Notes under the pieces: generated by a model
The model's input: only the letters and a program-made list of their open reading frames with translations
What the model was told of the DNA's origin: nothing
The model's database searches: none
Assembly: GCA_944387845.1 (NCBI GenBank)
Contig: CALXGH010000067.1
Coordinates: 1-64,000, forward strand
Reading direction: 5' to 3'
Length of the DNA stretch: 64,000 nucleotides
Source: an uncultured Oscillospiraceae bacterium
GTDB lineage: Bacteria > Bacillota > Clostridia > Oscillospirales > Oscillospiraceae
Position numbers and translations under genes: made by a program
Shown: positions 1 to 64,000 of the stretch, piece by piece
Layout of the letters: every line of letters begins with the position of its first letter
How positions within the stretch are numbered: the first letter of the stretch is position 1

Positions 1-1
1 C

Positions 2-607
2 AGGGAAAAATATGGTGTTGAAGTTTTGCTTGTCTGCGGAGACGCCAGCAAGGAAGAGACGGTCGACAAGATATTTGACAAAGCCATGGAGAAATATGGC
101 ACTGTTGATATTGTTGTGAACAACGCCGGAGCCGGATTTGCAAAGAAAGATTTTGAAAATCTCACGTATGAGGACTGGATCTCCGGTCAGGATAACAATT
201 TAAATGGCCAGTTCCTCATGTGCCACAAGTATGTAAAATATTGGAAAGGATTAGGCAGATGTGGACATATTGTAAATATAATCTCCAAAGCCTGCCTTAT
301 GACAAACAGCATAAACAACCAGATCTACTGTTCTGCGAAGGGTGGTCTAATGACGCTCACAAGAACTCTGGCCCACGAGGTAACGAAGTATGGAATTTAT
401 GTAAACTGCGTTGCCCCGGGATATGTCCAGACTGAGCGGCTGTACCAGCCTGGCTCTCCTGAATATGAGAGAAAGAAACAGTTCCTTAAGACCGGTGAGT
501 ATGCAAAGCCAAGAGATATAGGAAATGTTGTTACATTCCTCTGCTCAAGACAGGCAAGGCAGATCATCGGCGCCGTTGTGGACTGCACCGGCGGTATGCT
601 GCTGTAA
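2..607 (+). CDS. SDR-family NAD(P)-dependent oxidoreductase, 5'-truncated by window edge
   Basis: The frame is open from base 2, so the N-terminal nucleotide-binding motif lies outside the window. The visible part carries the NNAG motif, the YxxxK pair (YCSAK) and a Ser 14 residues before that Tyr (in IISKAC), so a catalytic Ser-Tyr-Lys set is plausible. It is clearly similar along its whole length to the next gene, including the C-terminal DCTGG-x-LL, so the two are tandem paralogues 52 bp apart and probably co-transcribed. Family members reduce or oxidise keto/hydroxy groups with NAD(P)H; the substrate is unknown. A TTG at 26 could be mistaken for a start, but the alignment with the paralogue continues upstream of it. 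Confidence 0.88.
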   Translation, partial: REKYGVEVLLVCGDASKEETVDKIFDKAMEKYGTVDIVVNNAGAGFAKKDFENLTYEDWISGQDNNLNGQFLMCHKYVKYWKGLGRCGHIVNIISKACLMTNSINNQIYCSAKGGLMTLTRTLAHEVTKYGIYVNCVAPGYVQTERLYQPGSPEYERKKQFLKTGEYAKPRDIGNVVTFLCSRQARQIIGAVVDCTGGMLL

Positions 608-659
608 AAGCAGGATTTGAAAGTGATTTACTACATAACTTGTAATAGGGGGAACGACA

Positions 660-1421
660 ATGGATCTTGGATTAAAAGGTAAAGTTGCTATAATTACAGG
701 CGGCGCCAAAGGTATAGGCAGAGGCTGCAGCGAGATACTTGCCCAGGAAGGCGCGAATCTTGTAATCAACTACCGTAGCGACCCTGAAAATGCGGAAAAG
801 GTTGCAAAAGAGCTGAGAGAGACATGCGGTGTTGAGGTAATAACAGTTCAGGGAGACGCCAGCCTGCCGGAGACTGTTGATAAAATATTTGACGAGGCTA
901 TCAAAAAATACGGTACTATAGATATTCTTGTAAACAATGCCGGAGGCGGCGGCGTCAAGAAGAATTTTGAGGACCTTACATATGAGGAATGGAAACGAGT
1001 ACTCAATAACAATATTAACGGACAGTTCCTCATGTGCAGAAAGATGATAGAATACTGGAAGGGATTAGGCCGCGGCGGACATATCGTAAATGTTGTTGCC
1101 AAGTGCTGTGTAATTTCAAACAGCATAAATAACCAGGCTTATGCTTCTGCAAAGGGCGCACTGTTGTCTCTTACAAGAAGCCTTGCAAACGAGGTTACAA
1201 AGTACGGCATATATGTAAATGGCATAAATCCTGGATATGTAATGACTGAAAGAGTTCATAGACCAGGTTCCGAGCGGTATATCCAGAAGCTGCCACTTCT
1301 GCCAACTGGCGAATTTGCAACTCCACAGGACATGGGAAATGTAGTGGCATTTTTATGCTCACCTCAGGCTTGCCAGATGATTGGCACCGTTGTGGACTGC
1401 ACAGGCGGCACGCTCCTTTAA
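660..1421 (+). CDS. SDR-family oxidoreductase, tandem paralogue, atypical active site
   Basis: A full-length 253-residue short-chain dehydrogenase. The Rossmann motif TGGAKGIG is at residues 13-20, NNAG at 92-95, and the Tyr161/Lys165 pair (YASAK) is present. The segment that normally holds the catalytic Ser reads VVAKCC, with Ala147 where the upstream paralogue has Ser, so the canonical Ser is apparently missing. An SD-like GGGGGAA precedes the ATG. A strong terminator follows, so the pair forms one transcription unit. Either the enzyme uses a nearby Ser (residues 153 or 155), or it is a weakly active or non-catalytic partner of the upstream protein. Substrate unknown. Confidence 0.92.
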   Translation: MDLGLKGKVAIITGGAKGIGRGCSEILAQEGANLVINYRSDPENAEKVAKELRETCGVEVITVQGDASLPETVDKIFDEAIKKYGTIDILVNNAGGGGVKKNFEDLTYEEWKRVLNNNINGQFLMCRKMIEYWKGLGRGGHIVNVVAKCCVISNSINNQAYASAKGALLSLTRSLANEVTKYGIYVNGINPGYVMTERVHRPGSERYIQKLPLLPTGEFATPQDMGNVVAFLCSPQACQMIGTVVDCTGGTLL

Positions 1422-1450
1422 ACTTTTCAAGGACTGTACTCAATGCAAAC

Positions 1451-1487
1451 AAAATACCGGCGCATTTTTCGTGCGCCGGTATTTTTT
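1451..1487 (+). terminator. Intrinsic terminator after the SDR pair
   Basis: Perfect stem (ACCGGCGCA with TGCGCCGGT, extended by flanking A/T pairs), 7-base loop and a T run on the + strand. Confidence 0.9.
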
Positions 1488-1585
1488 GTTTATATTTTAG
1501 GCTTGGCAGTAGCAAAACTCCTAATATACTATTGCCTGCCGGGCTTTATTGCCGCCTGTGGTCTAATCAAAATAAAAGTTAAGTA

Positions 1586-2371
1586 TCATGACCCAAAAGT
1601 TACGTCAAATATCATCATAAGAGTGAAGCCGATGGAGAAGAAAACAGTACCAATGTTCGAGTGCTTCCCAGAGGACATTTCCGGGATAAGCTCCTCAACC
1701 ACAACATAAATCATCGCACCTGCAGCAAAGCTAAGGGCGTAGGGGAGAACCGGGACAATTATTCCCGCAAGAAGAATGGTTAAAGCAGCGCCAATAGGTT
1801 CTACTGCGCCGGACATGGCTCCATACAAAAACGACCGTCCTCTTGATAATCCTTCTGCTCTTAACGGCATGGAGATTATTGCCCCCTCGGGGAAATTCTG
1901 AACGGCGATGCCGATAGACAGAGCCAGAGCGGCGGACAGGGAGATATCAACACCTCCTGAAAGCCATCCGGCAAATACAGCGCCTACGGCCATGCCCTCC
2001 GGAAGATTGTGAAGAGCCACCGCCAAAGCCAGCATGGTGGTCTTACCAAGTCCGCTTTTTATACCCTCTGCTGTATCGCTTTCTCGGTGAAGATGTGGAA
2101 CAAGGCGATCCAGGCCCAGAAGAAAAAGAATGCCAAGCCAGAATCCAAGTGCCACAGGTAAAATTGATAAACTGCCCATATGCGATGTCTGCTCCATCGC
2201 AGGCAAAATTAGGCTCCATATCGACGCGGCTACCATGACACCAGCTGCGAAACCGGTGAGAGCACGCTGTACGGATGTACTCAAGTTTCTATTCATAAAA
2301 AATACTGCCGCGGACCCCAATGTCGTCCCGGCAAAGGGGATCAGAAGCCCCTGCCATAAAGCCAAAGACAT
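1586..2371 (-). CDS. ZIP-family divalent metal transporter
   Basis: A polytopic membrane protein of 261 residues, of the ZupT/GufA-like ZIP family that moves Zn2+, Fe2+ or Mn2+ into the cytosol. ZIP-type metal-site motifs are visible in the central helices: HNLPEGMAVG and then QNFPEGAIISMPL, followed by EPIGA. A His/Glu-containing loop (HLHRESDTAEG) lies between helices. The frame extends upstream to 2425, but the ATG at 2371 is chosen because GGAGG sits 7 bases before it and the protein then begins directly with a membrane helix. The gene is monocistronic and has its own promoter with two operator-like dyads, so metal-dependent repression is likely. The exact metal cannot be told from sequence. 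Confidence 0.9.
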   Translation of the reverse strand: MSLALWQGLLIPFAGTTLGSAAVFFMNRNLSTSVQRALTGFAAGVMVAASIWSLILPAMEQTSHMGSLSILPVALGFWLGILFLLGLDRLVPHLHRESDTAEGIKSGLGKTTMLALAVALHNLPEGMAVGAVFAGWLSGGVDISLSAALALSIGIAVQNFPEGAIISMPLRAEGLSRGRSFLYGAMSGAVEPIGAALTILLAGIIVPVLPYALSFAAGAMIYVVVEELIPEMSSGKHSNIGTVFFSIGFTLMMIFDVTFGS

Positions 2372-2442
2372 GTGCTGCCTCCAATCTGAGTGTATTTTGA
2401 TGCTGATGAAGGTGAAATGTTTCAAATAGAAAATGCCGGCTT

Positions 2443-2538
2443 GAGTTAGCTTGAGCTAACTCAAGCAAAATAAAAATACCGAGCCAGTTAGCACGGGTTA
2501 ACTGGCTCGATACTATCATAGCTTCAAAACTTTGTCAA
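2443..2538 (-). promoter_or_regulatory. ZIP promoter with two 20-bp operator dyads
   Basis: On the - strand: -35 TTGACA (2538-2533), 17-bp spacer, -10 TAGTAT (2515-2510). Dyad 1 (2485-2504, CAGTTAGC-4-GGTTAACTG type) overlaps the expected start site. Dyad 2 (2443-2462, GAGTTAGCTTGAGCTAACTC) lies in the leader. Both share AGTTAGC....G.TAACT, and their centres are 42 bp apart, about four helical turns. The half-sites resemble DtxR/IdeR/MntR-family boxes (GTTAG..CTAAC), but assignment to that family is inference. Confidence 0.75.
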
Positions 2539-2541
2539 GGC

Positions 2542-2697
2542 GCCATTCAAAAGCTGGAAATAGAGTGGAATAGAAGATTATTGCCTTCAAAAATGCATAA
2601 ATTTTATGGAAATAAGATTTTTGTGGAGGCAGGCTGGGTGAATATTAATATAACTGTTGATGAGATGATAAAATCCACTGACAGCAGAGGTGTTTAA
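2542..2697 (+). other. Possible gene remnant or small ORF, unrecognised
   Basis: An open stretch ends at TAA 2695-2697, with an internal ATG at 2593 that would give a 34-residue peptide (begins MHKFYGNKIFVEAGW). There is no convincing ribosome binding site. It lies between the ZIP promoter and the end of the serine dehydratase gene. It may be the decayed end of a lost gene; no family was recognised. Apart from this, the 2540-2758 gap shows nothing. Confidence 0.2.
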
Positions 2698-2758
2698 TTT
2701 CCCACATGGATGACAGTTTGTTTTTTATCATATAGCCACATTTTTGGAAAACAGATTT

Positions 2759-3955
2759 TTACAGATATAATTTGGCAAGTCCACCCTCGCTTGTCTCCTT
2801 GTATATTTTTGAAAGGTCCTTGCCGGTTTCATACATGGTCTGGACTACAAGGTCAAAAGATATTTTCCTGGTATTTGTCAAAAAATTGGCAAGTGTAACG
2901 GCATTTATTGCCCTACATGCAGCAACAGCATTACGCTCAATACATGGGATCTGAACAAGACCTTTTATGGGGTCGCAAGTAAGCCCTAGATGGTGTTCCA
3001 TAGCCACTTCGGCAGCATACTCGATCTGACCAATATCCATACCGAAAAGCTCAGCAAGGGCAGCTGAGGCCATGGAGCAGGCAGAACCGATTTCCGCCTG
3101 GCAGCCGCATTCCGCGCCACTTATGGAGGCGTTTGTTTTTATAAGGTTTCCTATTATACCTGCGGTGGCAAGAGCGTGGATTATTTCACGATCGGTGTAG
3201 CCCCGGCGTTCCTGCTGGTATCTCAAAACAGCCGGCAGAACTCCCGACGCGCCGCAGGTGGGAGCGGTAACGACAGTTCCCGATGAGGCATTCTGCTCAC
3301 TGACGGCAAAAGCGTAAGCGCAGACAAGCCGCTCCTCTCTTGTGTTTGCAGACTCATCCATATGGTGCTGGGTGTATAAAAATCTCGCCTTGCGCTGTAC
3401 ATGTAGTCCACCTTGAAGCTCTCCTTCCGCGGAGAGACCTTCATCTATGGCAGAACACATGGTTTTCCAGACTTTGAGAAGATAGTCCCATATATCCGGG
3501 CCTTCCGTCATCTCCACATACTGCCACAATCTGATTTTGCGCTGTGTACAGAATGTGGCAATATCGTTAAATGTAGACTGGCGGTATACAATAGGCTCCT
3601 CTTCAGCTTTGCGACCTTTTATCTCAATACTGCCGCCGCCAACGCTGTAAACCTCCATGGTGTCGTAAACCTTGCCGCTTTTCAGAGCGGAAAACACCAT
3701 CGTGTTGGGGTGGGGCAGATCCTGTTTAGCGGTATCGAAAATTATTTTACAGGGAGTCGGGGCAAGGGTATTTTTTATGACAGCGTCGGTCATATGGCCT
3801 TTGCCGGTTTTTGCAAGTGAGCCGAAGAGAGTAACTTCAAATTCCTCAGCGTCCAAATGACACTGTTTAAAAATATTCGCGGCCTTTTCAGGGCCCATAG
3901 TGTGTGAACTGGATGGACCTTTACCTATCTTATAAAGAGACCGCAGAGAGTGCAT
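2759..3955 (-). CDS. sdaA: L-serine dehydratase, single-chain iron-sulfur type
   Basis: Deaminates L-serine to pyruvate and ammonia using an oxygen-labile [4Fe-4S] cluster. The N-terminal beta domain begins with the hallmark KIGKGPSSSHTMGP. The C-terminal alpha domain has TCGASGV, AECGCQAEIGSACSMASAA and TCDPIKGLVQIPC, which supply the cluster cysteines. Beta and alpha are fused in one chain, as in the E. coli SdaA type, rather than split as in Bacillus. The start is set at the ATG at 3955 by family convention (398 residues). The frame continues upstream to a TTG at 4015, and TTG/GTG codons with AAGGA-like sequence give no clear alternative, so the N-terminus is uncertain by up to 20 residues. 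Confidence 0.93.
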   Translation of the reverse strand: MHSLRSLYKIGKGPSSSHTMGPEKAANIFKQCHLDAEEFEVTLFGSLAKTGKGHMTDAVIKNTLAPTPCKIIFDTAKQDLPHPNTMVFSALKSGKVYDTMEVYSVGGGSIEIKGRKAEEEPIVYRQSTFNDIATFCTQRKIRLWQYVEMTEGPDIWDYLLKVWKTMCSAIDEGLSAEGELQGGLHVQRKARFLYTQHHMDESANTREERLVCAYAFAVSEQNASSGTVVTAPTCGASGVLPAVLRYQQERRGYTDREIIHALATAGIIGNLIKTNASISGAECGCQAEIGSACSMASAALAELFGMDIGQIEYAAEVAMEHHLGLTCDPIKGLVQIPCIERNAVAACRAINAVTLANFLTNTRKISFDLVVQTMYETGKDLSKIYKETSEGGLAKLYL

Positions 3956-4140
3956 ACCTTCAGAATTTTTCAAAAACCTCACATCCTTAAAAGACAGTGT
4001 TATAATCGCTTTCAAATACGAAAACAGTATACCATATTGTGCAGAAATTTAAAATCCAATAAAGTTGAACTGATATTGTTGTAAGCCAGGTTAAAATATG
4101 ATAAAATTAGTTAACAAATATCTTAAGGAGCTGAGCTTAT

Positions 4141-5166
4141 ATGCGAAAAATCAGACTTGGAAAAACTGAACTCATGGTAACAAGCACATCCTTTGGCGCG
4201 CTTCCTATTCAGCGTGTTTCCATGGACGAAGCTGTGGAAATTCTAAGAAAAGCTTATGACAAAGGTATAAATTATTTTGACACGGCAAATGCATATACCG
4301 ACAGCGAAGAGAAGATTGGCCGGGCATTGTCTGATGTCAGAGAGAATATTGTCATCTCTACAAAGAGCGGCGGCACAGACAAGAAAACTGTTATAAGCCA
4401 TATTGAAAACAGCCTGAAAATGTTGAAGACTGATTATATTGACTTGTTCCAGTTCCATAATCCTGCTCAGCTTCCTGACCCGGAAGATCCGGACGGAGCA
4501 TTTGCAGGCGCTCTGTTTATGAAGGAAAAAGGCTATATTCGCCATATAGGTATCACAAACCACAGACAGAAACTGGCTCAGGATGCCATTAAATCCGGCC
4601 TTTATGAGACGCTTCAGTTCCCGTTTAGCTACATAAGCAGTGATGCTGATATCGACTTGGCGCGCCAGTGCAAAGAGGCCGATATGGGCTTTATTGCTAT
4701 GAAGGGCCTGGCTGGCGGCCTTCTTGATAAGCCGAGAGCATGCCGTGCATTCTTCAACCAGTTTGATAATGTTGTTCCTATCTGGGGTATCCAGTTTATG
4801 TGGCAGCTCGATCAGTGGCTTGAAGTTGAAGAAGAGGCACCTGTACTTGACGATGAGCTGAAGGCTATCATTGAAAAGGATAGAAAAGATCTTGCCGGAA
4901 ACTTCTGCCGTTCCTGTGGCTATTGTCTGCCTTGCCCTGCCGGTATAAATATACCCACAGCGGCCAGAATAGATATGCTGCTTCGCCGCAGCCCATATAA
5001 GAGATACATGACAGAGGAGTTCTATGCTGAAATGCACAAGATCGACAACTGCATTGGTTGCCGCAGCTGCGCCTCCAAGTGCCCGTACGGTCTTGACACA
5101 CCTAACCTCCTGAAGTATCAGCTTAAAGATTTCGACCAGTTCTATGCTGAGCATAAGGATGACTGA
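4141..5166 (+). CDS. Aldo/keto reductase with C-terminal ferredoxin-like 4Fe-4S domain
   Basis: A TIM-barrel aldo/keto reductase (residues about 1-240) fused to a 2x[4Fe-4S] module: SCGYCLPCPAGINIPTA and CIGCRSCASKCPYG. The barrel has the expected Asp-Tyr region (YFDTANAYTDSEEKIG), Lys (VISTKSG) and His (FQFHNP). Such fusions are common in anaerobes, where the clusters may let ferredoxin-type carriers feed the reductase; the substrate is unknown. An AGGAG sits 8 bases before the ATG. The tyrosine T-box promoter starts immediately after the stop codon, so this gene is a separate unit. A second, longer member of the family lies at 53507-54655. Confidence 0.9.
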   Translation: MRKIRLGKTELMVTSTSFGALPIQRVSMDEAVEILRKAYDKGINYFDTANAYTDSEEKIGRALSDVRENIVISTKSGGTDKKTVISHIENSLKMLKTDYIDLFQFHNPAQLPDPEDPDGAFAGALFMKEKGYIRHIGITNHRQKLAQDAIKSGLYETLQFPFSYISSDADIDLARQCKEADMGFIAMKGLAGGLLDKPRACRAFFNQFDNVVPIWGIQFMWQLDQWLEVEEEAPVLDDELKAIIEKDRKDLAGNFCRSCGYCLPCPAGINIPTAARIDMLLRRSPYKRYMTEEFYAEMHKIDNCIGCRSCASKCPYGLDTPNLLKYQLKDFDQFYAEHKDD

Positions 5167-5168
5167 TG

Positions 5169-5445
5169 TTGACAAACACGAACAAAACTGATATATTTCT
5201 TTTGAAATAAGCGTTGAGAAAAGAAAAGTAGGAATATTTAGCCTCTTTCAGAGAAGTGCCGGCTGGTGAAAGGCATAGAGAGAATATTCTGAATACACTT
5301 TTTGAGCTGCCGAAAGGCCGGGTCAGCCCGTTACAGCCAAAGTGAGATTCACTTGTTGAGTTCGCTCCTGTGAAGGTGCGGAAAATCAGAGGTGGTACCG
5401 CGACTATTCGCCCTCTGTCCCAATCGGGACAGAGGGCGTTTTTGC
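5169..5445 (+). promoter_or_regulatory. Tyrosine T-box riboswitch leader with promoter
   Basis: Promoter TTGACA (5169-5174), 17-bp spacer, TATATT (5192-5197). The leader has a Stem I with the distal AG-bulge and loop region, then a specifier region GAAUACAC where UAC (Tyr, 5294-5296) is followed by a purine. The T-box sequence AGAGGTGGTACCGCG is at 5388-5402, and the terminator stem CGCCCTCTGTCCC / GGGACAGAGGGCG with a T run is at 5409-5443. Uncharged tRNA-Tyr should stabilise the antiterminator and switch on the downstream genes, which include tyrS two genes later. This fits the specifier. Confidence 0.93.
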
Positions 5446-5462
5446 TTAAAAGGAGGGCGAAA

Positions 5463-6083
5463 ATGGATAAAATAAATATAATTTATTGTGGACACGCCTG
5501 TTTTAAAATCGAGTATGGCGGCCAGAGTATTGTTCTGGACCCGTATGGAGATGGTTCAGTGCCTGGACTTCCACCCCTGAGGCTTGAGGCAAACTATGTA
5601 ATTTGCAGCCATGGACACGGCGACCATCATTTTACAGAGGGCGTAAAGATTGTAAAAACAGATGAGCCTTCGGCTTTTGACATATCTGTATTGAAGACAG
5701 AGCATGACGACAAAGGTGGAGCTCTAAGAGGAATGAACGATATCCACATCATAAGGTGCGGAGATATGACAGTAGTACATTTTGGTGATCTTGGCCGGGA
5801 TCTCAGTGATGACGAGCTAGCAAAGGTGTCAGGGGCTGACTGCTTCCTTATTCCGGTGGGAGGATATTTTACCATTGACGCGCCAATGGCAAAAAGCATA
5901 ATTGACAGAGCAAAGCCAAAGGTTACAATACCAATGCACTATCGCACAAAGACAAACGGACTTGAGCAGATCGCAAATCTTGAGGAATTTACAAAGCTTT
6001 GCGATAATGTGGAATATGGCGGAAACAGCTTTGAACTGACAAAAGATACTGAGAAAAAGACAGTAGTATTAAAATATATGTGA
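5463..6083 (+). CDS. Metallo-beta-lactamase-fold hydrolase (UPF0173/YtkL-like)
   Basis: A 206-residue MBL-fold protein with the HxHxDH metal motif (SHGHGDHHF; His50, His52, Asp54, His55), a leading YCGHACFKIEYGG strand typical of the L-ascorbate-6-phosphate-lactonase-like/UPF0173 group, and later metal-site candidates (FGDLGRDLS, PMHYRTK). The ATG at 5463 is preceded by AGGAGG. An apparent extension upstream would run through the T-box and is not credible. It is the first gene after the tyrosine T-box, 9 bp from the next gene, and so is predicted to be induced by tyrosine starvation. The substrate is unknown. Confidence 0.88.
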   Translation: MDKINIIYCGHACFKIEYGGQSIVLDPYGDGSVPGLPPLRLEANYVICSHGHGDHHFTEGVKIVKTDEPSAFDISVLKTEHDDKGGALRGMNDIHIIRCGDMTVVHFGDLGRDLSDDELAKVSGADCFLIPVGGYFTIDAPMAKSIIDRAKPKVTIPMHYRTKTNGLEQIANLEEFTKLCDNVEYGGNSFELTKDTEKKTVVLKYM

Positions 6084-6092
6084 GGGAAAGAT

Positions 6093-6491
6093 ATGGACAG
6101 AAAAGAACTTGCGGCGCAGTGCCGCGCACAGAACTATAACTGCGCTCAGAGCGTGTTCTGCGCTTTTGAGGATCTCACAGGCCTTGACAGAGAGACATCT
6201 TTGGCTATCTGCGAGGGGCTGGGAGGAGGATTCCGTTGTGGAGAGATATGCGGTGCAGCTTCAGGCGCTGTTGCGGCTATCGGCCTTATTGTTAAGAACA
6301 AGGGACTGCCGGTGCTGAAAAGTGAGCTTGTAAAGGATATGACAAATGAGTTTACAAAGAGATTTACCGAAAAAGAGGGACATCTCACATGCAGAGACCT
6401 TCTGGCCTCCAGTGAGGTCAAGCTCTGCGGCAAATATATAGCCGACGCAGTAGAGATACTTGAGAGCATTTTGGAGGAAAATGGTATATGA
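6093..6491 (+). CDS. C_GCAxxG_C_C family protein
   Basis: A 132-residue Cys-rich small protein with the spaced motifs NYNCAQSVFCAF, GGGFRCGEICGAASGA and LTCRDLL...KLCGKYI, which define the C_GCAxxG_C_C (redox/metal-binding-like) family. The function of the family is not established; the conserved cysteines suggest cofactor binding or redox activity. The last codons overlap the tyrS start (ATGA), so translation is probably coupled. Cotranscription with tyrS behind a tyrosine T-box is unusual context for this family. Confidence 0.88.
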   Translation: MDRKELAAQCRAQNYNCAQSVFCAFEDLTGLDRETSLAICEGLGGGFRCGEICGAASGAVAAIGLIVKNKGLPVLKSELVKDMTNEFTKRFTEKEGHLTCRDLLASSEVKLCGKYIADAVEILESILEENGI

Positions 6492-7708
6492 CAATGTATG
6501 ATGAACTTGTGGCAAGAGGACTTATTGCCCAGGTAACCGACGAGGAAAAGGTAAGGGATCTTATTAATAATGGAAAAGCTGTATTTTATATCGGCTTTGA
6601 CTGTACTGCGGACAGCCTGACCGCCGGACATTTTATGGCGCTGACGCTTATGAAACGTCTTCAGATGGCAGGCAATAAGCCTATTGCTCTTATAGGCGGC
6701 GGCACGACCATGATAGGCGATCCATCAGGCCGCACGGATATGCGCCAGATGCTTACAAAAGAAACTATTGACCACAACGCAGAGTGCTTTAAGCGCCAGA
6801 TGGAGAGATTTGTGGACTTTTCTGACGGAAAGGCTCTTATGGTAAATAACGCTGACTGGCTTATGGACCTCAATTATGTTGAGCTTTTAAGAGAGGTAGG
6901 CGCCTGCTTCTCTGTAAACAATATGCTCAGGGCTGAGTGCTACAAACAGAGAATGGAAAAAGGTCTGAGTTTCCTTGAATTTAACTATATGATTATGCAG
7001 TCATACGACTTTTACCATATGTTCAAGACGCTGGGTTGTAATATGCAGTGTGGTGGTAATGACCAGTGGTCAAATATGCTGGGCGGTACAGAACTTATAA
7101 GACGTAAGCTCGGTGAGGACGCACATTGTATGACGATAACACTTCTCACAGACTCCCAGGGCAAGAAAATGGGCAAGACAGCGGGTAATGCTCTTTGGCT
7201 TGATGCCAACAAGACAAGCCCATACGAGTTTTATCAGTACTGGCGTAATGTTGACGATGCTGATGTACTGAAATGTATCCGTATGCTCACCTTTATACCT
7301 CTTGAGGAAATAGACGAGATGGATTCCTGGGAGGGAAGCCAGCTCAACCGTGCTAAGGAGATACTGGCATTTGAGCTTACAAAGCTTGTACACGGTGAGG
7401 AAGAGGCAAATAAAGCCCAGGAGACCGCAAGAGCTCTGTTTTCATCAGGGGGCGCAGCAGAAATGCCTACATTCCAGTTGTCTGAAGAAGATTTTACAGA
7501 CGGAAGTATCGATATCCTTGCAATACTGCAGAAGTCAGGTCTGTGCCCGTCAAAGAGTGAGGCAAGACGTGCTGTACAGCAGGGCGGTGTTGAGGCTGAC
7601 GGTGAGAAAGTTAAGGAGTTTTCTAAATCGTTCACCAAAGAACAGCTCTCAGGCGACGGTATAATTGTAAAACGCGGTAAGAAGAACTTTAAAAAAGTAG
7701 TATTCTAA
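6488..7708 (+). CDS. tyrS: Tyrosyl-tRNA synthetase
   Basis: A class I aminoacyl-tRNA synthetase of 406 residues that charges tRNA-Tyr. The HIGH-equivalent is TAGH (residues 45-48, in ADSLTAGHFM). IGDPSGR and the Tyr/Asp-binding segments (NYMIMQSYDFYHM, QCGGNDQWSN) are present, KMSKS is replaced by KMGKT (227-231), and a C-terminal S4 RNA-binding domain spans about 340-406. The start overlaps the upstream stop by 4 bases; a second ATG at 6494 is a possible alternative. It is controlled by the tyrosine T-box at 5169-5445. A single tyrS is seen in the window. Confidence 0.97.
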   Translation: MTMYDELVARGLIAQVTDEEKVRDLINNGKAVFYIGFDCTADSLTAGHFMALTLMKRLQMAGNKPIALIGGGTTMIGDPSGRTDMRQMLTKETIDHNAECFKRQMERFVDFSDGKALMVNNADWLMDLNYVELLREVGACFSVNNMLRAECYKQRMEKGLSFLEFNYMIMQSYDFYHMFKTLGCNMQCGGNDQWSNMLGGTELIRRKLGEDAHCMTITLLTDSQGKKMGKTAGNALWLDANKTSPYEFYQYWRNVDDADVLKCIRMLTFIPLEEIDEMDSWEGSQLNRAKEILAFELTKLVHGEEEANKAQETARALFSSGGAAEMPTFQLSEEDFTDGSIDILAILQKSGLCPSKSEARRAVQQGGVEADGEKVKEFSKSFTKEQLSGDGIIVKRGKKNFKKVVF

Positions 7709-7849
7709 GCAGGCAGAGGGAATCTCCATTTAATATGGTTTTCGCCTATCACAATATTTTGAAGCCGCGTTTAAAGACGGACGCTTTCCGGCACAAACAA
7801 AAATTCATAATATGTTTTACCAGCTAAGCGTTTAGGGAGGAAGTATTGA

Positions 7850-8509
7850 TTGAGAAACCACAGCGTATCCAAACAGACAATAAGAAGGTTGCCCACATAT
7901 CTTAGCTTTTTGAAAGATGTGCAGAAAAAGAATATCAAAAACATTTCTGCTGTAACAATCGCTGAAGCCATGAAGCTTAACGAGGTGCAGGTACGGAAGG
8001 ATTTGGCGTCGGTAAGTAAGGGCGGTAAACCGAAAATCGGGTATGTTATTGACAGCCTTATCACAGAGCTTGAAAATTTTCTGGGCTATGATACTACCGA
8101 TTATGCCGTACTTGTAGGCGCGGGTAATCTGGGTAGCGCTCTTACCGGGTACAAGGGGTTTGATGAGTTTGGGCTTGAGATCATAGCAGCATTTGACAAC
8201 TGCGAAGATGTTGTGGGCAAGGAGATAAGAGGGAAACCGGTATATCCCATAAGCAAGCTGCCGGAGGTATGCCGGGAGCACGATATAAAGATAGGTATAA
8301 TAACGGTGCCGGGCGCCGCGGCCCAGGAGGTCTGCGACGAGCTTATAAATGCCGGGATAAAAGCTATATGGAATTTTGCCTCCGTACACCTGTCAGTTCC
8401 TGAAGGTGTGCTGGTGCAGAATGAAAACATGGCTTATTCCCTTGCGGCCCTGTCTTTGCACCTGGCTGAGCAGATGCAGAAAATAGAAGAAGAAAAGAAA
8501 GAAAAGTAA
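7850..8509 (+). CDS. rex: Redox-sensing transcriptional repressor Rex
   Basis: A 219-residue homodimeric repressor that senses the NADH/NAD+ ratio. It has an N-terminal winged helix (about 1-80, with QTIRRLPTYLSFL and VQVRKDLA), a Rossmann domain with GAGNLG (residues 90-95), and a C-terminal domain-swapped helix. The start is TTG at 7850, with GGGAGG 10 bases upstream. In anaerobes Rex typically controls fermentation and NADH-reoxidation genes. The 140-bp gap to tyrS holds no obvious terminator, so read-through from tyrS cannot be excluded. A shared terminator separates it from recG. Confidence 0.96.
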   Translation: MRNHSVSKQTIRRLPTYLSFLKDVQKKNIKNISAVTIAEAMKLNEVQVRKDLASVSKGGKPKIGYVIDSLITELENFLGYDTTDYAVLVGAGNLGSALTGYKGFDEFGLEIIAAFDNCEDVVGKEIRGKPVYPISKLPEVCREHDIKIGIITVPGAAAQEVCDELINAGIKAIWNFASVHLSVPEGVLVQNENMAYSLAALSLHLAEQMQKIEEEKKEK

Positions 8510-8520
8510 TTAGATAAACT

Positions 8521-8551
8521 TAAAAGCCGCGCCTTATGGCGCGGCTTTTAA
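8521..8551. terminator. Bidirectional terminator between rex and recG
   Basis: Perfect 13-bp stem (TAAAAGCCGCGCC / GGCGCGGCTTTTA) with a TTAT loop; A/T runs on both sides serve both convergent genes. Confidence 0.9.
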
Positions 8552-8561
8552 CGTATTTACT

Positions 8562-10619
8562 TTAGTTTAAGGTATCTGCGTTGTATTCCAGCATTTTCTT
8601 GATGTGCTCTTTTATCATCGCGTTTTCAGGTTTTGACAGATTAGGATCCGCTGACAGTGTTTTCTGGGCGGCCTCCTGAGCTAGTTTTAGAAGGTTAATA
8701 TCGGAGGCGAAGTTTGCGATTTTCATTTCAGGCAGACCATGTTGACGGGAACCAAAAAAATCGCCGGGGCCTCTGAGTTTCAGGTCCTCTTCGGATATTT
8801 TAAAACCATCATTTGTGCTACACATTACCTCAAGACGTTTAGCGGCTGTCTCGGCTCCTGAGCTTTCGAAAAGAATACAGTATGATTTGTGGCTGCCGCG
8901 GCCTACCCTTCCTCTGAGCTGATGAAGCTGGCTAAGACCGAATCTGTCAGCGTTTTCTACCACAATAAGGGCGGCGTTTGGCACATCCACACCGACTTCT
9001 ATAACGGTTGTGGCCACAAGAATATCAATATTTCCGGCTGCAAATTCCGCCATAGTCTTTTCTTTTTGGGCCGGTCGGAGCTTACCATGTATGAGCCCGA
9101 CTTTCAGGTCAGGGAATATAATGTTTTGCAAATTGTCGGCATATTCTTTGACGGCTTTCATGTTCTCGCTGAAGGTCTCATTATCCTCTACCATAGGGCA
9201 GACGATATATACCTGCCGGCCTTCTCCTACAAGACGGCGGATGAATGCGTTTACACGGGCTCTCATTTTCTCGCTAACGGCAAAGGTGTCCACCTTCTGA
9301 CGGCCAGGCGGCAGCTCGTTTATTATTGAAATGTCAAGATCGCCGTAAATCATAAGCGCCAGAGTTCTGGGAATAGGGGTGGCGCTCATGACCATCACAT
9401 GGGGAGATATGCCTTTTGCAGTCAGCGCCGCACGCTGGTTTACACCGAATCTATGCTGTTCGTCAGTGATGACAAGGGAAAGATTTTTAAATTTTACATT
9501 TTCTGAAATTATGGCGTGTGTACCTACCAGAACGTCAGTCTCGCCGGACTCAAGTTTTTCCAAAACCGCCCGTTTCTCTCTGACTTTCATACTACCTTTG
9601 AGAAGATCTACCTTTATTCCAAGAGGAGAGAGCATGGATGAGAGAGTCTCATAGTGCTGCATTGACAGGATCTCGGTTGGGGCCATAAAGGCGGACTGAA
9701 GGTTGGATTTAAAGGCATTATAGCAACATGCTGCCGCAACGACAGTTTTGCCGGAACCAACATCTCCCTGTACAAGACGACTCATGGGAATAGGTTTTGC
9801 CATATCCAAAAGCGCTTCGTCTATGGCTCTCTTTTGAGCGCCGGTAAGCTGGAAGGGCAGGGAAGAATAAAATTCTCTCATATCTGCGGGGATAATGGCC
9901 GTGCCTTCTTTTACTTTTTTGTTGCGTTTTAGAAAAGTGAGGGCGCAGGACAGCACAAACAGCTCCTCAAAAATCAGTCTGCGCCGGGCGATCTCAAGAT
10001 CCGCGGGACTGTTAGGAAAGTGGATGTTTTCGTATGAAAATCTCGACTGGGCAAGTTTATACTGCTGCTGTATACCTCTCGGCAGAGGATCTGGCAGAAT
10101 ATCTCCGCAGGCGGCAAGGCCCTGAAGAACAGCCCTTGACACCATATTCTGAGTAATACCTGAAGTGAGTCTGTATATCGGCACTATGCGTCCCGTGGAC
10201 CGTCCTTTACCATCGTTTTTCTCCACAATGGGGTTTGTCATCTCGGGATTTTTTGCGGTGCCACTAATTTTACCGTAGAATATATAGTTTTCGCCCTGAA
10301 TAAGGGCGTTTTTCATGTATGATTGGTTGAAAAAAGTTATATTAAGGGAACCGGCGGAGTCAACTGCCCTGAGCTTTACAATATCCATACCGGCTCTAAT
10401 ATGGGAGAGAGTTGGAGGAAAAGCCACCGTGGCGGCGACACATACGCTCTCGCCGGGATGCAGATCTTTTATCTGCTTGAAGCGGCGACGGTCGTCATAA
10501 GCACGTGGGAAATAAGATACAAGGTCGGAGAGAGTGTATATGCCGAGCTTGTTAAGGCTTTTGGATCGTGCCTCGCCGATACCGCTTATCCATCTTACAT
10601 TTGTGTTAAGATCCGCCAC
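8562..10619 (-). CDS. recG: ATP-dependent DNA helicase RecG
   Basis: A superfamily 2 helicase that remodels stalled forks and Holliday junctions. It has an N-terminal helical/wedge OB region, Walker A GDVGSGKT, a DEAQ-type box (ITDEQHRFG), motif III MSATPIPRTLAL, and motif VI LHQLRGRVGRG, then the C-terminal RecG helical domain. It is 685 residues with the chosen GTG at 10619, which has GGAGG at 7-base spacing. An ATG at 10625 lies only one base from the same GGAGG, and the frame opens at 10652. It is divergent from the SpoVB-like gene. Confidence 0.96.
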   Translation of the reverse strand: MADLNTNVRWISGIGEARSKSLNKLGIYTLSDLVSYFPRAYDDRRRFKQIKDLHPGESVCVAATVAFPPTLSHIRAGMDIVKLRAVDSAGSLNITFFNQSYMKNALIQGENYIFYGKISGTAKNPEMTNPIVEKNDGKGRSTGRIVPIYRLTSGITQNMVSRAVLQGLAACGDILPDPLPRGIQQQYKLAQSRFSYENIHFPNSPADLEIARRRLIFEELFVLSCALTFLKRNKKVKEGTAIIPADMREFYSSLPFQLTGAQKRAIDEALLDMAKPIPMSRLVQGDVGSGKTVVAAACCYNAFKSNLQSAFMAPTEILSMQHYETLSSMLSPLGIKVDLLKGSMKVREKRAVLEKLESGETDVLVGTHAIISENVKFKNLSLVITDEQHRFGVNQRAALTAKGISPHVMVMSATPIPRTLALMIYGDLDISIINELPPGRQKVDTFAVSEKMRARVNAFIRRLVGEGRQVYIVCPMVEDNETFSENMKAVKEYADNLQNIIFPDLKVGLIHGKLRPAQKEKTMAEFAAGNIDILVATTVIEVGVDVPNAALIVVENADRFGLSQLHQLRGRVGRGSHKSYCILFESSGAETAAKRLEVMCSTNDGFKISEEDLKLRGPGDFFGSRQHGLPEMKIANFASDINLLKLAQEAAQKTLSADPNLSKPENAMIKEHIKKMLEYNADTLN

Positions 10620-10765
10620 TCTCATCCCTCCTTTTCTATAGAATTTTATCATATAACGCCCTAAATTTAAAGCAGATGAAAAAATAAAGCCGTAGAGTTG
10701 TCCTTTTGCTTCATATTACAGAGCTCCAGGGTCATATATTAAACAAGTACACTTGGAGGTGAATG

Positions 10766-12325
10766 ATGAAGCAGAGCAGGACCCTTATATATAATACGAT
10801 ACTGCTGACGGCCACGTCTGTTTTAATGCGGATCATTGGCCTGCTCTTCCAGGTGTTTCTGTCGGGTAAGATCGGGTCGGCTGGTATAGGGCTTTTTCAG
10901 CTCATTATGAGTGTGGGCATCTTTGCTCAGACAGTGGCCATATCAGGTATAAGGTTTACCACTACCCGGCTTGTGTCGGAAGAGCTGGGAAAGGGCAATA
11001 TAGGCGGCGTCAGAAAAACAGTGAGAAGCTGCCTTATGTACGCCGCGTTTACAGGTTTTGCGGCGTCTTTTATCCTTTTCCAGATGTCAAACTATCTAGG
11101 CACAGGAATAATAGGCGACGAGAGAACAGTGCTTTCACTGAAACTGCTGTCTATGAGCCTGCCATGGATGGCTATGGGCACGGTTTTTGCCGGATATTTT
11201 ACGGCTGTATGCCGTGTTATTAAGTCAGCAGTTGTACAGCTTTTTGAGCAGCTTGTAAGGATTGTAACAGTTATACTGGCACTTCAGATTGCCCGACACG
11301 GAGATCTTGAGCAGATGTGTGCCGCGGTGATCGCCGGCGGGATTGCCGGCGAGACGTTTTCCTTTTTGCTTATACTTGTCATATATCTCTTCGACAAAAG
11401 ACGATACAGGGGATATAAAGTACAGGGGGATAAAATCCCATCCAGAATGTTTTCCATAGCGGTACCACTGGCGCTTTCAGCATATGCCAGAACCGCACTC
11501 ACTGCGGCTGAGAATATTCTCATACCCAGAGGGTTCAGAAAATCTGGCGTATCAAGCGAGGAGGCTTTATCAAGTTATGGAATAATACAGGGTATGGTAT
11601 TTCCAATAATCACTTTTCCATCGGCGTTTTTCGCTTCCCTGTCGGAGCTTATTGTACCAGAGCTTACAGAGGCTCAGGTCAGAGGAAAGACTGAGTACAT
11701 ATCCGTAACATCAACGAGACTTTTAAGACTCTGCCTGATATTTTCAATATGTGTAATGGCGGTTTTGACGGAGTTTTCCGATGAACTGGGCACTGTCATA
11801 TATAAAGACCCTGAGGTCGGAGCAATGATAAAGATTTTTGCATTTCTAATGCCAATAATGTATCTGGACACTGTAACTGACGGAATGCTCAGAGGTTTGG
11901 GACAGCATATGTATTCCATGTATTTCAATATATTGGACTCTCTACTTTGCCTTGTATTGGTGGCAAATGTACTGCCGAAATACGCTGTACCAGGATATAT
12001 CGCCATTCTTTATATTTCTGAGATATTTAATTTTACCCTCAGCATAGGACGGCTTATGCAGATAACAAAAATACGTTTCAAACTCGGAGTTATAACAAAA
12101 TCCCTGCTTTCAGCTTTCGGCGGGGTATCTGCCGCCAGAGTTTGTGTACATTGGATAAAAATACCATTTGCTTCAGTAATTGGGCTTATAGTATCTGTGG
12201 TAATATCAGCAGTGGTATACATAACTTTACTTTTCCTGTTTAATACGTTGCCCGAAGACGATATCGCCTGGATACGCAGAATATTCCGGCACCGTGAGAA
12301 CGCAAAAAAACAGGAAGGCCATTAA
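10766..12325 (+). CDS. SpoVB/MurJ-like polysaccharide (lipid-linked) flippase
   Basis: An integral membrane protein of about 519 residues with roughly 14 hydrophobic helices, of the MOP superfamily (MviN/SpoVB-like). The N-terminus ILLTATSVLMRIIGLLFQVFLSGKIG matches the helix-1 pattern of SpoVB/YtgP proteins. These export lipid-linked glycan precursors; SpoVB acts in spore cortex synthesis. The second of two adjacent ATGs (10766) has better GGAGG spacing (6) than the first (10763). The gene is monocistronic, divergent from recG and upstream of tkt. SpoVB versus a general YtgP-like flippase cannot be separated by eye. Confidence 0.88.
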   Translation: MKQSRTLIYNTILLTATSVLMRIIGLLFQVFLSGKIGSAGIGLFQLIMSVGIFAQTVAISGIRFTTTRLVSEELGKGNIGGVRKTVRSCLMYAAFTGFAASFILFQMSNYLGTGIIGDERTVLSLKLLSMSLPWMAMGTVFAGYFTAVCRVIKSAVVQLFEQLVRIVTVILALQIARHGDLEQMCAAVIAGGIAGETFSFLLILVIYLFDKRRYRGYKVQGDKIPSRMFSIAVPLALSAYARTALTAAENILIPRGFRKSGVSSEEALSSYGIIQGMVFPIITFPSAFFASLSELIVPELTEAQVRGKTEYISVTSTRLLRLCLIFSICVMAVLTEFSDELGTVIYKDPEVGAMIKIFAFLMPIMYLDTVTDGMLRGLGQHMYSMYFNILDSLLCLVLVANVLPKYAVPGYIAILYISEIFNFTLSIGRLMQITKIRFKLGVITKSLLSAFGGVSAARVCVHWIKIPFASVIGLIVSVVISAVVYITLLFLFNTLPEDDIAWIRRIFRHRENAKKQEGH

Positions 12326-12342
12326 ATATACTGGTGCAGATA

Positions 12343-12371
12343 TTGAAATTTCTATGAAATAATTATAAAAT
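12343..12371 (+). promoter_or_regulatory. Transketolase promoter
   Basis: TTGAAA (12343-12348), 17-bp spacer, TAAAAT (12366-12371), about 50 bp ahead of the tkt start; GGGAGG precedes the ATG. Confidence 0.65.
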
Positions 12372-12419
12372 GAAACTGAAGATAAAATTTATAATACTGC
12401 AGATAAATGGGAGGGTATT

Positions 12420-14405
12420 ATGAGCAATAAAGATGTGATGGCAGTAAACGCGATCAGAGTTCTTTCTGCTGACGCCATACAGAAAGCGAATTCAGGTCAT
12501 CCGGGACTGCCGCTTGGAAGCGCGCCTATGGCATATGAGCTTTGGGCAAATCATTTGAAGCATAATCCAAAAGACCCTGAGTGGTTTAATCGCGACAGAT
12601 TTATTTTATCCGGTGGACACGGTTCGGCAATGCTGTATTCACTGCTCCATCTTTTCGGTTATGGACTTACTCTGGAAGATTTAAAGAACTTCCGTCAGTT
12701 CGGCTCAAAAACACCGGGGCACCCTGAATATGGACACACAGTTGGTGTTGAGGCTACCACCGGCCCTCTGGGCGCAGGTATGGCAATGGCAGTTGGTATG
12801 GCCATTGCAGAAAAGCATCTGGCCGCTAAATTCAACAGAGAGGGCTATCCTGTTGTTGACCACTATACATTTGCTCTCGGCGGAGAAGGCTGTCTTATGG
12901 AAGGTATATCCTCTGAGGCGTTTTCTCTGGCAGGCACACTGGGACTTGATAAACTTATTATCCTGTTTGACTCAAACAATATAACGATTGAAGGCAGCAC
13001 AAATTTAGCCTTTACTGAAAATGTCGCAAAGCGTATGGAAGCTTTCGGATTCCAGACACTTACTGTTGAGGACGGCACAAATCTTGAGGAAATCGGAAAA
13101 GCTATTGAAGAAGCTAAGGCCGATAAGACAAGGCCTTCATTTATAACAGTTAGGACTGAAATAGGCTACGGTTGCCCTGCAAAACAGGGTAAGGCTTCCG
13201 CACATGGCGAGCCATTAGGTCAGGAAAATGTTGATGCCATGAAAGATACTCTTGGCTGGCCAAGCCATGAGCCGTTCTATGTTCCTGATGAAGTATATAC
13301 GTATTATAAAGAGATGGCCGACTCCAAAGCGAAAGCTGAGGAAGACTGGAACAAGATGTTCGATGAATACTGCAAGGCATATCCTGATATGGCCGAGGAG
13401 TGGAAGAGAGAATTTTCCAAAGATGCGGCAAAAGAGCTTATAAATGATAATGAGTACTGGGCTCCGGCAGAAAAGCCTGAGGCAACAAGAGCTTCTTCTG
13501 GTGTTGCAATAAACAGACTGAAAGACCACATACCTTCTCTTATCGGTGGCTCTGCTGACCTTGCACCGTCGAACAAGACGGAGATGACAGGCGTACCTTT
13601 CTTCTCCAAAGAGACACCTGAGGGTAGAAATATCCATTTTGGTATAAGAGAGCTTGCTATGGCTGCTATTGGAAATGGTATGGTACTCCATGGCCTTTCT
13701 GCCTATGTTGCTACATTCCTTGTTTTCTCAGACTATATGAAGCCTATGGCGAGACTTTCCGCTCTTATGAAGATACCAACAACATTCGTGCTCACACACG
13801 ATAGTATCGGAGTTGGAGAGGACGGACCTACACATGAGCCTATTGAACAGTTGGCTATGCTGAGAGCAATGCCCAACTTTAACGTATTTAGACCGGCTGA
13901 CAGACGAGAGACTCTGGCGGCGTGGTACAGCGCAATGACCAGCGAGACCACTCCGACAGCTATAGCTCTTACAAGGCAGAACCTTCCACAGGTATCTAAT
14001 GCCGCTCCGGAGGACATTCTCAAGGGCGCCTACATTATATCCGACAGTAAAAACGCTGTCCCAGAGGTTATAGTTATAGCCACGGGATCTGAGGTATCTC
14101 TTGCTCTGGAAGCTAAGAAGATGGTAGAGGATAAAATCGACGTAAGAGTTGTCAGCATGCCATGTATGGACCTTTTCGAGGCACAGAGTGAAGAATATAA
14201 GCAGTCAATACTGCCTGATGGCGTTAGAAAGAGAATCGCAGTCGAAGCGCTCTCCGCGTTCGGCTGGGAAAAGTATACAGGTCTTGATGGCAAGATAATA
14301 GCGATGAGATCATTTGGCGCTTCCGCTCCCGCCGGAAAGCTGTTTGAGCATTTTGGATTTATACCAGAAGCTGTGGCAGATGCCATAAAAGAGATTGTAA
14401 AGTAA
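12420..14405 (+). CDS. tkt: Transketolase
   Basis: A 661-residue thiamine-diphosphate enzyme of the non-oxidative pentose phosphate pathway, transferring two-carbon ketol units. N-terminal markers are SGHPGLPLG, SGGHGSAMLY and TGPLGAG. The ThDP-binding motif GGEGCLMEG-x(n)-DSNN replaces the more usual GDG by GEG. The pyrimidine domain (GGSADLAPSN, GIRELAMAAIGNG, THDSIGVGEDGPTHEP) and the C-terminal domain (ATGSEVSLAL) follow. Full length in one chain, with its own promoter and a strong terminator. Confidence 0.97.
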   Translation: MSNKDVMAVNAIRVLSADAIQKANSGHPGLPLGSAPMAYELWANHLKHNPKDPEWFNRDRFILSGGHGSAMLYSLLHLFGYGLTLEDLKNFRQFGSKTPGHPEYGHTVGVEATTGPLGAGMAMAVGMAIAEKHLAAKFNREGYPVVDHYTFALGGEGCLMEGISSEAFSLAGTLGLDKLIILFDSNNITIEGSTNLAFTENVAKRMEAFGFQTLTVEDGTNLEEIGKAIEEAKADKTRPSFITVRTEIGYGCPAKQGKASAHGEPLGQENVDAMKDTLGWPSHEPFYVPDEVYTYYKEMADSKAKAEEDWNKMFDEYCKAYPDMAEEWKREFSKDAAKELINDNEYWAPAEKPEATRASSGVAINRLKDHIPSLIGGSADLAPSNKTEMTGVPFFSKETPEGRNIHFGIRELAMAAIGNGMVLHGLSAYVATFLVFSDYMKPMARLSALMKIPTTFVLTHDSIGVGEDGPTHEPIEQLAMLRAMPNFNVFRPADRRETLAAWYSAMTSETTPTAIALTRQNLPQVSNAAPEDILKGAYIISDSKNAVPEVIVIATGSEVSLALEAKKMVEDKIDVRVVSMPCMDLFEAQSEEYKQSILPDGVRKRIAVEALSAFGWEKYTGLDGKIIAMRSFGASAPAGKLFEHFGFIPEAVADAIKEIVK

Positions 14406-14419
14406 AAGAGAACTAATGA

Positions 14420-14451
14420 AATCCCGACAGATTTTACCTGTCGGGATTTTT
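14420..14451 (+). terminator. Terminator after tkt
   Basis: 11-bp stem AATCCCGACAG / CTGTCGGGATT, 7-base loop, T run. Confidence 0.9.
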
Positions 14452-14533
14452 AAATTTTGTTATGTAAAGCTATTGAATATTTTTTGTAAAAGGAATAGAA
14501 TGTTTTAAATAAAATATTGGGGAAGTGTTTTAA

Positions 14534-15955
14534 TTGGTGGGTTTGAAAGATGCTGTTGTGCAAAGATTCTCAATAGCTGATGTAAAGCTCGAGGGAAATG
14601 AAGATGTAAAAGAGCTTTATAAAAAGAATTGGGCAATAGCTTGGCCGAGCGTGCTTGAGGGCGCGCTTTTGAGTCTTATGAACTCTCTGGATACTATGAT
14701 GGTTGGTTCTATAGGGTTGTCAGCTATTGCGGCGGTAGGACTTGTATCCCAGCCGCGTATGATACTTCTGCTGCTGTCCCAGTCGTTGTGCGTTGGTGTA
14801 ACGGCGGTTATAGCAAGAAGAAAAGGCGAAAATGATCAGGAGTCCGCTAACACTTGTCTTAAACAGTCGCTTATACTGATGACAGTGCTGGGAATCTTGA
14901 TGGCGGTTTTAGGCGTTGTTTTTGCCGGTCCATTTATGAGACTTGTAGGTGCAAACGATGATACATATGAGATGAGCGTTACATATTTTAGAGTCATCTC
15001 CGCAGGTATGATCTTCAACTACTGGTCTTTATGCATCTGTGCGGCACTTAAAGCCATAGGGCAGACGAAAGTTACGCTTATAACAAACATGACGGCCAAC
15101 ATCATAAATATTATTTTTAACTACCTGCTCATAGGCGGAAATTTCGGGTTCCCGGCATGGGGCGTTTTCGGCGCTGCTGTTGCAACTGTATTTGGTACAT
15201 TTGTGTCATGCTGCATAGCTTTTTATTTTATTTTGAGGAAAAGCGGGTATCTGCACCTTAAGTTGTTCGGGAAAATGGATAAAGATATGAGCTCCCTTAA
15301 GAGCGTAATGAATGTAGGTTCTTCTTCTATCGCAGAGTCTGTTTGCCTGCGAATAGGATTCCTTATAAACCAGAAACTTGTTGCTGGTGTAGGAACGGCG
15401 GCATACGCGACTTACTATATTGTTCAGCAGATAAGCTCGCTTTCCTTTACTGTTGGCGATGGCCTTGCTGTTGCCTCTACTTCTTTGGTAGGACAGAGCC
15501 TTGGCCAGAAGAGAAAGGATCTGGCGGTAGCTTACGTAAAGGTAACGAGAAACATGTCGATCATAATATCCATTATATTAATGGTTACAATATTCTCGAC
15601 GCGAACGCTGCTTGCTCAGTTGTTTACTGACGATGCGGCAGTAATCGCTGACGCGGCGATTGCATTTACGATAATTGTTATAGGCATGATCCCACAGAAT
15701 GGACGAATCGTATATTCAGGTTGCCTGCGAGGCGCCGGTGATACGAAGTACGTTGCCATAATATCACTTATCAGCGTTACTATCGTAAGACCGCTTGCTA
15801 CATATTTCTTCTGCTATCCTATGGACACTATAGCTCCTATGCTTATGTTCACAGTTACAGGTCCGTGGTTTTCATTCTTTATCGACTCCCTTCTGAGGAG
15901 TGTACTTCTGAAGAAGAGAATAGACAAGGGCTACTGGCTTAACATAAGACTTTAA
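14534..15955 (+). CDS. MATE-family efflux transporter
   Basis: A 473-residue protein with about 12 membrane helices, matching multi-antimicrobial extrusion (MatE) proteins: two homologous halves, with LEGALLSLMNSLDTMMVGSIG at the first helix and the repeat-2 counterpart from about residue 265 (NVGSSSIAESVCLRIGFLINQKLV). It probably expels a cationic small molecule using Na+ or H+. The start is TTG at 14534 with GGGGAAG upstream; GTG at 14537 is equally possible. The N-terminal 35 residues are charged and cytosolic, longer than usual. A terminator separates it from the AraC regulator downstream. Confidence 0.9.
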   Translation: MVGLKDAVVQRFSIADVKLEGNEDVKELYKKNWAIAWPSVLEGALLSLMNSLDTMMVGSIGLSAIAAVGLVSQPRMILLLLSQSLCVGVTAVIARRKGENDQESANTCLKQSLILMTVLGILMAVLGVVFAGPFMRLVGANDDTYEMSVTYFRVISAGMIFNYWSLCICAALKAIGQTKVTLITNMTANIINIIFNYLLIGGNFGFPAWGVFGAAVATVFGTFVSCCIAFYFILRKSGYLHLKLFGKMDKDMSSLKSVMNVGSSSIAESVCLRIGFLINQKLVAGVGTAAYATYYIVQQISSLSFTVGDGLAVASTSLVGQSLGQKRKDLAVAYVKVTRNMSIIISIILMVTIFSTRTLLAQLFTDDAAVIADAAIAFTIIVIGMIPQNGRIVYSGCLRGAGDTKYVAIISLISVTIVRPLATYFFCYPMDTIAPMLMFTVTGPWFSFFIDSLLRSVLLKKRIDKGYWLNIRL

Positions 15956-15960
15956 AAATT

Positions 15961-15996
15961 AAAAGGCCGCAGTGGCGCTTGCCCTGCGGCTTTTTG
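15961..15996 (+). terminator. Terminator after MATE gene
   Basis: Stem GCCGCAG / CTGCGGC with an 11-base loop and TTTTT tail. Confidence 0.8.
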
Positions 15997-16064
15997 TTGT
16001 CTATTGTTTTAATTTAGAAAATGATTTAAAATAATCTTATCATCAGATCAGGAGGGATGAAAAA

Positions 16065-16916
16065 GTGCAAGACCCGAACAGATATGTTAAAAATGGATAC
16101 CTGCATGAGGAATACCGCCTTTTTCATTTGAAAGATAACCTGGGCGATGAGAAAGAGTATCACTACCACGAATTTAACAAGGCGGTCATCTTTATTTCAG
16201 GCAAGGTAGATTACCTCATAGAGGGTACAACGTATCCGCTTCGGCCGTGGGATATACTGCTTATAAGCGACCACACTCTCCACAAAGCCCTTATAGACAC
16301 AAGTGAAGACTATGAGCGGATAATACTTTATATAAGTCCGTATTTTGCCGATAAAAACGGTACAGAAAAAACGTCGCTGATGAAATGTTTTAGAAAAGCG
16401 GAATCCGATGGATTCTACCTGCTGCGCCTGGGACAGGAAAGTCGAAACAAGGTAAAAAATATACTGTATGACCTTGAACACGAGATGGACTCAGAGAAGT
16501 TCGGCTCGGATATTCTGGCTAGGAACGCAGTTCTTCAACTTCTCATATGCCTGAACAGAGCGGTTATAGACGGGGAGATGGATAAGACCCAAGTCTCTGT
16601 TTTCTATGATCCAAAAATTGCAGCTGTCATTACTTATATCAATGAAAATCTAGACAAGGATATGTCTGTTGATGCACTGGCTTCCAGATGCTATATAAGC
16701 AAATACCACTTTATGCGGAAGTTTAAAGATATTACAGGCTATACAGTTCATGGATATATTCTGCAGAAGAGACTTATGTACGCGTCGGATCTTATCAAAA
16801 ATGGAGTGCCGGCTTCAAGGGCGGCGTCAATGAGCGGGTTTAAAGACTATTCCACATTTCAGAGAGCTTTTAAGAAGGTCTTCGGAATCAGCCCGTCGAA
16901 GATCTTGTCCAAATAG
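16065..16916 (+). CDS. AraC-family transcriptional regulator with cupin sensor domain
   Basis: A 283-residue regulator. The N-terminal cupin fold (HYHEFNKAVIFISGKVDYLIEG, PWDILLISDHTLHKA) probably binds a small ligand. The C-terminal AraC DNA-binding domain (about 183-283) has the first helix-turn-helix MSVDALASRCYISKYHFMRKFKDITG and the second GFKDYSTFQRAFKKVFGISPS. The start is GTG at 16065, 8 bases after AGGAGGG; the ATG at 16057 is out of frame. The gene follows the MATE exporter, making that a possible target, but a terminator lies between them and no operator was identified. Confidence 0.92.
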   Translation: MQDPNRYVKNGYLHEEYRLFHLKDNLGDEKEYHYHEFNKAVIFISGKVDYLIEGTTYPLRPWDILLISDHTLHKALIDTSEDYERIILYISPYFADKNGTEKTSLMKCFRKAESDGFYLLRLGQESRNKVKNILYDLEHEMDSEKFGSDILARNAVLQLLICLNRAVIDGEMDKTQVSVFYDPKIAAVITYINENLDKDMSVDALASRCYISKYHFMRKFKDITGYTVHGYILQKRLMYASDLIKNGVPASRAASMSGFKDYSTFQRAFKKVFGISPSKILSK

Positions 16917-16946
16917 AAAAGGAAACGCTGAAAGCGTTTCCTTTTT
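16917..16946 (+). terminator. Terminator after AraC gene
   Basis: Stem AAAAGGAAACGCT / AGCGTTTCCTTTT, triloop, T run. Confidence 0.88.
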
Positions 16947-16958
16947 GTTGTGAACCTG

Positions 16959-16989
16959 TTGACAAAATGATATCGTTATGATATCATTT
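16959..16989 (+). promoter_or_regulatory. Promoter with embedded perfect palindrome (SPFH/RHH operon)
   Basis: -35 TTGACA (16959-16964), 17-bp spacer, -10 TATCAT (16982-16987). A perfect inverted repeat AAATGATATC-gttat-GATATCATTT (16965-16989) fills the spacer and covers the -10. It also reads as two direct ATGATATC units 11 bp apart. A protein bound here would block RNA polymerase. The ribbon-helix-helix protein encoded in the same operon is an obvious candidate autorepressor (inference). Confidence 0.8.
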
Positions 16990-17016
16990 GACTATCATCA
17001 AAGGACGGTGTAAAAA

Positions 17017-18036
17017 ATGAATAGAGATATAGTAGAAAGAGAAATTAAATCAAAAAACGGTGGTATTATGCTGCTTGTGCTGCTGGCGGCCACAATTGCT
17101 TCAATATTTGTGTTAATAGTAGGGATTGCGCTTCTGGCGGAAGCTGAAACCGTGGTGGGAGGCGTGATATTTGCAGTCGGTATGATAGGTGTACTTTTGT
17201 TCCCTATCCTTATGGCAGGCCTTAAGATCGTGCACCCAAATGAAGCCAGAATATTGACACTCTTTGGCAACTATTACGGAACAATAAAGGAGTCCGGATT
17301 TTATTATGTAAATCCGTTCTGCACATCCTTTGCCCCACAAACTGGTAAAGGGACGGCAATTGAGGTGGCTGTAAATACCGCAACAGATATGAGTTCCGGT
17401 AAGAAAACAACAGAGAGCACAGTACTGCTCAAAAAATCCGTATCCACAAAGCTTCAGACATTAGATAACGGCAGACAGAAGGTAAACGATGTACTGGGCA
17501 ATCCTATAATAATCGGGGCTATCGTTATATGGCAGGTAAAGGATCCTACAAAAGCTGTCTTTTCTGTGGAAAACTATTACGAGTTTTTGAGCATACAGAC
17601 AGACTCTACTATAAGAAATGTCTCCAGACTTTATCCATACGATGACTTTGACGAGAGCGGGGACGACAGCGTACAGGAAAAAACTCTCAGATCAAGCAGC
17701 ATTGAAATTGCTGAAGTGATGAAAGAGGAACTGCAGAATAGGGTAGAAGAAGCGGGCCTTGAGGTAAAAGAAGTCAAGATAACTCATCTTGCTTATGCCG
17801 AGGAGATCGCCGCTGCAATGCTCCAGCGGCAGCAGGCATCCGCTATAATCGCGGCCCGTCAGAAGATAGTTGACGGTGCTGTAGGAATGGTTAAGATGGC
17901 TATTGATAAGCTGGGCGAGGATCAGATCGTCCTTCTGGACGAGGAGAGAAAGGCTGCTATGGTCAGCAATCTGCTTGTAGTGCTCTGCGGTAATAAGGAC
18001 GCTCAGCCAATAGTAAATAGCGGGTCTATTTACTAA
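17017..18036 (+). CDS. SPFH/band-7 domain membrane protein
   Basis: A 339-residue protein: a short N-terminal cytosolic part, two hydrophobic helices (about 17-40 and 46-68), then an SPFH/prohibitin-type domain starting at IVHPNEARILTLFGNYYGTIKESGFYYVNPF. This is followed by an Ala/Glu-rich helical stretch (YAEEIAAAMLQRQQASAIIAARQKIVDGAVGMV) typical of flotillin/stomatin oligomers. It probably assembles membrane microdomain scaffolds. The ATG is preceded by AAGGA. It is co-transcribed with the small DNA-binding protein 17 bp downstream, behind the palindrome-containing promoter. Confidence 0.92.
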   Translation: MNRDIVEREIKSKNGGIMLLVLLAATIASIFVLIVGIALLAEAETVVGGVIFAVGMIGVLLFPILMAGLKIVHPNEARILTLFGNYYGTIKESGFYYVNPFCTSFAPQTGKGTAIEVAVNTATDMSSGKKTTESTVLLKKSVSTKLQTLDNGRQKVNDVLGNPIIIGAIVIWQVKDPTKAVFSVENYYEFLSIQTDSTIRNVSRLYPYDDFDESGDDSVQEKTLRSSSIEIAEVMKEELQNRVEEAGLEVKEVKITHLAYAEEIAAAMLQRQQASAIIAARQKIVDGAVGMVKMAIDKLGEDQIVLLDEERKAAMVSNLLVVLCGNKDAQPIVNSGSIY

Positions 18037-18053
18037 CTGAATAGGTATCCGTC

Positions 18054-18302
18054 ATGGATCTTCAGAGACGTGAGCAGCTTTTAAATGAAAAGCTGGAAAA
18101 GATAGAGGCCATGGAGCGTGAAATAAAAGAACGGGAAAAAGCCTTGAAAAATAAGGAAAATGCCCGTAAACAGATAGTTCTGCGCCTCTCGCCATCTCTA
18201 TGGAATGATATTGCCGCCTGGGCGGAGGAGGATTTTCGCTCGATAAATGGCCAGATAGAATATCTTCTTACCGAGGCGGTAAACAGGAGAAAGAAGAAAT
18301 GA
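18054..18302 (+). CDS. Arc-like ribbon-helix-helix protein with N-terminal coiled coil
   Basis: 82 residues. Residues about 3-40 are a charged heptad-rich helix (coiled coil). The C-terminal part, QIVLRLSPSLWNDIAAWAEE followed by INGQIEYLLTEAV, has the beta-strand plus two-helix pattern of Arc/MetJ ribbon-helix-helix DNA-binding proteins. It lies in the same operon as the SPFH protein. RHH proteins usually bind short repeats near their own promoter, and such a site is present at 16965-16989. A structural partner role with the SPFH protein is the alternative. Confidence 0.82.
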   Translation: MDLQRREQLLNEKLEKIEAMEREIKEREKALKNKENARKQIVLRLSPSLWNDIAAWAEEDFRSINGQIEYLLTEAVNRRKKK

Positions 18303-18339
18303 AAAATCATGCCGACAAAGTTTCGTCGGCATGATTTTT
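18302..18339. terminator. Bidirectional terminator
   Basis: Perfect 15-bp stem (AAAAATCATGCCGAC / GTCGGCATGATTTTT), 8-base loop; serves the RHH gene (+) and the DUF1294 gene (-). Confidence 0.9.
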
Positions 18340-18613
18340 ATATGTAAAATTTCCAGAAAATAATTGTTGCAATAGCGCACTGTAAAAGGAGTATCGTGGG
18401 CATACCAAAAGCAAATGATCTGTGCCTTGTCTTGTGATGGAAAAGGCGCATTCCCAAAATGGAACCGATGCTCCCACCAAAAATTGCGAGAAGGAATAAA
18501 GTCCGCTCTCTTATCCTTCGCCTACCCTGCTTGGCTTTGAGTTTATCAATGCCCATGGTTGCAAAAGATAGAAGATTGATTATTAGAAAATAGAAGAGAA
18601 TATAGTACTTCAT
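18338..18613 (-). CDS. DUF1294 family small membrane protein
   Basis: 91 residues. A hydrophobic N-terminal helix (YILFYFLIINLLSFATMGIDKLKA), a basic linker KQGRRRIRERTLFLLAIFGGSIGSILGM, and then HHKTRHRSF match the DUF1294 pattern. Function unknown. The ATG at 18613 is chosen because the upstream extension is hydrophobic nonsense overlapping the neighbouring gene in another frame. It lies 40 bp downstream of the DUF378 gene on the same strand and may share its transcript. Confidence 0.85.
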   Translation of the reverse strand: MKYYILFYFLIINLLSFATMGIDKLKAKQGRRRIRERTLFLLAIFGGSIGSILGMRLFHHKTRHRSFAFGMPTILLLQCAIATIIFWKFYI

Positions 18614-18653
18614 ATTATCACCGTTTATGTAGCAGGGCAGTGCCCTGCATGTG

Positions 18654-18866
18654 TTAGACGTGCTTTTCGTTGTCTGTTCTATCACGGAAGAGCAATGAAA
18701 TGCACCAAATAGATGCCAGGGCAACGAGAATATAAACAACTCTGCTGATTGCGGCTGTTTGTCCGCCAAACAAGAATGCGACAAGATCAAACTTGAAAAT
18801 GCCAACAAGGCCCCAGTTTAAACCGCCAATAATCGAAAGAACAAGAGCAATTTTGTCCATAATCAT
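18654..18866 (-). CDS. DUF378 family small membrane protein
   Basis: 70 residues with two membrane helices. The sequence ALVLSIIGGLNWGLVGIFKFDLVAFLFG is the DUF378 signature (GGLNWGLVG). GGAGG precedes the first ATG by 8 bases. Function unknown; these are widespread in Firmicutes as short inner-membrane proteins. Confidence 0.88.
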   Translation of the reverse strand: MIMDKIALVLSIIGGLNWGLVGIFKFDLVAFLFGGQTAAISRVVYILVALASIWCISLLFRDRTDNEKHV

Positions 18867-19024
18867 AATATTATCCTCCTTTTGGATAAAAATTTTATCC
18901 GTTGAGGATAATATTCCCCGGGGTTTCGCCTTTATTCATGAACATTTGGAATTTTAACATAAATTTATTAACATTTACACCTTACGCCTGTAAAAGCTCT
19001 GACAAATATATGAACAAAAATCCC

Positions 19025-19053
19025 TTGTTTGGGAGGGGTATAGCTGCTATACT
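19025..19053 (+). promoter_or_regulatory. ispE promoter
   Basis: TTGTTT (19025-19030), 17-bp spacer, TATACT (19048-19053). Short inverted repeats (TATAG-ctg-CTATA) overlap the -10. Confidence 0.6.
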
Positions 19054-19085
19054 CGTTATAGTATAATAAAAATCAGGGTGATGAT

Positions 19086-19958
19086 ATGGAGATAAAGGAA
19101 AAAGCTTTTGCGAAGATAAATATTTCCCTGGATGTGGTTTCCAAAATGGAAAACGGCTGGCATGAGATGCGCATGGTAATGCAAAGCGTATCTTTTCATG
19201 ATGACATAAAAATTTTGGTGGTCCCTGGAGACGGGAAAGTTAAAGTGTACACTGACAGGGAATACATACCGGACGATGAGCGAAACATTGCATATCGTGC
19301 AGCCAGGATTTTTCTGGATGGGTGCAATATACAGGGGTTTGATGTTAACATTGATATACATAAAAGGATACCGGCTAGAGCCGGCCTTGGAGGCGGAAGC
19401 TCTGATGGCGCTGCCGTTCTGAGAGGGCTGAACAGGGCGTTTAATAGTAAACTTTCAAGGGAAACTCTTGAGAAAATGGGTGAAAAGCTGGGCTCAGATG
19501 TTCCTTTCTGCGTGGCGGGAGGAACAGTGCTTGCCACTGGTACAGGCACGACGCTAAAGCGGCTGAAACCTATGCCAGATTGTTGGGTCCTTATATGTAA
19601 GCCGAAGTTTTCTTCATCCACACCGGAACTCTTCTCACTTATAGACTGCGGAAAAATAAAATGCCGCCCGGACACTCAGGGAATTCTGACTGCTATTGAA
19701 GAGGAAAATATCCGGGATGTGGGTCAACGGCTTTTTAATGTATTTGAGGATGTGCTGAAAGGCGGTCGAGATACAATAAACAAAATCAAAAATGTCATGT
19801 ATGACAACAAGGCTATTGGGGCTTGCATGACAGGTACGGGCTCGGCAGTATATGGGTTGTTTGCGGACAAGAGTCAGGCTGAAAAAGCGTATGCGGCGTT
19901 GAAACAAGACTATAAAAGCTGTTATCTCTGTGGAATGAAAAAAGAAATAAAAATATAA
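19086..19958 (+). CDS. ispE: 4-diphosphocytidyl-2-C-methyl-D-erythritol kinase
   Basis: A 290-residue GHMP kinase of the non-mevalonate (MEP) isoprenoid pathway; it phosphorylates CDP-methylerythritol. The N-terminal AFAKINISLDV, the GHMP ATP loop PARAGLGGGSSDGAA (96-110) and the C-terminal ACMTGTGSAVYGLF are all present. It lies upstream of spoIIR with a 67-bp gap, an arrangement often seen in Clostridia. Confidence 0.96.
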   Translation: MEIKEKAFAKINISLDVVSKMENGWHEMRMVMQSVSFHDDIKILVVPGDGKVKVYTDREYIPDDERNIAYRAARIFLDGCNIQGFDVNIDIHKRIPARAGLGGGSSDGAAVLRGLNRAFNSKLSRETLEKMGEKLGSDVPFCVAGGTVLATGTGTTLKRLKPMPDCWVLICKPKFSSSTPELFSLIDCGKIKCRPDTQGILTAIEEENIRDVGQRLFNVFEDVLKGGRDTINKIKNVMYDNKAIGACMTGTGSAVYGLFADKSQAEKAYAALKQDYKSCYLCGMKKEIKI

Positions 19959-20025
19959 TTGAATAGAAAAAACTCCTTTGGGGAAAGATATGCACATACG
20001 CTATGTTTCTTCAGAGGGGTTTTTT

Positions 20026-20634
20026 ATGAGAAAGAAGTTTTTGATCTATATCGCCATAGCTTTTGCCTTGGCCTTAGTATTTACAATGGCGCTGGATAAT
20101 CAGCAGAAAAATTTATCTGAAAAACTGATAAGGCTTCATGTGGTGGGAGCAACGGACTCCCAGGAAGATCAGAAGCTGAAACTCAAAGTAAAAGACGAAA
20201 TAGTCAGTCAAGTGGACATGCTGCTGTCAGAAGCTGGTACAAAAGCAGATGCTGTGGAAATACTCAATGAGAATATGGATCTCATTGCAGCGGCTGCCAT
20301 CAGAGCGGCTGACGCAGAAGGAGAGAGCATAAGTGTAAGATGCAGCCTTGAGATAGAGAGTTTTCCAACAAGGCAATATGATACATTTTCCCTGCCAGCA
20401 GGCAAATATACATCCCTGAGAGTGATAATTGATCAGGGACAGGGCCACAACTGGTGGTGTGTTATATATCCGAAAGTTTGCTCTGACACAGTGGTGGAAA
20501 AAGAGGACTTTCAGGAGCTTGGACTTAGCGAGGATGAAACGGACCTTATAACAGAGAGCGGAACAGAGTATAAGATAAAATTCAAGCTCTTAGAAGTTAT
20601 AGAAGAAATTAAAACAGCTTTGTTTGATAAATAG
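20026..20634 (+). CDS. spoIIR: Stage II sporulation protein R
   Basis: A 202-residue secreted signalling protein. In the forespore, SpoIIR triggers SpoIIGA to process pro-sigma-E in the mother cell. It has an N-terminal signal/anchor helix (KKFLIYIAIAFALALVFTMAL) and family motifs LIRLHVVGATDSQEDQKLKLKVKDEI and GQGHNWWCVIYPKVC. The ATG at 20026 follows GAGGGG by 6 bases; upstream ATGs at 19978 onward lack this spacing. The presence of this gene supports an endospore-forming organism. Confidence 0.94.
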   Translation: MRKKFLIYIAIAFALALVFTMALDNQQKNLSEKLIRLHVVGATDSQEDQKLKLKVKDEIVSQVDMLLSEAGTKADAVEILNENMDLIAAAAIRAADAEGESISVRCSLEIESFPTRQYDTFSLPAGKYTSLRVIIDQGQGHNWWCVIYPKVCSDTVVEKEDFQELGLSEDETDLITESGTEYKIKFKLLEVIEEIKTALFDK

Positions 20635-20644
20635 TATATAAAAA

Positions 20645-20712
20645 GCACGGGTATCCCCCTGAAAATGGCGGGAAACCCGTGCAAAAATTTTTTCAAAAAT
20701 TTTTGAAAAAGT
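20645..20712 (+). terminator. Probable terminator after spoIIR
   Basis: GCACGGGT / ACCCGTGC stem (20645-20682) with a long loop, followed by AAAAATTTTTT; weaker than the others. Confidence 0.55.
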
Positions 20713-20714
20713 AC

Positions 20715-20767
20715 TTTACAAACACGGAATTATAGTATACAATAAACACAAATGATAACTATTACTA
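20715..20767 (+). promoter_or_regulatory. Promoter with Fur/PerR-like box
   Basis: TTTACA (20715-20720), 17-bp spacer, TACAAT (20738-20743). A 7-1-7 sequence TGATAAC-T-ATTACTA (20753-20767) lies at the expected start site and resembles Fur/PerR boxes (TGATAAT-N-ATTATCA) with three mismatches, suggesting autoregulation. Confidence 0.6.
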
Positions 20768-20782
20768 TTAAGCGAGAGGTTT

Positions 20783-21190
20783 ATGGAAACAGGAAAAAGG
20801 TATAGTAGAAAGAGAGCCGCGATAATGGAGTGCCTGAAGAGCACGACGATCCATCCCACAGCTGAGTGGATCTATGAACAGCTCAAGCCGGAGATACCGG
20901 ATCTTAGCCTGGGTACTGTTTACCGCAACCTGGCTGCCTTCAAAAAAGATGGCCTTATAAGGTCCGTTGGCGTTGTAAACGGACAGGAGAGGTATGATGG
21001 GAATATCCGGCCTCACGGCCATTTCGTATGTTCTAAGTGCGGTGCAGTTATCGATACCGCTGCGGTGCCGATGTCTGAAGAGCTGATTGAATCGGCTGAG
21101 GGCGAAACAGGATGTGAAGTACAGGGCATCGTGGTAAGTTATTTTGGTTTGTGTTCAAATTGTTTAAAAGAACAAGAAAAATATAGATAA
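20783..21190 (+). CDS. Fur-family transcriptional regulator (PerR-like)
   Basis: 135 residues. It has a winged-helix domain ([36 protein letters not shown]), a metal-binding hinge [10 protein letters not shown] and a second CxxC (CSNC), giving the structural Zn site. The gene immediately upstream of a rubrerythrin, in the same transcript, suggests a peroxide-responsive PerR role rather than iron uptake control; the residues separating PerR from Fur cannot be judged reliably by eye. The ATG follows GAGAGG. Confidence 0.9.
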
Positions 21191-21212
21191 AATTATTATG
21201 GAGGAAAAGGTT

Positions 21213-21800
21213 ATGAAGAAGTTTGTATGTAAAGTTTGCGGTTATATCCATGAGGGTAATGAGGCTCCAGAGCAGTGCCCAGTTTGCAAAGCTAAGAAAG
21301 AGATGTTTGAAGAAGTTGTAGGCGAACTGAAGCTGGCTGCTGAGCATGAGTTTGGTGTTTATGAGAAGACAGTAAAGGACAATAAGGACATTTCTGAGGA
21401 AGATAAGAAGTACATACTCGACCAGCTTATGGCTAACTTCAACGGCGAGTGCAGCGAGGTTGGTATGTATCTCTGCATGGCTCGTATCGCTCATCGCGAG
21501 GGTTATCCTGAGATCGGCCTCTACTGGGAAAAGGCAGCTTACGAAGAGGCTGAACATGCTGCTAAGTTTGCTGAACTCCTGGGCTCCACACTTGAGCCAA
21601 ACATGAAGGCTTCCACAAAAGAGAACCTTGCATGGAGAGTTGACTGCGAGTTCGGCGCAACAGCAGGTAAGGTTGACCTTGCAGCATGCGCTAAGAAGAA
21701 TGGCCTTGACGCAATCCATGACACAGTTCACGAAATGGCTCGTGACGAGGCTCGTCATGGCAAAGCTCTTAAGGGCCTTCTTGAGAGATACTTTGGCTAA
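21213..21800 (+). CDS. Rubrerythrin, reverse type (N-terminal rubredoxin domain)
   Basis: 195 residues. The N-terminal rubredoxin-like Fe(Cys)4 module has Cys6/Cys9 and Cys22/Cys25 ([14 protein letters not shown]). It is followed by a four-helix diiron domain with ExxH-type ligands ([31 protein letters not shown]). The rubredoxin domain is N-terminal, the reverse of classical rubrerythrin, as in Clostridium revRbr, which reduces H2O2 and O2. The ATG at 21213 has GGAGG at 8-base spacing; the upstream ATG at 21198 contains that GGAGG. It is in an operon with the PerR-like regulator. Confidence 0.93.
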
Positions 21801-21827
21801 TAAGAAATAGTGAAACAGCATTTTGAA

Positions 21828-21857
21828 ATACATCCGCCATTTGGCGGATGTATTTTT
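21828..21857 (+). terminator. Terminator after rubrerythrin
   Basis: Near-perfect palindrome ATACATCCGCC / GGCGGATGTAT followed by TTTTTA. Confidence 0.85.
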
Positions 21858-21953
21858 ATGTTTGCTTAAAATCTAAAAGATCTATAGGAATGGGATCTTG
21901 GCATATATAAAAAGACGCGCTTACCATTGCCTTGGTTAGCACGCCTTCAATCT

Positions 21954-22207
21954 CTATAATCCAAATAACTGTTTTTTCTTTGCGTCAAATTGTTCTTGTG
22001 TGATAACACATATATCAATAAGTTCCTTGAAATTTTTCAGTTCATCCACAGAAAAACTGATATTGTCCGTTTTTGTTTTGCACTTTCAATTTCCCAGTAT
22101 TCTTTTGATAATACTTTCACATCAGCTAAATGACAATGTGGACATTTTGTATAATCTACCAGTCTAAATATTACAATAGCAATAACTAAAAGTAAAACTA
22201 TTGTCAT
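21954..22207 (-). pseudogene. Frameshifted membrane protein gene with Zn-ribbon and SHOCT domain
   Basis: From an ATG at 22207 the frame encodes a membrane helix (MTIVLLLVIAIVIFRLVD) and a CPHCHLADVKVLSKEYW zinc-knuckle-like segment, then stops after 50 residues. In the -1 frame, the sequence continues as DELKNFKELIDICVITQEQFDAKKKQLFGL to the TAG at 21954, a recognisable SHOCT (short C-terminal) domain. The switch falls in the A-rich stretch at about 22062-22085. Mutation or sequencing error is most likely; programmed -1 shifting is less likely because the site is not a canonical heptamer. The rest of 21860-22260 holds nothing else. Confidence 0.7.
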
Positions 22208-22251
22208 TTTATCTGCGTCATTCTACTCTTTTTTTAGGATGATATTGTAGG

Positions 22252-22303
22252 CTAATAAAAACAGATCGAACCCGCTGCGGAACTAAGATTTTGCAGCGGG
22301 CTC
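22252..22303 (-). terminator. Terminator after PsiE-like gene
   Basis: 8-bp GC stem CCCGCTGC / GCAGCGGG with a 14-base loop. On the - strand it is followed by a T-rich tract; it could also function in the + direction (TATATTTTT). Confidence 0.6.
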
Positions 22304-22313
22304 TATATTTTTC

Positions 22314-22775
22314 TTATTCAGTTTCGCAGTCATGATGTTCTGGCTTCTTGCGGAATTTTGTCAAAAGTCCACTCCCGGCGTTGCTCTGCGATTCTGTCTC
22401 TTGCGTATCCATTGTACGAAGAAACCAGCCTAGCCCATAGAGTATCCCTACGCTGATGACAGAAAGTAGAATATCCACAGCGGAATTATTGCCAATAATC
22501 ATATGGCGACCAATAAGGAATACCAACACCTCAATGACGTTTTCTGCATTGGGTTTCAGAAGCATTTTTACAAACTCAATTCCTACCACCACACTGAACA
22601 TATTTTCTAAAAACGTTAAAAACTGTCCTGTGTCCACGATCCAGTGGTAAATTCCTGTAAACCCTAAAAAATAGCCTACCAAGGCATCCGCAATTCCAAT
22701 CAGCACCAATACGGCTACCAGCAACTCCAGCAGATCGCAGATACGTTGGATCCATTTTCGAATCGCTTCTCGCAT
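22314..22775 (-). CDS. PsiE-like membrane protein
   Basis: 153 residues with about four hydrophobic helices and a charged C-terminal tail. The segment VVVGIEFVKMLLKPNAENVIEVLVFLIGRHMII resembles the core of phosphate-starvation-inducible PsiE family proteins, whose function is unknown. The ATG at 22775 is supported by GGAGG 7 bases upstream. The upstream ATG at 22808 overlaps the predicted -10 box and cannot be the start. Confidence 0.75.
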   Translation of the reverse strand: MREAIRKWIQRICDLLELLVAVLVLIGIADALVGYFLGFTGIYHWIVDTGQFLTFLENMFSVVVGIEFVKMLLKPNAENVIEVLVFLIGRHMIIGNNSAVDILLSVISVGILYGLGWFLRTMDTQETESQSNAGSGLLTKFRKKPEHHDCETE

Positions 22776-22806
22776 GGGGGCTCCTCCAAACATCGACATT
22801 TTTTTC

Positions 22807-22836
22807 ATTATAATGGGAACGATGGTTTCTTGTCAA
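22807..22836 (-). promoter_or_regulatory. Promoter of PsiE-like gene
   Basis: TTGACA (22836-22831), 18-bp spacer, TATAAT (22812-22807), both perfect consensus hexamers. Confidence 0.8.
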
Positions 22837-22925
22837 CCGCAGCTTGAAAGGGGTACTGTAGGAGAAAATGTCGTAAAAACTACATTGCAGAGGAATGGGG
22901 TCTGAAGTGTAATTGCAAGGATTGC

Positions 22926-24149
22926 CTACCCAAACAAGCCCTGAAGTACCTGGATTGCCGCAAGTACAAGACCTGCTATGGTGAGCAAATTGATCAGCCT
23001 GTTAGTACTTGTCTGATAGAGAAGTTCAAGCTCCGACTCCAGTATTTCAAGCAGATATTTTATCTTTTCAATAACGGGCTCTATGTCGTAGCTACGTAGG
23101 AGAACACGCTCCAGTTCGCGTACCTCGGAGATCTGAAGATTTTCTACTTTGTTGAGTATAACAATCAATTCACCGCGGTAAGCTTTTATTCTCTGTATAT
23201 CCCGGCTTAAAAGACCGCTATTATTTGCATAAAACTGGGCCTGCCTATTGATAACACGACTGCAGATTGTTTTGATAACCAGCACCATTTCCAGTGAGAA
23301 GAGGATGCCGTGATTAACCCCGGCAGTATTGCTGTCAATAAGAAAATATGGATTCACATTGCCATCATAGTATTCATCATCAAATTTTTTCCTGTTTTCT
23401 AGGTATTCTTTGGCTTTACCACTTTCGTTTAAGTTGAAAAATACTGAGTTTGCACCAAAGGTAACAAGTCTTATAAAATCACGGCTGCCCCACTGATAGT
23501 TCATACGTTCACCGGCAAGTGATACGGGCACATTGCGCCAACCCTCGTCTCCGCACACTATACCATATACAAGGTTCATGTCTTTATCAAGAGCTGCTTG
23601 TACATCTTCATATTCACCAAATTTTTTTATTTCCAGTAGGTAAGTATCTTCAATTTCGCCGATAGGTTGCCTCAAAGATGCGCTGACCTCATTGAATATT
23701 TCCATTACGGAAATTTCCCTGCCGTCAATATTTTTCAGCTTTCGCCCATTACCCTGTACATGGCGAAGGTAGACAAAATCGTCAGGAGATCCGTCCTTTA
23801 CACTTATACAGATAAATATATGGGCTGAGTCTGACTCCGGAAATATGCTCATATACACGCAGGAGTCAAACACATCGAACCCATCCATCTCTAATTTGTA
23901 GTTCGGAAGTACTACACGAAAACATGGGAAAGGTAAGCCCTTGCCATGAAGAAACTCTGTGCCAATGCGCAGATCTCTCAAAAGACTCTGTTTATCGCTG
24001 CCCGGATCATCATCAAAGACGGCAGTTGGGTAGCGCTTTTTTATAGAAGATCTTATTGCTTTTTCCCTGACAGTGGCGGAGCCTCCAGATTCTTTATAAG
24101 TGCTAAAACTAAAGCAATAGCTGATATTACCGGTAATGGTTCCCTGCAT
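22926..24149 (-). CDS. Unrecognised membrane-anchored protein, C-terminal coiled coil and one membrane helix
   Basis: 407 residues; I do not recognise the family. The N-terminal 280 residues look globular and mixed alpha/beta (VFDSCVYMSIFPESDSAHIFICISV, EDTYLLEIKKFGEY). Residues about 285-380 form long charged helices (RDIQRIKAYRGELIVILNKVE, PVIEKIKYLLEILESELELLYQ). The end is a single hydrophobic helix, RLINLLTIAGLVLAAIQVLQGLFG. This helix-then-membrane layout recalls CorA/RMD1-type proteins, but the second membrane helix and GMN motif are absent. Its start lies 17 bp from the methyltransferase stop, so the two form an operon. Confidence 0.8.
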   Translation of the reverse strand: MQGTITGNISYCFSFSTYKESGGSATVREKAIRSSIKKRYPTAVFDDDPGSDKQSLLRDLRIGTEFLHGKGLPFPCFRVVLPNYKLEMDGFDVFDSCVYMSIFPESDSAHIFICISVKDGSPDDFVYLRHVQGNGRKLKNIDGREISVMEIFNEVSASLRQPIGEIEDTYLLEIKKFGEYEDVQAALDKDMNLVYGIVCGDEGWRNVPVSLAGERMNYQWGSRDFIRLVTFGANSVFFNLNESGKAKEYLENRKKFDDEYYDGNVNPYFLIDSNTAGVNHGILFSLEMVLVIKTICSRVINRQAQFYANNSGLLSRDIQRIKAYRGELIVILNKVENLQISEVRELERVLLRSYDIEPVIEKIKYLLEILESELELLYQTSTNRLINLLTIAGLVLAAIQVLQGLFG

Positions 24150-24166
24150 GATTAACTACACCTCTA

Positions 24167-24910
24167 TTATTCTTTTACAAAAATATAAAACGCATCTCTT
24201 GGCTGATATTCTTCACCATTTTCAATGGATTTGCCATGAAAGGGATGAAATTCAGTAAGTTTTAGTTTTACTGCCGCAGCCATTTTCACAACACTTTCTT
24301 TTGAAAACATTCTTACCGGCAACCCTCCGCCGTCTCTGAATATATTTTCAAACTCCTCAAAAGATATCTGGCGGCTTTTCCTGCTTTCACTATCCCAGCT
24401 TTCACAGTAGAATTTTTCCTGACTGTCGTCGGCGTAAGTAGTCATTAAAAGTAGAAGACCGCCCGGTTTCAGTTTACGAGCCATGGTTTTAAAGAGCTCG
24501 ACCACCTGTGCTTGACCCAAATGCTGAATGACATGGCTGGATAGAATAATATCATAAAAGTTGTCCTTCTTGTTGTCGCCGAGTACCTCATTTATAACAG
24601 ATATGCTGACTCCCGTGCTTGCCTCCACAAGGCGGCCTTTCTCTAGAGCCTGTCTATATCGCTCATTATCCGGCTCCAGAGCCTCTATACGTCCTACAAA
24701 TTTCGCAAAGAAGTCAAAAAGCCTACCTGTACCGCAGCCTACGTCAAGAAGAGTGCGATCAGACACTTTTGATGAAAGCTGCGCCAAAGCGTCCGCAGCA
24801 ATATCAAGTATTCGAGCTTCACTTTCCTGCCACGCCTTACTGTCGTACTCATTGTTTATCAGTGCTATGGTAAGACGATCACCTTTATCGGGATATCTAT
24901 ATTCTGCCAT
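24167..24910 (-). CDS. Class I SAM-dependent methyltransferase
   Basis: 247 residues. Motif I is LLDVGCGTGRLFDFF (VGCGTG at 57-62), then an acidic post-motif (IEALEPDNERY), motif IV-like YDIILSSHVIQHL, and KLKPGGLLLLMTTYADD. The substrate is unknown; the fold fits small-molecule or lipid methyltransferases better than rRNA/DNA enzymes, as no DPPY/NPPY or RNA-binding domain is seen. The ATG follows AGGAG. It is the first gene of a two-gene unit with the membrane protein downstream. Confidence 0.9.
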   Translation of the reverse strand: MAEYRYPDKGDRLTIALINNEYDSKAWQESEARILDIAADALAQLSSKVSDRTLLDVGCGTGRLFDFFAKFVGRIEALEPDNERYRQALEKGRLVEASTGVSISVINEVLGDNKKDNFYDIILSSHVIQHLGQAQVVELFKTMARKLKPGGLLLLMTTYADDSQEKFYCESWDSESRKSRQISFEEFENIFRDGGGLPVRMFSKESVVKMAAAVKLKLTEFHPFHGKSIENGEEYQPRDAFYIFVKE

Positions 24911-24981
24911 TTTTTACTCCTGATTCGGAAAAATAGATTTTTTGATATACTGGGCGCTATTAGCAGCCAGTATTACTAATT

Positions 24982-25010
24982 ATTATAATACCAGGCAGAT
25001 TAAAGCACAA
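24982..25010 (-). promoter_or_regulatory. Promoter of methyltransferase/membrane protein unit
   Basis: TTGTGC (25010-25005), 17-bp spacer, TATAAT (24987-24982). An inverted repeat ATACTGG...CCAGTAT (24955-24981 region) lies just downstream in the leader. Confidence 0.65.
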
Positions 25011-25336
25011 TGTTTTTTAAGGTTGAAGAGAACTAGTTTAAAAAAGGGAGCCTTATCATATAAGATTATTCAAGTTGAAAAAATATTAATAGGGCGGGGG
25101 TGTACAATACATATCATTTGGGGAAATTGATAAAAAATTTCTTAGCCTGATACTTGAAAACATAAGTTTTTCTGATAAGATTAGAGTACATAGTCATATG
25201 GCGTGCTAAAGGCTGCGGATTTGTCCGGATGGTAAAAGATGCCGTCTGTGTGAGCGGGAAAGAAAGCTCCAATAGCAATGCTGTAGCTTGGTGCGAATAC
25301 TATGGCTGATTTTAATACAGTAAAGGAGAAAATGTT
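25011..25336 (+). other. Gap with no clear gene; short Cys-containing ORF
   Basis: A 26-residue frame at 25229-25309 (starts MVKDAVCVSGKESSNSNAVA, ends WCEYYG) has no SD and no recognised family. The open frame continues upstream without a start for about 20 codons, so this may be a decayed gene end. Nothing else was identified between 25011 and the rubredoxin SD. Confidence 0.2.
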
Positions 25337-25492
25337 ATGGATAAATATCTTTGCCCATGTGGCTATGAGTATGACCCAGCGGTTGGAGATCCAGACAACG
25401 GCGTGGCCCCCGGCACAGCCTGGGAAGACGTTCCTGAAGATTGGGTTTGCCCAGTATGCGGCCTTGGTAAGGACGCTTTTAGCAAGGCGTAA
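25337..25492 (+). CDS. Rubredoxin with shortened first Cys motif
   Basis: 51 residues; a small Fe(Cys)4 electron carrier, typically donating to rubrerythrins or oxygen-detoxifying flavoproteins. The body is classical: [37 protein letters not shown], with the second knuckle CPVCG (Cys38, Cys41). The first knuckle reads Cys6-Pro-Cys8-Gly, CxC instead of the usual CxxC, one residue short. GGAG lies 8 bases before the ATG. Monocistronic, with its own terminator. Confidence 0.92.
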
Positions 25493-25505
25493 ACTATAAC
25501 AAATA

Positions 25506-25540
25506 AAAAAGGGAACCTATTGGGTTCCCTTTTTATTTTT
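25506..25540. terminator. Terminator after rubredoxin
   Basis: 12-bp stem AAAAAGGGAACC / GGTTCCCTTTTT; symmetric enough to serve both strands. Confidence 0.85.
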
Positions 25541-25607
25541 ATAAATGACAGCATATAGGCAAAAGAGTGTGTAAGATCTGTGTTATTAGCCATTTATTTC
25601 TGAAGGC

Positions 25608-27080
25608 CTATTCAGCAGATCCTCCGCCGTCTTCTGTGGAATCCGTACCTGGATCTGACCCTTGGGTAGTATCAGTGCCGGAATCAACGCTATCTGAGCC
25701 TGTATCCGGGGTGGAGACAGTATATCCTGTGCCGTAATTTGTCCTGACTGTACTGTCGTATATGGAGGCCACATCAACGATATCAAGAAGCTGGTCTCTT
25801 GAGTAGCGAAGTGCGTAGCCGTCAAAAATCATGTAAGTGCAAAGGACCGCCGAGCCGCTACCCAGATTTTCCAAAGCTGACGCATTGCCTGAGGCGGCAA
25901 AGATTTCAAAACCCAGGTCGAGAAGATAATTGTAAGTATCTCCTTCTTTTACAGGCAGTACAGCCTCTCTTGTGTCAGACTCAGGATAGACAAACACTTT
26001 TGTAGATCCCACAATCGGGCCTACCTCATTTACCCATTTGGTTATATCGGAAACGACCGTGGTATATTCGCTGCCAGCAATATCAATATGGCTGTAAGTG
26101 TGGCATGCAAAGCTCCACCCGGTGTTTTTGAGCCTTGACACAACCGCCTTGGCGTAAGCAATTTCGTATTGTCTGTTTTCCTCATCTTTGTTTGAGGATT
26201 GAGTATTAAATCCTAGAACTCCATCCTGGCCAGTTATGGCGATACAGCCTTTGGCGCCATTAAATGAAAAATCAGGGTGATATGACACAAATTTATCAAG
26301 GAGAGTTATAACATCAAGCTCGGGCGACAAAACATCATTTCCATTTTCATCGGTGGACTGGGACCAAATGTCGCCATTTTTGTTGATTATAAGACCGTCT
26401 GCATATCCGCTATCAGGTGAGTAGTCGAGATCCTGGAAGATAAGAACAATAGGAATCCTGTTTTTCGGCAGTAAAAGAGATTTGACTTTTATCTGGGTGC
26501 TGCCGTCGAAAGCAACAGTCTCCTCCACAATGTCGTTAGGACTTAAAATTATGTAGCCTTTTTCATATAAGGCTTCCAGTACATCCCAAAATTCCTTTGC
26601 CGTTAGAGAACGGGAATCAATTTCTTTCGCATTCTCATCTCCGTCAAAAGCGCGGGAAGTATAGGCCACTATCTGATTGAAAGATAGAATGTCTACATCG
26701 CCGGTGTATTCAACAAGAGTGCTTGAATCAAATTTGTAGTAGGAGTACCCGCTACTGACATCTGGTATATCAAACTCATATTCCTTATTGCCTTCACTGT
26801 AAAAATCTGATTGTGGGTCGTATTCCGGGGCCTCCTCCTTTTCCTTCTCCATTAAGGTGCTGACGAGAATAAATATGCCGGCGGAGACAACGATTACGGC
26901 AAAAAGTATCAGAAGCGCCAACCGTGGAGATATTTTCGACAGGAAAGAAAAGTGAAATTCACGCTTTTTCCTGGGGGCTGCAGGGCGTTTGGACCGTTTT
27001 GGCCGTCTTCTTTTAGGCACAGGGCGCTCTTCTAAAGAGGGATTTCGTTTGTCTGATCTATTTTTTAAAGGAAGCTTCAA
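25608..27080 (-). CDS. Membrane-anchored polysaccharide-deacetylase-fold protein, degenerate motif
   Basis: 490 residues. A very basic N-terminus (Arg/Lys/Pro rich, 1-45), one membrane helix (about 53-76), then an extracellular region. HTYSH (in ACHTYSHIDI) matches the H(S/T)xxH zinc motif of NodB-type polysaccharide deacetylases, but the TFDDG motif is replaced by IFQDLDY, so the catalytic Asp pair is altered. The C-terminal 35 residues are a Ser/Thr/Gly/Asp-rich low-complexity tail. It probably acts on, or merely binds, cell-wall glycan. The start is TTG at 27080, 8 bases after GGAGG. Confidence 0.75.
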   Translation of the reverse strand: MKLPLKNRSDKRNPSLEERPVPKRRRPKRSKRPAAPRKKREFHFSFLSKISPRLALLILFAVIVVSAGIFILVSTLMEKEKEEAPEYDPQSDFYSEGNKEYEFDIPDVSSGYSYYKFDSSTLVEYTGDVDILSFNQIVAYTSRAFDGDENAKEIDSRSLTAKEFWDVLEALYEKGYIILSPNDIVEETVAFDGSTQIKVKSLLLPKNRIPIVLIFQDLDYSPDSGYADGLIINKNGDIWSQSTDENGNDVLSPELDVITLLDKFVSYHPDFSFNGAKGCIAITGQDGVLGFNTQSSNKDEENRQYEIAYAKAVVSRLKNTGWSFACHTYSHIDIAGSEYTTVVSDITKWVNEVGPIVGSTKVFVYPESDTREAVLPVKEGDTYNYLLDLGFEIFAASGNASALENLGSGSAVLCTYMIFDGYALRYSRDQLLDIVDVASIYDSTVRTNYGTGYTVSTPDTGSDSVDSGTDTTQGSDPGTDSTEDGGGSAE

Positions 27081-27216
27081 AACTGTTTCCTCCTGAAATA
27101 TATTTATGTTTGTTTAACTCAAATATTGTATCATATCTGCTCATAAAATGGAATAATGATTGTATCAATGGCGGAAATTGTAAATTATCCGACTGGTATA
27201 TTTAGGGACTTAAAGG

Positions 27217-27249
27217 GTTTTTAATGGCGACGAGATTGTGATATACTGT
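27217..27249 (+). promoter_or_regulatory. addBA promoter
   Basis: TTTAAT, 16-bp spacer, extended -10 TGATATACT about 25 bp upstream of the addB start. Confidence 0.5.
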
Positions 27250-27270
27250 AACAAAAGAGGTGAAATAGAT

Positions 27271-30200
27271 ATGCTCAGCATTATAATCGGCAGAGCCGGA
27301 AGCGGTAAAACTGGCTACATATACAAGAAAATAAAGGCGCTTATGGAGAATAAAAAGCGCGAGAATATGATAATCGTACCTGAGCAGTTTTCTCACGAGG
27401 CTGAGAGAGAGCTATGTCAGATATGTGGAGCTTCAGTTGGGCTTTACGCTGAGATATCCAGTTTCTCAAGACTTATAAACAGAGTGCTGTCTGAACTTGG
27501 CGGACTGTCGGATAAAACACTGGACGGAGGCGGCAGAATACTTCTAATGAATCTGGCGTTGAAAACATCCACTCCAGTTTTGAAAGTGTATAATCTCGGC
27601 AAAAGGCGACCGGACTTTTTAAGGAGGCTCATTGCCACAAAAGATGAGTTCAAAACCGCCAGAGCGGGATATGAGGAGCTTTTGAATGCCGCAGAGAGCC
27701 AGAATGGCGTGTTTGGAGACAAGCTTAGAGACCTTGCAAATATTTTTAGTGCTTATGATGGGCTTATGCCGGAAAGTGTACATGACCCATATGACGATCT
27801 GGACAGACTTTGCCAGCTTATAGATATGAGCAAGATAGGCTGTGGAGAAATTTTTATAGACGGGTTTACGGACTTTACCGCCCAACAGTCGGCGATAATT
27901 GAAAAACTTATGAAAAAATGCGAAAACATGACAGTATGTTTAAACTGTGATGATGTTTTCGGCACTGAAACCCAATTCGAAATTCAGCGCGAGACGGTGG
28001 CAAAACTTATAAATATGTCAAACAGAGCCGGCTGTAGGTATGAGATAAAAACTCTCCATAGAACCGGTGAAAGGCCGGAGGCGCTGGACCATTTGGAAAA
28101 GTACCTATTTGCAGGCAGCAAAGTAAAGTATGAGGGAGAGGATAACTCTGTCGCTCTTTATATCTCAGATACGCTTACAAGGGAGTGTGAAATGGCGGCG
28201 GCTAAGGCGCTGCGCCTTGTAAAAGAAAGCGGGTGCCGGTGGAGAGATATTGTAGTATCCGTATCCGACTGGAACTCTTACCGCTCAATACTTCCAGGAA
28301 TTTTTGAAAAGTACGGCGTGCCAATATACACCTATGACAAAGAGGACATAATCCAGAAACCTGTTTTTGCCCTTGTAAGCTCTGCCCTTGATGTAATCTC
28401 CCAGGGCTGGGAATATGAGGATGTATTCAGATATTTAAAGACTAATCTGACCGGGGTCTCTCTGGATGACAGGGACATGATAGAAAACTATGTGTTCAAG
28501 TGGAACATAAGGGGCGAGAGCATGTGGGCCAGAGAAGAGAACTGGAGCGCCCCTGTAGGGGGATATTCTGATCAGACTGGAGATGACAGCCAGGTACTTG
28601 AAAGGGTAAATGAAATACGGAAAATTACTGCGAAACCCCTTTATAAGCTGGCTCTGAGACTTAAAAAAAGCAATATTGCCAGAGAAAAAGTATTTGCCGT
28701 ATACGACTTTACAGAAGAGATAGGCCTCTACGTCAGGATAGACGAGATGACGAGAAGTCTTGCGGAAGCTGGACAGCTACAGGCCGCCGCTGAGTACAGC
28801 CAGGTATGGGAGATGTTTGTATCAGCATTAGAGCAGTGCGCCAGTGTTCTGGGAGATATGGAAATTGAGACGGAGGAGTTTGTAAAGCTCTTTAAGTTGA
28901 TGCTGGCAGAATATGAGGTTGGAACAATACCTGCCTCCATTGATTGCGTATCTGTGGGAGATATGACAAGAACCAGGAGAAGGCGTGTAAAGCACGCAAT
29001 TATTTTGGGGGCATCCGACGACAAAATGCCAGCTTTTCCTCAGTCGGAAGGTGTACTCAGCGATGATGAGCGGGACAGACTTGCCCAGTGGGGAATTGAA
29101 CTGTCAAACACCTCTTATCTGAGGCTTGCACGGCAGATGAATACCATATATTCCGCTCTGACCCAGCCGGAAGAAAGCCTTACCGTGTCTTTCTGTGAAA
29201 ACGGCGGTAGTTCAAGGCCGTCATTTATATTCACGGGAATCGGACAGATACTGGGGGTCAAGCCACAATACGTGGGGGACGATATAAAGAGGGAGGCTAT
29301 TTCTCCGTGTTTTGAGCTGGCCGCAGCAGGAGACCATGAAGCGGAGAAGTTTTTCATGAACCGGCCAGAGTGGCGGGATAGGTTAAGCCTTGTGAAAAAT
29401 GCGGCCTCTATACCAAGGGGCAGGCTCTCCGTATCCTCAGCAGGAAAACTCTACTCAAAAGATATAAATATAACAGCTACGAGAGTAGATAAGTACAGAA
29501 GCTGTAAATTCGCTTATTTTCTGCAGTACGGTTTAAAAGTAAAACCCCGGGTTAAGGCTACGTTCCAGGCTCCCGAGGCTGGTACCTTTATCCATTATAT
29601 ACTTGAAAATGTTACAAGAGATGTTATGGCCGCGGGAGGTTTCGAAAACACAAACAGAGATGAGATTGAGCGTATAACGGAAAAACATACCAGAGCTTAT
29701 ATCGAGAGTGCACTTGATGGGTTTAAGGATAAATCAAAGCGTTTTGTTTATCTTTTCGGCCGACTGGTAAAAGATGCGGTGAGCATAGCCTGTGCAATGG
29801 CTGAGGAGCTTTCCTCATCCGATTTTGTGCCCTTGGATTTTGAGCTCATGTTTTCTAAGGGGGGCGATATGCCGCCGGCAGTTGTAACAGACGGGGACAG
29901 CCAGGTAACGGTAAACGGTAAAGTTGACAGGGTAGACGGCTGGATACATGACGGTAAGCTATATGTAAAAGTAGTGGACTACAAGACGGGGCTTAAGGAA
30001 TTTTCTCTGTCGGATGTGTTGAACGGCATAGGACTTCAAATGCTGATTTACCTCTTTGTCCTGCAGAAAAAGGGGAAGATAAGATACGACGCTGAGATCG
30101 TGCCAGCGGGAGTTTTGTATATGCCCGCCAGAGAAGTGATATTGTCAATGGACCGAAACTCAACCGATGGCGATATAGAAAAACAAAGGGCTAAAAGTCT

Positions 30201-30582
30201 CAGGCGGCATGGACTTCTTTTAAACGACGGGGATGTTATCGAGGCCATGGAGCATGGCTCAACGCCAAAATACATACCTGTAAAGTTTAACAAGGATGGA
30301 GATGCTCAGGGGGACAGCCTCGTGGACGCCGAAAAGTTCGGAATTCTTTCCCGGCATATTGACAGTGTGCTTCTGGACATGGGAAAAAGTCTGCGAAACG
30401 GTGAAATTTCCGCTGACCCGTATTTTAAAAACAGCCTTGACAACGCATGCCTTTATTGCGACTACTATGAGGCATGCCATTTCGGCGATGACAAAGCTGA
30501 CCACGTCAGGTATATTTCAAAGTTAAGGCCTGGACAGGTGTGGGACAAGATGAGACAGAAGGAGGAGAGCGATGGCAGGTGA
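27271..30582 (+). CDS. addB: AddB, helicase-nuclease subunit B
   Basis: 1103 residues. With AddA it processes double-strand DNA ends for RecA-dependent recombination (functional RecBCD equivalent). The N-terminal Walker A GRAGSGKT is at residues 7-14. The C-terminal nuclease domain has a conserved DYKTG (VKVVDYKTG) and flanking cysteines (YRSCKFAYFLQYG; CLYCDYYEACHFG) that bind the [4Fe-4S] staple. The ATG at 27271 begins the conserved MLSIIIGRAGSGKT, and GAGGTG precedes it; the frame opens at 27238. It overlaps addA by 11 bp. Confidence 0.96.
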   Translation: MLSIIIGRAGSGKTGYIYKKIKALMENKKRENMIIVPEQFSHEAERELCQICGASVGLYAEISSFSRLINRVLSELGGLSDKTLDGGGRILLMNLALKTSTPVLKVYNLGKRRPDFLRRLIATKDEFKTARAGYEELLNAAESQNGVFGDKLRDLANIFSAYDGLMPESVHDPYDDLDRLCQLIDMSKIGCGEIFIDGFTDFTAQQSAIIEKLMKKCENMTVCLNCDDVFGTETQFEIQRETVAKLINMSNRAGCRYEIKTLHRTGERPEALDHLEKYLFAGSKVKYEGEDNSVALYISDTLTRECEMAAAKALRLVKESGCRWRDIVVSVSDWNSYRSILPGIFEKYGVPIYTYDKEDIIQKPVFALVSSALDVISQGWEYEDVFRYLKTNLTGVSLDDRDMIENYVFKWNIRGESMWAREENWSAPVGGYSDQTGDDSQVLERVNEIRKITAKPLYKLALRLKKSNIAREKVFAVYDFTEEIGLYVRIDEMTRSLAEAGQLQAAAEYSQVWEMFVSALEQCASVLGDMEIETEEFVKLFKLMLAEYEVGTIPASIDCVSVGDMTRTRRRRVKHAIILGASDDKMPAFPQSEGVLSDDERDRLAQWGIELSNTSYLRLARQMNTIYSALTQPEESLTVSFCENGGSSRPSFIFTGIGQILGVKPQYVGDDIKREAISPCFELAAAGDHEAEKFFMNRPEWRDRLSLVKNAASIPRGRLSVSSAGKLYSKDINITATRVDKYRSCKFAYFLQYGLKVKPRVKATFQAPEAGTFIHYILENVTRDVMAAGGFENTNRDEIERITEKHTRAYIESALDGFKDKSKRFVYLFGRLVKDAVSIACAMAEELSSSDFVPLDFELMFSKGGDMPPAVVTDGDSQVTVNGKVDRVDGWIHDGKLYVKVVDYKTGLKEFSLSDVLNGIGLQMLIYLFVLQKKGKIRYDAEIVPAGVLYMPAREVILSMDRNSTDGDIEKQRAKSLRRHGLLLNDGDVIEAMEHGSTPKYIPVKFNKDGDAQGDSLVDAEKFGILSRHIDSVLLDMGKSLRNGEISADPYFKNSLDNACLYCDYYEACHFGDDKADHVRYISKLRPGQVWDKMRQKEESDGR

Positions 30583-33500
30583 AGTTAAGCTTACTGAAAA
30601 GCAGGCTGCAGCGGTAAATGACCGGGGCGGCGCCCTTTTGGTATCAGCGGCTGCAGGTTCCGGCAAGACAATGGTTCTCGTTGAGCGGCTTTTGAAGAGA
30701 ATAACTGAAGAAAACTGCGACATAGACGACTTCCTCATAATCACATACACAAATGCGGCGGCAGCGGAGCTGAAGGGCAAGATAATCGACGCCATTGGAA
30801 AGCGACTTGCCCTTGAGCCAGGGAATATAAGGCTTCATAGGCAGTTCGAGCGGTGTTACAGAGCAAAAATAAGTACTATACACAGTTTTTGCACCGAGGT
30901 GATAAGACAGAATGCCCACCTTATAGATATCACACCGGATTTTAAGGTCATTGACCAGACTGAAGCGGATATAATAAAGAGCAATGTGCTGGACGATGTT
31001 CTGGAGGCAAAATATGACGGCATTCAAGAAGGAAGTGCGTTTTCTCTCCTTGCGGATATGGTTTCATCCGGGAGAACAGATACAAAGCTTGCAAACCTGG
31101 TTCTTGAAGTCTATGACAAAATGCAGATGAGCCCCGACCCGGAAAAATGGGCAATGGAACAGAAGAAGAGACTCAGCCTTCAAGGCGTCTCAGACATTGC
31201 CCAGACCGTGTGGGGGAAAGAGATAATAAAGAGAGCCTCCAGCTCGGTAAAATACTGGAGAGAGAAAATGAGGGCGGTTTTAGACGATATGGATTCAGAT
31301 CCTGAACTTGAAAAAAGGTACGGGAAGAGTCTAAAAGCCACATTTAATGGCATAGAAAACCTCTATAATGCCATGGATGGCACATGGGATGAGATACGTG
31401 CTCTTTCTCAGGTGGAATTTCTGCGGCCGGGAAATATCTCTGGCAGAGAGGAAATAAAAAGAGTAAGAAAGGCCTGCAGTACAGATCTTGGAAAGGTATC
31501 AAAGCTGTTTAGCGCATCATCACAGGACCTTATAGAGGATATAAGATCTGTTGAGCCTGTGATGGACGAGCTTATAGATACTGCTGCCCAATTTGCAAAT
31601 GCATATTCCCTTGAGAAAAGACGGAGAGGAGTTATAGATTTTTCCGATCAGGAGCATCTTGCGCTGAAAATACTCACCGATAAAGAGGGCAGGCCCACTG
31701 AGGAGGCCACCGCTATTGCCCAGTCTCTAACTGAGATAATGGTGGATGAATATCAGGATGTAAATGAGATACAGGAGGCCATTTTTACCGCCATCTCCAG
31801 AGACGGAGGCAATGTCTTTATGGTTGGAGATGTAAAGCAGTCAATTTACAGGTTCCGTCTTGCAGAGCCGGGTATTTTCATAGATAAATACAATAGACTA
31901 AAAGACTCAAAAGACGCAAAAGATGGAGAAGGCAGAAAGATAGTGCTCTCCACAAACTTCCGGTCAAGAGCTGGGGTGCTTCAGGCTGTAAACTTTATAT
32001 TCGAGAACATTATGAGTAGTTCTTTAGGTGAGATAGATTATACCGAGGAGGAGCACCTGTATCCCGGTGTTGATTATCCTGAAAACGGCCAGAGCGAGAT
32101 GGAAGTGTGCATTGTAAACTGCAAAGATATGGAAGCGGAAGATGATGAAAGACCTGAAAAGACAGAACTTGAAGCCCAGGCAATCGCTGGCAGGATAAAA
32201 GAGCTTTGCGGGGAAATGGAATTATCAGACGGGGCCGGCGGCCTCAGAAAGGCAGCCTGGGGAGACTTTACAATTCTGCTCAGGTCAATGAAAAACAAAG
32301 CATCTATTTACGCCGGGGTGCTGGAGAGAAACGGGATACCGGTTTCAGTTGACAAAAGTGAGGAATTTTTCCAGAGTAGCGAGATAATAAGCGTGATGTC
32401 TCTTCTGGCTGTTATAGACAATCCTCATCAGGATATACCGCTTATATCGGCTCTGCGTAGTTTCCTTTTCGGATTTACTGCTGATGACCTTGCAAATATC
32501 AGGACTTTCGACAAACAGAGCGATTTTTACGATGCCCTCTGCGCGTCGGCTGAGACTGTAAAAAAGGCTAAGGACTTTCTGGAGTTTTTGGATTATTTCA
32601 GGCATAGAGCTCCCGAGGTTCCGGCAGACGTGCTTCTGTGGGAAGTGTATATGAAGACCCAGGCCATAGCCATAGTCGGTGCCATGCCCGAGGGTAGACA
32701 GAGACAGGAAAATCTTATGACCCTCTTTGAAATAGCTCAAAAATATGAGTCTGAAGGATATAAGGGCCTTTTTGGGTTTGTCATATATCTTAGGGAGATA
32801 GCACAAAACGGAGGTATATCGGTACAGATGTCCTCTGCCGGTGAGGATAATGCCGTAAAGATAATGAGTATACACAAGTCAAAAGGTCTTGAGTATCCGG
32901 TAGTTATTCTGGCTGATACGGCAAAGCGGTTTAACAAGAGCGATGGGCAGGTACAGCTTCCAATACATAAAACCTTGGGCTTCGGACCTGAGATAACGGA
33001 TTTGAAGCGTAGAATAAAATACCCAACGATTGCTAAAATGGCGGTTTCCGGGCAGATAATAAAAGAGACGCTGTCTGAGGAGATGAGGGTGCTGTATGTC
33101 GCACTAACAAGAGCAAAGGAAAAACTGATCGTCTTTGCAACATATACCGACGCAGATCGAAAACTTGAAAAGTACAGCCTTGATCTGTCATCGCCTCTGG
33201 ACCCTAAAATGCTTGAAGGGGCAGAATCCATGGCTCAGTGGATAATAATGGCGGCTATGCTTAGAAAAGAAGGAAGCGTGCTTATACAGTCCGGGGAATG
33301 GTCGCCCAAAGCTGAGGATGGTTTTTTATGGGACATAAGGAGGGTAAATTCCCTGCCAGATAGTCAGGATGAGGTAGAAGAAATGTCTGGTGGAGAGGTA
33401 ATATCTGATCTAGATAGGGAAGAGACAGAAAGTGATAAAAATTCTTCGGACTTTGAAGAAAGGCTGAACTTTGTATACAGCCATGAGAGTGCCCAGACAA

Positions 33501-34144
33501 TGCCGTCAAAGCTGACTGCAACAGAGCTTAAAGGAAGGTTCCTGGACCAGGAGGCAGGAGAAGAGGCTGAGTTTTTCAAACCGGGGAAAATAAAGCCGCT
33601 TCAGCGGCCGGACTTCGAGCGAGAAATGAAGCCCCTTACAGGTGCTGAGCGGGGTACAGCCCTGCATATAGTCATGCAGTTTATTGACTACAAAAAATGC
33701 CTCACCGCTGAAGATATAGACAGTGAGGTGCAAAGGCTTAAAGATATGCACATTATATCTGAAAAGCAGGCCGAAGCTGTGGATAAGAGAAAAATCCTTG
33801 AGCTTTTCATGTCGGAGACGGGAAAGATGATTTTAAATGCCGAGAGTATTAAACGAGAGTTCAAGTTTTCTCTTCTTGTGCCGGCAAATACCTTCTACGA
33901 TGGAGGAAACGATGACGAAATTCTGCTCCAAGGGGTAATTGACTGCTTGCTGGAAAATGGTGGAGAGCTTACAATAATTGATTACAAGACTGATAGAGTG
34001 AGCGGTAAGACCATTGAGACAACAGCGCAGTACTATAAAGGCCAAGTGGAGGCTTACAGTATGGCGATGGAGCGGATAACAGGTAAGAGAGTTTCAAGGC
34101 GCGGACTGTATTTCTTTAGTGTGGGCAAAATGGTATGGCTGTAA
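30572..34144 (+). CDS. addA: AddA, helicase-nuclease subunit A
   Basis: 1190 residues; UvrD-like superfamily 1 helicase fused to a RecB-type nuclease. The Q motif LTEKQAAAV, Walker A AAGSGKT (27-33), motif Ia ITYTNAAAAELK, motif II VDEYQDVNEIQE, motif III GDVKQSIYRFR, motif V SIHKSKGLEYPVV and motif VI VALTRAKEKLIVFA are present. The nuclease part has GTALHIVMQFIDY and LTIIDYKTDRV. AGGAGG lies before the ATG inside the end of addB, so expression is coupled. Confidence 0.97.
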   Translation: MAGEVKLTEKQAAAVNDRGGALLVSAAAGSGKTMVLVERLLKRITEENCDIDDFLIITYTNAAAAELKGKIIDAIGKRLALEPGNIRLHRQFERCYRAKISTIHSFCTEVIRQNAHLIDITPDFKVIDQTEADIIKSNVLDDVLEAKYDGIQEGSAFSLLADMVSSGRTDTKLANLVLEVYDKMQMSPDPEKWAMEQKKRLSLQGVSDIAQTVWGKEIIKRASSSVKYWREKMRAVLDDMDSDPELEKRYGKSLKATFNGIENLYNAMDGTWDEIRALSQVEFLRPGNISGREEIKRVRKACSTDLGKVSKLFSASSQDLIEDIRSVEPVMDELIDTAAQFANAYSLEKRRRGVIDFSDQEHLALKILTDKEGRPTEEATAIAQSLTEIMVDEYQDVNEIQEAIFTAISRDGGNVFMVGDVKQSIYRFRLAEPGIFIDKYNRLKDSKDAKDGEGRKIVLSTNFRSRAGVLQAVNFIFENIMSSSLGEIDYTEEEHLYPGVDYPENGQSEMEVCIVNCKDMEAEDDERPEKTELEAQAIAGRIKELCGEMELSDGAGGLRKAAWGDFTILLRSMKNKASIYAGVLERNGIPVSVDKSEEFFQSSEIISVMSLLAVIDNPHQDIPLISALRSFLFGFTADDLANIRTFDKQSDFYDALCASAETVKKAKDFLEFLDYFRHRAPEVPADVLLWEVYMKTQAIAIVGAMPEGRQRQENLMTLFEIAQKYESEGYKGLFGFVIYLREIAQNGGISVQMSSAGEDNAVKIMSIHKSKGLEYPVVILADTAKRFNKSDGQVQLPIHKTLGFGPEITDLKRRIKYPTIAKMAVSGQIIKETLSEEMRVLYVALTRAKEKLIVFATYTDADRKLEKYSLDLSSPLDPKMLEGAESMAQWIIMAAMLRKEGSVLIQSGEWSPKAEDGFLWDIRRVNSLPDSQDEVEEMSGGEVISDLDREETESDKNSSDFEERLNFVYSHESAQTMPSKLTATELKGRFLDQEAGEEAEFFKPGKIKPLQRPDFEREMKPLTGAERGTALHIVMQFIDYKKCLTAEDIDSEVQRLKDMHIISEKQAEAVDKRKILELFMSETGKMILNAESIKREFKFSLLVPANTFYDGGNDDEILLQGVIDCLLENGGELTIIDYKTDRVSGKTIETTAQYYKGQVEAYSMAMERITGKRVSRRGLYFFSVGKMVWL

Positions 34145-34270
34145 ATATATAAAAATCGTGAAAAATACAATTAAAGTAAAAAAACAGTTGATTTTTAAAC
34201 GGCAGTATGATAGAATACCAGTTGCGTTATTATACGTAAATTTTAGAAAAGTGAGAAAGAGGTGAAACAC

Positions 34271-34471
34271 ATGAAGGAAGGAATCCATCCAGATTACCAG
34301 CAGACCACAATTAGGTGTGCTTGTGGCGCGGTCATCGAAACGGGCAGCACAAAGAAGGATATCAAGGTAGAAATCTGCTCCAAGTGTCACCCCTTCTATA
34401 CAGGTAAGCAGAAGCTTGTTGATACAAGCGGCCGTGTTGATAAGTTCAACAAGAAGTTCGGACTTAAATAA
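34271..34471 (+). CDS. rpmE: 50S ribosomal protein L31, zinc-binding type
   Basis: 66 residues. Matches bacterial L31: [10 protein letters not shown] start, CACG and [24 protein letters not shown]. The CxC...CxxC set marks the zinc-containing (C+) paralogue, in contrast to the zinc-free form some bacteria use in zinc limitation. The ATG at 34271 has AGAGG at 8 bases; a GTG at 34262 is an unlikely earlier start. Confidence 0.96.
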
Positions 34472-34493
34472 TTACCTATATATGATAAAAATA

Positions 34494-34525
34494 AAAACCT
34501 GCAGAGTCTTCTGCAGGTTTTTTAT
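34494..34525. terminator. Terminator after rpmE, bidirectional
   Basis: Stem AAAAACCTGCAGA / TCTGCAGGTTTTT with a 4-base loop; it also ends the convergent GDPD operon. Confidence 0.88.
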
Positions 34526-34527
34526 TT

Positions 34528-35370
34528 TTATCTTTCGCCGGTCTCTTTGTAAAATTTGGGCTTTGGTAAATAATTTTCAAATATAACGCCGTCATTTTCC
34601 AGTTCATATTTGTCCGCAAGGGCAGGGTCCCGTACGGTCCATATAAATCTTTTTGCACCCAGCCACTGACAGAGAATAACCATCGGTGATTTTTTGTCTG
34701 TGCTGTGGGCGATAAAGTGAGGGCGCGCGATGACATTTGTCAGAACATTTGATATGGCAAAGGCGAATATTTTCGATGTACCCCCGGAAAGATCTCTTAC
34801 TGAAGATGTAAGCTGGCCTCTTAATACATTGGCATGGTGTTTATTGAACCAAGCTACCACTCTGGGATCAAAGCTCTCTATACAGAACTGGCCTTCATAA
34901 GAAGAGAGCATTTTCCATGCATCTTGGCAAAGCTCTTTATAGTCGCTCATTGTAGATTTAAATTCTACTATCATGGGGACCGCACCGCCGATCTCTTTTA
35001 GAACATCTGAAAAGAGTGGGATTTTATGGTCAGTTCCGAAAAGCCCAAAATTCTCAAGCTCATCAAAAGTAAATTCATTTACGTTTTTTTCCACTCCACA
35101 GGCTCTCTTTAAGCCATCGTCATGGAAAACCACTATCCTTTTATCCTTTGTAAATCGTATATCGAGCTCTATGCCATAGCCATGTTCCTTTGCCCGATGG
35201 AAAGCGGCCATTGTGTTTTCAGGTATGTTTTCCTTAATATTATGCAAGCCTCTGTGGGCAAAATTTCTGGCGAAAAAAGGTCCATACTGATCTTTTGAGG
35301 GAACCTTAGGTTCGACCAGAACAAGAGTAATTGTGCAGACAAGGAAAACGATAATAGCTAAAATAGTCAT
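34528..35370 (-). CDS. Glycerophosphodiester phosphodiesterase, membrane-anchored
   Basis: 280 residues. An N-terminal membrane helix (ILAIIVFLVCTITLVLV), then a GDPD TIM barrel: AHRG (His39, Arg40), ENTMAAF, ELDIRFTKD (Glu68, Asp70) and VVFHDD (His83), the metal and catalytic residues. It hydrolyses glycerophosphodiesters to glycerol-3-phosphate and an alcohol. The active domain should face outward given the single N-terminal helix, although signal processing is uncertain. Its start overlaps the folA stop by 4 bases. Confidence 0.93.
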   Translation of the reverse strand: MTILAIIVFLVCTITLVLVEPKVPSKDQYGPFFARNFAHRGLHNIKENIPENTMAAFHRAKEHGYGIELDIRFTKDKRIVVFHDDGLKRACGVEKNVNEFTFDELENFGLFGTDHKIPLFSDVLKEIGGAVPMIVEFKSTMSDYKELCQDAWKMLSSYEGQFCIESFDPRVVAWFNKHHANVLRGQLTSSVRDLSGGTSKIFAFAISNVLTNVIARPHFIAHSTDKKSPMVILCQWLGAKRFIWTVRDPALADKYELENDGVIFENYLPKPKFYKETGER

Positions 35371-35876
35371 TTGTTTACACTTCTAACATCAATGTTTTTA
35401 TATGTTGTGAATCTGTACTTAATATTTTCGTGCTCAAGAACGGGGCCCTCTTCTTCAAGCGCCCAGCCAGGCTCGCTGTCAAGATTCGGAAAAAAGCTGT
35501 CGGCGGGCAGGGTGATGTCCATTTTTGTTATGTAAGCAAGGCTGCAGTATGGCAAAAACTGCCTATATATACTGTCGCCGCCTATTATAAAGACAGGACG
35601 CTCTCTTTCACCCCTTATAAGCTCTATAGCTTCTTCCGTACTGTGTACGATCTCCACACCGTCTTTTTTGTAACTGGCGTTTTTTGTTAGGACAATGTTA
35701 CGCCGGTCTTTAAGGGGCCTGCCACCGGGAAATGACTCCAGAGTGGCTCTACCCATGACAACGGCCGCACCTTTTGTCTTTTCACGGAAAAAGCGCATAT
35801 CGTCAGGTATGGAGTAGAGAAGACTGCCATCTTTTCCAATGGCCCAGTCAGATGTTACCGCAACTATAATATCCAT
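35367..35876 (-). CDS. folA: Dihydrofolate reductase
   Basis: 169 residues. NADPH-dependent reduction of dihydrofolate. Markers: IVAVTSDWAIGKDGSLLYSIPDDMRFFREKT (with the catalytic acidic residue in PDDMRFF), VVMGRATLESFPGGRPLKDRRNIVLT, and FIIGGDSIYRQFLPY. It lies 8 bp downstream of thyA, the usual pairing since thymidylate synthase generates dihydrofolate. Confidence 0.96.
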   Translation of the reverse strand: MDIIVAVTSDWAIGKDGSLLYSIPDDMRFFREKTKGAAVVMGRATLESFPGGRPLKDRRNIVLTKNASYKKDGVEIVHSTEEAIELIRGERERPVFIIGGDSIYRQFLPYCSLAYITKMDITLPADSFFPNLDSEPGWALEEEGPVLEHENIKYRFTTYKNIDVRSVNK

Positions 35877-35884
35877 TTTTCTCC

Positions 35885-36715
35885 TTATTCAGCTACTGGT
35901 ATTTTATGCTCAAATGGGCAGTACTCATAGCCTTCAAGCTTAAAGCTGTCTCTTGTGAATTTATAAAAATCGTCAACGGACTTGTCCATAACGAATTTCG
36001 GAGCAGGTTTTGGTTCGTTTCTGATTATTTCCTCGATAATAGGTACATGCCTGTCGTAAATATGAGCGTCGGCAATTACATGTACAAGCTCACCGGGTAC
36101 AAGACCGGATACCTGAGCCATCATATATACAAGGACACTGTACTGAACAACATTCCAATTGTTAGCGGCCAGCATGTCCTGGCTGCGCTGATTAAGTATG
36201 GCGTTTAAAGTATTTCCGGATACATTAAATGTCATGGAGTATGCGCAGGGATACAGAGCCATCTCGTGCAGGTCCTCAAAATTGAAGATGTTTGTAAGTA
36301 TCCTGCGGCTGGCGGGATTATTTTTAAGGTCATAAATAACTCTGTCTACCTGGTCAAACATACCCTCTTTGTATTTATGTTTTACACCAAGCTGGTAACC
36401 ATAAGCTTTGCCGATAGAGCCGTTTTCATCAGCCCACTGGTCCCAGATGTGGCCTCTGAGATCTTTAATATTGTTGCTTTTTTTCTGCCATATCCATAAA
36501 AGCTCATCTACGGCAGTTTTCCAGTATGTACGGCGGATAGTAAGAATAGGAAACTCCTCCTGGAGATTGTATCTGTTTATGATACCAAACTTTTTTACCG
36601 TGTGAGCCGGTGTGCCATCATCCCATTTTGGGCGCACTTCGAGTGCCGTGTCCCAGACACCATTTTCAAGAATATCTTTGCAGTTTTCAATAAATACCTT
36701 ATCGGCGTAGCTCAT
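35885..36715 (-). CDS. thyA: Thymidylate synthase
   Basis: 276 residues. Converts dUMP to dTMP with methylene-tetrahydrofolate. Active-site Cys157 is in ALYPCAYSMTF. Other markers are RRTYWKTAVDELLWIWQKKSN, IWDQWADENGSIGKAYGYQLG, NNPASRR and the dUMP-binding HVIADAHIYDRHV. It is of the B. subtilis ThyA type rather than the E. coli type (PPCH). The nucleotide/folate loop reads RSQDMLAANNWNVVQY, where the usual pattern is DxxLGxPFN, a noticeable variant. GGAGG lies before the ATG. Confidence 0.95.
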   Translation of the reverse strand: MSYADKVFIENCKDILENGVWDTALEVRPKWDDGTPAHTVKKFGIINRYNLQEEFPILTIRRTYWKTAVDELLWIWQKKSNNIKDLRGHIWDQWADENGSIGKAYGYQLGVKHKYKEGMFDQVDRVIYDLKNNPASRRILTNIFNFEDLHEMALYPCAYSMTFNVSGNTLNAILNQRSQDMLAANNWNVVQYSVLVYMMAQVSGLVPGELVHVIADAHIYDRHVPIIEEIIRNEPKPAPKFVMDKSVDDFYKFTRDSFKLEGYEYCPFEHKIPVAE

Positions 36716-36729
36716 GTTTATCCTCCTTT

Positions 36730-37266
36730 TTAACTTTTGTCTTCGATAAGTCGAATCCTGGAGGCGATTGCACGCCCCATCACTTTTCTGTAAAACTCAA
36801 TGTATTCGTCGTAAGTCAGGCTGTCGCCAAAGACAAGTATCTCCATGGGAACGCCAAACAGATCTATTAAAATACCTGTCTGTTTTGCGGAGTTTCGCAA
36901 ATAAAAGCCCTTACGGCGTATTTTTATGTTATCATTTTCATCTCCGGTGGGAATCTCAATCTCACCGAAAACACGACGATTTGGATATCTGACCAATATA
37001 AGGCCTAAAACCTGGGAGCCGATTCCACCGCAGCGCAGCGTTTCGCTTACTGCAAAGTAGTCCACAAGAACGAGGTCTTTGTAGACCGCTGTTATAACAA
37101 GACCCTCAAAAGCTCCGTCATCATCAATTTCCAGTATCTCCATTTTTCCTCTGGCGGCTTTTTGCAGCATAAACCAGAATGGCTTTCTCTCTGCTTTGGG
37201 AAAAGCAGAAAGGTAAAGCTGACGCAGATCATTTATATGCTCTGAAGAGCAATTTTTAAGATGCAT
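36730..37266 (-). CDS. GNAT-family N-acetyltransferase-like protein
   Basis: 178 residues. The GNAT core includes LVDYFAVSETLRCGGIGSQVLGLI (motif A, acetyl-CoA pyrophosphate loop RCGGIGSQ) preceded by an acceptor-side strand (FEGLVITAVYKDLVLVD), and a downstream RRKGFYLRNSAKQTG. Substrate unknown. It lies 14 bp upstream of thyA and may be the first gene of the GNAT-thyA-folA-GDPD operon. Confidence 0.85.
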   Translation of the reverse strand: MHLKNCSSEHINDLRQLYLSAFPKAERKPFWFMLQKAARGKMEILEIDDDGAFEGLVITAVYKDLVLVDYFAVSETLRCGGIGSQVLGLILVRYPNRRVFGEIEIPTGDENDNIKIRRKGFYLRNSAKQTGILIDLFGVPMEILVFGDSLTYDEYIEFYRKVMGRAIASRIRLIEDKS

Positions 37267-37395
37267 TTTATCCTGTCCTTTTAAGTTGTGTCGGTTTTAC
37301 AATTATACCACGAAAAGGAAGAATGTCCACATATAGAATTTTTCCAGAGGAAAACATTGTAAAATAGAGTGAAATCTATAAAAGTTATGTAAGAC

Positions 37396-37428
37396 AAAAA
37401 AGCCCCGGACTTTAGCCGAGGCTTTTCA
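37396..37428 (-). terminator. Terminator after M20 amidohydrolase
   Basis: Imperfect stem AAAAGCCTCGG / CCGGGGCTTTTTT on the - strand with a T run. The rest of 37281-37437 shows nothing. Confidence 0.75.
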
Positions 37429-37437
37429 GCACTTATA

Positions 37438-38880
37438 TTAGTATTTTCCGATTGGCGGCATAACATAGTCCGGCAGGGGACAGGTATATTTTCCACCGTT
37501 TTTGATTTTAAGCTCTTTTTTAGCTGCCTCAATAAGTTCAGGCTGTTCCATTGTTCTAATGGCGGATAGAGCCAGAACTTTTGCAGCGGTGAGCATACCT
37601 TTCATGCCGATATCAGAACCAGAGAAAGCTGTATTCTGCCAGGAGTGGCCCACGTTTCCAAGGCATGCAGTTGCTATATTTAATGTTACAGTAGGAGTGG
37701 CGTAGCCAACGTCGCCTACGTCTGTGGAGCCGGAATTATAAGTGTTTTCATATTTGTTGAAGGGGTGAACTACACTGTCAAGAGGCTTTTCCAGGACTTC
37801 ATCCAATTCGTCATGGGTGTAATAGTCCAAAAGGCCTTCTTTTATAGTTTTGAGAGTGGTTTTGTTGTATGTGCGGAGAAATTCAAGGGCCAGAGCGTAA
37901 TCCTCCTCTGTCCATTTTGGGGCACCCACTTCTTTAAGGCACTCGTCAACGATAGGAGCCAGGGTTTTGTTGGGCACATAGTCGGAAAATGCCATTGTTA
38001 TTTCGTACTGCATTTTCGTCTCGGTCATAAGGGCGGCGCCTTTTGCTATGTTTACTACTCTTCCGAAAAGTTCCTGCATCTGGTCAACTTTAGGGGCACG
38101 GACCTCGTATTTTATAACCGTATGGTTCGGAACTACATTTGGAGCTGTTCCACCAGAATCAGAATAGGCGTAATGTATCCTTGCCGCATCTATCATATGT
38201 TCTCTTAAGTAGTTTACGCCAACGTTCATAAGCTCCGTAGCGTCCAGAGCGGAACGACCCAAATATGGAGTACTGCCGGCATGGGATGCGATACCGTCAA
38301 AAGTAAAGTTGGCTCCAATTATGGCGACGCTGCCTTTCGACTGGACTTCATTTACAAAGCCGGGATGCCATGTGTAGGCAAAGTCTACGTTGTCAAACAC
38401 ACCAGCTCTTGCCATAAACTGTTTGGAACCTGCGCCCTCCTCGGCAGGACAGCCAAAGAAAATTACGGTTCCGTCTATTTTTTCCTGCGCCAGGTAATCC
38501 TTTAGCGCTACCGCAGCGCTATAACAGCCTGCACCCAAAAGATTGTGTCCACAGCCGTGGCCAGGGGCTCCGGCAGATATCGGGTCTTGGACTGGACAGC
38601 CTGCTTTCTGGCTTAAACCATCCAGAGCGTCATACTCAGCAAGAAAACCAACTACTGGCTTACCCGAACCACTGACAAAAGTGGCGGTAAAACACGTAGG
38701 GATATTGGCAACGTTTCTTTCAATCTTGAAGCCTTCTTTTTCTAGGGCATTTATCAGAAGTTCAGCGGAACGGGTCTCAGTGTATGGAAGCTCCGCAAAG
38801 CTCCATATCTGCTTTGCCAGATTTTTAGCGTCGTCCGCTTTTTCATCTACAAGTTTATTTATAAGTTCCAATTGAGTCAT
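37438..38880 (-). CDS. M20 peptidase-family amidohydrolase, AbgB-like
   Basis: 480 residues. A zinc amidohydrolase of the M20D group, related to p-aminobenzoyl-glutamate hydrolase subunit AbgB and N-acyl amino acid hydrolases. Motifs: GFLAEYDALDGL, GHGCGHNLLG (metal His), CPAEEGAGSKQFM (catalytic Glu-Glu), TWHPG and the dimerisation segment FDGIASHAGSTPYLGRSALDA. It is the last gene of an operon with an amino-acid-type ABC importer, suggesting that the imported compound is hydrolysed inside the cell. The exact substrate is not fixed by sequence. Confidence 0.9.
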   Translation of the reverse strand: MTQLELINKLVDEKADDAKNLAKQIWSFAELPYTETRSAELLINALEKEGFKIERNVANIPTCFTATFVSGSGKPVVGFLAEYDALDGLSQKAGCPVQDPISAGAPGHGCGHNLLGAGCYSAAVALKDYLAQEKIDGTVIFFGCPAEEGAGSKQFMARAGVFDNVDFAYTWHPGFVNEVQSKGSVAIIGANFTFDGIASHAGSTPYLGRSALDATELMNVGVNYLREHMIDAARIHYAYSDSGGTAPNVVPNHTVIKYEVRAPKVDQMQELFGRVVNIAKGAALMTETKMQYEITMAFSDYVPNKTLAPIVDECLKEVGAPKWTEEDYALALEFLRTYNKTTLKTIKEGLLDYYTHDELDEVLEKPLDSVVHPFNKYENTYNSGSTDVGDVGYATPTVTLNIATACLGNVGHSWQNTAFSGSDIGMKGMLTAAKVLALSAIRTMEQPELIEAAKKELKIKNGGKYTCPLPDYVMPPIGKY

Positions 38881-38891
38881 AGAATTCTCCT

Positions 38892-39626
38892 TTATAAAAC
38901 CATACTTAAAAATCTTGCTGTTGCAGGGTCTCGGGGACTTGTGAAAATTTCGCTTGGACTTGCGTCTTCTTTTATTATACCATCGCTTATAAACAGCACC
39001 CTGTCAGAAATCTCTCTGGCAAAGCCCATTTCATGAGTTACGCACACAATGGTCATGCCACTTTTGGCAAGGTCGCTGATTACATTTAGAACTTCCTTTA
39101 CCATTTCCGGATCCAGAGCCGAGGTAGGTTCATCAAAAAGCATTGCCTCAGGATGCATTGCAAGAGCCCGAACGATAGATAACCTTTGCTTCTGGCCGCC
39201 GGACAGTTTTCGCGGATACTCAGAGGCTTTGTCAGCAAGGCCGACTCTTTTAAGAAGGGCCATTGCCTCCGCCTCAGCATCCTCCTTTTTTACCTTTTTC
39301 TCCAGAATTGGAGCCAAAGTGATATTTTCAAGGACAGTCATATGAGGGAATACGTTGAATGTCTGGAACACCATGCCGATCTGTCTGCGGTATTCACATA
39401 TGTCTATTTTTTTAGATGTTATCTCCTGACCTTTGAAAAATATTTTGCCAGAGGTGGGTTCTTCAAGCAAATTAAGGCAGCGAAGAAATGTGGATTTGCC
39501 TCCGCCTGAAGGACCAATAATGGAGACCACCTCACCCTTGTGGATCGTGGTTGAAATTCCCTTTAGAACTTCCAGTTTGCCAAAACTTTTTGTAAGGCCT
39601 TCGGTTCGTATGATTTCATTAGTCAC
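38892..39626 (-). CDS. Polar amino acid-type ABC transporter ATP-binding protein
   Basis: 244 residues, GlnQ/HisP-like. Walker [11 protein letters not shown] loop [10 protein letters not shown], signature [17 protein letters not shown], Walker [15 protein letters not shown]-loop THEMGFA. It overlaps the permease gene by 8 bp and precedes the M20 amidohydrolase. Confidence 0.95.
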
Positions 39627-40278
39627 TTACCTGCAGCCTCCTTTCAAGCAGCTTTACAAGCCTTGATAAAACAAAGTTCAATATGAGATATATTATACCA
39701 ACTATGGTAAGGGCCTGCAAAGAGAGAAATGTAGCAGACTGTACTGTTTTGTAGCTGGTCATAAGTTCACCAACAAAGAATACTGAAGCAAGAGATGTGC
39801 CTTTGACGGTAGATATAAACTCATTACCCAGTGCCGGAAGAATATTTTTTATGGCTTGAGGCAGAATTATCTTCGTCATAACGTGGGTGTTGCTAAGGCC
39901 GATACTTCTTGCGGCCTCCCACTGGCCAACGTCTACGGCATTTATACCGGCTCTTATTATTTCAGATATGTATGCAGAGGCACTGACGATGAGAGCAACT
40001 ACGATACACTGAGTGTCGGAGAGCTCAAATGGCATGATTTTCGGAAGACCAATCCAGAAGAAATAGAGCTGGAGCAGAACGGGAGTTCCGCGCAGTATCT
40101 CTACATACACTTCCGCAACAATATTCAGAGGTTTAATCTTTGTCATTCTCAAAAGGGCCACGAAAATACCCAAAATTATGCCGAAAATTAAAACGACTGC
40201 GGATATCCAAAGTGTCCCTACGAGACCGGAGAGAAATACATCGCTGTATCTCTCCCACAGTTTAATCATCTTTTCCAT
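39619..40278 (-). CDS. Polar amino acid-type ABC transporter permease
   Basis: 219 residues, HisM/GlnP-like, about five membrane helices. The EAA-type coupling loop is [30 protein letters not shown], which docks onto the ATPase. A single permease gene implies a homodimer. Cotranscribed with the solute-binding protein upstream and ATPase downstream. Confidence 0.94.
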
Positions 40279-40312
40279 GTCTTATCTCCAATTTACAGAC
40301 GTTTGCTATCGT

Positions 40313-41140
40313 TTATGCTACGCCAAGAGTTTTGGCGTAATCAGAATAGTAAGCGTACCATTCTTCAATTTTTCCACTTTCAATAAGCTCGTCAATGCAC
40401 TCGTTTACAAGCTCCATAAGCTCGTCGGTACCTTCTTTTGTGGCGCCGACTCTTGTGCCATCAAGGCTCTCATCCAGCTCAAACCTGAATTCTGGTATAA
40501 AGAGACCTCCGTTCGCATCAGCATAGAGCTGAGCGGAAGCACAGGAGCAGATGCATACGTCAGCTTTGTTTTCAGCTACTGCCAGATATGCGTCTGTCAT
40601 GGAGGAGACAAGCTTGAACTCCTTACACTCCGGTACATACTGATTATAGAGAGCTTCCTGAACAGATCCGCTCTGCGTTATTACAACAGCGTCTTTTAAA
40701 GATTCAATATCTGTGTATTTATCCTTATCTTCTTCTCTGCATATAAAGCCGTAGCCAGTGTTTGAGAAATAATACCCTTTGGAGAGGTTCATGTTCTCGG
40801 CCCTCTCGGGGGAATAGGCCATGGCGGAAAGAGCCAGATCATATTTGCCGTCTATAACGCCTGTGAGTACAGCGGAAAACTCAAGAGGTGTTATCTGAAG
40901 GTCAACACCTATCTTGTCGGCAATGTATTTGGCGATTTCGATGTCCATACCCACATACTGTTCATCTCCGGATTTAGAAGGATCAATGAATTCATAAGGG
41001 GCAAAGTAAGGCTCGGTGCAGATAGTAAGGTATCCTCGTTCCTTAATTTCCTCAAGACGGTTGGATTCTTTGCCACCGCCGCAGGCTGTAAAGCTCAGAA
41101 GCATTATAGCGGCTAAAAGTACAGAAAGAAGTTTTTTCAT
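40313..41140 (-). CDS. ABC transporter amino acid-type substrate-binding lipoprotein
   Basis: 275 residues. A lipoprotein signal (KKLLSVLLAAIMLLSFTAC, lipidated Cys20) followed by a family-3 solute-binding fold (GYLTICTEPYFAPYEFID, YVGMDIEIAKYIADKIG, YDLALSAMAYSPERAENM). The ATG at 41140 is used; the frame starts 8 codons earlier, but AAGGGAG is positioned for this ATG. First gene of the importer/amidohydrolase operon. Confidence 0.94.
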   Translation of the reverse strand: MKKLLSVLLAAIMLLSFTACGGGKESNRLEEIKERGYLTICTEPYFAPYEFIDPSKSGDEQYVGMDIEIAKYIADKIGVDLQITPLEFSAVLTGVIDGKYDLALSAMAYSPERAENMNLSKGYYFSNTGYGFICREEDKDKYTDIESLKDAVVITQSGSVQEALYNQYVPECKEFKLVSSMTDAYLAVAENKADVCICSCASAQLYADANGGLFIPEFRFELDESLDGTRVGATKEGTDELMELVNECIDELIESGKIEEWYAYYSDYAKTLGVA

Positions 41141-41162
41141 TTGAGCAATCTCCCTTGCTACC

Positions 41163-41237
41163 ACTCTACCGTAGTAGAGTAAAATCTTTATGGACGTAGT
41201 TTACCATTATGTTTTGCCAATGTCAATACTTTAGTAT
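41163..41237 (-). promoter_or_regulatory. Promoter and dyads upstream of the ABC/M20 operon
   Basis: TTGACA (41226-41221), 17-bp spacer, TAAACT (41203-41198). Two inverted repeats: ACTCTAC-cgta-GTAGAGT (41163-41180) in the leader, and ATACT-tt-AGTAT (41226-41237) next to the -35. Possible operators; the regulator is unknown. Nothing further was seen in 41238-41327. Confidence 0.65.
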
Positions 41238-41327
41238 GCTAATTTGCTGTTTTAATAGAATATCTTTTGAAAAGATTTTTAAAGTTATGCATGTTGACTG
41301 TTTTTTATGGAAATTATAGGGAAAAAT

Positions 41328-41366
41328 AAAAAGCTTCATTGGGATTTATCTTCCAATGAAGCTTTG
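41328..41366 (-). terminator. Terminator after ArsC/Spx-like gene
   Basis: 13-bp stem AAAGCTTCATTGG / CCAATGAAGCTTT; T-rich tail on the - strand. Confidence 0.88.
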
Positions 41367-41378
41367 ACTATTATAATT

Positions 41379-41726
41379 TTAAAAAAGTTTTTCCCACTCA
41401 GCCTGTTTGAAGCCAACCAGGATGGTATCGCCGTCAACAAGTATTGGCCTTTTTACAAGCATACCATCAGTTGCAAGGAGTTTCAGCTGTTCGTCCTCAC
41501 TCATAGTAGGAATTTTATCTTTAAGGGCCATGGTTTTATAGAGAACACCGCTTGTATTATAGAATTTTTTGAGAGGCAGACCGCTCTTTTCATACCAGGT
41601 TTTCAGTTCCTCATAAGTTGGGCTTTTCTCTTTAATGTCTCTCTTTTCAAAAGAGGCACCCTTTTCCATGAGGAAGGCCTCCGCCTTTTTACATGTAGTG
41701 CATCTTGGATAACATACAAAAAGCAT
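41379..41726 (-). CDS. ArsC/Spx-family thioredoxin-fold protein
   Basis: 115 residues. The CxxC motif is in CYPRCTTCKKAEAFL, followed by RDIKEKSPTYEELKTWYEKSG and RPILVDGDTILVGF, which matches the ArsC/Spx/YffB-like family. It is more likely a YffB-like redox protein than a dedicated arsenate reductase, as no ars genes are near. The ATG at 41726 follows GGAG by 6 bases. It is in the nrdG-dut transcript. Confidence 0.88.
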   Translation of the reverse strand: MLFVCYPRCTTCKKAEAFLMEKGASFEKRDIKEKSPTYEELKTWYEKSGLPLKKFYNTSGVLYKTMALKDKIPTMSEDEQLKLLATDGMLVKRPILVDGDTILVGFKQAEWEKLF

Positions 41727-41740
41727 AATTTTCTCCTTTC

Positions 41741-42187
41741 TCATTTTCCTGTGCTGCCGAATCCGCCAGTCCCACGCTGGGTATCGTCAAGAGTATCAGT
41801 CTCGTCAAATGTAGCCGGAAGAAATGGCATTATCACAAGCTGGGCGATTCGATCGCCGGTATTTATGGTTTTTTCTTCGTCGCTGTCATTGTGCAGGGGG
41901 ATTATATACTCGCCTCTATAGTCGCTATCGCATACGCCTACGCAGTTTGCAGGGCGCAGGGACTGTTTAGTGGCAAGACCGCTTCTTGCGAAGATTGCCC
42001 CGAAATATCCGTCCGGCAGGGCAAAGGCCAGTCCTGTTCCAACTGGTACTGTTTTATGGGGCGGAATGATAACACTACCAGAGTCTATAACGGCGTAGAG
42101 ATCATACCCGGCGGCTTTTTCAGAACCCCTTGTGGGTATAACAGCGTTTTCTTTTAACTTTTTTACGAGAATATTTATTTTAAACAC
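41741..42187 (-). CDS. dut: dUTP diphosphatase (dUTPase)
   Basis: 148 residues. Trimeric dUTPase motifs: AAGYDLYA, GLAFALPDGYFGAIFARSGLA, VGVCDSDYRGEYIIPLHN, GDRIAQLVI and the C-terminal RGTGGFGSTG. It removes dUTP and supplies dUMP for thymidylate synthase. Starts at GTG 42187, with GGAG inside the end of nrdG. Confidence 0.96.
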   Translation of the reverse strand: MFKINILVKKLKENAVIPTRGSEKAAGYDLYAVIDSGSVIIPPHKTVPVGTGLAFALPDGYFGAIFARSGLATKQSLRPANCVGVCDSDYRGEYIIPLHNDSDEEKTINTGDRIAQLVIMPFLPATFDETDTLDDTQRGTGGFGSTGK

Positions 42188-42188
42188 C

Positions 42189-42713
42189 TCATTTACTCCA
42201 AAGTACTATTTGTCCCTGACGTCTTGTCTCATTTAAGTCGATAAGACGCTGGTTGGAGGAACCACGGAAGAGAAGAGATATATCCTTTAATTTTTTTACG
42301 AATCTGCCATCTACCAAAACATCAATATAAGAGAGCATCTCGTCGGTATATTCACACCTGGGATAGCTGCCATCTTTCAGAAGCTCACTGTCAAGAGTAA
42401 ATCCTGAAAAGCACCAGATATCCTTTTGAGGATAAGTATCTTTTACCTTTTTAATAAAGGGCAGAAGACACATCTGATTTTTAGGTTCAAATGGTTCTCC
42501 CCCAAGAAGGGTAAGACCGTTTATATAACTTGGCTTTAGCAGTTCCAGTATATAGTTTTCCGTTTCCTCTGTAAATGGCTGGCCGTAGTCAAAATCCCAT
42601 GTCTGGGGCTGGAAACACTCCTCGCAGTGGTTAGTGCAGCCCGAGACGAAAAGGGAGACTCTTACTCCAATGCCGTTTGCAATATCGCAGTTTTTTATCT
42701 CACAATAGTTCAT
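42189..42713 (-). CDS. nrdG: Anaerobic ribonucleotide reductase-activating protein
   Basis: 174 residues. A radical-SAM activase that installs the glycyl radical on NrdD. Cluster motif CTNHCEECF (CxxxCxxC), GLTLLGGEPFEP for SAM binding, and WCFSGFT. It is separated from nrdD by an apparent terminator, so it probably has its own promoter or depends on read-through, then runs on into dut. Confidence 0.95.
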   Translation of the reverse strand: MNYCEIKNCDIANGIGVRVSLFVSGCTNHCEECFQPQTWDFDYGQPFTEETENYILELLKPSYINGLTLLGGEPFEPKNQMCLLPFIKKVKDTYPQKDIWCFSGFTLDSELLKDGSYPRCEYTDEMLSYIDVLVDGRFVKKLKDISLLFRGSSNQRLIDLNETRRQGQIVLWSK

Positions 42714-42787
42714 AGCTCTTACCTTATAAGTTTTAAATACATTTTTATATTACAATAGTGTATCCTTAAAATCTATAGCAACATGGA

Positions 42788-42820
42788 AAAAGCACCGCCG
42801 GTTTTGTACGGCGGTGCTTG
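42788..42820 (-). terminator. Terminator between nrdD and nrdG
   Basis: 11-bp GC-rich stem AAGCACCGCCG / CGGCGGTGCTT followed on the - strand by TTTTTCC. Confidence 0.85.
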
Positions 42821-42840
42821 TGTCATTAAAATCTGGTTTA

Positions 42841-45015
42841 TCAAAGGTGGAGAACTCTATCTTTAATCTCCTGAGTTCTGCCTTGATTCCAGAACTGGGT
42901 TCCGATATAACCGCAGGTACGACGGGCTACATTCATTTTATCCTGGTCTCTGTTGCCGCATTTTGGACACTGCCAGATGAGCTTGCCATCTTCTTCCACG
43001 ATCTCTATCTCACCATCCCAGCCGCAAACCTGACAGTAGTCGGATTTTGTATTGAGTTCAGCATACATAATATTGTCGTATATGAACTTCATAACCTGCA
43101 AAACTGCCGGAATATTATCTTGCATGTTGGGCACTTCAACGTAGCTAATTGCGCCGCCGGGGGAGAGGGCCTGGAATTTTGCCTCAAAGGCAAGCTTTGA
43201 AAAAGCATCGATCTGTTCTGAAACGTGGATATGATAGCTGTTTGTGATATATCCTTTGTCGTTTATGCCTCCCACTACACCAAACCGCTTCTGGAGACAT
43301 TTTGCGAATTTATAAGTGGTGCTCTCAAGTGGGGTGCCGTAAAGAGAGAAGTCAATATTGTGCATCTTTTTCCACTTGGCACAGGCATCATTCATATGCT
43401 GCATAACTGAAAGGGCAAAAGGTGTTGCAGATGGATCTGTGTGGCTCTTTCCTGTCATATATTTTACGCACTCGTAAAGGCCAGCGTAGCCAAGGGAAAT
43501 TGTGGAATATCCACCATAGAGAAGCTTGTCTATGGTTTCACCTTTTTCAAGTCTTGCCAGCGCACCATACTGCCATAAAATAGGCGCAGCGTCAGAGAGT
43601 GTACCTTTAAGTCTCTCGTGTCTGCAGAGAAGTGCTCTGTGGCAGAGCTCAAGGCGCTCATCAAAGATCTTCCAGAATTTTTCAAAATCACCGCCGGAAG
43701 ATAAAGCTACATCAGGAAGGTTTATTGTAACAACACCCTGATTAAAGCGGCCATAGTACTTCGGTTTGCCGTTTTCGTCCACATAAGGTGTAAGGAAACT
43801 ACGGCATCCCATGCATGTGTAGCAGTTGCCGTTCCCGTTTTTGTCCACCTTAAGCTCAAGCATCTTCTTTTCAGAGATATAGTCCGGAACCATGCGCCTT
43901 GCAGTGCACTTTGCTGCAAGCTCTGTAAGGTACCAGTATTTTGAGTCCTCGTGTATGTTATCTTCTTCAAGAACATATATAAGCTTCGGGAAAGCAGGAG
44001 TTATCCAGACGCCATCCTCATTTTTGACGCCCTGATAGCGCTGCTTCAAAACTTCCTCAATAATAAGAGCCAGATCCTCACGCTCTCTGCCTTCCTTAGC
44101 TTCGCCAAGATACATGAATACTGTAACAAATGGAGCCTGGCCGTTTGTTGTAAGTAAAGTTACCACCTGGTACTGTATTGTCTGGACGCCTTTTTCAATC
44201 TCCTCACGAAGGCGTTTTTCAACGATTTTCTGCTTCTGATCAGAAGAGAGTAAAACGCCTGTTTCAGCCATCTCTTTATCCAGGTTCCTTGCGATCTTTT
44301 CCCGGCTTATCTGTACAAATGGCGCAAGATGTGTAAGAGATATACTCTGACCGCCGTACTGGTTTGAGGCCACCTGGGCGATTATCTGGGTTGCGATATT
44401 GCAGGCGGTGGAAAAGCTGTGTGGCTTTTCAATCATTGTGCCGGATATTACCGTACCGTTCTGGAGCATGTCTTCCAGGTTTACAAGGTCGCAGTTGTGC
44501 ATGTGCTGGGCATAGTAGTCAGCGTCATGGAAGTGGATTATACCGGCTCTGTGTGCATCAACAATATCCTTCGGGAGAAGTATCCTCTCTGTTATGTCCC
44601 GGCTCACCTCGCCGGCCATATAATCCCTCTGGACGGAATTTACCGTGGGATTCTTATTGGAGTTTTCCTGCTTTGCCTCTTCATTGTTGCACTCGATAAG
44701 GGTGAGAATCTTATCATCAGTGGTGTTTGATTTTCTTATAAGGCTTCTTGTATAGCGGTAAGTGATGTACCTTTTGGCCACCTCGAAAGCGCCATGTGCC
44801 ATGATCTGGTTTTCAACAAGATCCTGTATCTCCTCAACACCCATGGCTCGTCCTGTCTTTATGCAGGAGAGCTCAACACTCTCAGCAATGCGCTGTATCT
44901 GCATTGGCGTCATTCTGGCAGCCTCATCGACTACATTATTCGCCTTGGTTACCGCGATTATTATTTTCGTTATGTCAAAATCGGCTTCCGCGCCGTTTCG
45001 TTTGATTATCTTCAT
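42841..45015 (-). CDS. nrdD: Anaerobic ribonucleoside-triphosphate reductase
   Basis: 724 residues; oxygen-sensitive class III reductase making dNTPs. An N-terminal ATP-cone (IIKRNGAEADFDITKIIIAVTKAN), HDADYYAQHMHNCDLVNL, a C-terminal zinc site CQVCGWDG...CPKCGNRD, and the glycyl-radical motif RRTCGYIGTQFWNQGR. The ATG at 45015 follows GGAGG by 7 bases. Its promoter carries NrdR-like boxes. Confidence 0.97.
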   Translation of the reverse strand: MKIIKRNGAEADFDITKIIIAVTKANNVVDEAARMTPMQIQRIAESVELSCIKTGRAMGVEEIQDLVENQIMAHGAFEVAKRYITYRYTRSLIRKSNTTDDKILTLIECNNEEAKQENSNKNPTVNSVQRDYMAGEVSRDITERILLPKDIVDAHRAGIIHFHDADYYAQHMHNCDLVNLEDMLQNGTVISGTMIEKPHSFSTACNIATQIIAQVASNQYGGQSISLTHLAPFVQISREKIARNLDKEMAETGVLLSSDQKQKIVEKRLREEIEKGVQTIQYQVVTLLTTNGQAPFVTVFMYLGEAKEGREREDLALIIEEVLKQRYQGVKNEDGVWITPAFPKLIYVLEEDNIHEDSKYWYLTELAAKCTARRMVPDYISEKKMLELKVDKNGNGNCYTCMGCRSFLTPYVDENGKPKYYGRFNQGVVTINLPDVALSSGGDFEKFWKIFDERLELCHRALLCRHERLKGTLSDAAPILWQYGALARLEKGETIDKLLYGGYSTISLGYAGLYECVKYMTGKSHTDPSATPFALSVMQHMNDACAKWKKMHNIDFSLYGTPLESTTYKFAKCLQKRFGVVGGINDKGYITNSYHIHVSEQIDAFSKLAFEAKFQALSPGGAISYVEVPNMQDNIPAVLQVMKFIYDNIMYAELNTKSDYCQVCGWDGEIEIVEEDGKLIWQCPKCGNRDQDKMNVARRTCGYIGTQFWNQGRTQEIKDRVLHL

Positions 45016-45063
45016 CTTTTCTCCTCCCATTGTAAAAGCAAAACCTTACAATGTCTCCTTCTC

Positions 45064-45120
45064 TCAGTACATTTTGTAGTTCCATTGTGAAATGATACAC
45101 TATATTTTGTGGTTTTGCAA
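45064..45120 (-). promoter_or_regulatory. nrdD promoter with NrdR-like boxes
   Basis: TTGCAA (45120-45115), 17-bp spacer, TATCAT (45097-45092). An NrdR-type box ACACTATATTTTGTGG (45097-45112) fills the spacer. A second, weaker box TCAGTACATTTTGTAG (45064-45079; 12 of 16 identical) lies 33 bp away, about the three-turn spacing usual for NrdR pairs. Confidence 0.78.
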
Positions 45121-45234
45121 GATGTAAAAAGTGCGGTTTTATAATTTTCAGTATATTATGAAAAGTAAGACACTATTTTTGTACAAATATGTACATCTTT
45201 TGTGGAAAGTATGGAAAAATTTTTGTCAAGCAGT

Positions 45235-45269
45235 AAAAAAGGAAAGCACATTTAGTGCTTTCCTTTTTA
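45235..45269 (-). terminator. Terminator of the serine operon
   Basis: 15-bp stem AAAAAAGGAAAGCAC / GTGCTTTCCTTTTT with a 5-base loop, downstream of the DUF1015 gene. Confidence 0.88.
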
Positions 45270-45295
45270 ATGGCCGGAAGTGAGGAGACCGGCCC

Positions 45296-46540
45296 TCAGT
45301 CGTCAAGTGAGTGGATGAGCAGTCCGCTGCGAAGCTTTGGCTCAAACCAGGTAGATTTGGGAGGCATTATCTTATCCTCGTCGGCAACAGCAAAAAGCTG
45401 AGCCATAGTTGTTGGATACATTGCAAATGCTACTTTCATCTCACCGCTGTCAACTCTCGCCTCAAGCTCGCCGAGACCACGGATACCGCCAACAAAATCT
45501 ATTCGCTTGTCTGTGCGGATATCGCCTATACCCAGGATTGGTGTTAAAAGTCTATCCTGAAGGACTGAAACATCAAGGCCCTTGATACAGTCGTCGCTGA
45601 TCATCTCTTTTGGTACGATTGTGTACCACTTGCCACCAAGATACATACCGAATGTGCCTGGCACTTTTGGTTTGGCGGCTTCCTTATTATCTCTGTCATT
45701 TACTGTAAAGGTGTGCTTGAGAGTGTTTAAGAAGGCGTCCTCAGTTAAACCGTTCAGGTCTTTTACTACTCTGTTATAATCCATGATAGCAAGCTCATCG
45801 TCAGGGAACAGGACAGAGAGATAGAAATTATAACCTTCTTTACCTGTATGGTGGGGATTTGCGGCCCTACGCATAGCGGCAACTTTGGCAGCAGACGCGT
45901 TTCTGTGATGGCCATCAGCAATATAGAGATTTGGCACTTTTTTAAATGCTTTTATAAGAGCATTTATTGTCTTGTCGTCGTCTATCTTCCAAACGGTATG
46001 GCCAATTCCGTCCTCAGACACGAAATCATAAATTGGCACAGTCTGTTTGACCCCGTCAATAAGCTGGCGAATTTCATCTTCATCCCGGTAAGCCAAAAAG
46101 ATAGGACCTGTGTGGGCGTTTGTTATGTTTACATGGTTTATTCTGTCCTGCTCTTTATCGGCGCGAGTCAGCTCATGTTTTTTTATAATGCCTTTTTCAT
46201 ATTCCTCAACGCTTGCTGTAACGGCAAGACCAGTCTGGGCTCTGCCATTCATGACAAGACGATAGAGGTAAAAGCAGGGCTTTGCATCCTGAACAAACTG
46301 TCCGTCGGCTATCATATTATTTAAGGTGTCCCTGGCCTTTTCATAAACCTCGGGGGCATAGGGATCTATACCTTCTGGAAGGTCTATCTCCGCTCTGTCA
46401 ATGTGAAGGAAGGAATAGGGGTTATCCTTTACCATTTCACGGGCCTCTTCCGTATTCATTACATCGTAGGGAAGGGCGGCTATTTTGTCGGCAAGATCGT
46501 CTGCCGGTCTTATTGCTTTAAAGGGTCTGATAGTTGCCAT
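45296..46540 (-). CDS. DUF1015 family protein
   Basis: 414 residues. The family start MATIRPFKAIRPADDLADKIAALPYDVMN and the internal HHRNASAAKVAA (in YIADGHHRNAS) identify DUF1015, often annotated as a possible SerB-like or HipA-unrelated enzyme without proof. Its start codon overlaps the serA stop, and it shares the serine T-box transcript, so a role in serine metabolism is likely. No conventional phosphoserine phosphatase is seen in the operon; DUF1015 filling that step is a guess. Confidence 0.9.
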   Translation of the reverse strand: MATIRPFKAIRPADDLADKIAALPYDVMNTEEAREMVKDNPYSFLHIDRAEIDLPEGIDPYAPEVYEKARDTLNNMIADGQFVQDAKPCFYLYRLVMNGRAQTGLAVTASVEEYEKGIIKKHELTRADKEQDRINHVNITNAHTGPIFLAYRDEDEIRQLIDGVKQTVPIYDFVSEDGIGHTVWKIDDDKTINALIKAFKKVPNLYIADGHHRNASAAKVAAMRRAANPHHTGKEGYNFYLSVLFPDDELAIMDYNRVVKDLNGLTEDAFLNTLKHTFTVNDRDNKEAAKPKVPGTFGMYLGGKWYTIVPKEMISDDCIKGLDVSVLQDRLLTPILGIGDIRTDKRIDFVGGIRGLGELEARVDSGEMKVAFAMYPTTMAQLFAVADEDKIMPPKSTWFEPKLRSGLLIHSLDD

Positions 46541-47721
46541 TATTTGGTTTCCTTTCCTTCCTGGACGATTCTTACCTTAACGATACCGTCAACGGCCTGT
46601 AAATCTTTTACAAGTTCTTTTTCCATTCCGTTGAAGGAGTCCACATCGATAAGTGTGTACGCCCAGTTACCGCGGCTCTTGTTTATCATATTATCGATAT
46701 TTATATGCTCTTTGGCAAATATAGCTGTTATAGAGCCAATCATGTTGGGGATGTTCTTGTTGATTATGGCCATTCTTGCTTTTCCAGTGTAAGGAACACA
46801 GCAGTCAGGGAAGTTTACAGAGTGGAGGATATTACCATAGAGGATATAGTCTCTCAGCTCGTTTGCGGCCATTATAGCGCAATTTTCTTCACTCTCAGGT
46901 GTGGAAGCGCCAAGATGAGGTGTGGCGATGACGTTGTCGAGTCCATCAAAAGTGGCGTCTGGGAAGTCGGAAGTGTATGCTGCGACTTTGCCTTTTACAA
47001 GAGCGTCTCTCATGGCTTTTGCGTCCACAAGTTCACTGCGCGCGAAGTTTACTATTCTTATACCGTCTTTGCACTTTTCAAGGAGATCGGCGTTAATAAA
47101 GTTTTCTGTGTCCTTATTTACAGGAATGTGTATTGTGAGATAGTCGCATTTTGCAACAAGATTATTTATGTCTGTCTCTCGCTCGGCTCTTCTTGAAAGG
47201 TGCCAGGCTGCGTCTATCTGCAAAAATGGGTCGTAACCAATAACTTCCATGCCAAGGTCAAGAGCGGCATTTGCCACCATTACGCCTATGGCGCCGAGAC
47301 CTATAACGCCTAAAGTTTTGCCGTAAAGCTCAGGGCCTACGAAATTCTTCTTGCCCTTTTCAACCTGAGCGGTAATATCACCTTCAAGTGTCTTTGCCCA
47401 GATGATACCCTGAGCCACTTTCCTTGAGGAGAGTACAAGACCAGCAAGGGTCAGTTCTTTAACGGCATTTGCGTTAGCGCCTGGGGAATTGAAAACAACT
47501 ATGCCGTTTTCAGTGCATCTGTCGATTGGGATGTTATTTGTGCCGGCGCCTGCTCTGGCGATTGCCAGTAAATTGTCGCCAAACTGCATGTCGTGCATTT
47601 TTGCGCTTCTGACTATGATGCCGTCCGGATTGTCGCATTCCTTAGTGCATGCAAAGGTATCTTCTGGAAGCCTCTGTAAACCAAGAGGCGAAATTTCATT
47701 TAAAGTTAGAATATTATACAT
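46540..47721 (-). CDS. serA: D-3-phosphoglycerate dehydrogenase
   Basis: 393 residues. First step of serine synthesis. NAD-binding GLGAIGVMVANAALDLGMEVIGYDP, substrate region RSAKMHDMQFG and AGAGTNNIP, catalytic RSELVDAKAM and HLGASTPESEENCA, and a C-terminal ACT domain (NIPNMIGSITAIFAKEHINIDNMIN) for feedback or oligomerisation. This is the shorter, ACT-only type. It is between serC and the DUF1015 gene. Confidence 0.96.
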   Translation of the reverse strand: MYNILTLNEISPLGLQRLPEDTFACTKECDNPDGIIVRSAKMHDMQFGDNLLAIARAGAGTNNIPIDRCTENGIVVFNSPGANANAVKELTLAGLVLSSRKVAQGIIWAKTLEGDITAQVEKGKKNFVGPELYGKTLGVIGLGAIGVMVANAALDLGMEVIGYDPFLQIDAAWHLSRRAERETDINNLVAKCDYLTIHIPVNKDTENFINADLLEKCKDGIRIVNFARSELVDAKAMRDALVKGKVAAYTSDFPDATFDGLDNVIATPHLGASTPESEENCAIMAANELRDYILYGNILHSVNFPDCCVPYTGKARMAIINKNIPNMIGSITAIFAKEHINIDNMINKSRGNWAYTLIDVDSFNGMEKELVKDLQAVDGIVKVRIVQEGKETK

Positions 47722-47733
47722 TTTAAATCACCT

Positions 47734-48822
47734 TTATTTGTTTTTTACCTGGAAATCTTTCATGAATTCAACGAGTTTTGTAACACCTTCCATTGGCATT
47801 GCATTGTACATGCTGGCTCTCATACCGCCAACTGTTCTGTGGCCCTTAATGTTTACAAAGCCAGCCGCCTCAGCCTCTTTGATAAACTGAGCGTCCAGTT
47901 CTTTTGTGGGGAGAACGAAAGGAGCGTTCATAAGGGAGCGGTCTTCAGGAACGACAGTTCCACGGAAGAAATCGGATTCGTCGAGGAAATCGTAGAGGAT
48001 CTTGCATTTTTCCTCGTTTATTTTCTGCATAGCCTCAACGCCACCAAGCTTCTTTACCCATTTGAACACAAGACCAGCAAAGTAGATGCCGTATGTTGGA
48101 GGTGTGTTGTAAAGGGAATTGTTTTTGACGTGAATATCATAGTTTAGCATTGTAGGCGTGATATCCATTGCGTGGCCCAAAAGGTCTTTGCGGATGATTA
48201 CGACAGTAACGCCTGCGGGGCCGAGGTTTTTCTGAGCGCCGGCGAAGAGAAGTCCGAACTTTGTAACGTCTACCTTCTCACCTAAGATGCAGGAAGAGAT
48301 ATCGGTAACCAGAGGAACATCACCGGTGTCAGGAATTTTATCCTCGATATAGTGGGTTCCGTAAATTGTGTTATTGTATGTGATGTAGGCGTAATCAGCC
48401 TCAGGATCAAAGTCTTCTTTTTTTGTTTTCGGGATATATGTGTAGATTTTTTCCTCAGAGGAAGCGACTGCTCTTACTTTACCGTAGCGGCCCGCTTCTT
48501 CCATAGCTTTCTTTGCCCACTGGCCTGTTTTGATAAAGTCGGCCTTCATGGATTTGTGGAAGAGGTTCAGAGGGATCATAGCGAACTGTGTGGAGCCGCC
48601 GCCCTGTACGAAGATTATCTCGTAGTCATCAGGAATGTTCATGAGTTCTTTAAGATCTTTCTTAGCTTCGTTGAGTATATCCTCAAAATCTTTGGATCTG
48701 TGGCTCATTTCCATTACGGACATGCCTGTATTACCATAGCAGACAAACTCTTTCTGTGCCTGCTCTAAAACTTCCAGAGGAAGCATCGAAGGACCTGCTG
48801 AAAAATTATAAACTCTGTTCAT
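47734..48822 (-). CDS. serC: Phosphoserine aminotransferase
   Basis: 362 residues; a PLP enzyme making phosphoserine from 3-phosphohydroxypyruvate. NFSAGPSMLPLEVLEQAQKEF, MEMSHRSKDFEDIL, FVQGGGSTQFAMIPLNL, DISSCILGEKVDV and GLLFAGAQKNLGPAG (PLP Lys) are all typical. The ATG at 48822 follows GGAGG by 8 bases. First gene after the serine T-box. Confidence 0.97.
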   Translation of the reverse strand: MNRVYNFSAGPSMLPLEVLEQAQKEFVCYGNTGMSVMEMSHRSKDFEDILNEAKKDLKELMNIPDDYEIIFVQGGGSTQFAMIPLNLFHKSMKADFIKTGQWAKKAMEEAGRYGKVRAVASSEEKIYTYIPKTKKEDFDPEADYAYITYNNTIYGTHYIEDKIPDTGDVPLVTDISSCILGEKVDVTKFGLLFAGAQKNLGPAGVTVVIIRKDLLGHAMDITPTMLNYDIHVKNNSLYNTPPTYGIYFAGLVFKWVKKLGGVEAMQKINEEKCKILYDFLDESDFFRGTVVPEDRSLMNAPFVLPTKELDAQFIKEAEAAGFVNIKGHRTVGGMRASMYNAMPMEGVTKLVEFMKDFQVKNK

Positions 48823-48869
48823 TTTACAAACCTCCATTTTTATATAAACAAAAATTTTTAACTAAAATA

Positions 48870-49142
48870 AAAAAACTCCCGTCCCCAAATAGGGACGAGA
48901 GATATCTTACCCGTGTTGCCACCCAAATTGCATCCGTCCATCAACGAATACCACTTTTGTACGCTATAAAGGGCGTTCCCTTCCGACTCATCGTCGGCCG
49001 CTAACAAGTGGAACTGACATCAACTACCTCTCCGGCTTGCACCTAACCGCCGTCTCTCTGTACAGGGAATTGAACAGATTCTTGTATCATTGCTGTTTAA
49101 ACTATTTGCCGTCATTATATCAGCCTGTTTTTGCGATTGCAA
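48870..49142 (-). promoter_or_regulatory. Serine T-box riboswitch leader with promoter
   Basis: - strand promoter TTGCAA (49142-49137), 17-bp spacer, TATAAT (49119-49114). The leader contains a Stem I distal region, a specifier region GUUCCACUUGUUAGC aligned with the tyrosine T-box, giving UCC (Ser, 49012-49010) followed by a purine. The T-box core GGTGGCAACACGGG is at 48923-48910, and the terminator stem (48876-48901) ends in T's. It controls serC-serA-DUF1015 in response to uncharged tRNA-Ser. Confidence 0.92.
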
Positions 49143-49220
49143 GTAAAAATATTATTTTTGTGAAATTTACCAACGGCTGGCAGAGAAGATAAGCTGTTTT
49201 TTAGACATTTTGAAGACTAA

Positions 49221-49317
49221 AGGCAGCTTTTAAAGTAAGCAAGATATTGGAAAACCCAATGTAGATGGGAAAAAGACGTCAAAGAAGATTTACTTATAAA
49301 GCTGCCTCTGATATAAT
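49221..49317 (+). repeat. Long imperfect inverted repeat overlapping a promoter
   Basis: AGGCAGCTTT (49221-49230) and AAAGCTGCCT (49298-49307) pair perfectly; after a 2-bp mismatch, AAGTAA (49233-49238) pairs with TTACTT (49290-49295). A small internal hairpin ATTGG/CCAAT lies between. The downstream arm sits between a -35 TTTACT (49289-49294) and a -10 TATAAT (49312-49317) with a 17-bp spacer, reading toward the unknown gene at 49343. It could be a pair of regulator sites or a structured RNA. Confidence 0.65.
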
Positions 49318-49342
49318 TTCCAGGTGATAGGAGCTGATTATT

Positions 49343-49759
49343 TTGCTTATTATAAGACGGATAATGGATAAAGAGCTTCAGAAGCGGCTTTGCGAAATGT
49401 GCGGCGTGGAATATGATATGCGGTATTACGGATACATGGCCGCTGAAGGCAATGCAGAAGATGGAAAGATGGTTATTGACAGCTTTATAGGCATTCTCCA
49501 GTTTACCATGGACAGCGGGGGAGGGTACATACACGACCTTAAAAATGTGTCTGGCGTTGACGATGAGGAAGCGCTTTTTATAATGACCAGAGCTGTTATG
49601 GACTATCTCTATACTGGCGAGATGCCAATGGTTTACATGGATGAGGACGTCTGCAGCGCCGCTCTCATGTATGATATGGGGTTTAGAAAAAATGAGCATG
49701 GAGAATATTTCATTGACCTTGACAAGTTCTTTGAAGAGCCATGTAAATACGGAAAATGA
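49343..49759 (+). CDS. Hypothetical protein, unrecognised
   Basis: 138 residues, soluble and acidic. It starts LIIRRIMDKELQKRLCEMCG, with a middle segment VDDEEALFIMTRAVMDYLYTGEM and a C-terminal YDMGFRKNEHGEYFIDLDKFF. The RRI...GF layout faintly recalls degenerate GNAT-like proteins, but no acetyl-CoA loop is visible. The start is TTG at 49343 with GGAG upstream. It is alone between the serine T-box promoter and thiT, with its own promoter and terminator. Confidence 0.75.
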   Translation: MLIIRRIMDKELQKRLCEMCGVEYDMRYYGYMAAEGNAEDGKMVIDSFIGILQFTMDSGGGYIHDLKNVSGVDDEEALFIMTRAVMDYLYTGEMPMVYMDEDVCSAALMYDMGFRKNEHGEYFIDLDKFFEEPCKYGK

Positions 49760-49761
49760 TA

Positions 49762-49795
49762 AAAAACCCGCCTGCACTGCAGGCGGGTTTTTGCG
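49762..49795. terminator. Bidirectional terminator
   Basis: Stem AAAAACCCGCCTGCA / TGCAGGCGGGTTTTT, almost no loop excess; ends the unknown gene (+) and thiT (-). Confidence 0.88.
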
Positions 49796-49798
49796 TTT

Positions 49799-50353
49799 TT
49801 ACATTTTTTCTCCCAAAAGCTGCCGCATCGGCTTTCTTATCAGAATTATTATAATAAAGACAAGAATCATATCAGGCAGCATGTAAGATCCATTGTAAAT
49901 TGCGGAATAAAACCATTCGTTCACCATCTTGAGACCGAGGAACGTCTCCGGCATATACTGACCCCAAACTGTGGCGCCAACTATAAAATGTGCCATAAAT
50001 CTCAAAACGCCGCCAATAAGTATACCCCATGACATTCTGTTTTTAGGCAGAGTGTGGGCGATGCCTGAGCCGAAGCCCAGCATTGTGTAGGCGATAAGGT
50101 AGTCGGCCACCATAGTTGTCCAGTCAATGGCAATACCTTTACCCAGGAAATACTGGAGCATACCATATACGAAGCCGCAGACGGTACCCCATCCCATACC
50201 GTATCCAGCGCCGATTATTACTATTGGCAGCATGGCTATGTCAATTGAGCCGCCGTTTGGAAACTCGTATAGTACGATATAACTCAGAAGCTGAGCTATA
50301 GCAATAAGTACGCCGCAAGTACACAGGATCCTGATTTTACTTTGATTTTCCAT
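49799..50353 (-). CDS. thiT: Energy-coupled thiamine transporter ThiT
   Basis: 184 residues with about six membrane helices. It matches ThiT S-components of ECF transporters: PNGGSIDIAMLPIVIIGAGYGMGWGTVCGFVYGMLQ, a thiamine-contact region IAIDWTTMVADYLIAYTMLGFG, and VWGQYMPETF...NEWFYSAIYNGSYMLPD. It binds thiamine and uses a shared ECF module not in this window. The ATG at 50353 follows GGAGG. It is preceded by a TPP riboswitch. Confidence 0.94.
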   Translation of the reverse strand: MENQSKIRILCTCGVLIAIAQLLSYIVLYEFPNGGSIDIAMLPIVIIGAGYGMGWGTVCGFVYGMLQYFLGKGIAIDWTTMVADYLIAYTMLGFGSGIAHTLPKNRMSWGILIGGVLRFMAHFIVGATVWGQYMPETFLGLKMVNEWFYSAIYNGSYMLPDMILVFIIIILIRKPMRQLLGEKM

Positions 50354-50399
50354 AATTGATTGTACCTCCAAAAAAACTTGAATTGAAAGTACGGAAGGC

Positions 50400-50422
50400 A
50401 AAAAACACCGCTTATGCGGAAC
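50400..50422 (-). terminator. Expression-platform terminator of the TPP riboswitch
   Basis: CCGC-ATAA-GCGG hairpin followed on the - strand by GTTTTTTG, between the aptamer and thiT. Confidence 0.7.
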
Positions 50423-50463
50423 GCACAAACGGTATCGAGCACCGAAAACAAAAGCTTTCAGCC

Positions 50464-50551
50464 AAATCCCTCCGCCGGCATTATCCGGATCAGGTCAAAG
50501 GGTCAGAGCGGCAATACGCTCAATCTCAGCCGGCTTGCACCAGCCCCCCTT
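50464..50551 (-). promoter_or_regulatory. TPP (THI element) riboswitch
   Basis: On the - strand the sequence contains the conserved aptamer blocks CUGAGA (within GCCGGCUGAGAUUGAGC), ACCCUUUGACCUGAUCCGG, AUAAUGCCGGCG and GAGGGA, in the right order and spacing. Thiamine pyrophosphate binding should favour the downstream terminator and shut off thiT. Confidence 0.95.
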
Positions 50552-50632
50552 ATTCACTTCCAAAAAAGAATAGCACAAATGTACTTTTTAGTCAAGAAAA
50601 AAAGGAAGTAGTCGAAAAACATGTTATGTAAA

Positions 50633-51226
50633 CTACACTTCTGGGAAAAACTGATCTTTTATATCCCCAAATGACACAGGTTCCGAAATTTCCTCTCCAT
50701 GCTCTCCAAGAACTTTTTCATACCAGTAAAGGTCATACCATCTGCCAAACTTATAGCCGCATTTCGGGAAGGAGGCCACATGGTGAAAACCCATGTGCTC
50801 ATGAAATTTTATACTGCCATCGGTGAGATATTCATCGTATTTTTCGGCGCCGGCGATACTGGCATATATACTGAGAAAATGCTGTGCCTTCAGTATTTGC
50901 TCCATCTTATCATAAAGGAGTCTGCCTGTGCCTTCGCCACGATGCTCCATGTCCAGATATATGCTTATCTCCACCTCCCACCGGAAAGCATCCCGCACAT
51001 GGAAGGGTACAGCATAGCAGTATCCGACTACCTTATCTTCGCTGACTGCCACAATATATGGGAAAAACGGTAAAGTGTTCGATATTCTGGCCTGAAACTC
51101 CTCAAGGGAGGGGATATGGCACTCAAATGTTATGGCTGTCTTTTCAATGTATGGTGTATATATGTCAAGTATAGCCCGGGCGTCGGAGACATCGGCGACA
51201 CGGAGTTTTACAGCAGTTTTGTTCAT
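50633..51226 (-). CDS. GNAT acetyltransferase, phosphinothricin acetyltransferase-like
   Basis: 197 residues. The PAT/YwnH-like N-terminus LRVADVSDARAILDIYTPYIEKTAITFE, acetyl-CoA motif VEISIYLDMEHRGEGTGRLLYDKM, and FHEHMGFHHVASFPKCGYKFGRWYDLYWYEK are all present. Members acetylate phosphinothricin, methionine sulfoximine or related amino acids; the natural substrate here is unknown. It has a 35-residue C-terminal extension after the usual end. Monocistronic. Confidence 0.92.
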   Translation of the reverse strand: MNKTAVKLRVADVSDARAILDIYTPYIEKTAITFECHIPSLEEFQARISNTLPFFPYIVAVSEDKVVGYCYAVPFHVRDAFRWEVEISIYLDMEHRGEGTGRLLYDKMEQILKAQHFLSIYASIAGAEKYDEYLTDGSIKFHEHMGFHHVASFPKCGYKFGRWYDLYWYEKVLGEHGEEISEPVSFGDIKDQFFPEV

Positions 51227-51438
51227 ATGTTTCTCCTTAAAGCCAGTTAAATATTGTTACAGTATGCATTTGAAAATGAGTATATCACAACGCAGATATA
51301 TTTTCAAAATGTTTAAAATAAGAGTTACAAACTGACTACAATTATTACAATTAAAAAAGGTATGTTCAAAAGGTTGACGATAGGAAGAAATTTCTTTATT
51401 ATTGAACTATCGAAAGATTTTATGGGGAGGATCTGCCA

Positions 51439-53448
51439 ATGAAAAAATCCTTGACTAAGATTTTATGTCTACTTATCGCTTCAGTTATGCTCCTGTCAGT
51501 TACAGCCTATGCGGCTTTTGAGGACCTGACTGATGTTGAGGGCCACTGGGGTGAGGAGTATCTTAAAAAATCGTATGACGATGAAATTCTCATAGGATAT
51601 GAAGACAACACAATGAGGCCTGATAAGGATATAGACCTCTGTGAGGTTATGACCATCATCACAAGGATGCTGGATATGGATGTCAGCAGCGTTTCTCCAG
51701 AGCTGGGTCTTGCCGGTGATGAATGGTATGCGGAAGAGGTTTCAGCAGCTTATGAGATGGGCCTTTTTGAAAAGGGACAGGCTTTTGAGTCCGGTATGAA
51801 GAGACAGGACGTATTTTACGCCATAGCTGAGGCATTCTGCCTTACAAAAGCTGAGCCGAACTATGATCTGCTGTCTGCTTATTCCGACAGAGATCAGATC
51901 AGCAGCAAGAACAGAGCTGCTGTAGCATCCCTTCTTGAGGATGGATATATTATCGGCTTTGCAGGAGAACTGACACCTAATCTTCCTATAACAAGAGCTG
52001 AGTTCGTTACTATCATTTACAGACTTGTGGACAGAGTTAAATATACCGGGTCTGAGAGCAGCTTTGTATCTGAGAAAGACTCAATGGCAAACGCTACAGG
52101 TGAGAGAATATGGATGGCCTGCAGCACTTCCAGGCTGAATCTCGTAAATGTGAAAGCTGATCGTTTAGTAATACGTTCAGATGAGATAAGCAATTTCTAT
52201 ACAGCGGCATCCCGTTTTAGCAAGGTTGCAATAGGCACACCTGATGAATTTACTCTCTCAAGAATAAGCTATGTAGGTGATGTGTCTGTACACGGCAAGG
52301 GTGGCAAAGTAAACATTGCTCAGGATGTAAATTCTGTTGAGGTAGTATCAACGGGAAGAGATATTGAGATCAGAGCAGATGTGGACAAGGTCATCATAAG
52401 CGGCAGCGGCAACACTGTCAGAATAAGCGAAGGTGATGTTGGCGAGGTCGTTTTAAATGGAACAGACAACAAACTTATTGTTGGTACTGATGTGAAGTCA
52501 GTAAGCGTAAAGGGACAGAACAGCGTTATTGAGGGTACGGGTGAAATCGGCACTCTGTATGTTTTCACAAGCAAATACACATGCAGTGCTCCCTATGCTT
52601 CCATAGTTTATGATGGTCTTCTCTGTGCTGATGTAGCGCTTAGCGCTCCGTCTTCACTTCCGGCCGGTGAAAAACTTGTTGTAACAGCCTCCGTATCCAA
52701 TGCTGAAGCAAAAACATACACAGCATATTGGACTATTGATGGCGTCAAGCAGCCTGAGTTTATTGCTGATCTTTCTGCAGGGACAACTTTCACATTTGAA
52801 TATGAGTATACATATACATATAATATGCAGAAGACCGGTAAGGTCGAGTTTGCAATAGTTGATAATGGGGGAGAGGTTGAAAAGAAAACGGCAACAGTAT
52901 CCTATGACGTTGAAAACTACCCTATGGATCACTATTATGACGGGGATATACTGAAAGTAGTAACCACCGGATACAAAGGAAACTACACCCTCAAATGGGC
53001 TCAGGATCATGACTATACCGACTTTGAAAAGGTACTTTGGGTAAATACCAAGGGCTATACAAGCGATACGGAATATCTCATCTGGGTAAGCATCGCTTAT
53101 CAGAGATGTAACGTTTTCAAAAATGTTAACGGTACATGGGAACTTGTAAGATCCAGTATAGTTGCTACCGGTAAATCCAGTACAGCAACACCAGTTGGCG
53201 TATACAAGACCACATATAAGCAGTCTGGATGGTACACACCTGATTATACCTGTTATCCTGTAGTAAGGTTCTATGCTGGAACAGGCTATGCCTTCCACTC
53301 AAGACTTTACAGACCGGGTTCAACCACAGTGCTTCTGGATCCAAGCATTGGATATCCTGTAAGCCTTGGCTGCATCAGAATGTATGATGAGGACATAAGA
53401 TACTTATACAACAATATCCCGTCAGGTACGACAGTGGTAGTTTACTAA
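51439..53448 (+). CDS. Secreted SLH-domain protein with C-terminal L,D-transpeptidase domain
   Basis: 669 residues. Signal peptide (KKSLTKILCLLIASVMLLSVTAYA). S-layer homology modules over about 26-200 (FEDLTDVEGHWGEEYLKK; ILIGYEDNTMRPDKDIDLCEVM; PNLPITRAEFVTIIYRLV) tether it to the wall. A repetitive beta-strand region (about 225-395, alternating V/I, many SVSVKG-like turns) and an Ig-like segment follow. The YkuD-type domain (about 535-669) has HSRLYRPG and SLGCIRM (Ser642, Cys645 as nucleophile), the expected HxxS...GCxR type set. It probably cross-links peptidoglycan by 3-3 bonds or attaches proteins. GGGGAGG precedes the ATG. Confidence 0.92.
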   Translation: MKKSLTKILCLLIASVMLLSVTAYAAFEDLTDVEGHWGEEYLKKSYDDEILIGYEDNTMRPDKDIDLCEVMTIITRMLDMDVSSVSPELGLAGDEWYAEEVSAAYEMGLFEKGQAFESGMKRQDVFYAIAEAFCLTKAEPNYDLLSAYSDRDQISSKNRAAVASLLEDGYIIGFAGELTPNLPITRAEFVTIIYRLVDRVKYTGSESSFVSEKDSMANATGERIWMACSTSRLNLVNVKADRLVIRSDEISNFYTAASRFSKVAIGTPDEFTLSRISYVGDVSVHGKGGKVNIAQDVNSVEVVSTGRDIEIRADVDKVIISGSGNTVRISEGDVGEVVLNGTDNKLIVGTDVKSVSVKGQNSVIEGTGEIGTLYVFTSKYTCSAPYASIVYDGLLCADVALSAPSSLPAGEKLVVTASVSNAEAKTYTAYWTIDGVKQPEFIADLSAGTTFTFEYEYTYTYNMQKTGKVEFAIVDNGGEVEKKTATVSYDVENYPMDHYYDGDILKVVTTGYKGNYTLKWAQDHDYTDFEKVLWVNTKGYTSDTEYLIWVSIAYQRCNVFKNVNGTWELVRSSIVATGKSSTATPVGVYKTTYKQSGWYTPDYTCYPVVRFYAGTGYAFHSRLYRPGSTTVLLDPSIGYPVSLGCIRMYDEDIRYLYNNIPSGTTVVVY

Positions 53449-53455
53449 AAAAATA

Positions 53456-53490
53456 AAAAGCCTGTAAGGAAAAACCTTACAGGCTTTTTG
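53456..53490. terminator. Bidirectional terminator
   Basis: Perfect 15-bp stem AAAAAGCCTGTAAGG / CCTTACAGGCTTTTT. Confidence 0.92.
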
Positions 53491-53506
53491 ATATCTGATA
53501 AAGGAA

Positions 53507-54655
53507 TCAGCTGCCGAATACCTCGGCGGCTTTTTTCATGTTTTCTCTGATTTTCACCTGGAAAGGACATCTGCTTTCGCAGGCACCACAGGCGATACAT
53601 TCGCTTGCTCTGTGCGGCAAAGCCATGTAGTGTTCTCTTACAGTCTCCGGAACATCTTTGCCTGGAACGCAGAGATCTAGGAATTTCGTTACGTTTGCCA
53701 CATCAATACCTACTGGGCATGGTGCGCAGTGTCCACAGTACATACATGAGCCCTGCCATGTGATTTTCGGCATTTTTGAAAATGCTTCAGCGTAGTCCTT
53801 TTCGACGTCTGACGCGTCCTCATAGGCAACACATTCTTCAAGTTCTTTTACAGAAAAGGCTCCGCACATTACGGAGGAGACAGATGGTCTTGTCAAGGCA
53901 TAATGGATGCACTGGACTGGAGTAAGGGCCACATGGGCAGGTGAACGTTCAGCGCTTAAAAGAGCGCCGCCGGAGAAAGCTTTCATAACTGTAATACCAA
54001 CACCAAGCCTCTGGCATGTTTCATAAAGCTCCTGCCTGTCTTTGTCCATATTTGAAAAATGCTTGTCATAAGACTCCAACGCCAACAGTGAGTCTATATC
54101 CTTACCCGCTGGCTGAAGGTCAAAGAAGGGATTTATGCTGAACAGCAGAACATCGATAAGGCCGCTGTTTACTGCCGCAAGGGCCGTCTTGGGATCGTGG
54201 CTTGACAGGCCTATATGTTTTATGACACCTTTTTCCTTAAGTTCGAGGGCATATTTCATAACATCGCCGTTTTTAACCTTGTCCCAGTCCGCAATGGAGT
54301 CCACATAGTGGATCATGCCTATGTCTATATAATCGGTCTGAAGCCTCTTAAGCTGGTCTTCGAAGCCGGTTTTGACCTCCTGGATGTCTCTTGTACGCTT
54401 ATACTGACCGTCTTTCCAGATGGTGCAAAGATGAGCCTGAAGAACGAATTTTTCGCGTCTTCCAACAAGAGCCTGGCCCAAACCTGACCGCAGCTTTGGC
54501 TCAGGGGAAAAGAGGTCGATACAATTGACGCCGTATTTCTCCATGGCGTCCACGAAACTTTTGATAAATTCCGCGTCCTTTTCAATGAGGCCTTCGCATC
54601 CTGCGCCGACTTCACTGACTCTGATGCCGGTTTTGCCAAGTTCACGATAGATCAT
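53507..54655 (-). CDS. Aldo/keto reductase with C-terminal ferredoxin-like domain
   Basis: 382 residues. TIM barrel with NCIDLFSPEPKLRSGLG, FVLQAHLCT and MIHYVDSIADW where catalytic residues lie; the Tyr of the Asp-Tyr-Lys-His set is not in its usual spot, so activity may be altered. The C-terminal clusters are CMYCGHCAPCPVGIDVANV and CIACGACESRCPFQVKI, binding two [4Fe-4S]. The ATG at 54655 follows AGGAG by 7 bases. Related to the gene at 4141-5166 but distinctly diverged. Confidence 0.9.
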   Translation of the reverse strand: MIYRELGKTGIRVSEVGAGCEGLIEKDAEFIKSFVDAMEKYGVNCIDLFSPEPKLRSGLGQALVGRREKFVLQAHLCTIWKDGQYKRTRDIQEVKTGFEDQLKRLQTDYIDIGMIHYVDSIADWDKVKNGDVMKYALELKEKGVIKHIGLSSHDPKTALAAVNSGLIDVLLFSINPFFDLQPAGKDIDSLLALESYDKHFSNMDKDRQELYETCQRLGVGITVMKAFSGGALLSAERSPAHVALTPVQCIHYALTRPSVSSVMCGAFSVKELEECVAYEDASDVEKDYAEAFSKMPKITWQGSCMYCGHCAPCPVGIDVANVTKFLDLCVPGKDVPETVREHYMALPHRASECIACGACESRCPFQVKIRENMKKAAEVFGS

Positions 54656-54689
54656 AAAAACCGCTCCTTTTAATAATAGTGTTACATTC

Positions 54690-54725
54690 ATTATAAATGA
54701 TAAGGAAATTTTATGCAAACGTTTG
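54690..54725 (-). promoter_or_regulatory. Promoter of aldo/keto reductase with palindrome
   Basis: TTGCAT (54718-54713), 17-bp spacer, TATAAT (54695-54690). The 10-bp palindrome CAAACGTTTG (54716-54725) overlaps the -35, and TCATT-ata-AATGA spans the -10. Confidence 0.65.
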
Positions 54726-54847
54726 TACTATTGGCTAAATATAAAAGACATAAATACAAATACCTGTTGACTTTAATAGAGTGAAGTGATAACGTATTAG
54801 ACAGACGACCTTGTGCCGTGCCAGTACAGTCAGAAAGGATTGTTTGT

Positions 54848-55162
54848 ATGGACCTTTTTAAAACAGATAATGTTAAATTCCTTGTCAGTGCTATTATGGA
54901 GCTGAAAACTGAAGAGGAATGTAAAAATTTTATTGAAGATATAATGACGACCAAGGAGATTCTTGATATGTCCCAGAGACTGCTGGTGGCAAAGCTCCTT
55001 GACGAAGGCCTGGTTTACAGCAAGATTATGGAGGTTTCAGGCGCCAGCAGTACTACAATATCGAGGGTAAACCGCTGCTATACCTATGGAAACGGTGGGT
55101 ACAAAACTGTTTTGGACAGACTCAGCGGAAAAGATGAAGCTGGACAGTATGATGCTATTTAA
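54848..55162 (+). CDS. YerC/YecD-family TrpR-like DNA-binding protein
   Basis: 104 residues. The all-helical TrpR-like fold has the helix-turn-helix MSQRLLVAKLLDEGLVYSKIMEVSGASSTTISRVNRCYTYG, characteristic of the YerC/YecD family, and the preceding ECKNFIEDIMTTKEILD. Function of the family is not established; the fold indicates DNA binding. The ATG at 54848 follows AAAGGA. Promoter candidate TTGACT-17-TAACGT lies upstream (54763-54791 region). Confidence 0.9.
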   Translation: MDLFKTDNVKFLVSAIMELKTEEECKNFIEDIMTTKEILDMSQRLLVAKLLDEGLVYSKIMEVSGASSTTISRVNRCYTYGNGGYKTVLDRLSGKDEAGQYDAI

Positions 55163-55220
55163 TACTATTTTAGATTAAATGTTAGATTTTGATAAGATGT
55201 AGAAACTGATATTTAAACAT

Positions 55221-55255
55221 AAAAACTGCGGAACAGAATGTTCCGCAGTTTTTTG
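55221..55255. terminator. Bidirectional terminator
   Basis: Stem AAAAACTGCGGAACA / TGTTCCGCAGTTTTT; ends yerC-like (+) and the liv operon (-). Confidence 0.9.
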
Positions 55256-55291
55256 TCCTCATTATGTGTAAAGTATCTGAAATCTGTTTTG

Positions 55292-55993
55292 TTATCCACC
55301 CAAGTAAGCTTTTCTGATCTCGTCGCTTTGGATAAGATCCTGACCAGTGCCGGACAGTATGATTTTACCTGTCTCCAGAACATAGGCTCTGTCAGCGATG
55401 GAAAGGGCCATCTGAGCGTTCTGCTCAACAAGGAGGATTGTTGTGCCATTGTCTCTGAGTGCTTTTATAATATCGAAAATCTGCTCAACGAGAATTGGGG
55501 CAAGACCCATTGATGGCTCATCTAACATAAGAAGCTTAGGATGGCTCATAAGCGCTCTTCCGATTGCAAGCATTTGCTGCTCACCACCTGACAGAGTGCC
55601 GGCGATCTGCCGCTGCCTTTCATTAAGTCTTGGAAACTGCTTGTATACATCGTCAAGGTCCTGGCGGAGTTTACTGCCATCCTGAGTAAAAGCACCCATT
55701 TCCAGATTTTCCTGTACAGTCATCTGAAGGAAGATACGCCTTCCTTCGGGTACATGAGCAAGGCTTTGAGAGACGATTTTATGAGGAGGTGTATTTGATA
55801 TATTGTGTCCCAAAAATTCAATGGAACCGGTTGTAGACCGGAGCAGTCCGGAGATAGTTTTTAAAATCGTACTTTTGCCTGCGCCGTTAGCACCGATGAG
55901 AGTTACTATTTCGCCCTCGTTTACTTCAAAGGAGACACCTTTTATAGCATGAATGTTGCCGTAATATACGTTAATATCATTTACTTTTAACAT
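55292..55993 (-). CDS. livF: Branched-chain amino acid ABC transporter ATP-binding protein LivF
   Basis: 233 residues. INVYYGNIHAIKGVSFEVNEGE, Walker A GANGAGKST, LSGGEQQMLAIGRALM signature, Walker B LLMLDEPSMGLAP. The LivF-specific pattern (VPEGRRIF, SMGLAP) is clear. The ATG at 55993 follows GGAGG; upstream Arg-rich codons belong to the overlapping livG end. Last gene of the operon. Confidence 0.95.
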   Translation of the reverse strand: MLKVNDINVYYGNIHAIKGVSFEVNEGEIVTLIGANGAGKSTILKTISGLLRSTTGSIEFLGHNISNTPPHKIVSQSLAHVPEGRRIFLQMTVQENLEMGAFTQDGSKLRQDLDDVYKQFPRLNERQRQIAGTLSGGEQQMLAIGRALMSHPKLLMLDEPSMGLAPILVEQIFDIIKALRDNGTTILLVEQNAQMALSIADRAYVLETGKIILSGTGQDLIQSDEIRKAYLGG

Positions 55994-55994
55994 A

Positions 55995-56840
55995 TTACGC
56001 CTCCTTCTTCTTGCCAAGATATGCTTCAATTACCGCAGGGTTTGCCTGTATCTGTTCAGGATTTCCTTTAGCGATAACTTTTCCAAAGTTCAAAACGCAT
56101 ATACCCTCGCATACGCCCATGACGAGGTTCATATCGTGCTCGATAAGTATGATCGCGATGTGGAACAGGTCTCTTATGTGGCGTATGTTCTCCATAAGTT
56201 CTGCCGTCTCGGACGGGTTCATACCTGCGGCAGGTTCATCAAGAAGAAGCAGAGAGGGGTTGCTTGCAAGTGCCCTTACGATCTCCAGACGACGCTGGGC
56301 ACCGTAGGGGAGACTTCCGGCCTGGGCATTTGCCATGCCTTCCATATTGAATATGGAGAGGAGCTCCATAGCGCGCTCATGGGCAATCTTCTCATATTTC
56401 CAGTAACGTGGCATACGGAGGATGCCCTCAATAGAGCTGTAAGTTATGGAGTTGTGCATACCTATTTTAACGTTTTCCTCAACGGTTAAGGAATTGAAAA
56501 GACGTATATTCTGGAAAGTTCTTGCTATACCCAGTTTATTTACTTGGACGGTGGACATGCCGTGCGTGTCCACACCGTCCAGCAGGATAGTACCACGGGT
56601 AGGCTGATAAACTTTAGTCAAAAGGTTGAAAACAGTGGTTTTACCTGCGCCGTTAGGACCGATAAGACCGGCTATTTCGGTTTTGCCTATTGTGAGATTG
56701 AAATCGTCAACGGCGGTAAGACCACCAAAATCAATTCCAAGATGCCGTGCTTCAAGAATCGGCGTTTTGTCAAGGTCCCGTTCAGGTATAAAGGCGTTTG
56801 ATGGCGCCCATACGGATTTCGCATCAAGCGGCTTCTTCAT
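55995..56840 (-). CDS. livG: Branched-chain amino acid ABC transporter ATP-binding protein LivG
   Basis: 281 residues. GIDFGGLTAVDDFNLTI, Walker A GPNGAGKTT, LPYGAQRRLEIVRALA signature, Walker B LLLLDEPAAGMNP, and the LivG-type ARTFQNIRLF. An N-terminal extension of about 28 residues precedes the usual start, but GGAGAGG lies in front of this ATG. Overlaps livM by 17 bp. Confidence 0.95.
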   Translation of the reverse strand: MKKPLDAKSVWAPSNAFIPERDLDKTPILEARHLGIDFGGLTAVDDFNLTIGKTEIAGLIGPNGAGKTTVFNLLTKVYQPTRGTILLDGVDTHGMSTVQVNKLGIARTFQNIRLFNSLTVEENVKIGMHNSITYSSIEGILRMPRYWKYEKIAHERAMELLSIFNMEGMANAQAGSLPYGAQRRLEIVRALASNPSLLLLDEPAAGMNPSETAELMENIRHIRDLFHIAIILIEHDMNLVMGVCEGICVLNFGKVIAKGNPEQIQANPAVIEAYLGKKKEA

Positions 56841-57909
56841 CTGCTTCCTCTCCTTTCTTTCTGCGTGGAATTATCTTTTCAACAAGATTTTTGATCTGTG
56901 GGCTATTTGTGGCCAGCATAACAAGAATAAGGACTATTGCGTAAATGAGCATACGGTAATCTTCGAAGCCTCTTAAAGCCTCAGGCAATATGGTAAGTAT
57001 GACAGCGGAGATTATGGAACCCCATATATTTCCAAGGCCACCAAGTACAACATAAACAAGTATGAGTATGGATGTATTGAAATTAAACTTTGATGACATA
57101 AGGCTTGAGAAGTTAAGACCATAGAGCGCACCAGCGGCTCCCGCAAGGGCGGAGGAAATTACAAAAGCCATAAGTTTATATTTAGTGATATTTATGCCTA
57201 CGGACTCAGCAGCTATTCTATTGTCCCTTAAAGCCATGATGGCTCTGCCGCTGCGGCTTCTTATAAGATTCAGTACGATTACAAGGGTTATCATAATAAG
57301 GATAAAACCAACTGTAAATGTTGATATGGCCTTTACGCCGGTAGCACCTTGTGCCCCCTTGATTATCATAACTCCACCCTCCAGCAGGTTGAGGTCTGAA
57401 ACGCTCTTAGAACCGAAAGCGTTGAAGATAACGTGAAGGCCATTTGAATCAACACCTACAATGAGGCAGTTGATGACCTCTTTTATTATCTCACCAAAAG
57501 CCAGGGTTACTATTGCAAGATAGTCGCCCCGGAGCCTCAAAACAGGTATACCTATTATCACTCCGGCTATGGCTGCGAAGAACGCACCTACAATTATGGC
57601 GATTATAAGCCTAAGAACAGGGGAGGGAATAACAGTTTGAAGGCTCATGGCGGCAATAATGCCGGAAAATGCACCGACACTCATAAAGCCTGCGTGGCCA
57701 AGGCTCAGCTCACCGAGAACTCCTACTGTAAGGTTCAGGGAAATGGCCATTACTACATAGCAGCATATTGGTATGAGCTGACCTGTAAAGGAGCGGGTAA
57801 GAGCCCCATCGTTTTTAAGGGTATTTACGATTATAAAGGCGATAATTACGCCGATATATGTAGCAAAGTCTACAAGAGTGGTTTTTTTAATGCTTTTTAA
57901 TTTACTCAT
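56824..57909 (-). CDS. livM: Branched-chain amino acid ABC transporter permease LivM
   Basis: 361 residues with eight or more membrane helices. LSLGHAGFMSVGAFSGI, RLRGDYLAIVTLAFGEI and ALRDNRIAAESVGINITKYK are typical LivM motifs, and GLGNIWGSIISAVILTILPE near the end. Forms the membrane channel with LivH. Confidence 0.95.
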   Translation of the reverse strand: MSKLKSIKKTTLVDFATYIGVIIAFIIVNTLKNDGALTRSFTGQLIPICCYVVMAISLNLTVGVLGELSLGHAGFMSVGAFSGIIAAMSLQTVIPSPVLRLIIAIIVGAFFAAIAGVIIGIPVLRLRGDYLAIVTLAFGEIIKEVINCLIVGVDSNGLHVIFNAFGSKSVSDLNLLEGGVMIIKGAQGATGVKAISTFTVGFILIMITLVIVLNLIRSRSGRAIMALRDNRIAAESVGINITKYKLMAFVISSALAGAAGALYGLNFSSLMSSKFNFNTSILILVYVVLGGLGNIWGSIISAVILTILPEALRGFEDYRMLIYAIVLILVMLATNSPQIKNLVEKIIPRRKKGEEADEEAA

Positions 57910-57919
57910 ATCTTCAGCC

Positions 57920-58798
57920 TCAAACTTTCTCTGGAACGTATTTGCCTAAAAGACCTGCGGGGCGGACAAGGAGCACCACGATCAGAACTGCAAACACGAT
58001 GGCGTTTGAAATGTTTGTGGATATATATGCTTTTGCCATTGCCTCGATTATGCCAAGGAGAAGGCCGCCGAGGAAAGCGCCCGGTATGGAGCCAATACCA
58101 CCGAAAACTGCGGCGGTAAATGCCTTTATACCAGGCATGGAGCCTGTTGTAGGCATAAGAGTTGTGTAAGATGAACAAAGGAAAACACCAGCGACAGCGG
58201 CAAGTGCGGAGCCAATTGCAAATGTCATGGATATTGTTCTGTTAACGTTGATTCCCATAAGCTGAGCTGCGCCCTTATCCTCGGATACGGCGCGCATAGC
58301 CTTACCCATTTTGCTCCTGCTGGTAAAAAGTGTAAGAGCGATCATTATGATAACGCAAACCAAAAACGTAACAAGAGATATGTATGATATAGTCAGCTTG
58401 CCACCAAAAAGAGAGAGAGAACCGTTTATTATTACGGGATAAGATTTTGGATTTGGGCTGAATATCAGCTGGGCCGAATTCTGAAGGAAATAGCTGACGC
58501 CGATAGCGGTTATAAGGACCGCCAGAGAAGGTGCAGAGCGGAGCGGCCTGTAAGCAAGGCCCTCTATGACGACGCCCAATACCGTACATGCCACCATTGC
58601 GACCACGACAGCTGCCCACACCGGCAGTCCCCATGAGGTCATGGCTATAAGAGACACGTAACCACCGACCATGATAACATCACCGTGGGCGAAGTTAAGC
58701 ATTTTAGCGATGCCGTATACCATGGTATAGCCCAGAGCTATCATTGCATATACGCTACCAAGGCTTATACCGCTTATCAAGTACGATAAAAATACCAT
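57920..58798 (-). CDS. livH: Branched-chain amino acid ABC transporter permease LivH
   Basis: 292 residues. LIALGYTMVYGIAKMLNFAHGDVIMVGGYVS is the LivH signature start; AVSEDKGAAQLMGINVNRTI is the ATPase-coupling loop; FGGIGSIPGAFLGGLLLGIIEA is near the end. GGAAGG precedes the ATG. Confidence 0.95.
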   Translation of the reverse strand: MVFLSYLISGISLGSVYAMIALGYTMVYGIAKMLNFAHGDVIMVGGYVSLIAMTSWGLPVWAAVVVAMVACTVLGVVIEGLAYRPLRSAPSLAVLITAIGVSYFLQNSAQLIFSPNPKSYPVIINGSLSLFGGKLTISYISLVTFLVCVIIMIALTLFTSRSKMGKAMRAVSEDKGAAQLMGINVNRTISMTFAIGSALAAVAGVFLCSSYTTLMPTTGSMPGIKAFTAAVFGGIGSIPGAFLGGLLLGIIEAMAKAYISTNISNAIVFAVLIVVLLVRPAGLLGKYVPEKV

Positions 58799-58889
58799 TT
58801 TTTCACCTTCCGTTTAAAAAATTTTTTATATCAGAGGCACAAACGGCAGAATTTCCGCCGCCTCTGCTTCTGCTATAAACAGCGTGTGG

Positions 58890-58914
58890 GGCTGCCGGAT
58901 TTTATCCGGCAGCC
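58890..58914 (-). other. Hairpin between livK and livH
   Basis: Perfect 10-bp stem GGCTGCCGGA / TCCGGCAGCC, 5-base loop, no T run. Probably a transcript-stabilising or partial-termination element that raises binding-protein output relative to the permeases. Confidence 0.65.
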
Positions 58915-58946
58915 TGCACTTTAATTACAATCAGTGTTTTCTTTAT

Positions 58947-60128
58947 TTAGTCAAGAACATATTTGCCGTCTGTGATTGTGTAAACTTTAGGAGACTTAGT
59001 AACCTGACCATTCTCGCTCCATGTCATGCCAGCGCCGGTAAGACCGTCAACAGCGAAATCAGGATCAGTAAATGTTTCTACAAGAGCGTCGCAGAGTTCT
59101 TCGGTTGTATCCATGGAGAGACCTGCTTCAGCGGCAGCCTCGTAAGCGGCTTTGATAGCGTAGATGCAGTCATAAGCGTCAGCTGCGAACTGGTTAGGAG
59201 TCTCGCCTGTCTTTTCTTTGTACTTTTCTACGAAGGATACAGTTGCATCGTCAGTCTCGTCAGCGGAGAATGGGCTGAGAACCTTTACGCCTTCAGCAAG
59301 AGTTGTGTCGAAACCATCAAGTGTAAGGATACCGTCCATACCGTCAACACCGAAGAACAGAGGAGAGTAGTTTGCTGCCTTAGCCTGAGCGAGGATTACG
59401 GAAGCCGGCTGATAATACATAGGCAGGAACAGAACGTCAGCGCCTGCAGCCTGAGCAGCGGCCAACTGTACAGAGAAGTCTGTGGATGTGTCTGTTGTGA
59501 ATGTACCTTCATAAACAAGCTCTACGCCGCCGTCAGCGAGAACACTCTTAAATGCGTCGAAGATACCCTGGGAATATGCATCATCGTTTTTGTAGATAGC
59601 TGCGATTTTGGAGTCAGCGTGGTTTTCCAGCATGTATTCTGCAGCTTCTGTACCCTGAGCAGGATCTGTGAAGCAAACCTGGAATACGTTATCCTTGCCG
59701 TTTGTAACGTCAGTAGAGGAAGCGGAAGGAGTGAGTGTGAATACACGGTCGGTATAAGCATTCTCTGAAACAGAGAGAGCCGGGCCTGTTGTTACAGGAC
59801 CTACGAGAACCTGCATGCCCCAGTCCATAAGATTGTTGTAAGCGTTTACAGCTGTTTCACCATCGCTAACATCGTCCATGCAGGAGAACTCTATCTGCAT
59901 GCCGTTGATGCCACCGTTTTCGTTGATCTCTTCAACAGCGATTTCTGCACCAGCCTTAACAGCTGTACCATATATAGCGGCTTCGCCTGTGAGCGGGCCT
60001 GTGCAGCCAATCTTAAATGTTGCGGTGTCGTTACCGCCGGTCTCTTCTTTGTCGTCCTTGTTGCTGCATCCAGCGAACACAGCCAGCATCATGACCAATG
60101 CCAGTGCAAGAGCTAAAAATTTTTTCAT
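58947..60128 (-). CDS. livK: Branched-chain amino acid-type substrate-binding lipoprotein
   Basis: 393 residues. A lipoprotein signal (KKFLALALALVMMLAVFAGC, Cys21) followed by a periplasmic-binding-protein type I fold: FKIGCTGPLTGEAAIYGTAVKAGAEIAVEEINENGGINGMQIEF, ALSVSENAYTDRVFTL and AADAYDCIYAIKAAYE. It delivers Leu/Ile/Val (or a related ligand) to LivHMGF. First structural gene of the operon, downstream of the proposed attenuator. Confidence 0.94.
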   Translation of the reverse strand: MKKFLALALALVMMLAVFAGCSNKDDKEETGGNDTATFKIGCTGPLTGEAAIYGTAVKAGAEIAVEEINENGGINGMQIEFSCMDDVSDGETAVNAYNNLMDWGMQVLVGPVTTGPALSVSENAYTDRVFTLTPSASSTDVTNGKDNVFQVCFTDPAQGTEAAEYMLENHADSKIAAIYKNDDAYSQGIFDAFKSVLADGGVELVYEGTFTTDTSTDFSVQLAAAQAAGADVLFLPMYYQPASVILAQAKAANYSPLFFGVDGMDGILTLDGFDTTLAEGVKVLSPFSADETDDATVSFVEKYKEKTGETPNQFAADAYDCIYAIKAAYEAAAEAGLSMDTTEELCDALVETFTDPDFAVDGLTGAGMTWSENGQVTKSPKVYTITDGKYVLD

Positions 60129-60175
60129 GATCTTTTCTCCTTTTTTATTTTAGTTTTTTTAAATTAATTTTTTAT

Positions 60176-60214
60176 ACAAAAAAACAGGCCTCGCAAGTTA
60201 AGCGAAGCCTGTTC
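60176..60214 (-). terminator. Intrinsic terminator in the liv leader (proposed attenuator)
   Basis: On the - strand: AACAGGC-t-TCGC / GCGA-g-GCCTGTT with a 6-base loop, followed directly by a run of seven T's. It lies between the small Ile/Val-rich ORF and the livK SD, so termination here would prevent liv expression. Confidence 0.85.
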
Positions 60215-60229
60215 CTTGAGTATACCTTT

Positions 60230-60478
60230 TTAGTTCCCAAAAAATAAACTATACTTTAACCTGCTGTATTTTCTTCTGCAAAAGACAATAATGACGTCAA
60301 TAATATCTACCACGACGACGCTAATGACGTTAATGACAGATAGAACAAAAGAAAAAATGGACACTATAATAGTGCCCATAATTACAGCAATATTGAAAAA
60401 GAAGCAGGAATTATTGTCCTCTGCAAACGCAGCGGATGTAGGACAAGTATTAGGATTATTAAAGAAATACTTTGTCAT
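60230..60478 (-). CDS. Small Ile/Val-rich ORF, proposed attenuator leader peptide
   Basis: 82 codons from ATG 60478, preceded by AAGGA. The first 30 residues are polar and Asn/Cys/Phe containing. The next 38 residues contain 11 Ile, 11 Val and one Leu, with VISVVVVDIIDVIIVF as the densest part. The stop codon lies 16-20 bp before the terminator stem. A promoter TTGACA-16-TAAATT is placed at 60542-60515. Either a leader peptide sensing branched-chain aminoacyl-tRNA, or a small one- or two-helix membrane protein; the hydrophobic composition fits both. Confidence 0.6.
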   Translation of the reverse strand: MTKYFFNNPNTCPTSAAFAEDNNSCFFFNIAVIMGTIIVSIFSFVLSVINVISVVVVDIIDVIIVFCRRKYSRLKYSLFFGN

Positions 60479-60514
60479 CTTCCTGTTTCCTTTCAAAAAA
60501 ATTCTATAAATCAT

Positions 60515-60807
60515 AATTTAACAGAAAACTGAAGATTGTCAATTGTTATTTTGCATATTTTTATAAGCGTTTTTTTGCATAATGTATATATAATAAACAA
60601 GGCTATAAATGCATGATGATAGGGAAGGGTCGAAATTTGGCGTATTTTGAAGTTTAAAATCACTTAATATAAAAAAAGTATATTTTATATAAAATCATTT
60701 GAGGTTTTTTGCATTTTATGTGGATATAATTACATTTTACTGTTGAAAACTGGAAAATTTCATGGTAAATTATACCTTGATTTAAGGAAATAACGGAGAT
60801 GTTTTAA
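60515..60807. promoter_or_regulatory. AT-rich gap: liv promoter and degV upstream region
   Basis: Contains the - strand promoter TTGACA (60542-60537), 16-bp spacer, TAAATT (60520-60515) for the liv leader. The remaining sequence to 60790 is very AT-rich with no coding potential; degV has GGAG before its ATG. Confidence 0.5.
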
Positions 60808-61695
60808 ATGAGTAGTTATGTTTTAAGTTGCTGTTCAACAGCAGATTTGTCTAAAGAGCATTTTGAAGAAAGAGATATAAGATATATCTGCTTTCATTAT
60901 TATTTAAACGGAAAGCAGCATATGGATGATTTGGGCCAGTCGATACCTTTTGATAAATTTTACAAAGCGATGCAGGATGGCGCTGAGACCAAAACCAGCC
61001 AGGTAAACGTAGAGGAATATATTGAGTATTTTACGCCGATCCTTGAAGAGGGAAAAGATATTCTTCATCTTTCACTGTCTAGTGGCATATCGGGTTCCTA
61101 TAATTCTGCTTGCGCTGCTCAGAGCATACTTTCTGAGAAATATCCAGACAGGAAACTTATAGTATTAGACTCCCTTGCCGCATCGTCAGGTTACGGACTG
61201 CTTATGGATAAGCTTGCTGACCTGAGGGATAAGGGCATGTCTATTGATGAACTTGCCCAGTGGGCAGAATCAAATAAACTGAAGCTTAACCACTGGTTCT
61301 TCTCAAGCGACCTTACATTCTATATAAAAGGTGGCAGGATCTCCAAAACTGCAGGTGTTGTAGGCACGCTGCTTAATATCTGTCCTCTTCTAAACGTAAA
61401 CGATGAGGGCAAGCTCATACCAAGGCACAAAATCCGTTCGAAGAAAAAAGTTATTCAGGCTATTGTTGATAAAATGGTTGAAAACGCTGAGGACGGTCTT
61501 GATTATTCAGGAAAATGTTATATATCACAGTCTGCATGCTATGAGGATGCAAGGGAAGTTGCCAATCTTGTGGAGGAGAAATTTCCGAAGCTTAATGGTA
61601 AAGTGCTTATAAATAATATTGGTACTACAATAGGAAGCCATACAGGACCGGGTACGGTAGCGTTGTTCTTCTGGGGAAAAGAGAGAGGTAGATAA
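60808..61695 (+). CDS. DegV family protein (fatty-acid binding)
   Basis: 295 residues. Matches DegV/FakB proteins: SCCSTADLSKEHFEERDIRYICFHYYLNG, the fatty-acid-binding SQVNVEEYIEYF and LHLSLSSGISGSYNSA, and IGSHTGPGTVALFFWG at the C-terminus (conserved Arg/His pocket region). FakB-type members present exogenous fatty acids to FakA kinase; no fakA is in the window. Monocistronic. Confidence 0.93.
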   Translation: MSSYVLSCCSTADLSKEHFEERDIRYICFHYYLNGKQHMDDLGQSIPFDKFYKAMQDGAETKTSQVNVEEYIEYFTPILEEGKDILHLSLSSGISGSYNSACAAQSILSEKYPDRKLIVLDSLAASSGYGLLMDKLADLRDKGMSIDELAQWAESNKLKLNHWFFSSDLTFYIKGGRISKTAGVVGTLLNICPLLNVNDEGKLIPRHKIRSKKKVIQAIVDKMVENAEDGLDYSGKCYISQSACYEDAREVANLVEEKFPKLNGKVLINNIGTTIGSHTGPGTVALFFWGKERGR

Positions 61696-61696
61696 T

Positions 61697-61729
61697 AAAA
61701 AAACGCCCAAATTTTTGGGCGTTTTTTTG
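61697..61729. terminator. Bidirectional terminator
   Basis: Stem AAAAAAACGCCCAAA / TTTGGGCGTTTTTTT. Confidence 0.9.
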
Positions 61730-61741
61730 ATTTTACATTAC

Positions 61742-62380
61742 TTATTCTGCCTCAGAGAAATAGGAGAGAATAGTGTCCATATAATCATTCTGACCAGATA
61801 CTATAATTGCGAGCATGTATTTATCTATCTTTCTGAGATAATAAATCTGATCAATAAGTACTCCGCCATAGTCGGCCTCAGCGGAGAATGTGAGATATTC
61901 CTCGCCTGCAAACTCAACTGTCTCATTGTCAGTGAAAGTGTAGGCAATATTGGAAGTTGTCATGTCAGAGAGAAGTTCTCTTGTTGCATCAGCATAGGCT
62001 TCTTCATCATAGGATGTACCACCTACTGTGAGAGCAAGATTTTCGTAAGATACTATAACATTTGCTCCAGTTACATTGTCCTGAGCCATGAAATCATAAA
62101 TTGACTTGTACTCGTTGTTTGCTATGGATTCCTGGAAATCTTCAAGGATGAATTCGTCGGAAGTGTAGCCCATAATTTCAGCAATTTCTTCGTCGCTGGC
62201 AAATACCCAATCTTCACTAGGAGCGAATTTCAGGTTTGCGTATTCGCTTGTATAAACATTGTCAACGACAGTACCGCGGGAAAATTCCACTTCCTCTTTT
62301 TCTTTCTCTTGCTTATCGCCACAGGCGCACAGCCCCAAAACGATAATGAGAGAAATTAATACTGCAAAAAGTTTTTTCAT
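61742..62380 (-). CDS. Hypothetical lipoprotein
   Basis: 212 residues. A signal with a probable lipobox (KKLFAVLISLIIVLGLCAC, lipidated Cys20), an acidic Lys/Glu linker, and then a PsbP/DUF-like alpha+beta domain: YTSEYANLKFAPSEDWVFASDEEIAEIMG, YLTFSAEADYGGVLIDQIYYLRKIDKYMLAIIVSG. The pattern of a surface-exposed strand followed by a W and an amphipathic helix is common in Clostridial lipoproteins of unknown function. Confidence 0.85.
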   Translation of the reverse strand: MKKLFAVLISLIIVLGLCACGDKQEKEKEEVEFSRGTVVDNVYTSEYANLKFAPSEDWVFASDEEIAEIMGYTSDEFILEDFQESIANNEYKSIYDFMAQDNVTGANVIVSYENLALTVGGTSYDEEAYADATRELLSDMTTSNIAYTFTDNETVEFAGEEYLTFSAEADYGGVLIDQIYYLRKIDKYMLAIIVSGQNDYMDTILSYFSEAE

Positions 62381-62519
62381 ATTATTCTACCTCACTATTT
62401 ATTTTAAACAGACAGAGTTTTTAGGCCTGTTTAATACTATGATGGCTTGTACCTTAAGATTACCATAAAATAGCTTTTTTGTTAAGAGCAATATGGAAAA
62501 TTACGTAAGAAATCAGGAA

Positions 62520-63089
62520 TTACCTTTTTGTCAAAGTTTTTATATTGATCATATCATATGTACGGATAAAATGGCGTAAATTCACTCCAGAAGTCATATA
62601 ATACTGCATAAGTTTAGCACAGGCAAGACTATCACTGCCGGCATTATGATGGTCAAGACATATATCCAGGTATGAGCAAAGGGTATTGAGCCTGTGGTTA
62701 CGACAGTGTGGCAGGACTCGGCGACCGATCTGACAGGTGCAGGCGTAATTTACATAAAGTGGCCTACTTATTCTGTAATCACGCAGACATTTTGCCAGAA
62801 CGCTCATGTCAAAGGGAGCATTATGGGCGATTAAAAGTCCACTACCCATTATTGGACCGATGGTCTTCCACAACTCATAAAAATTAGGAGAGTTTTTCGC
62901 CATCTCTGGGGTGATGCCCGTAAGTTGAACATTAAACATATCAAAATATGTTTCCGGATTTACTAAATAATACAGGTTATCGGCTATTATACCATTTTCC
63001 ACTACCGTTATTCCAATGGAACTGATACGGTCGTTATGAGAATTTGGAGTTTCCACGTCGAAGGCGACGATTCTTCCGGTATAGCGCAA
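62520..63089 (-). CDS. DnaQ-like 3'-5' exonuclease
   Basis: 189 residues. DEDDh-type: ExoI FDVETP (Asp-Glu), ExoII LIAHNAPFDMSVL, ExoIII HHNAGSDSLACAKL (His and Asp). It resembles the proofreading epsilon/PolC-exo fold but stands alone; it may be a repair nuclease or an RNase T-like enzyme. Gap 63090-63349 holds no gene; AT-rich with a TATAAT at about 63209. Confidence 0.9.
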   Translation of the reverse strand: MRYTGRIVAFDVETPNSHNDRISSIGITVVENGIIADNLYYLVNPETYFDMFNVQLTGITPEMAKNSPNFYELWKTIGPIMGSGLLIAHNAPFDMSVLAKCLRDYRISRPLYVNYACTCQIGRRVLPHCRNHRLNTLCSYLDICLDHHNAGSDSLACAKLMQYYMTSGVNLRHFIRTYDMINIKTLTKR

Positions 63090-63349
63090 AAAAACACCTT
63101 CTTGTATGTTTTGTCTATTAAAATTTTATAATATTAAGAGATGTAATTCAATAAAATTTTATTTATGAGTTTTGTGAATAAGTTATAGAAAACTTAATAT
63201 TTTGGAAGTATAATAAAAGTAAATTAAATGGTAGGACAGATCTCAGCATATATTATATGTCGTACTGGTCGTCCCAGGCATTTTAGATGTCTACAAAGCC
63301 TTTAATTTAGATATATTTATAATTTTCCATGAAAAGGGGGCAATAATAT

Positions 63350-63547
63350 TTGAAGATATCACTTAATGAAAATCAGGATGTTGTTAAAACAGTTAAAGAA
63401 GGACTTAAAAGAACAGGTGGTTACTGTCCGTGCAGAACAGCAAGAACTGAGGAGTACAAATGTATGTGCCAGGAATTCCGGGACCAGATAAATGATCCGG
63501 ATTTTGAAGGTTATTGCCACTGCATGTTATATTACAAGTCTAAGTAA
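63350..63547 (+). CDS. Ferredoxin:thioredoxin reductase catalytic-subunit-like protein
   Basis: 65 residues. Three CxC pairs: CPC (26, 28), CMC (38, 40) and CHC (56, 58), as in FTR beta subunits, which use a [4Fe-4S] cluster and an adjacent disulfide to reduce thioredoxin from ferredoxin. The spacing here is CPC-x9-CMC-x15-CHC, unlike the chloroplast CPC-x16-CPC-x8-CHC. The start is TTG at 63350, 9 bases after GGGGG. Nine bp downstream is thioredoxin, supporting a reductase role. Confidence 0.85.
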   Translation: MKISLNENQDVVKTVKEGLKRTGGYCPCRTARTEEYKCMCQEFRDQINDPDFEGYCHCMLYYKSK

Positions 63548-63556
63548 GGAGATAAA

Positions 63557-63871
63557 ATGGCAGAAGTTGTAATTACAAATGAAAATTTCGAAGATGAAGT
63601 TGTAAAATCAGATATTCCGGTACTAGTGGATTTCTGGGCTTCATGGTGTGGCCCCTGCAAAATGCTCGCTCCAATTATCGAGGAGCTGGCGAAAGAATAT
63701 GAGGGCAAGGTAAAAGTAGGCAAAGTAAATGTGGATGACGAGGCTGAGTTGTCTCTGAGGTTTAACATTTTAAGCATTCCTACTGTAATTCTTTTCAAAG
63801 AGGGGAAAGAAGTCAACAGATTGGTTGGATTTTCCATGAAAGAAGACTTTGAAGAGATGATAAATGAATAG
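63557..63871 (+). CDS. trxA: Thioredoxin
   Basis: 104 residues. The active site WCGPC is at 30-34 (in LVDFWASWCGPCKMLAP), followed by the cis-Pro segment LSIPTVILFKEGKEVNRLVG. It reduces protein disulfides. AAGGAG lies before the ATG. It directly follows the FTR-like gene, and no NADPH-dependent TrxB is near. Confidence 0.95.
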   Translation: MAEVVITNENFEDEVVKSDIPVLVDFWASWCGPCKMLAPIIEELAKEYEGKVKVGKVNVDDEAELSLRFNILSIPTVILFKEGKEVNRLVGFSMKEDFEEMINE

Positions 63872-63905
63872 TTTTAAAAGCGGCCGAAAGGCCGCTTTTA
63901 AAAAC
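63872..63905 (+). terminator. Terminator after trxA
   Basis: 14-bp stem TTTTAAAAGCGGCC / GGCCGCTTTTAAAA with a GAAA tetraloop. Confidence 0.88.
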
Positions 63906-63966
63906 AGTTGTTTTTTTACCTTTGTAGTTATATATTATTGGGTGGATATATAACGGAGGTAGGACA

Positions 63967-64000
63967 ATGACTTTTAATGTTTTCTACGGCCTGCTTATAC
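63967..64000 (+). CDS. Start of a gene cut by the window end
   Basis: ATG with GGAGG 6 bases upstream. Only 11 residues (MTFNVFYGLLI) are visible. The beginning is similar to the first residues of the ZIP transporter at 1586-2371 (ALWQGLLIPF), but this is too little to identify it. Confidence 0.6.
   Translation, partial: MTFNVFYGLLI

Follow-up and report, generated by a model that had tools for sequence, protein, structure and literature searches.

Organization of the liv locus

The operon studied here lies on the minus strand of a 64,000-nucleotide stretch of DNA, which is referred to below as the window. A promoter-like site, the SD-like sequence AAAGGA, a leader ORF, an intrinsic terminator and livK (start at 60128) follow one another in this order, with livHMGF behind them (Table 1). 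Domains of the LivK, LivH, LivM, LivG and LivF types were confirmed with Pfam, in agreement with the earlier reading of these genes as an operon for branched-chain amino acid import. That reading, a first-pass annotation of the sequence, had also proposed a promoter ahead of a small ORF with 22 Ile/Val and 1 Leu, and an intrinsic terminator at 60214-60176. All of these were recovered: the promoter as a promoter-like match in a consensus scan, the Ile/Val run at residues 30-65 of the ORF, and the terminator as AACAGGCTTCGC-TTAACTT-GCGAGGCCTGTT followed by T7, at 60213-60178. A simple terminator scan missed this hairpin and listed one within the ORF (60379-60357), which turned out to be the conserved hairpin P1 described below. 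The leader RNA (60507-60130) has a fold that beats 100 of 100 shuffled sequences (z = -5.4). An SD-like sequence and a start codon mark the ORF as putatively translatable, both here and in most relatives.

Table 1. Features of the liv operon and its leader region, in window coordinates
Feature	Position	Strand	Basis or remark
Promoter-like site TTGACA-16-TAAATT (putative)	60515..60542	-	Consensus scan, 10/12
Putative leader peptide ORF, 82 codons plus stop	60230..60478	-	SD-like AAAGGA ahead; relatives alike
Ile/Val run, residues 30-65 (proposed control codons)	60284..60391	-	22 Ile/Val and 1 Leu
P1 hairpin within the leader ORF	60357..60379	-	Terminator scan; pairs kept in relatives
U-rich RNA 3' of P1	about 60356-60347	-	
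Predicted antiterminator 5' strand GCAGGTTAA, within the ORF end	60256..60264	-	Folds, swap tests
Predicted antiterminator 3' strand TTAACTTGC (terminator loop and first two bases of 3' arm)	60193..60201	-	Folds, swap tests
Intrinsic terminator: 12-bp stem, 7-nt loop, seven T	60178..60213	-	Sequence, folds
livK, substrate-binding protein	58947..60128	-	PF13458 Peripla_BP_6, E = 4.4e-55
livH, permease	57920..58798	-	PF02653
livM, permease	56824..57909	-	PF02653
livG, ATPase	55995..56840	-	PF00005 and PF12399
livF, ATPase (start codon provisional)	55292..56029	-	PF00005

Recurrence of the leader in related genomes

About 60 other loci, mostly from Oscillospirales, have the same layout, and nearly all of them lie directly upstream of a LivK-type gene. 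They share a Ser/Ala/Cys-rich start, an in-frame hairpin (P1) followed by U-rich RNA, an Ile/Leu/Val run and a stop codon ~15 nt before the terminator. A scan for LivK in a collection of 84,980 species yielded 80 loci, and the layout was found in the ~400 nt before livK in 27 of them. Since a single-sequence protein search of 60 relatives matched the window alone, a leader profile was needed for a search blind to the neighbouring gene. The profile was run on 394 genomes from the order and 400 from the family, and 42 matches were examined; in 36 of them a LivK-type gene follows immediately, an association that is partly built in because livK leaders had served to train the profile. The first-pass annotation had named conservation of the run and terminator as a check on its reading, and leader, run, stop codon and terminator do recur in both searches.

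The outcome that would have refuted the attenuator reading, conservation of the small protein without the terminator or at unrelated loci, was not seen: a terminator accompanies every leader that we retained, and the few true matches not followed by LivK precede other transporter genes. Two of these, L126 (G562:C71:7325-7480) and L128 (G515:C7:12843-12989), come from two genomes of one genus, are near-identical in leader and gene start, and lie upstream of an SNF-family (sodium:neurotransmitter) symporter gene (PF00209) that appears interrupted or misassembled in L128. Two others, L127 (G031:C35:8109-8267) and L136 (G398:C11:47760-47906), lie upstream of a lactate permease-like gene; both have P1 and the terminator, with a shorter Ile/Leu/Val run. 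The matches L134 and L135 were false. The four non-LivK leaders are included in a dataset of 64 distinct leaders, 55-107 codons in length.

The common leader was absent from the Synergistaceae LivK loci examined. Some livK genes of this family carry a different leader ORF of 35-37 codons (e.g., with IIPAIIIR), followed by a terminator, about 100-290 nt ahead of livK (L060, L066, L067, L075 and L079). These short leaders may constitute an independent attenuator that belongs to a different phylum.

Competing terminator and antiterminator structures

When each leader was folded up to the terminator loop, a long alternative hairpin emerged, in which the last codons of the ORF form the outer 5' strand, the terminator 5' arm and loop form the 3' side, and the stop codon lies inside. 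In the window, GCAGGTTAA pairs with TTAACTTGC in the outer helix, to which inner helices are added; this much longer and conserved pairing replaces the antiterminator suggested earlier, GCAGAAG with CTTCGC. The ORF strand and loop strand of the outer helix are CGACCTG and CAGGTCG in L005, CGCCATG and CATGGCG in L030 of the cultured relative Oscillibacter valericigenes, GCTCCAAAG and CTTTGGAGC in L061, and CGATCAAAAC and GTTTTGGTCG in L023. Because the outer helix varies in this way, RNAalifold on subgroup alignments gave few double changes and a weak signal, and was uninformative for this helix. We therefore used a swap test in which ORF ends were exchanged among the 64 leaders.

Native combinations had a mean of -22.8 kcal/mol, as compared with -18.5 kcal/mol (sd 0.3) after exchange, and none of 20,000 permutations, which ignore relatedness, was as low. 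Pairing with the terminator loop alone gave the same picture (-10.0 native vs -7.9 exchanged; 0 of 20,000 permutations, relatedness again ignored). For the window itself, the native value was -23.6 kcal/mol and the exchanged value -13.0 kcal/mol, with none of the 63 swaps as good. Synonymous recoding of the ORF end weakened the antiterminator in 50 of 64 leaders; in some of the 64, such as L025 and L132, a convincing antiterminator was not found. An antiterminator that excludes the terminator is therefore present in the window and most relatives, and by the swap test it covaries.

At equilibrium, the terminator fold of the window is more stable than the antiterminator (-34.3 vs -25.2), and hence the latter has to form before the terminator does. 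This is feasible because the terminator 5' arm, the loop and two bases at the beginning of the 3' arm are all that it needs. The distance from the stop codon to the terminator 5' arm has a median of 15 nt, and that from the last codon of the run to the antiterminator strand a median of 16 nt (19 nt in the window). Both spacings fit a ribosome that would disturb the antiterminator and free the terminator when at the stop codon, and would just free the antiterminator when stalled in the run. The outer antiterminator strand ends 22-23 nt from the stop codon in the window, as against the usual 10-17 nt in relatives, and a ribosome at the stop codon may thus not cover this strand fully; it would cover the inner helices.

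TATAC or GATAC ahead of the terminator can also pair with GTATA(AT) just past the T-tract (60226-60221 with 60177-60172 in the window). Both motifs are kept in many leaders, the second lying beyond the expected termination point. In relatives, the TATAAT-like TTTTTTGTATAAT past the terminator can likewise pair with ATAC/TATAC ahead of it. A second promoter built on TTTTTTGTATAAT was considered and rejected, as no well-spaced -35 element was seen by eye.

A conserved hairpin within the reading frame

P1 is a hairpin of 9-10 bp (e.g., TGGACGCCAT-N4-ATGGCGTCCA) with U-rich RNA directly 3' of it, situated ~112 nt past the start codon and ~118 nt ahead of the stop codon. It was located in the 64 leaders, and its tail has a mean of 6.5 T per 9 nt. 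In the 58 leaders with standard geometry, 522 of 522 cells were kept for the nine inner pairs and 520 of 522 for the nine outermost, with both misses in the outermost pair, although pairing as such is favoured by construction because the search chose the best hairpin per leader. The compensatory changes (e.g., G-C to A-T, G-C to C-G and T-A to A-T) and the shared position are not favoured in this manner. The same covariation is visible in the peptide, where the P1-encoded residues combine as Ala with Ala 29 times, Thr with Val 25 times and Thr with Ala never. The conserved protein segment LDA..AS coincides with P1 and covaries as base pairing demands; nature here offers an example of a protein sequence visibly dictated by RNA structure.

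A search for the P1 DNA pattern, blind to both peptide and gene, gave 35 real matches in 400 genomes as compared with one for a reversed control, and LivK was found 230-420 nt downstream in 22 of the 30 loci examined. The remaining eight, which lack LivK, appear to be chance matches or palindromes. P1 and its U-rich tail are probably a pause site or a weak terminator. Computation on the aligned and exchanged sequences points to selection at the RNA level on both P1 and the antiterminator.

The conserved structure of the leader thus consists of an in-frame hairpin and a stop-codon hairpin, both tied to translation, which argues against control of the terminator by a ligand-binding riboswitch or a T-box with an incidental ORF. 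T-boxes are usual for amino-acid genes in Firmicutes, and one exists elsewhere in the window; even so, we consider this explanation highly improbable. No Rfam family reached its gathering score here or in 18 related loci, tRNAs in L075 aside, and the weak listings fall far below gathering. Among the leader families of Rfam release 15, the best was Phe_leader, with 25 bits against a required 55 and matches on both strands. The T-box model (RF00230) was found neither at the leader nor in related loci, and its sole match in a scan of the whole window is at 5205-5418 on the plus strand. From this match we conclude that the organism also uses T-boxes. Downstream of it come an ORF resembling metal-dependent hydrolases (from about 5460) and then a gene of the tyrosyl-tRNA synthetase type (6488-7708). 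The window also contains a TPP riboswitch (RF00059) at 50450-50560 on the minus strand.

Codon usage and evolution of the leader peptide

The best 38-residue stretch of the window leader contains 23 Ile, Leu or Val residues, whereas the best stretch in any of 52 other non-overlapping window ORFs of at least 150 aa, membrane proteins included, contains at most 20; the leader run is therefore richer in these residues than even membrane proteins. For Ile and Val only, the values are 22 and at most 15. Codon choice in the run was determined in the leaders of the 27 named loci, with the genes of the window and of these loci as reference. GTA accounts for 64% of Val codons in the run and 7% in neighbouring genes, a shift displayed by all 18 loci with enough Val. 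Similarly, Ile is encoded by ATT in 73% vs 20% and by ATA in 18% vs 6% of cases. Leu is mostly CTG, and Gly, Ser and Cys are near normal. The bias is thus confined to Val and Ile, apart from a shift of Phe towards TTT. For the window, the figures are ATT in 10 of 11 Ile codons and GTC in 6 of 11 Val codons, as compared with 28% and 15%, respectively, in window genes. Rare control codons are common in attenuators. Ahead of P1, Ala, Ser and Cys make up ~55% of the leader, and Ala and Cys are not encoded by rare codons in this part. Rho loading on the first half of the leader was considered and set aside, C being only slightly more frequent than G (0.30 vs 0.23).

The hydrophobicity of the run would allow it to span a membrane, and the ORF is conserved beside livK. 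Its product could, accordingly, be a genuine small membrane protein such as an accessory importer subunit, with Ile and Val forming a membrane helix and an ordinary terminator behind the ORF. The length of the ORF points the same way: the first-pass annotation had cautioned that it is long for a leader peptide, a caveat that stands, and its 82 codons exceed any leader peptide known to us. Several observations nevertheless make such a protein very unlikely. No Pfam or NCBIfam family matches the leader peptides, except for TrbC, weakly, in one of 27 members (E = 0.0015). The conserved segment lies at P1 and covaries as its base pairs demand, the terminator loop finds its pairing partner in the ORF end, and rare codons are concentrated on Val and Ile. 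Finally, in the same genome pairs dN/dS is 0.27-0.96 for the leader and 0.11-0.44 for LivK, and it is higher for the leader in every pair except L117/L109, although leader values may be inflated because RNA constraint may lower leader dS. Codon choice, RNA covariation and protein change faster than that of LivK together answer the earlier doubt that membrane helices might explain the Ile/Val content.

Proposed mechanism

Based on our results, we suggest that the leader is a ribosome-mediated transcription attenuator of the branched-chain amino acid import operon, an explanation to which we assign a probability of roughly 85%. The elements of an attenuator of the trp/ilv/leu type are found here: a putatively translatable leader ORF with a ribosome-binding site, control codons for the amino acids that the operon handles, a terminator between the ORF and the first gene, and a mutually exclusive antiterminator. 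This anatomy is supported by computation, as are the spacing of its parts, their recurrence in relatives and the action of selection on P1 and the antiterminator at the RNA level. The attenuator reading of the first-pass annotation gains support, at the level of sequence, from conservation, the covarying antiterminator and codon choice. From these features we infer pausing, stalling, read-through and a response to amino acids, and from the spacing an effect of the ribosome on antiterminator choice.

As the polymerase transcribes the leader, P1 would probably make it pause, allowing the ribosome to catch up. If charged tRNA-Ile and tRNA-Val are plentiful (in relatives, tRNA-Leu too), the ribosome would pass the Ile/Val codons and reach the stop codon, where it would break or cover the inner antiterminator helices, so that the terminator forms and transcription ends ahead of livK. 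A shortage of charged tRNA, by contrast, would make the ribosome stall in the run and leave the ORF end free. The free end could pair with the terminator 5' arm and loop, through 60264-60256 with 60201-60193 and the inner helices, before the terminator 3' arm is synthesized, and livKHMGF would be transcribed.

A variant of this mechanism assigns P1 a larger role. P1 and its U-rich tail may be a terminator within the ORF that stops polymerase not closely followed by a ribosome, which would create two serial checkpoints. P1 would sense general translation or, via the first half of the peptide, the supply of Ser, Ala and Cys; the second terminator would read branched-chain tRNA charging by means of the long, rare-codon-rich run, the set being occasionally reused before other transporters. 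A second brake would be useful because without translation the antiterminator should form freely, and this variant fits both the Ser/Ala/Cys-rich stretch ahead of P1 and the finding of P1, U-rich tail included, across the 64 leaders. However, the tail is interrupted in many leaders (ATTATTATTT), more like a pause site, and the codons for Ala and Cys are ordinary ones. We regard the variant as a tentative possibility. If this attenuator is real, it would reveal how branched-chain amino acid uptake is tied to tRNA charging in many anaerobic Clostridia, and its in-frame hairpin makes transcription-translation coupling in Clostridia testable.

Comparison with known systems

Leader-peptide attenuation is textbook knowledge for amino-acid synthesis. 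For transport, premature termination before E. coli livJ and an effect of leucyl-tRNA on liv transport were reportedly described decades ago. We found no prior description of the present device in the open-access literature that we searched. Its logic is that of classical attenuation; it is set apart by the long two-part leader, the conserved in-frame hairpin and the transporter target, and in this form it has apparently not been catalogued before.

Leader peptides that replace T-boxes in Firmicutes have been noted for hisS (PMC2965389). A close parallel among branched-chain systems in this group is Rli60 of the Listeria monocytogenes ilv-leu operon (PMC5864092), which likewise combines branched-chain codons with a ribosome-mediated choice between terminator and antiterminator, whereas its peptide has 13 aa, its target is a biosynthesis operon and no conserved in-frame hairpin is described. 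The Staphylococcus aureus ilvD attenuator (PMC5794164) also has a Leu/Ile-rich leader peptide and a terminator, but it controls biosynthesis, its terminator lies 52 nt past the stop codon, and its proposed antiterminator keeps the terminator stem and sequesters the poly-U. The uORF motif of Corynebacterium ilvB-II (PMC10272879), found by covariation, resembles our leader in its I/L/V-rich uORF, terminator and antiterminator and differs in peptide length (15-17 aa), phylum (Actinobacteria) and target (ilvBNC). The classical ribosome-mediated logic is shared with E. coli ilvGMEDA, ilvBN and leuABCD, which are biosynthesis operons of Proteobacteria with shorter leaders; of the 32 residues of the ilvGMEDA leader, 15 are branched-chain ones (PMC6123439).

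For liv importers, the sole comparable case that we found in the open-access literature is the Streptomyces livJ motif, which also lies upstream of genes for branched-chain amino acid binding proteins but is described as a riboswitch candidate with the SD in a bulge and no leader peptide (PMC11109978). The role proposed for P1 has a parallel in the Bacillus subtilis yxjB/tlrB leader (PMC6851288), where a hairpin-associated pause lets the ribosome catch up and thereby synchronizes polymerase with ribosome; there, however, stalling depends on an antibiotic, the peptide has 9 aa, and the pause site lies between peptide and gene, while P1 lies within the reading frame itself.
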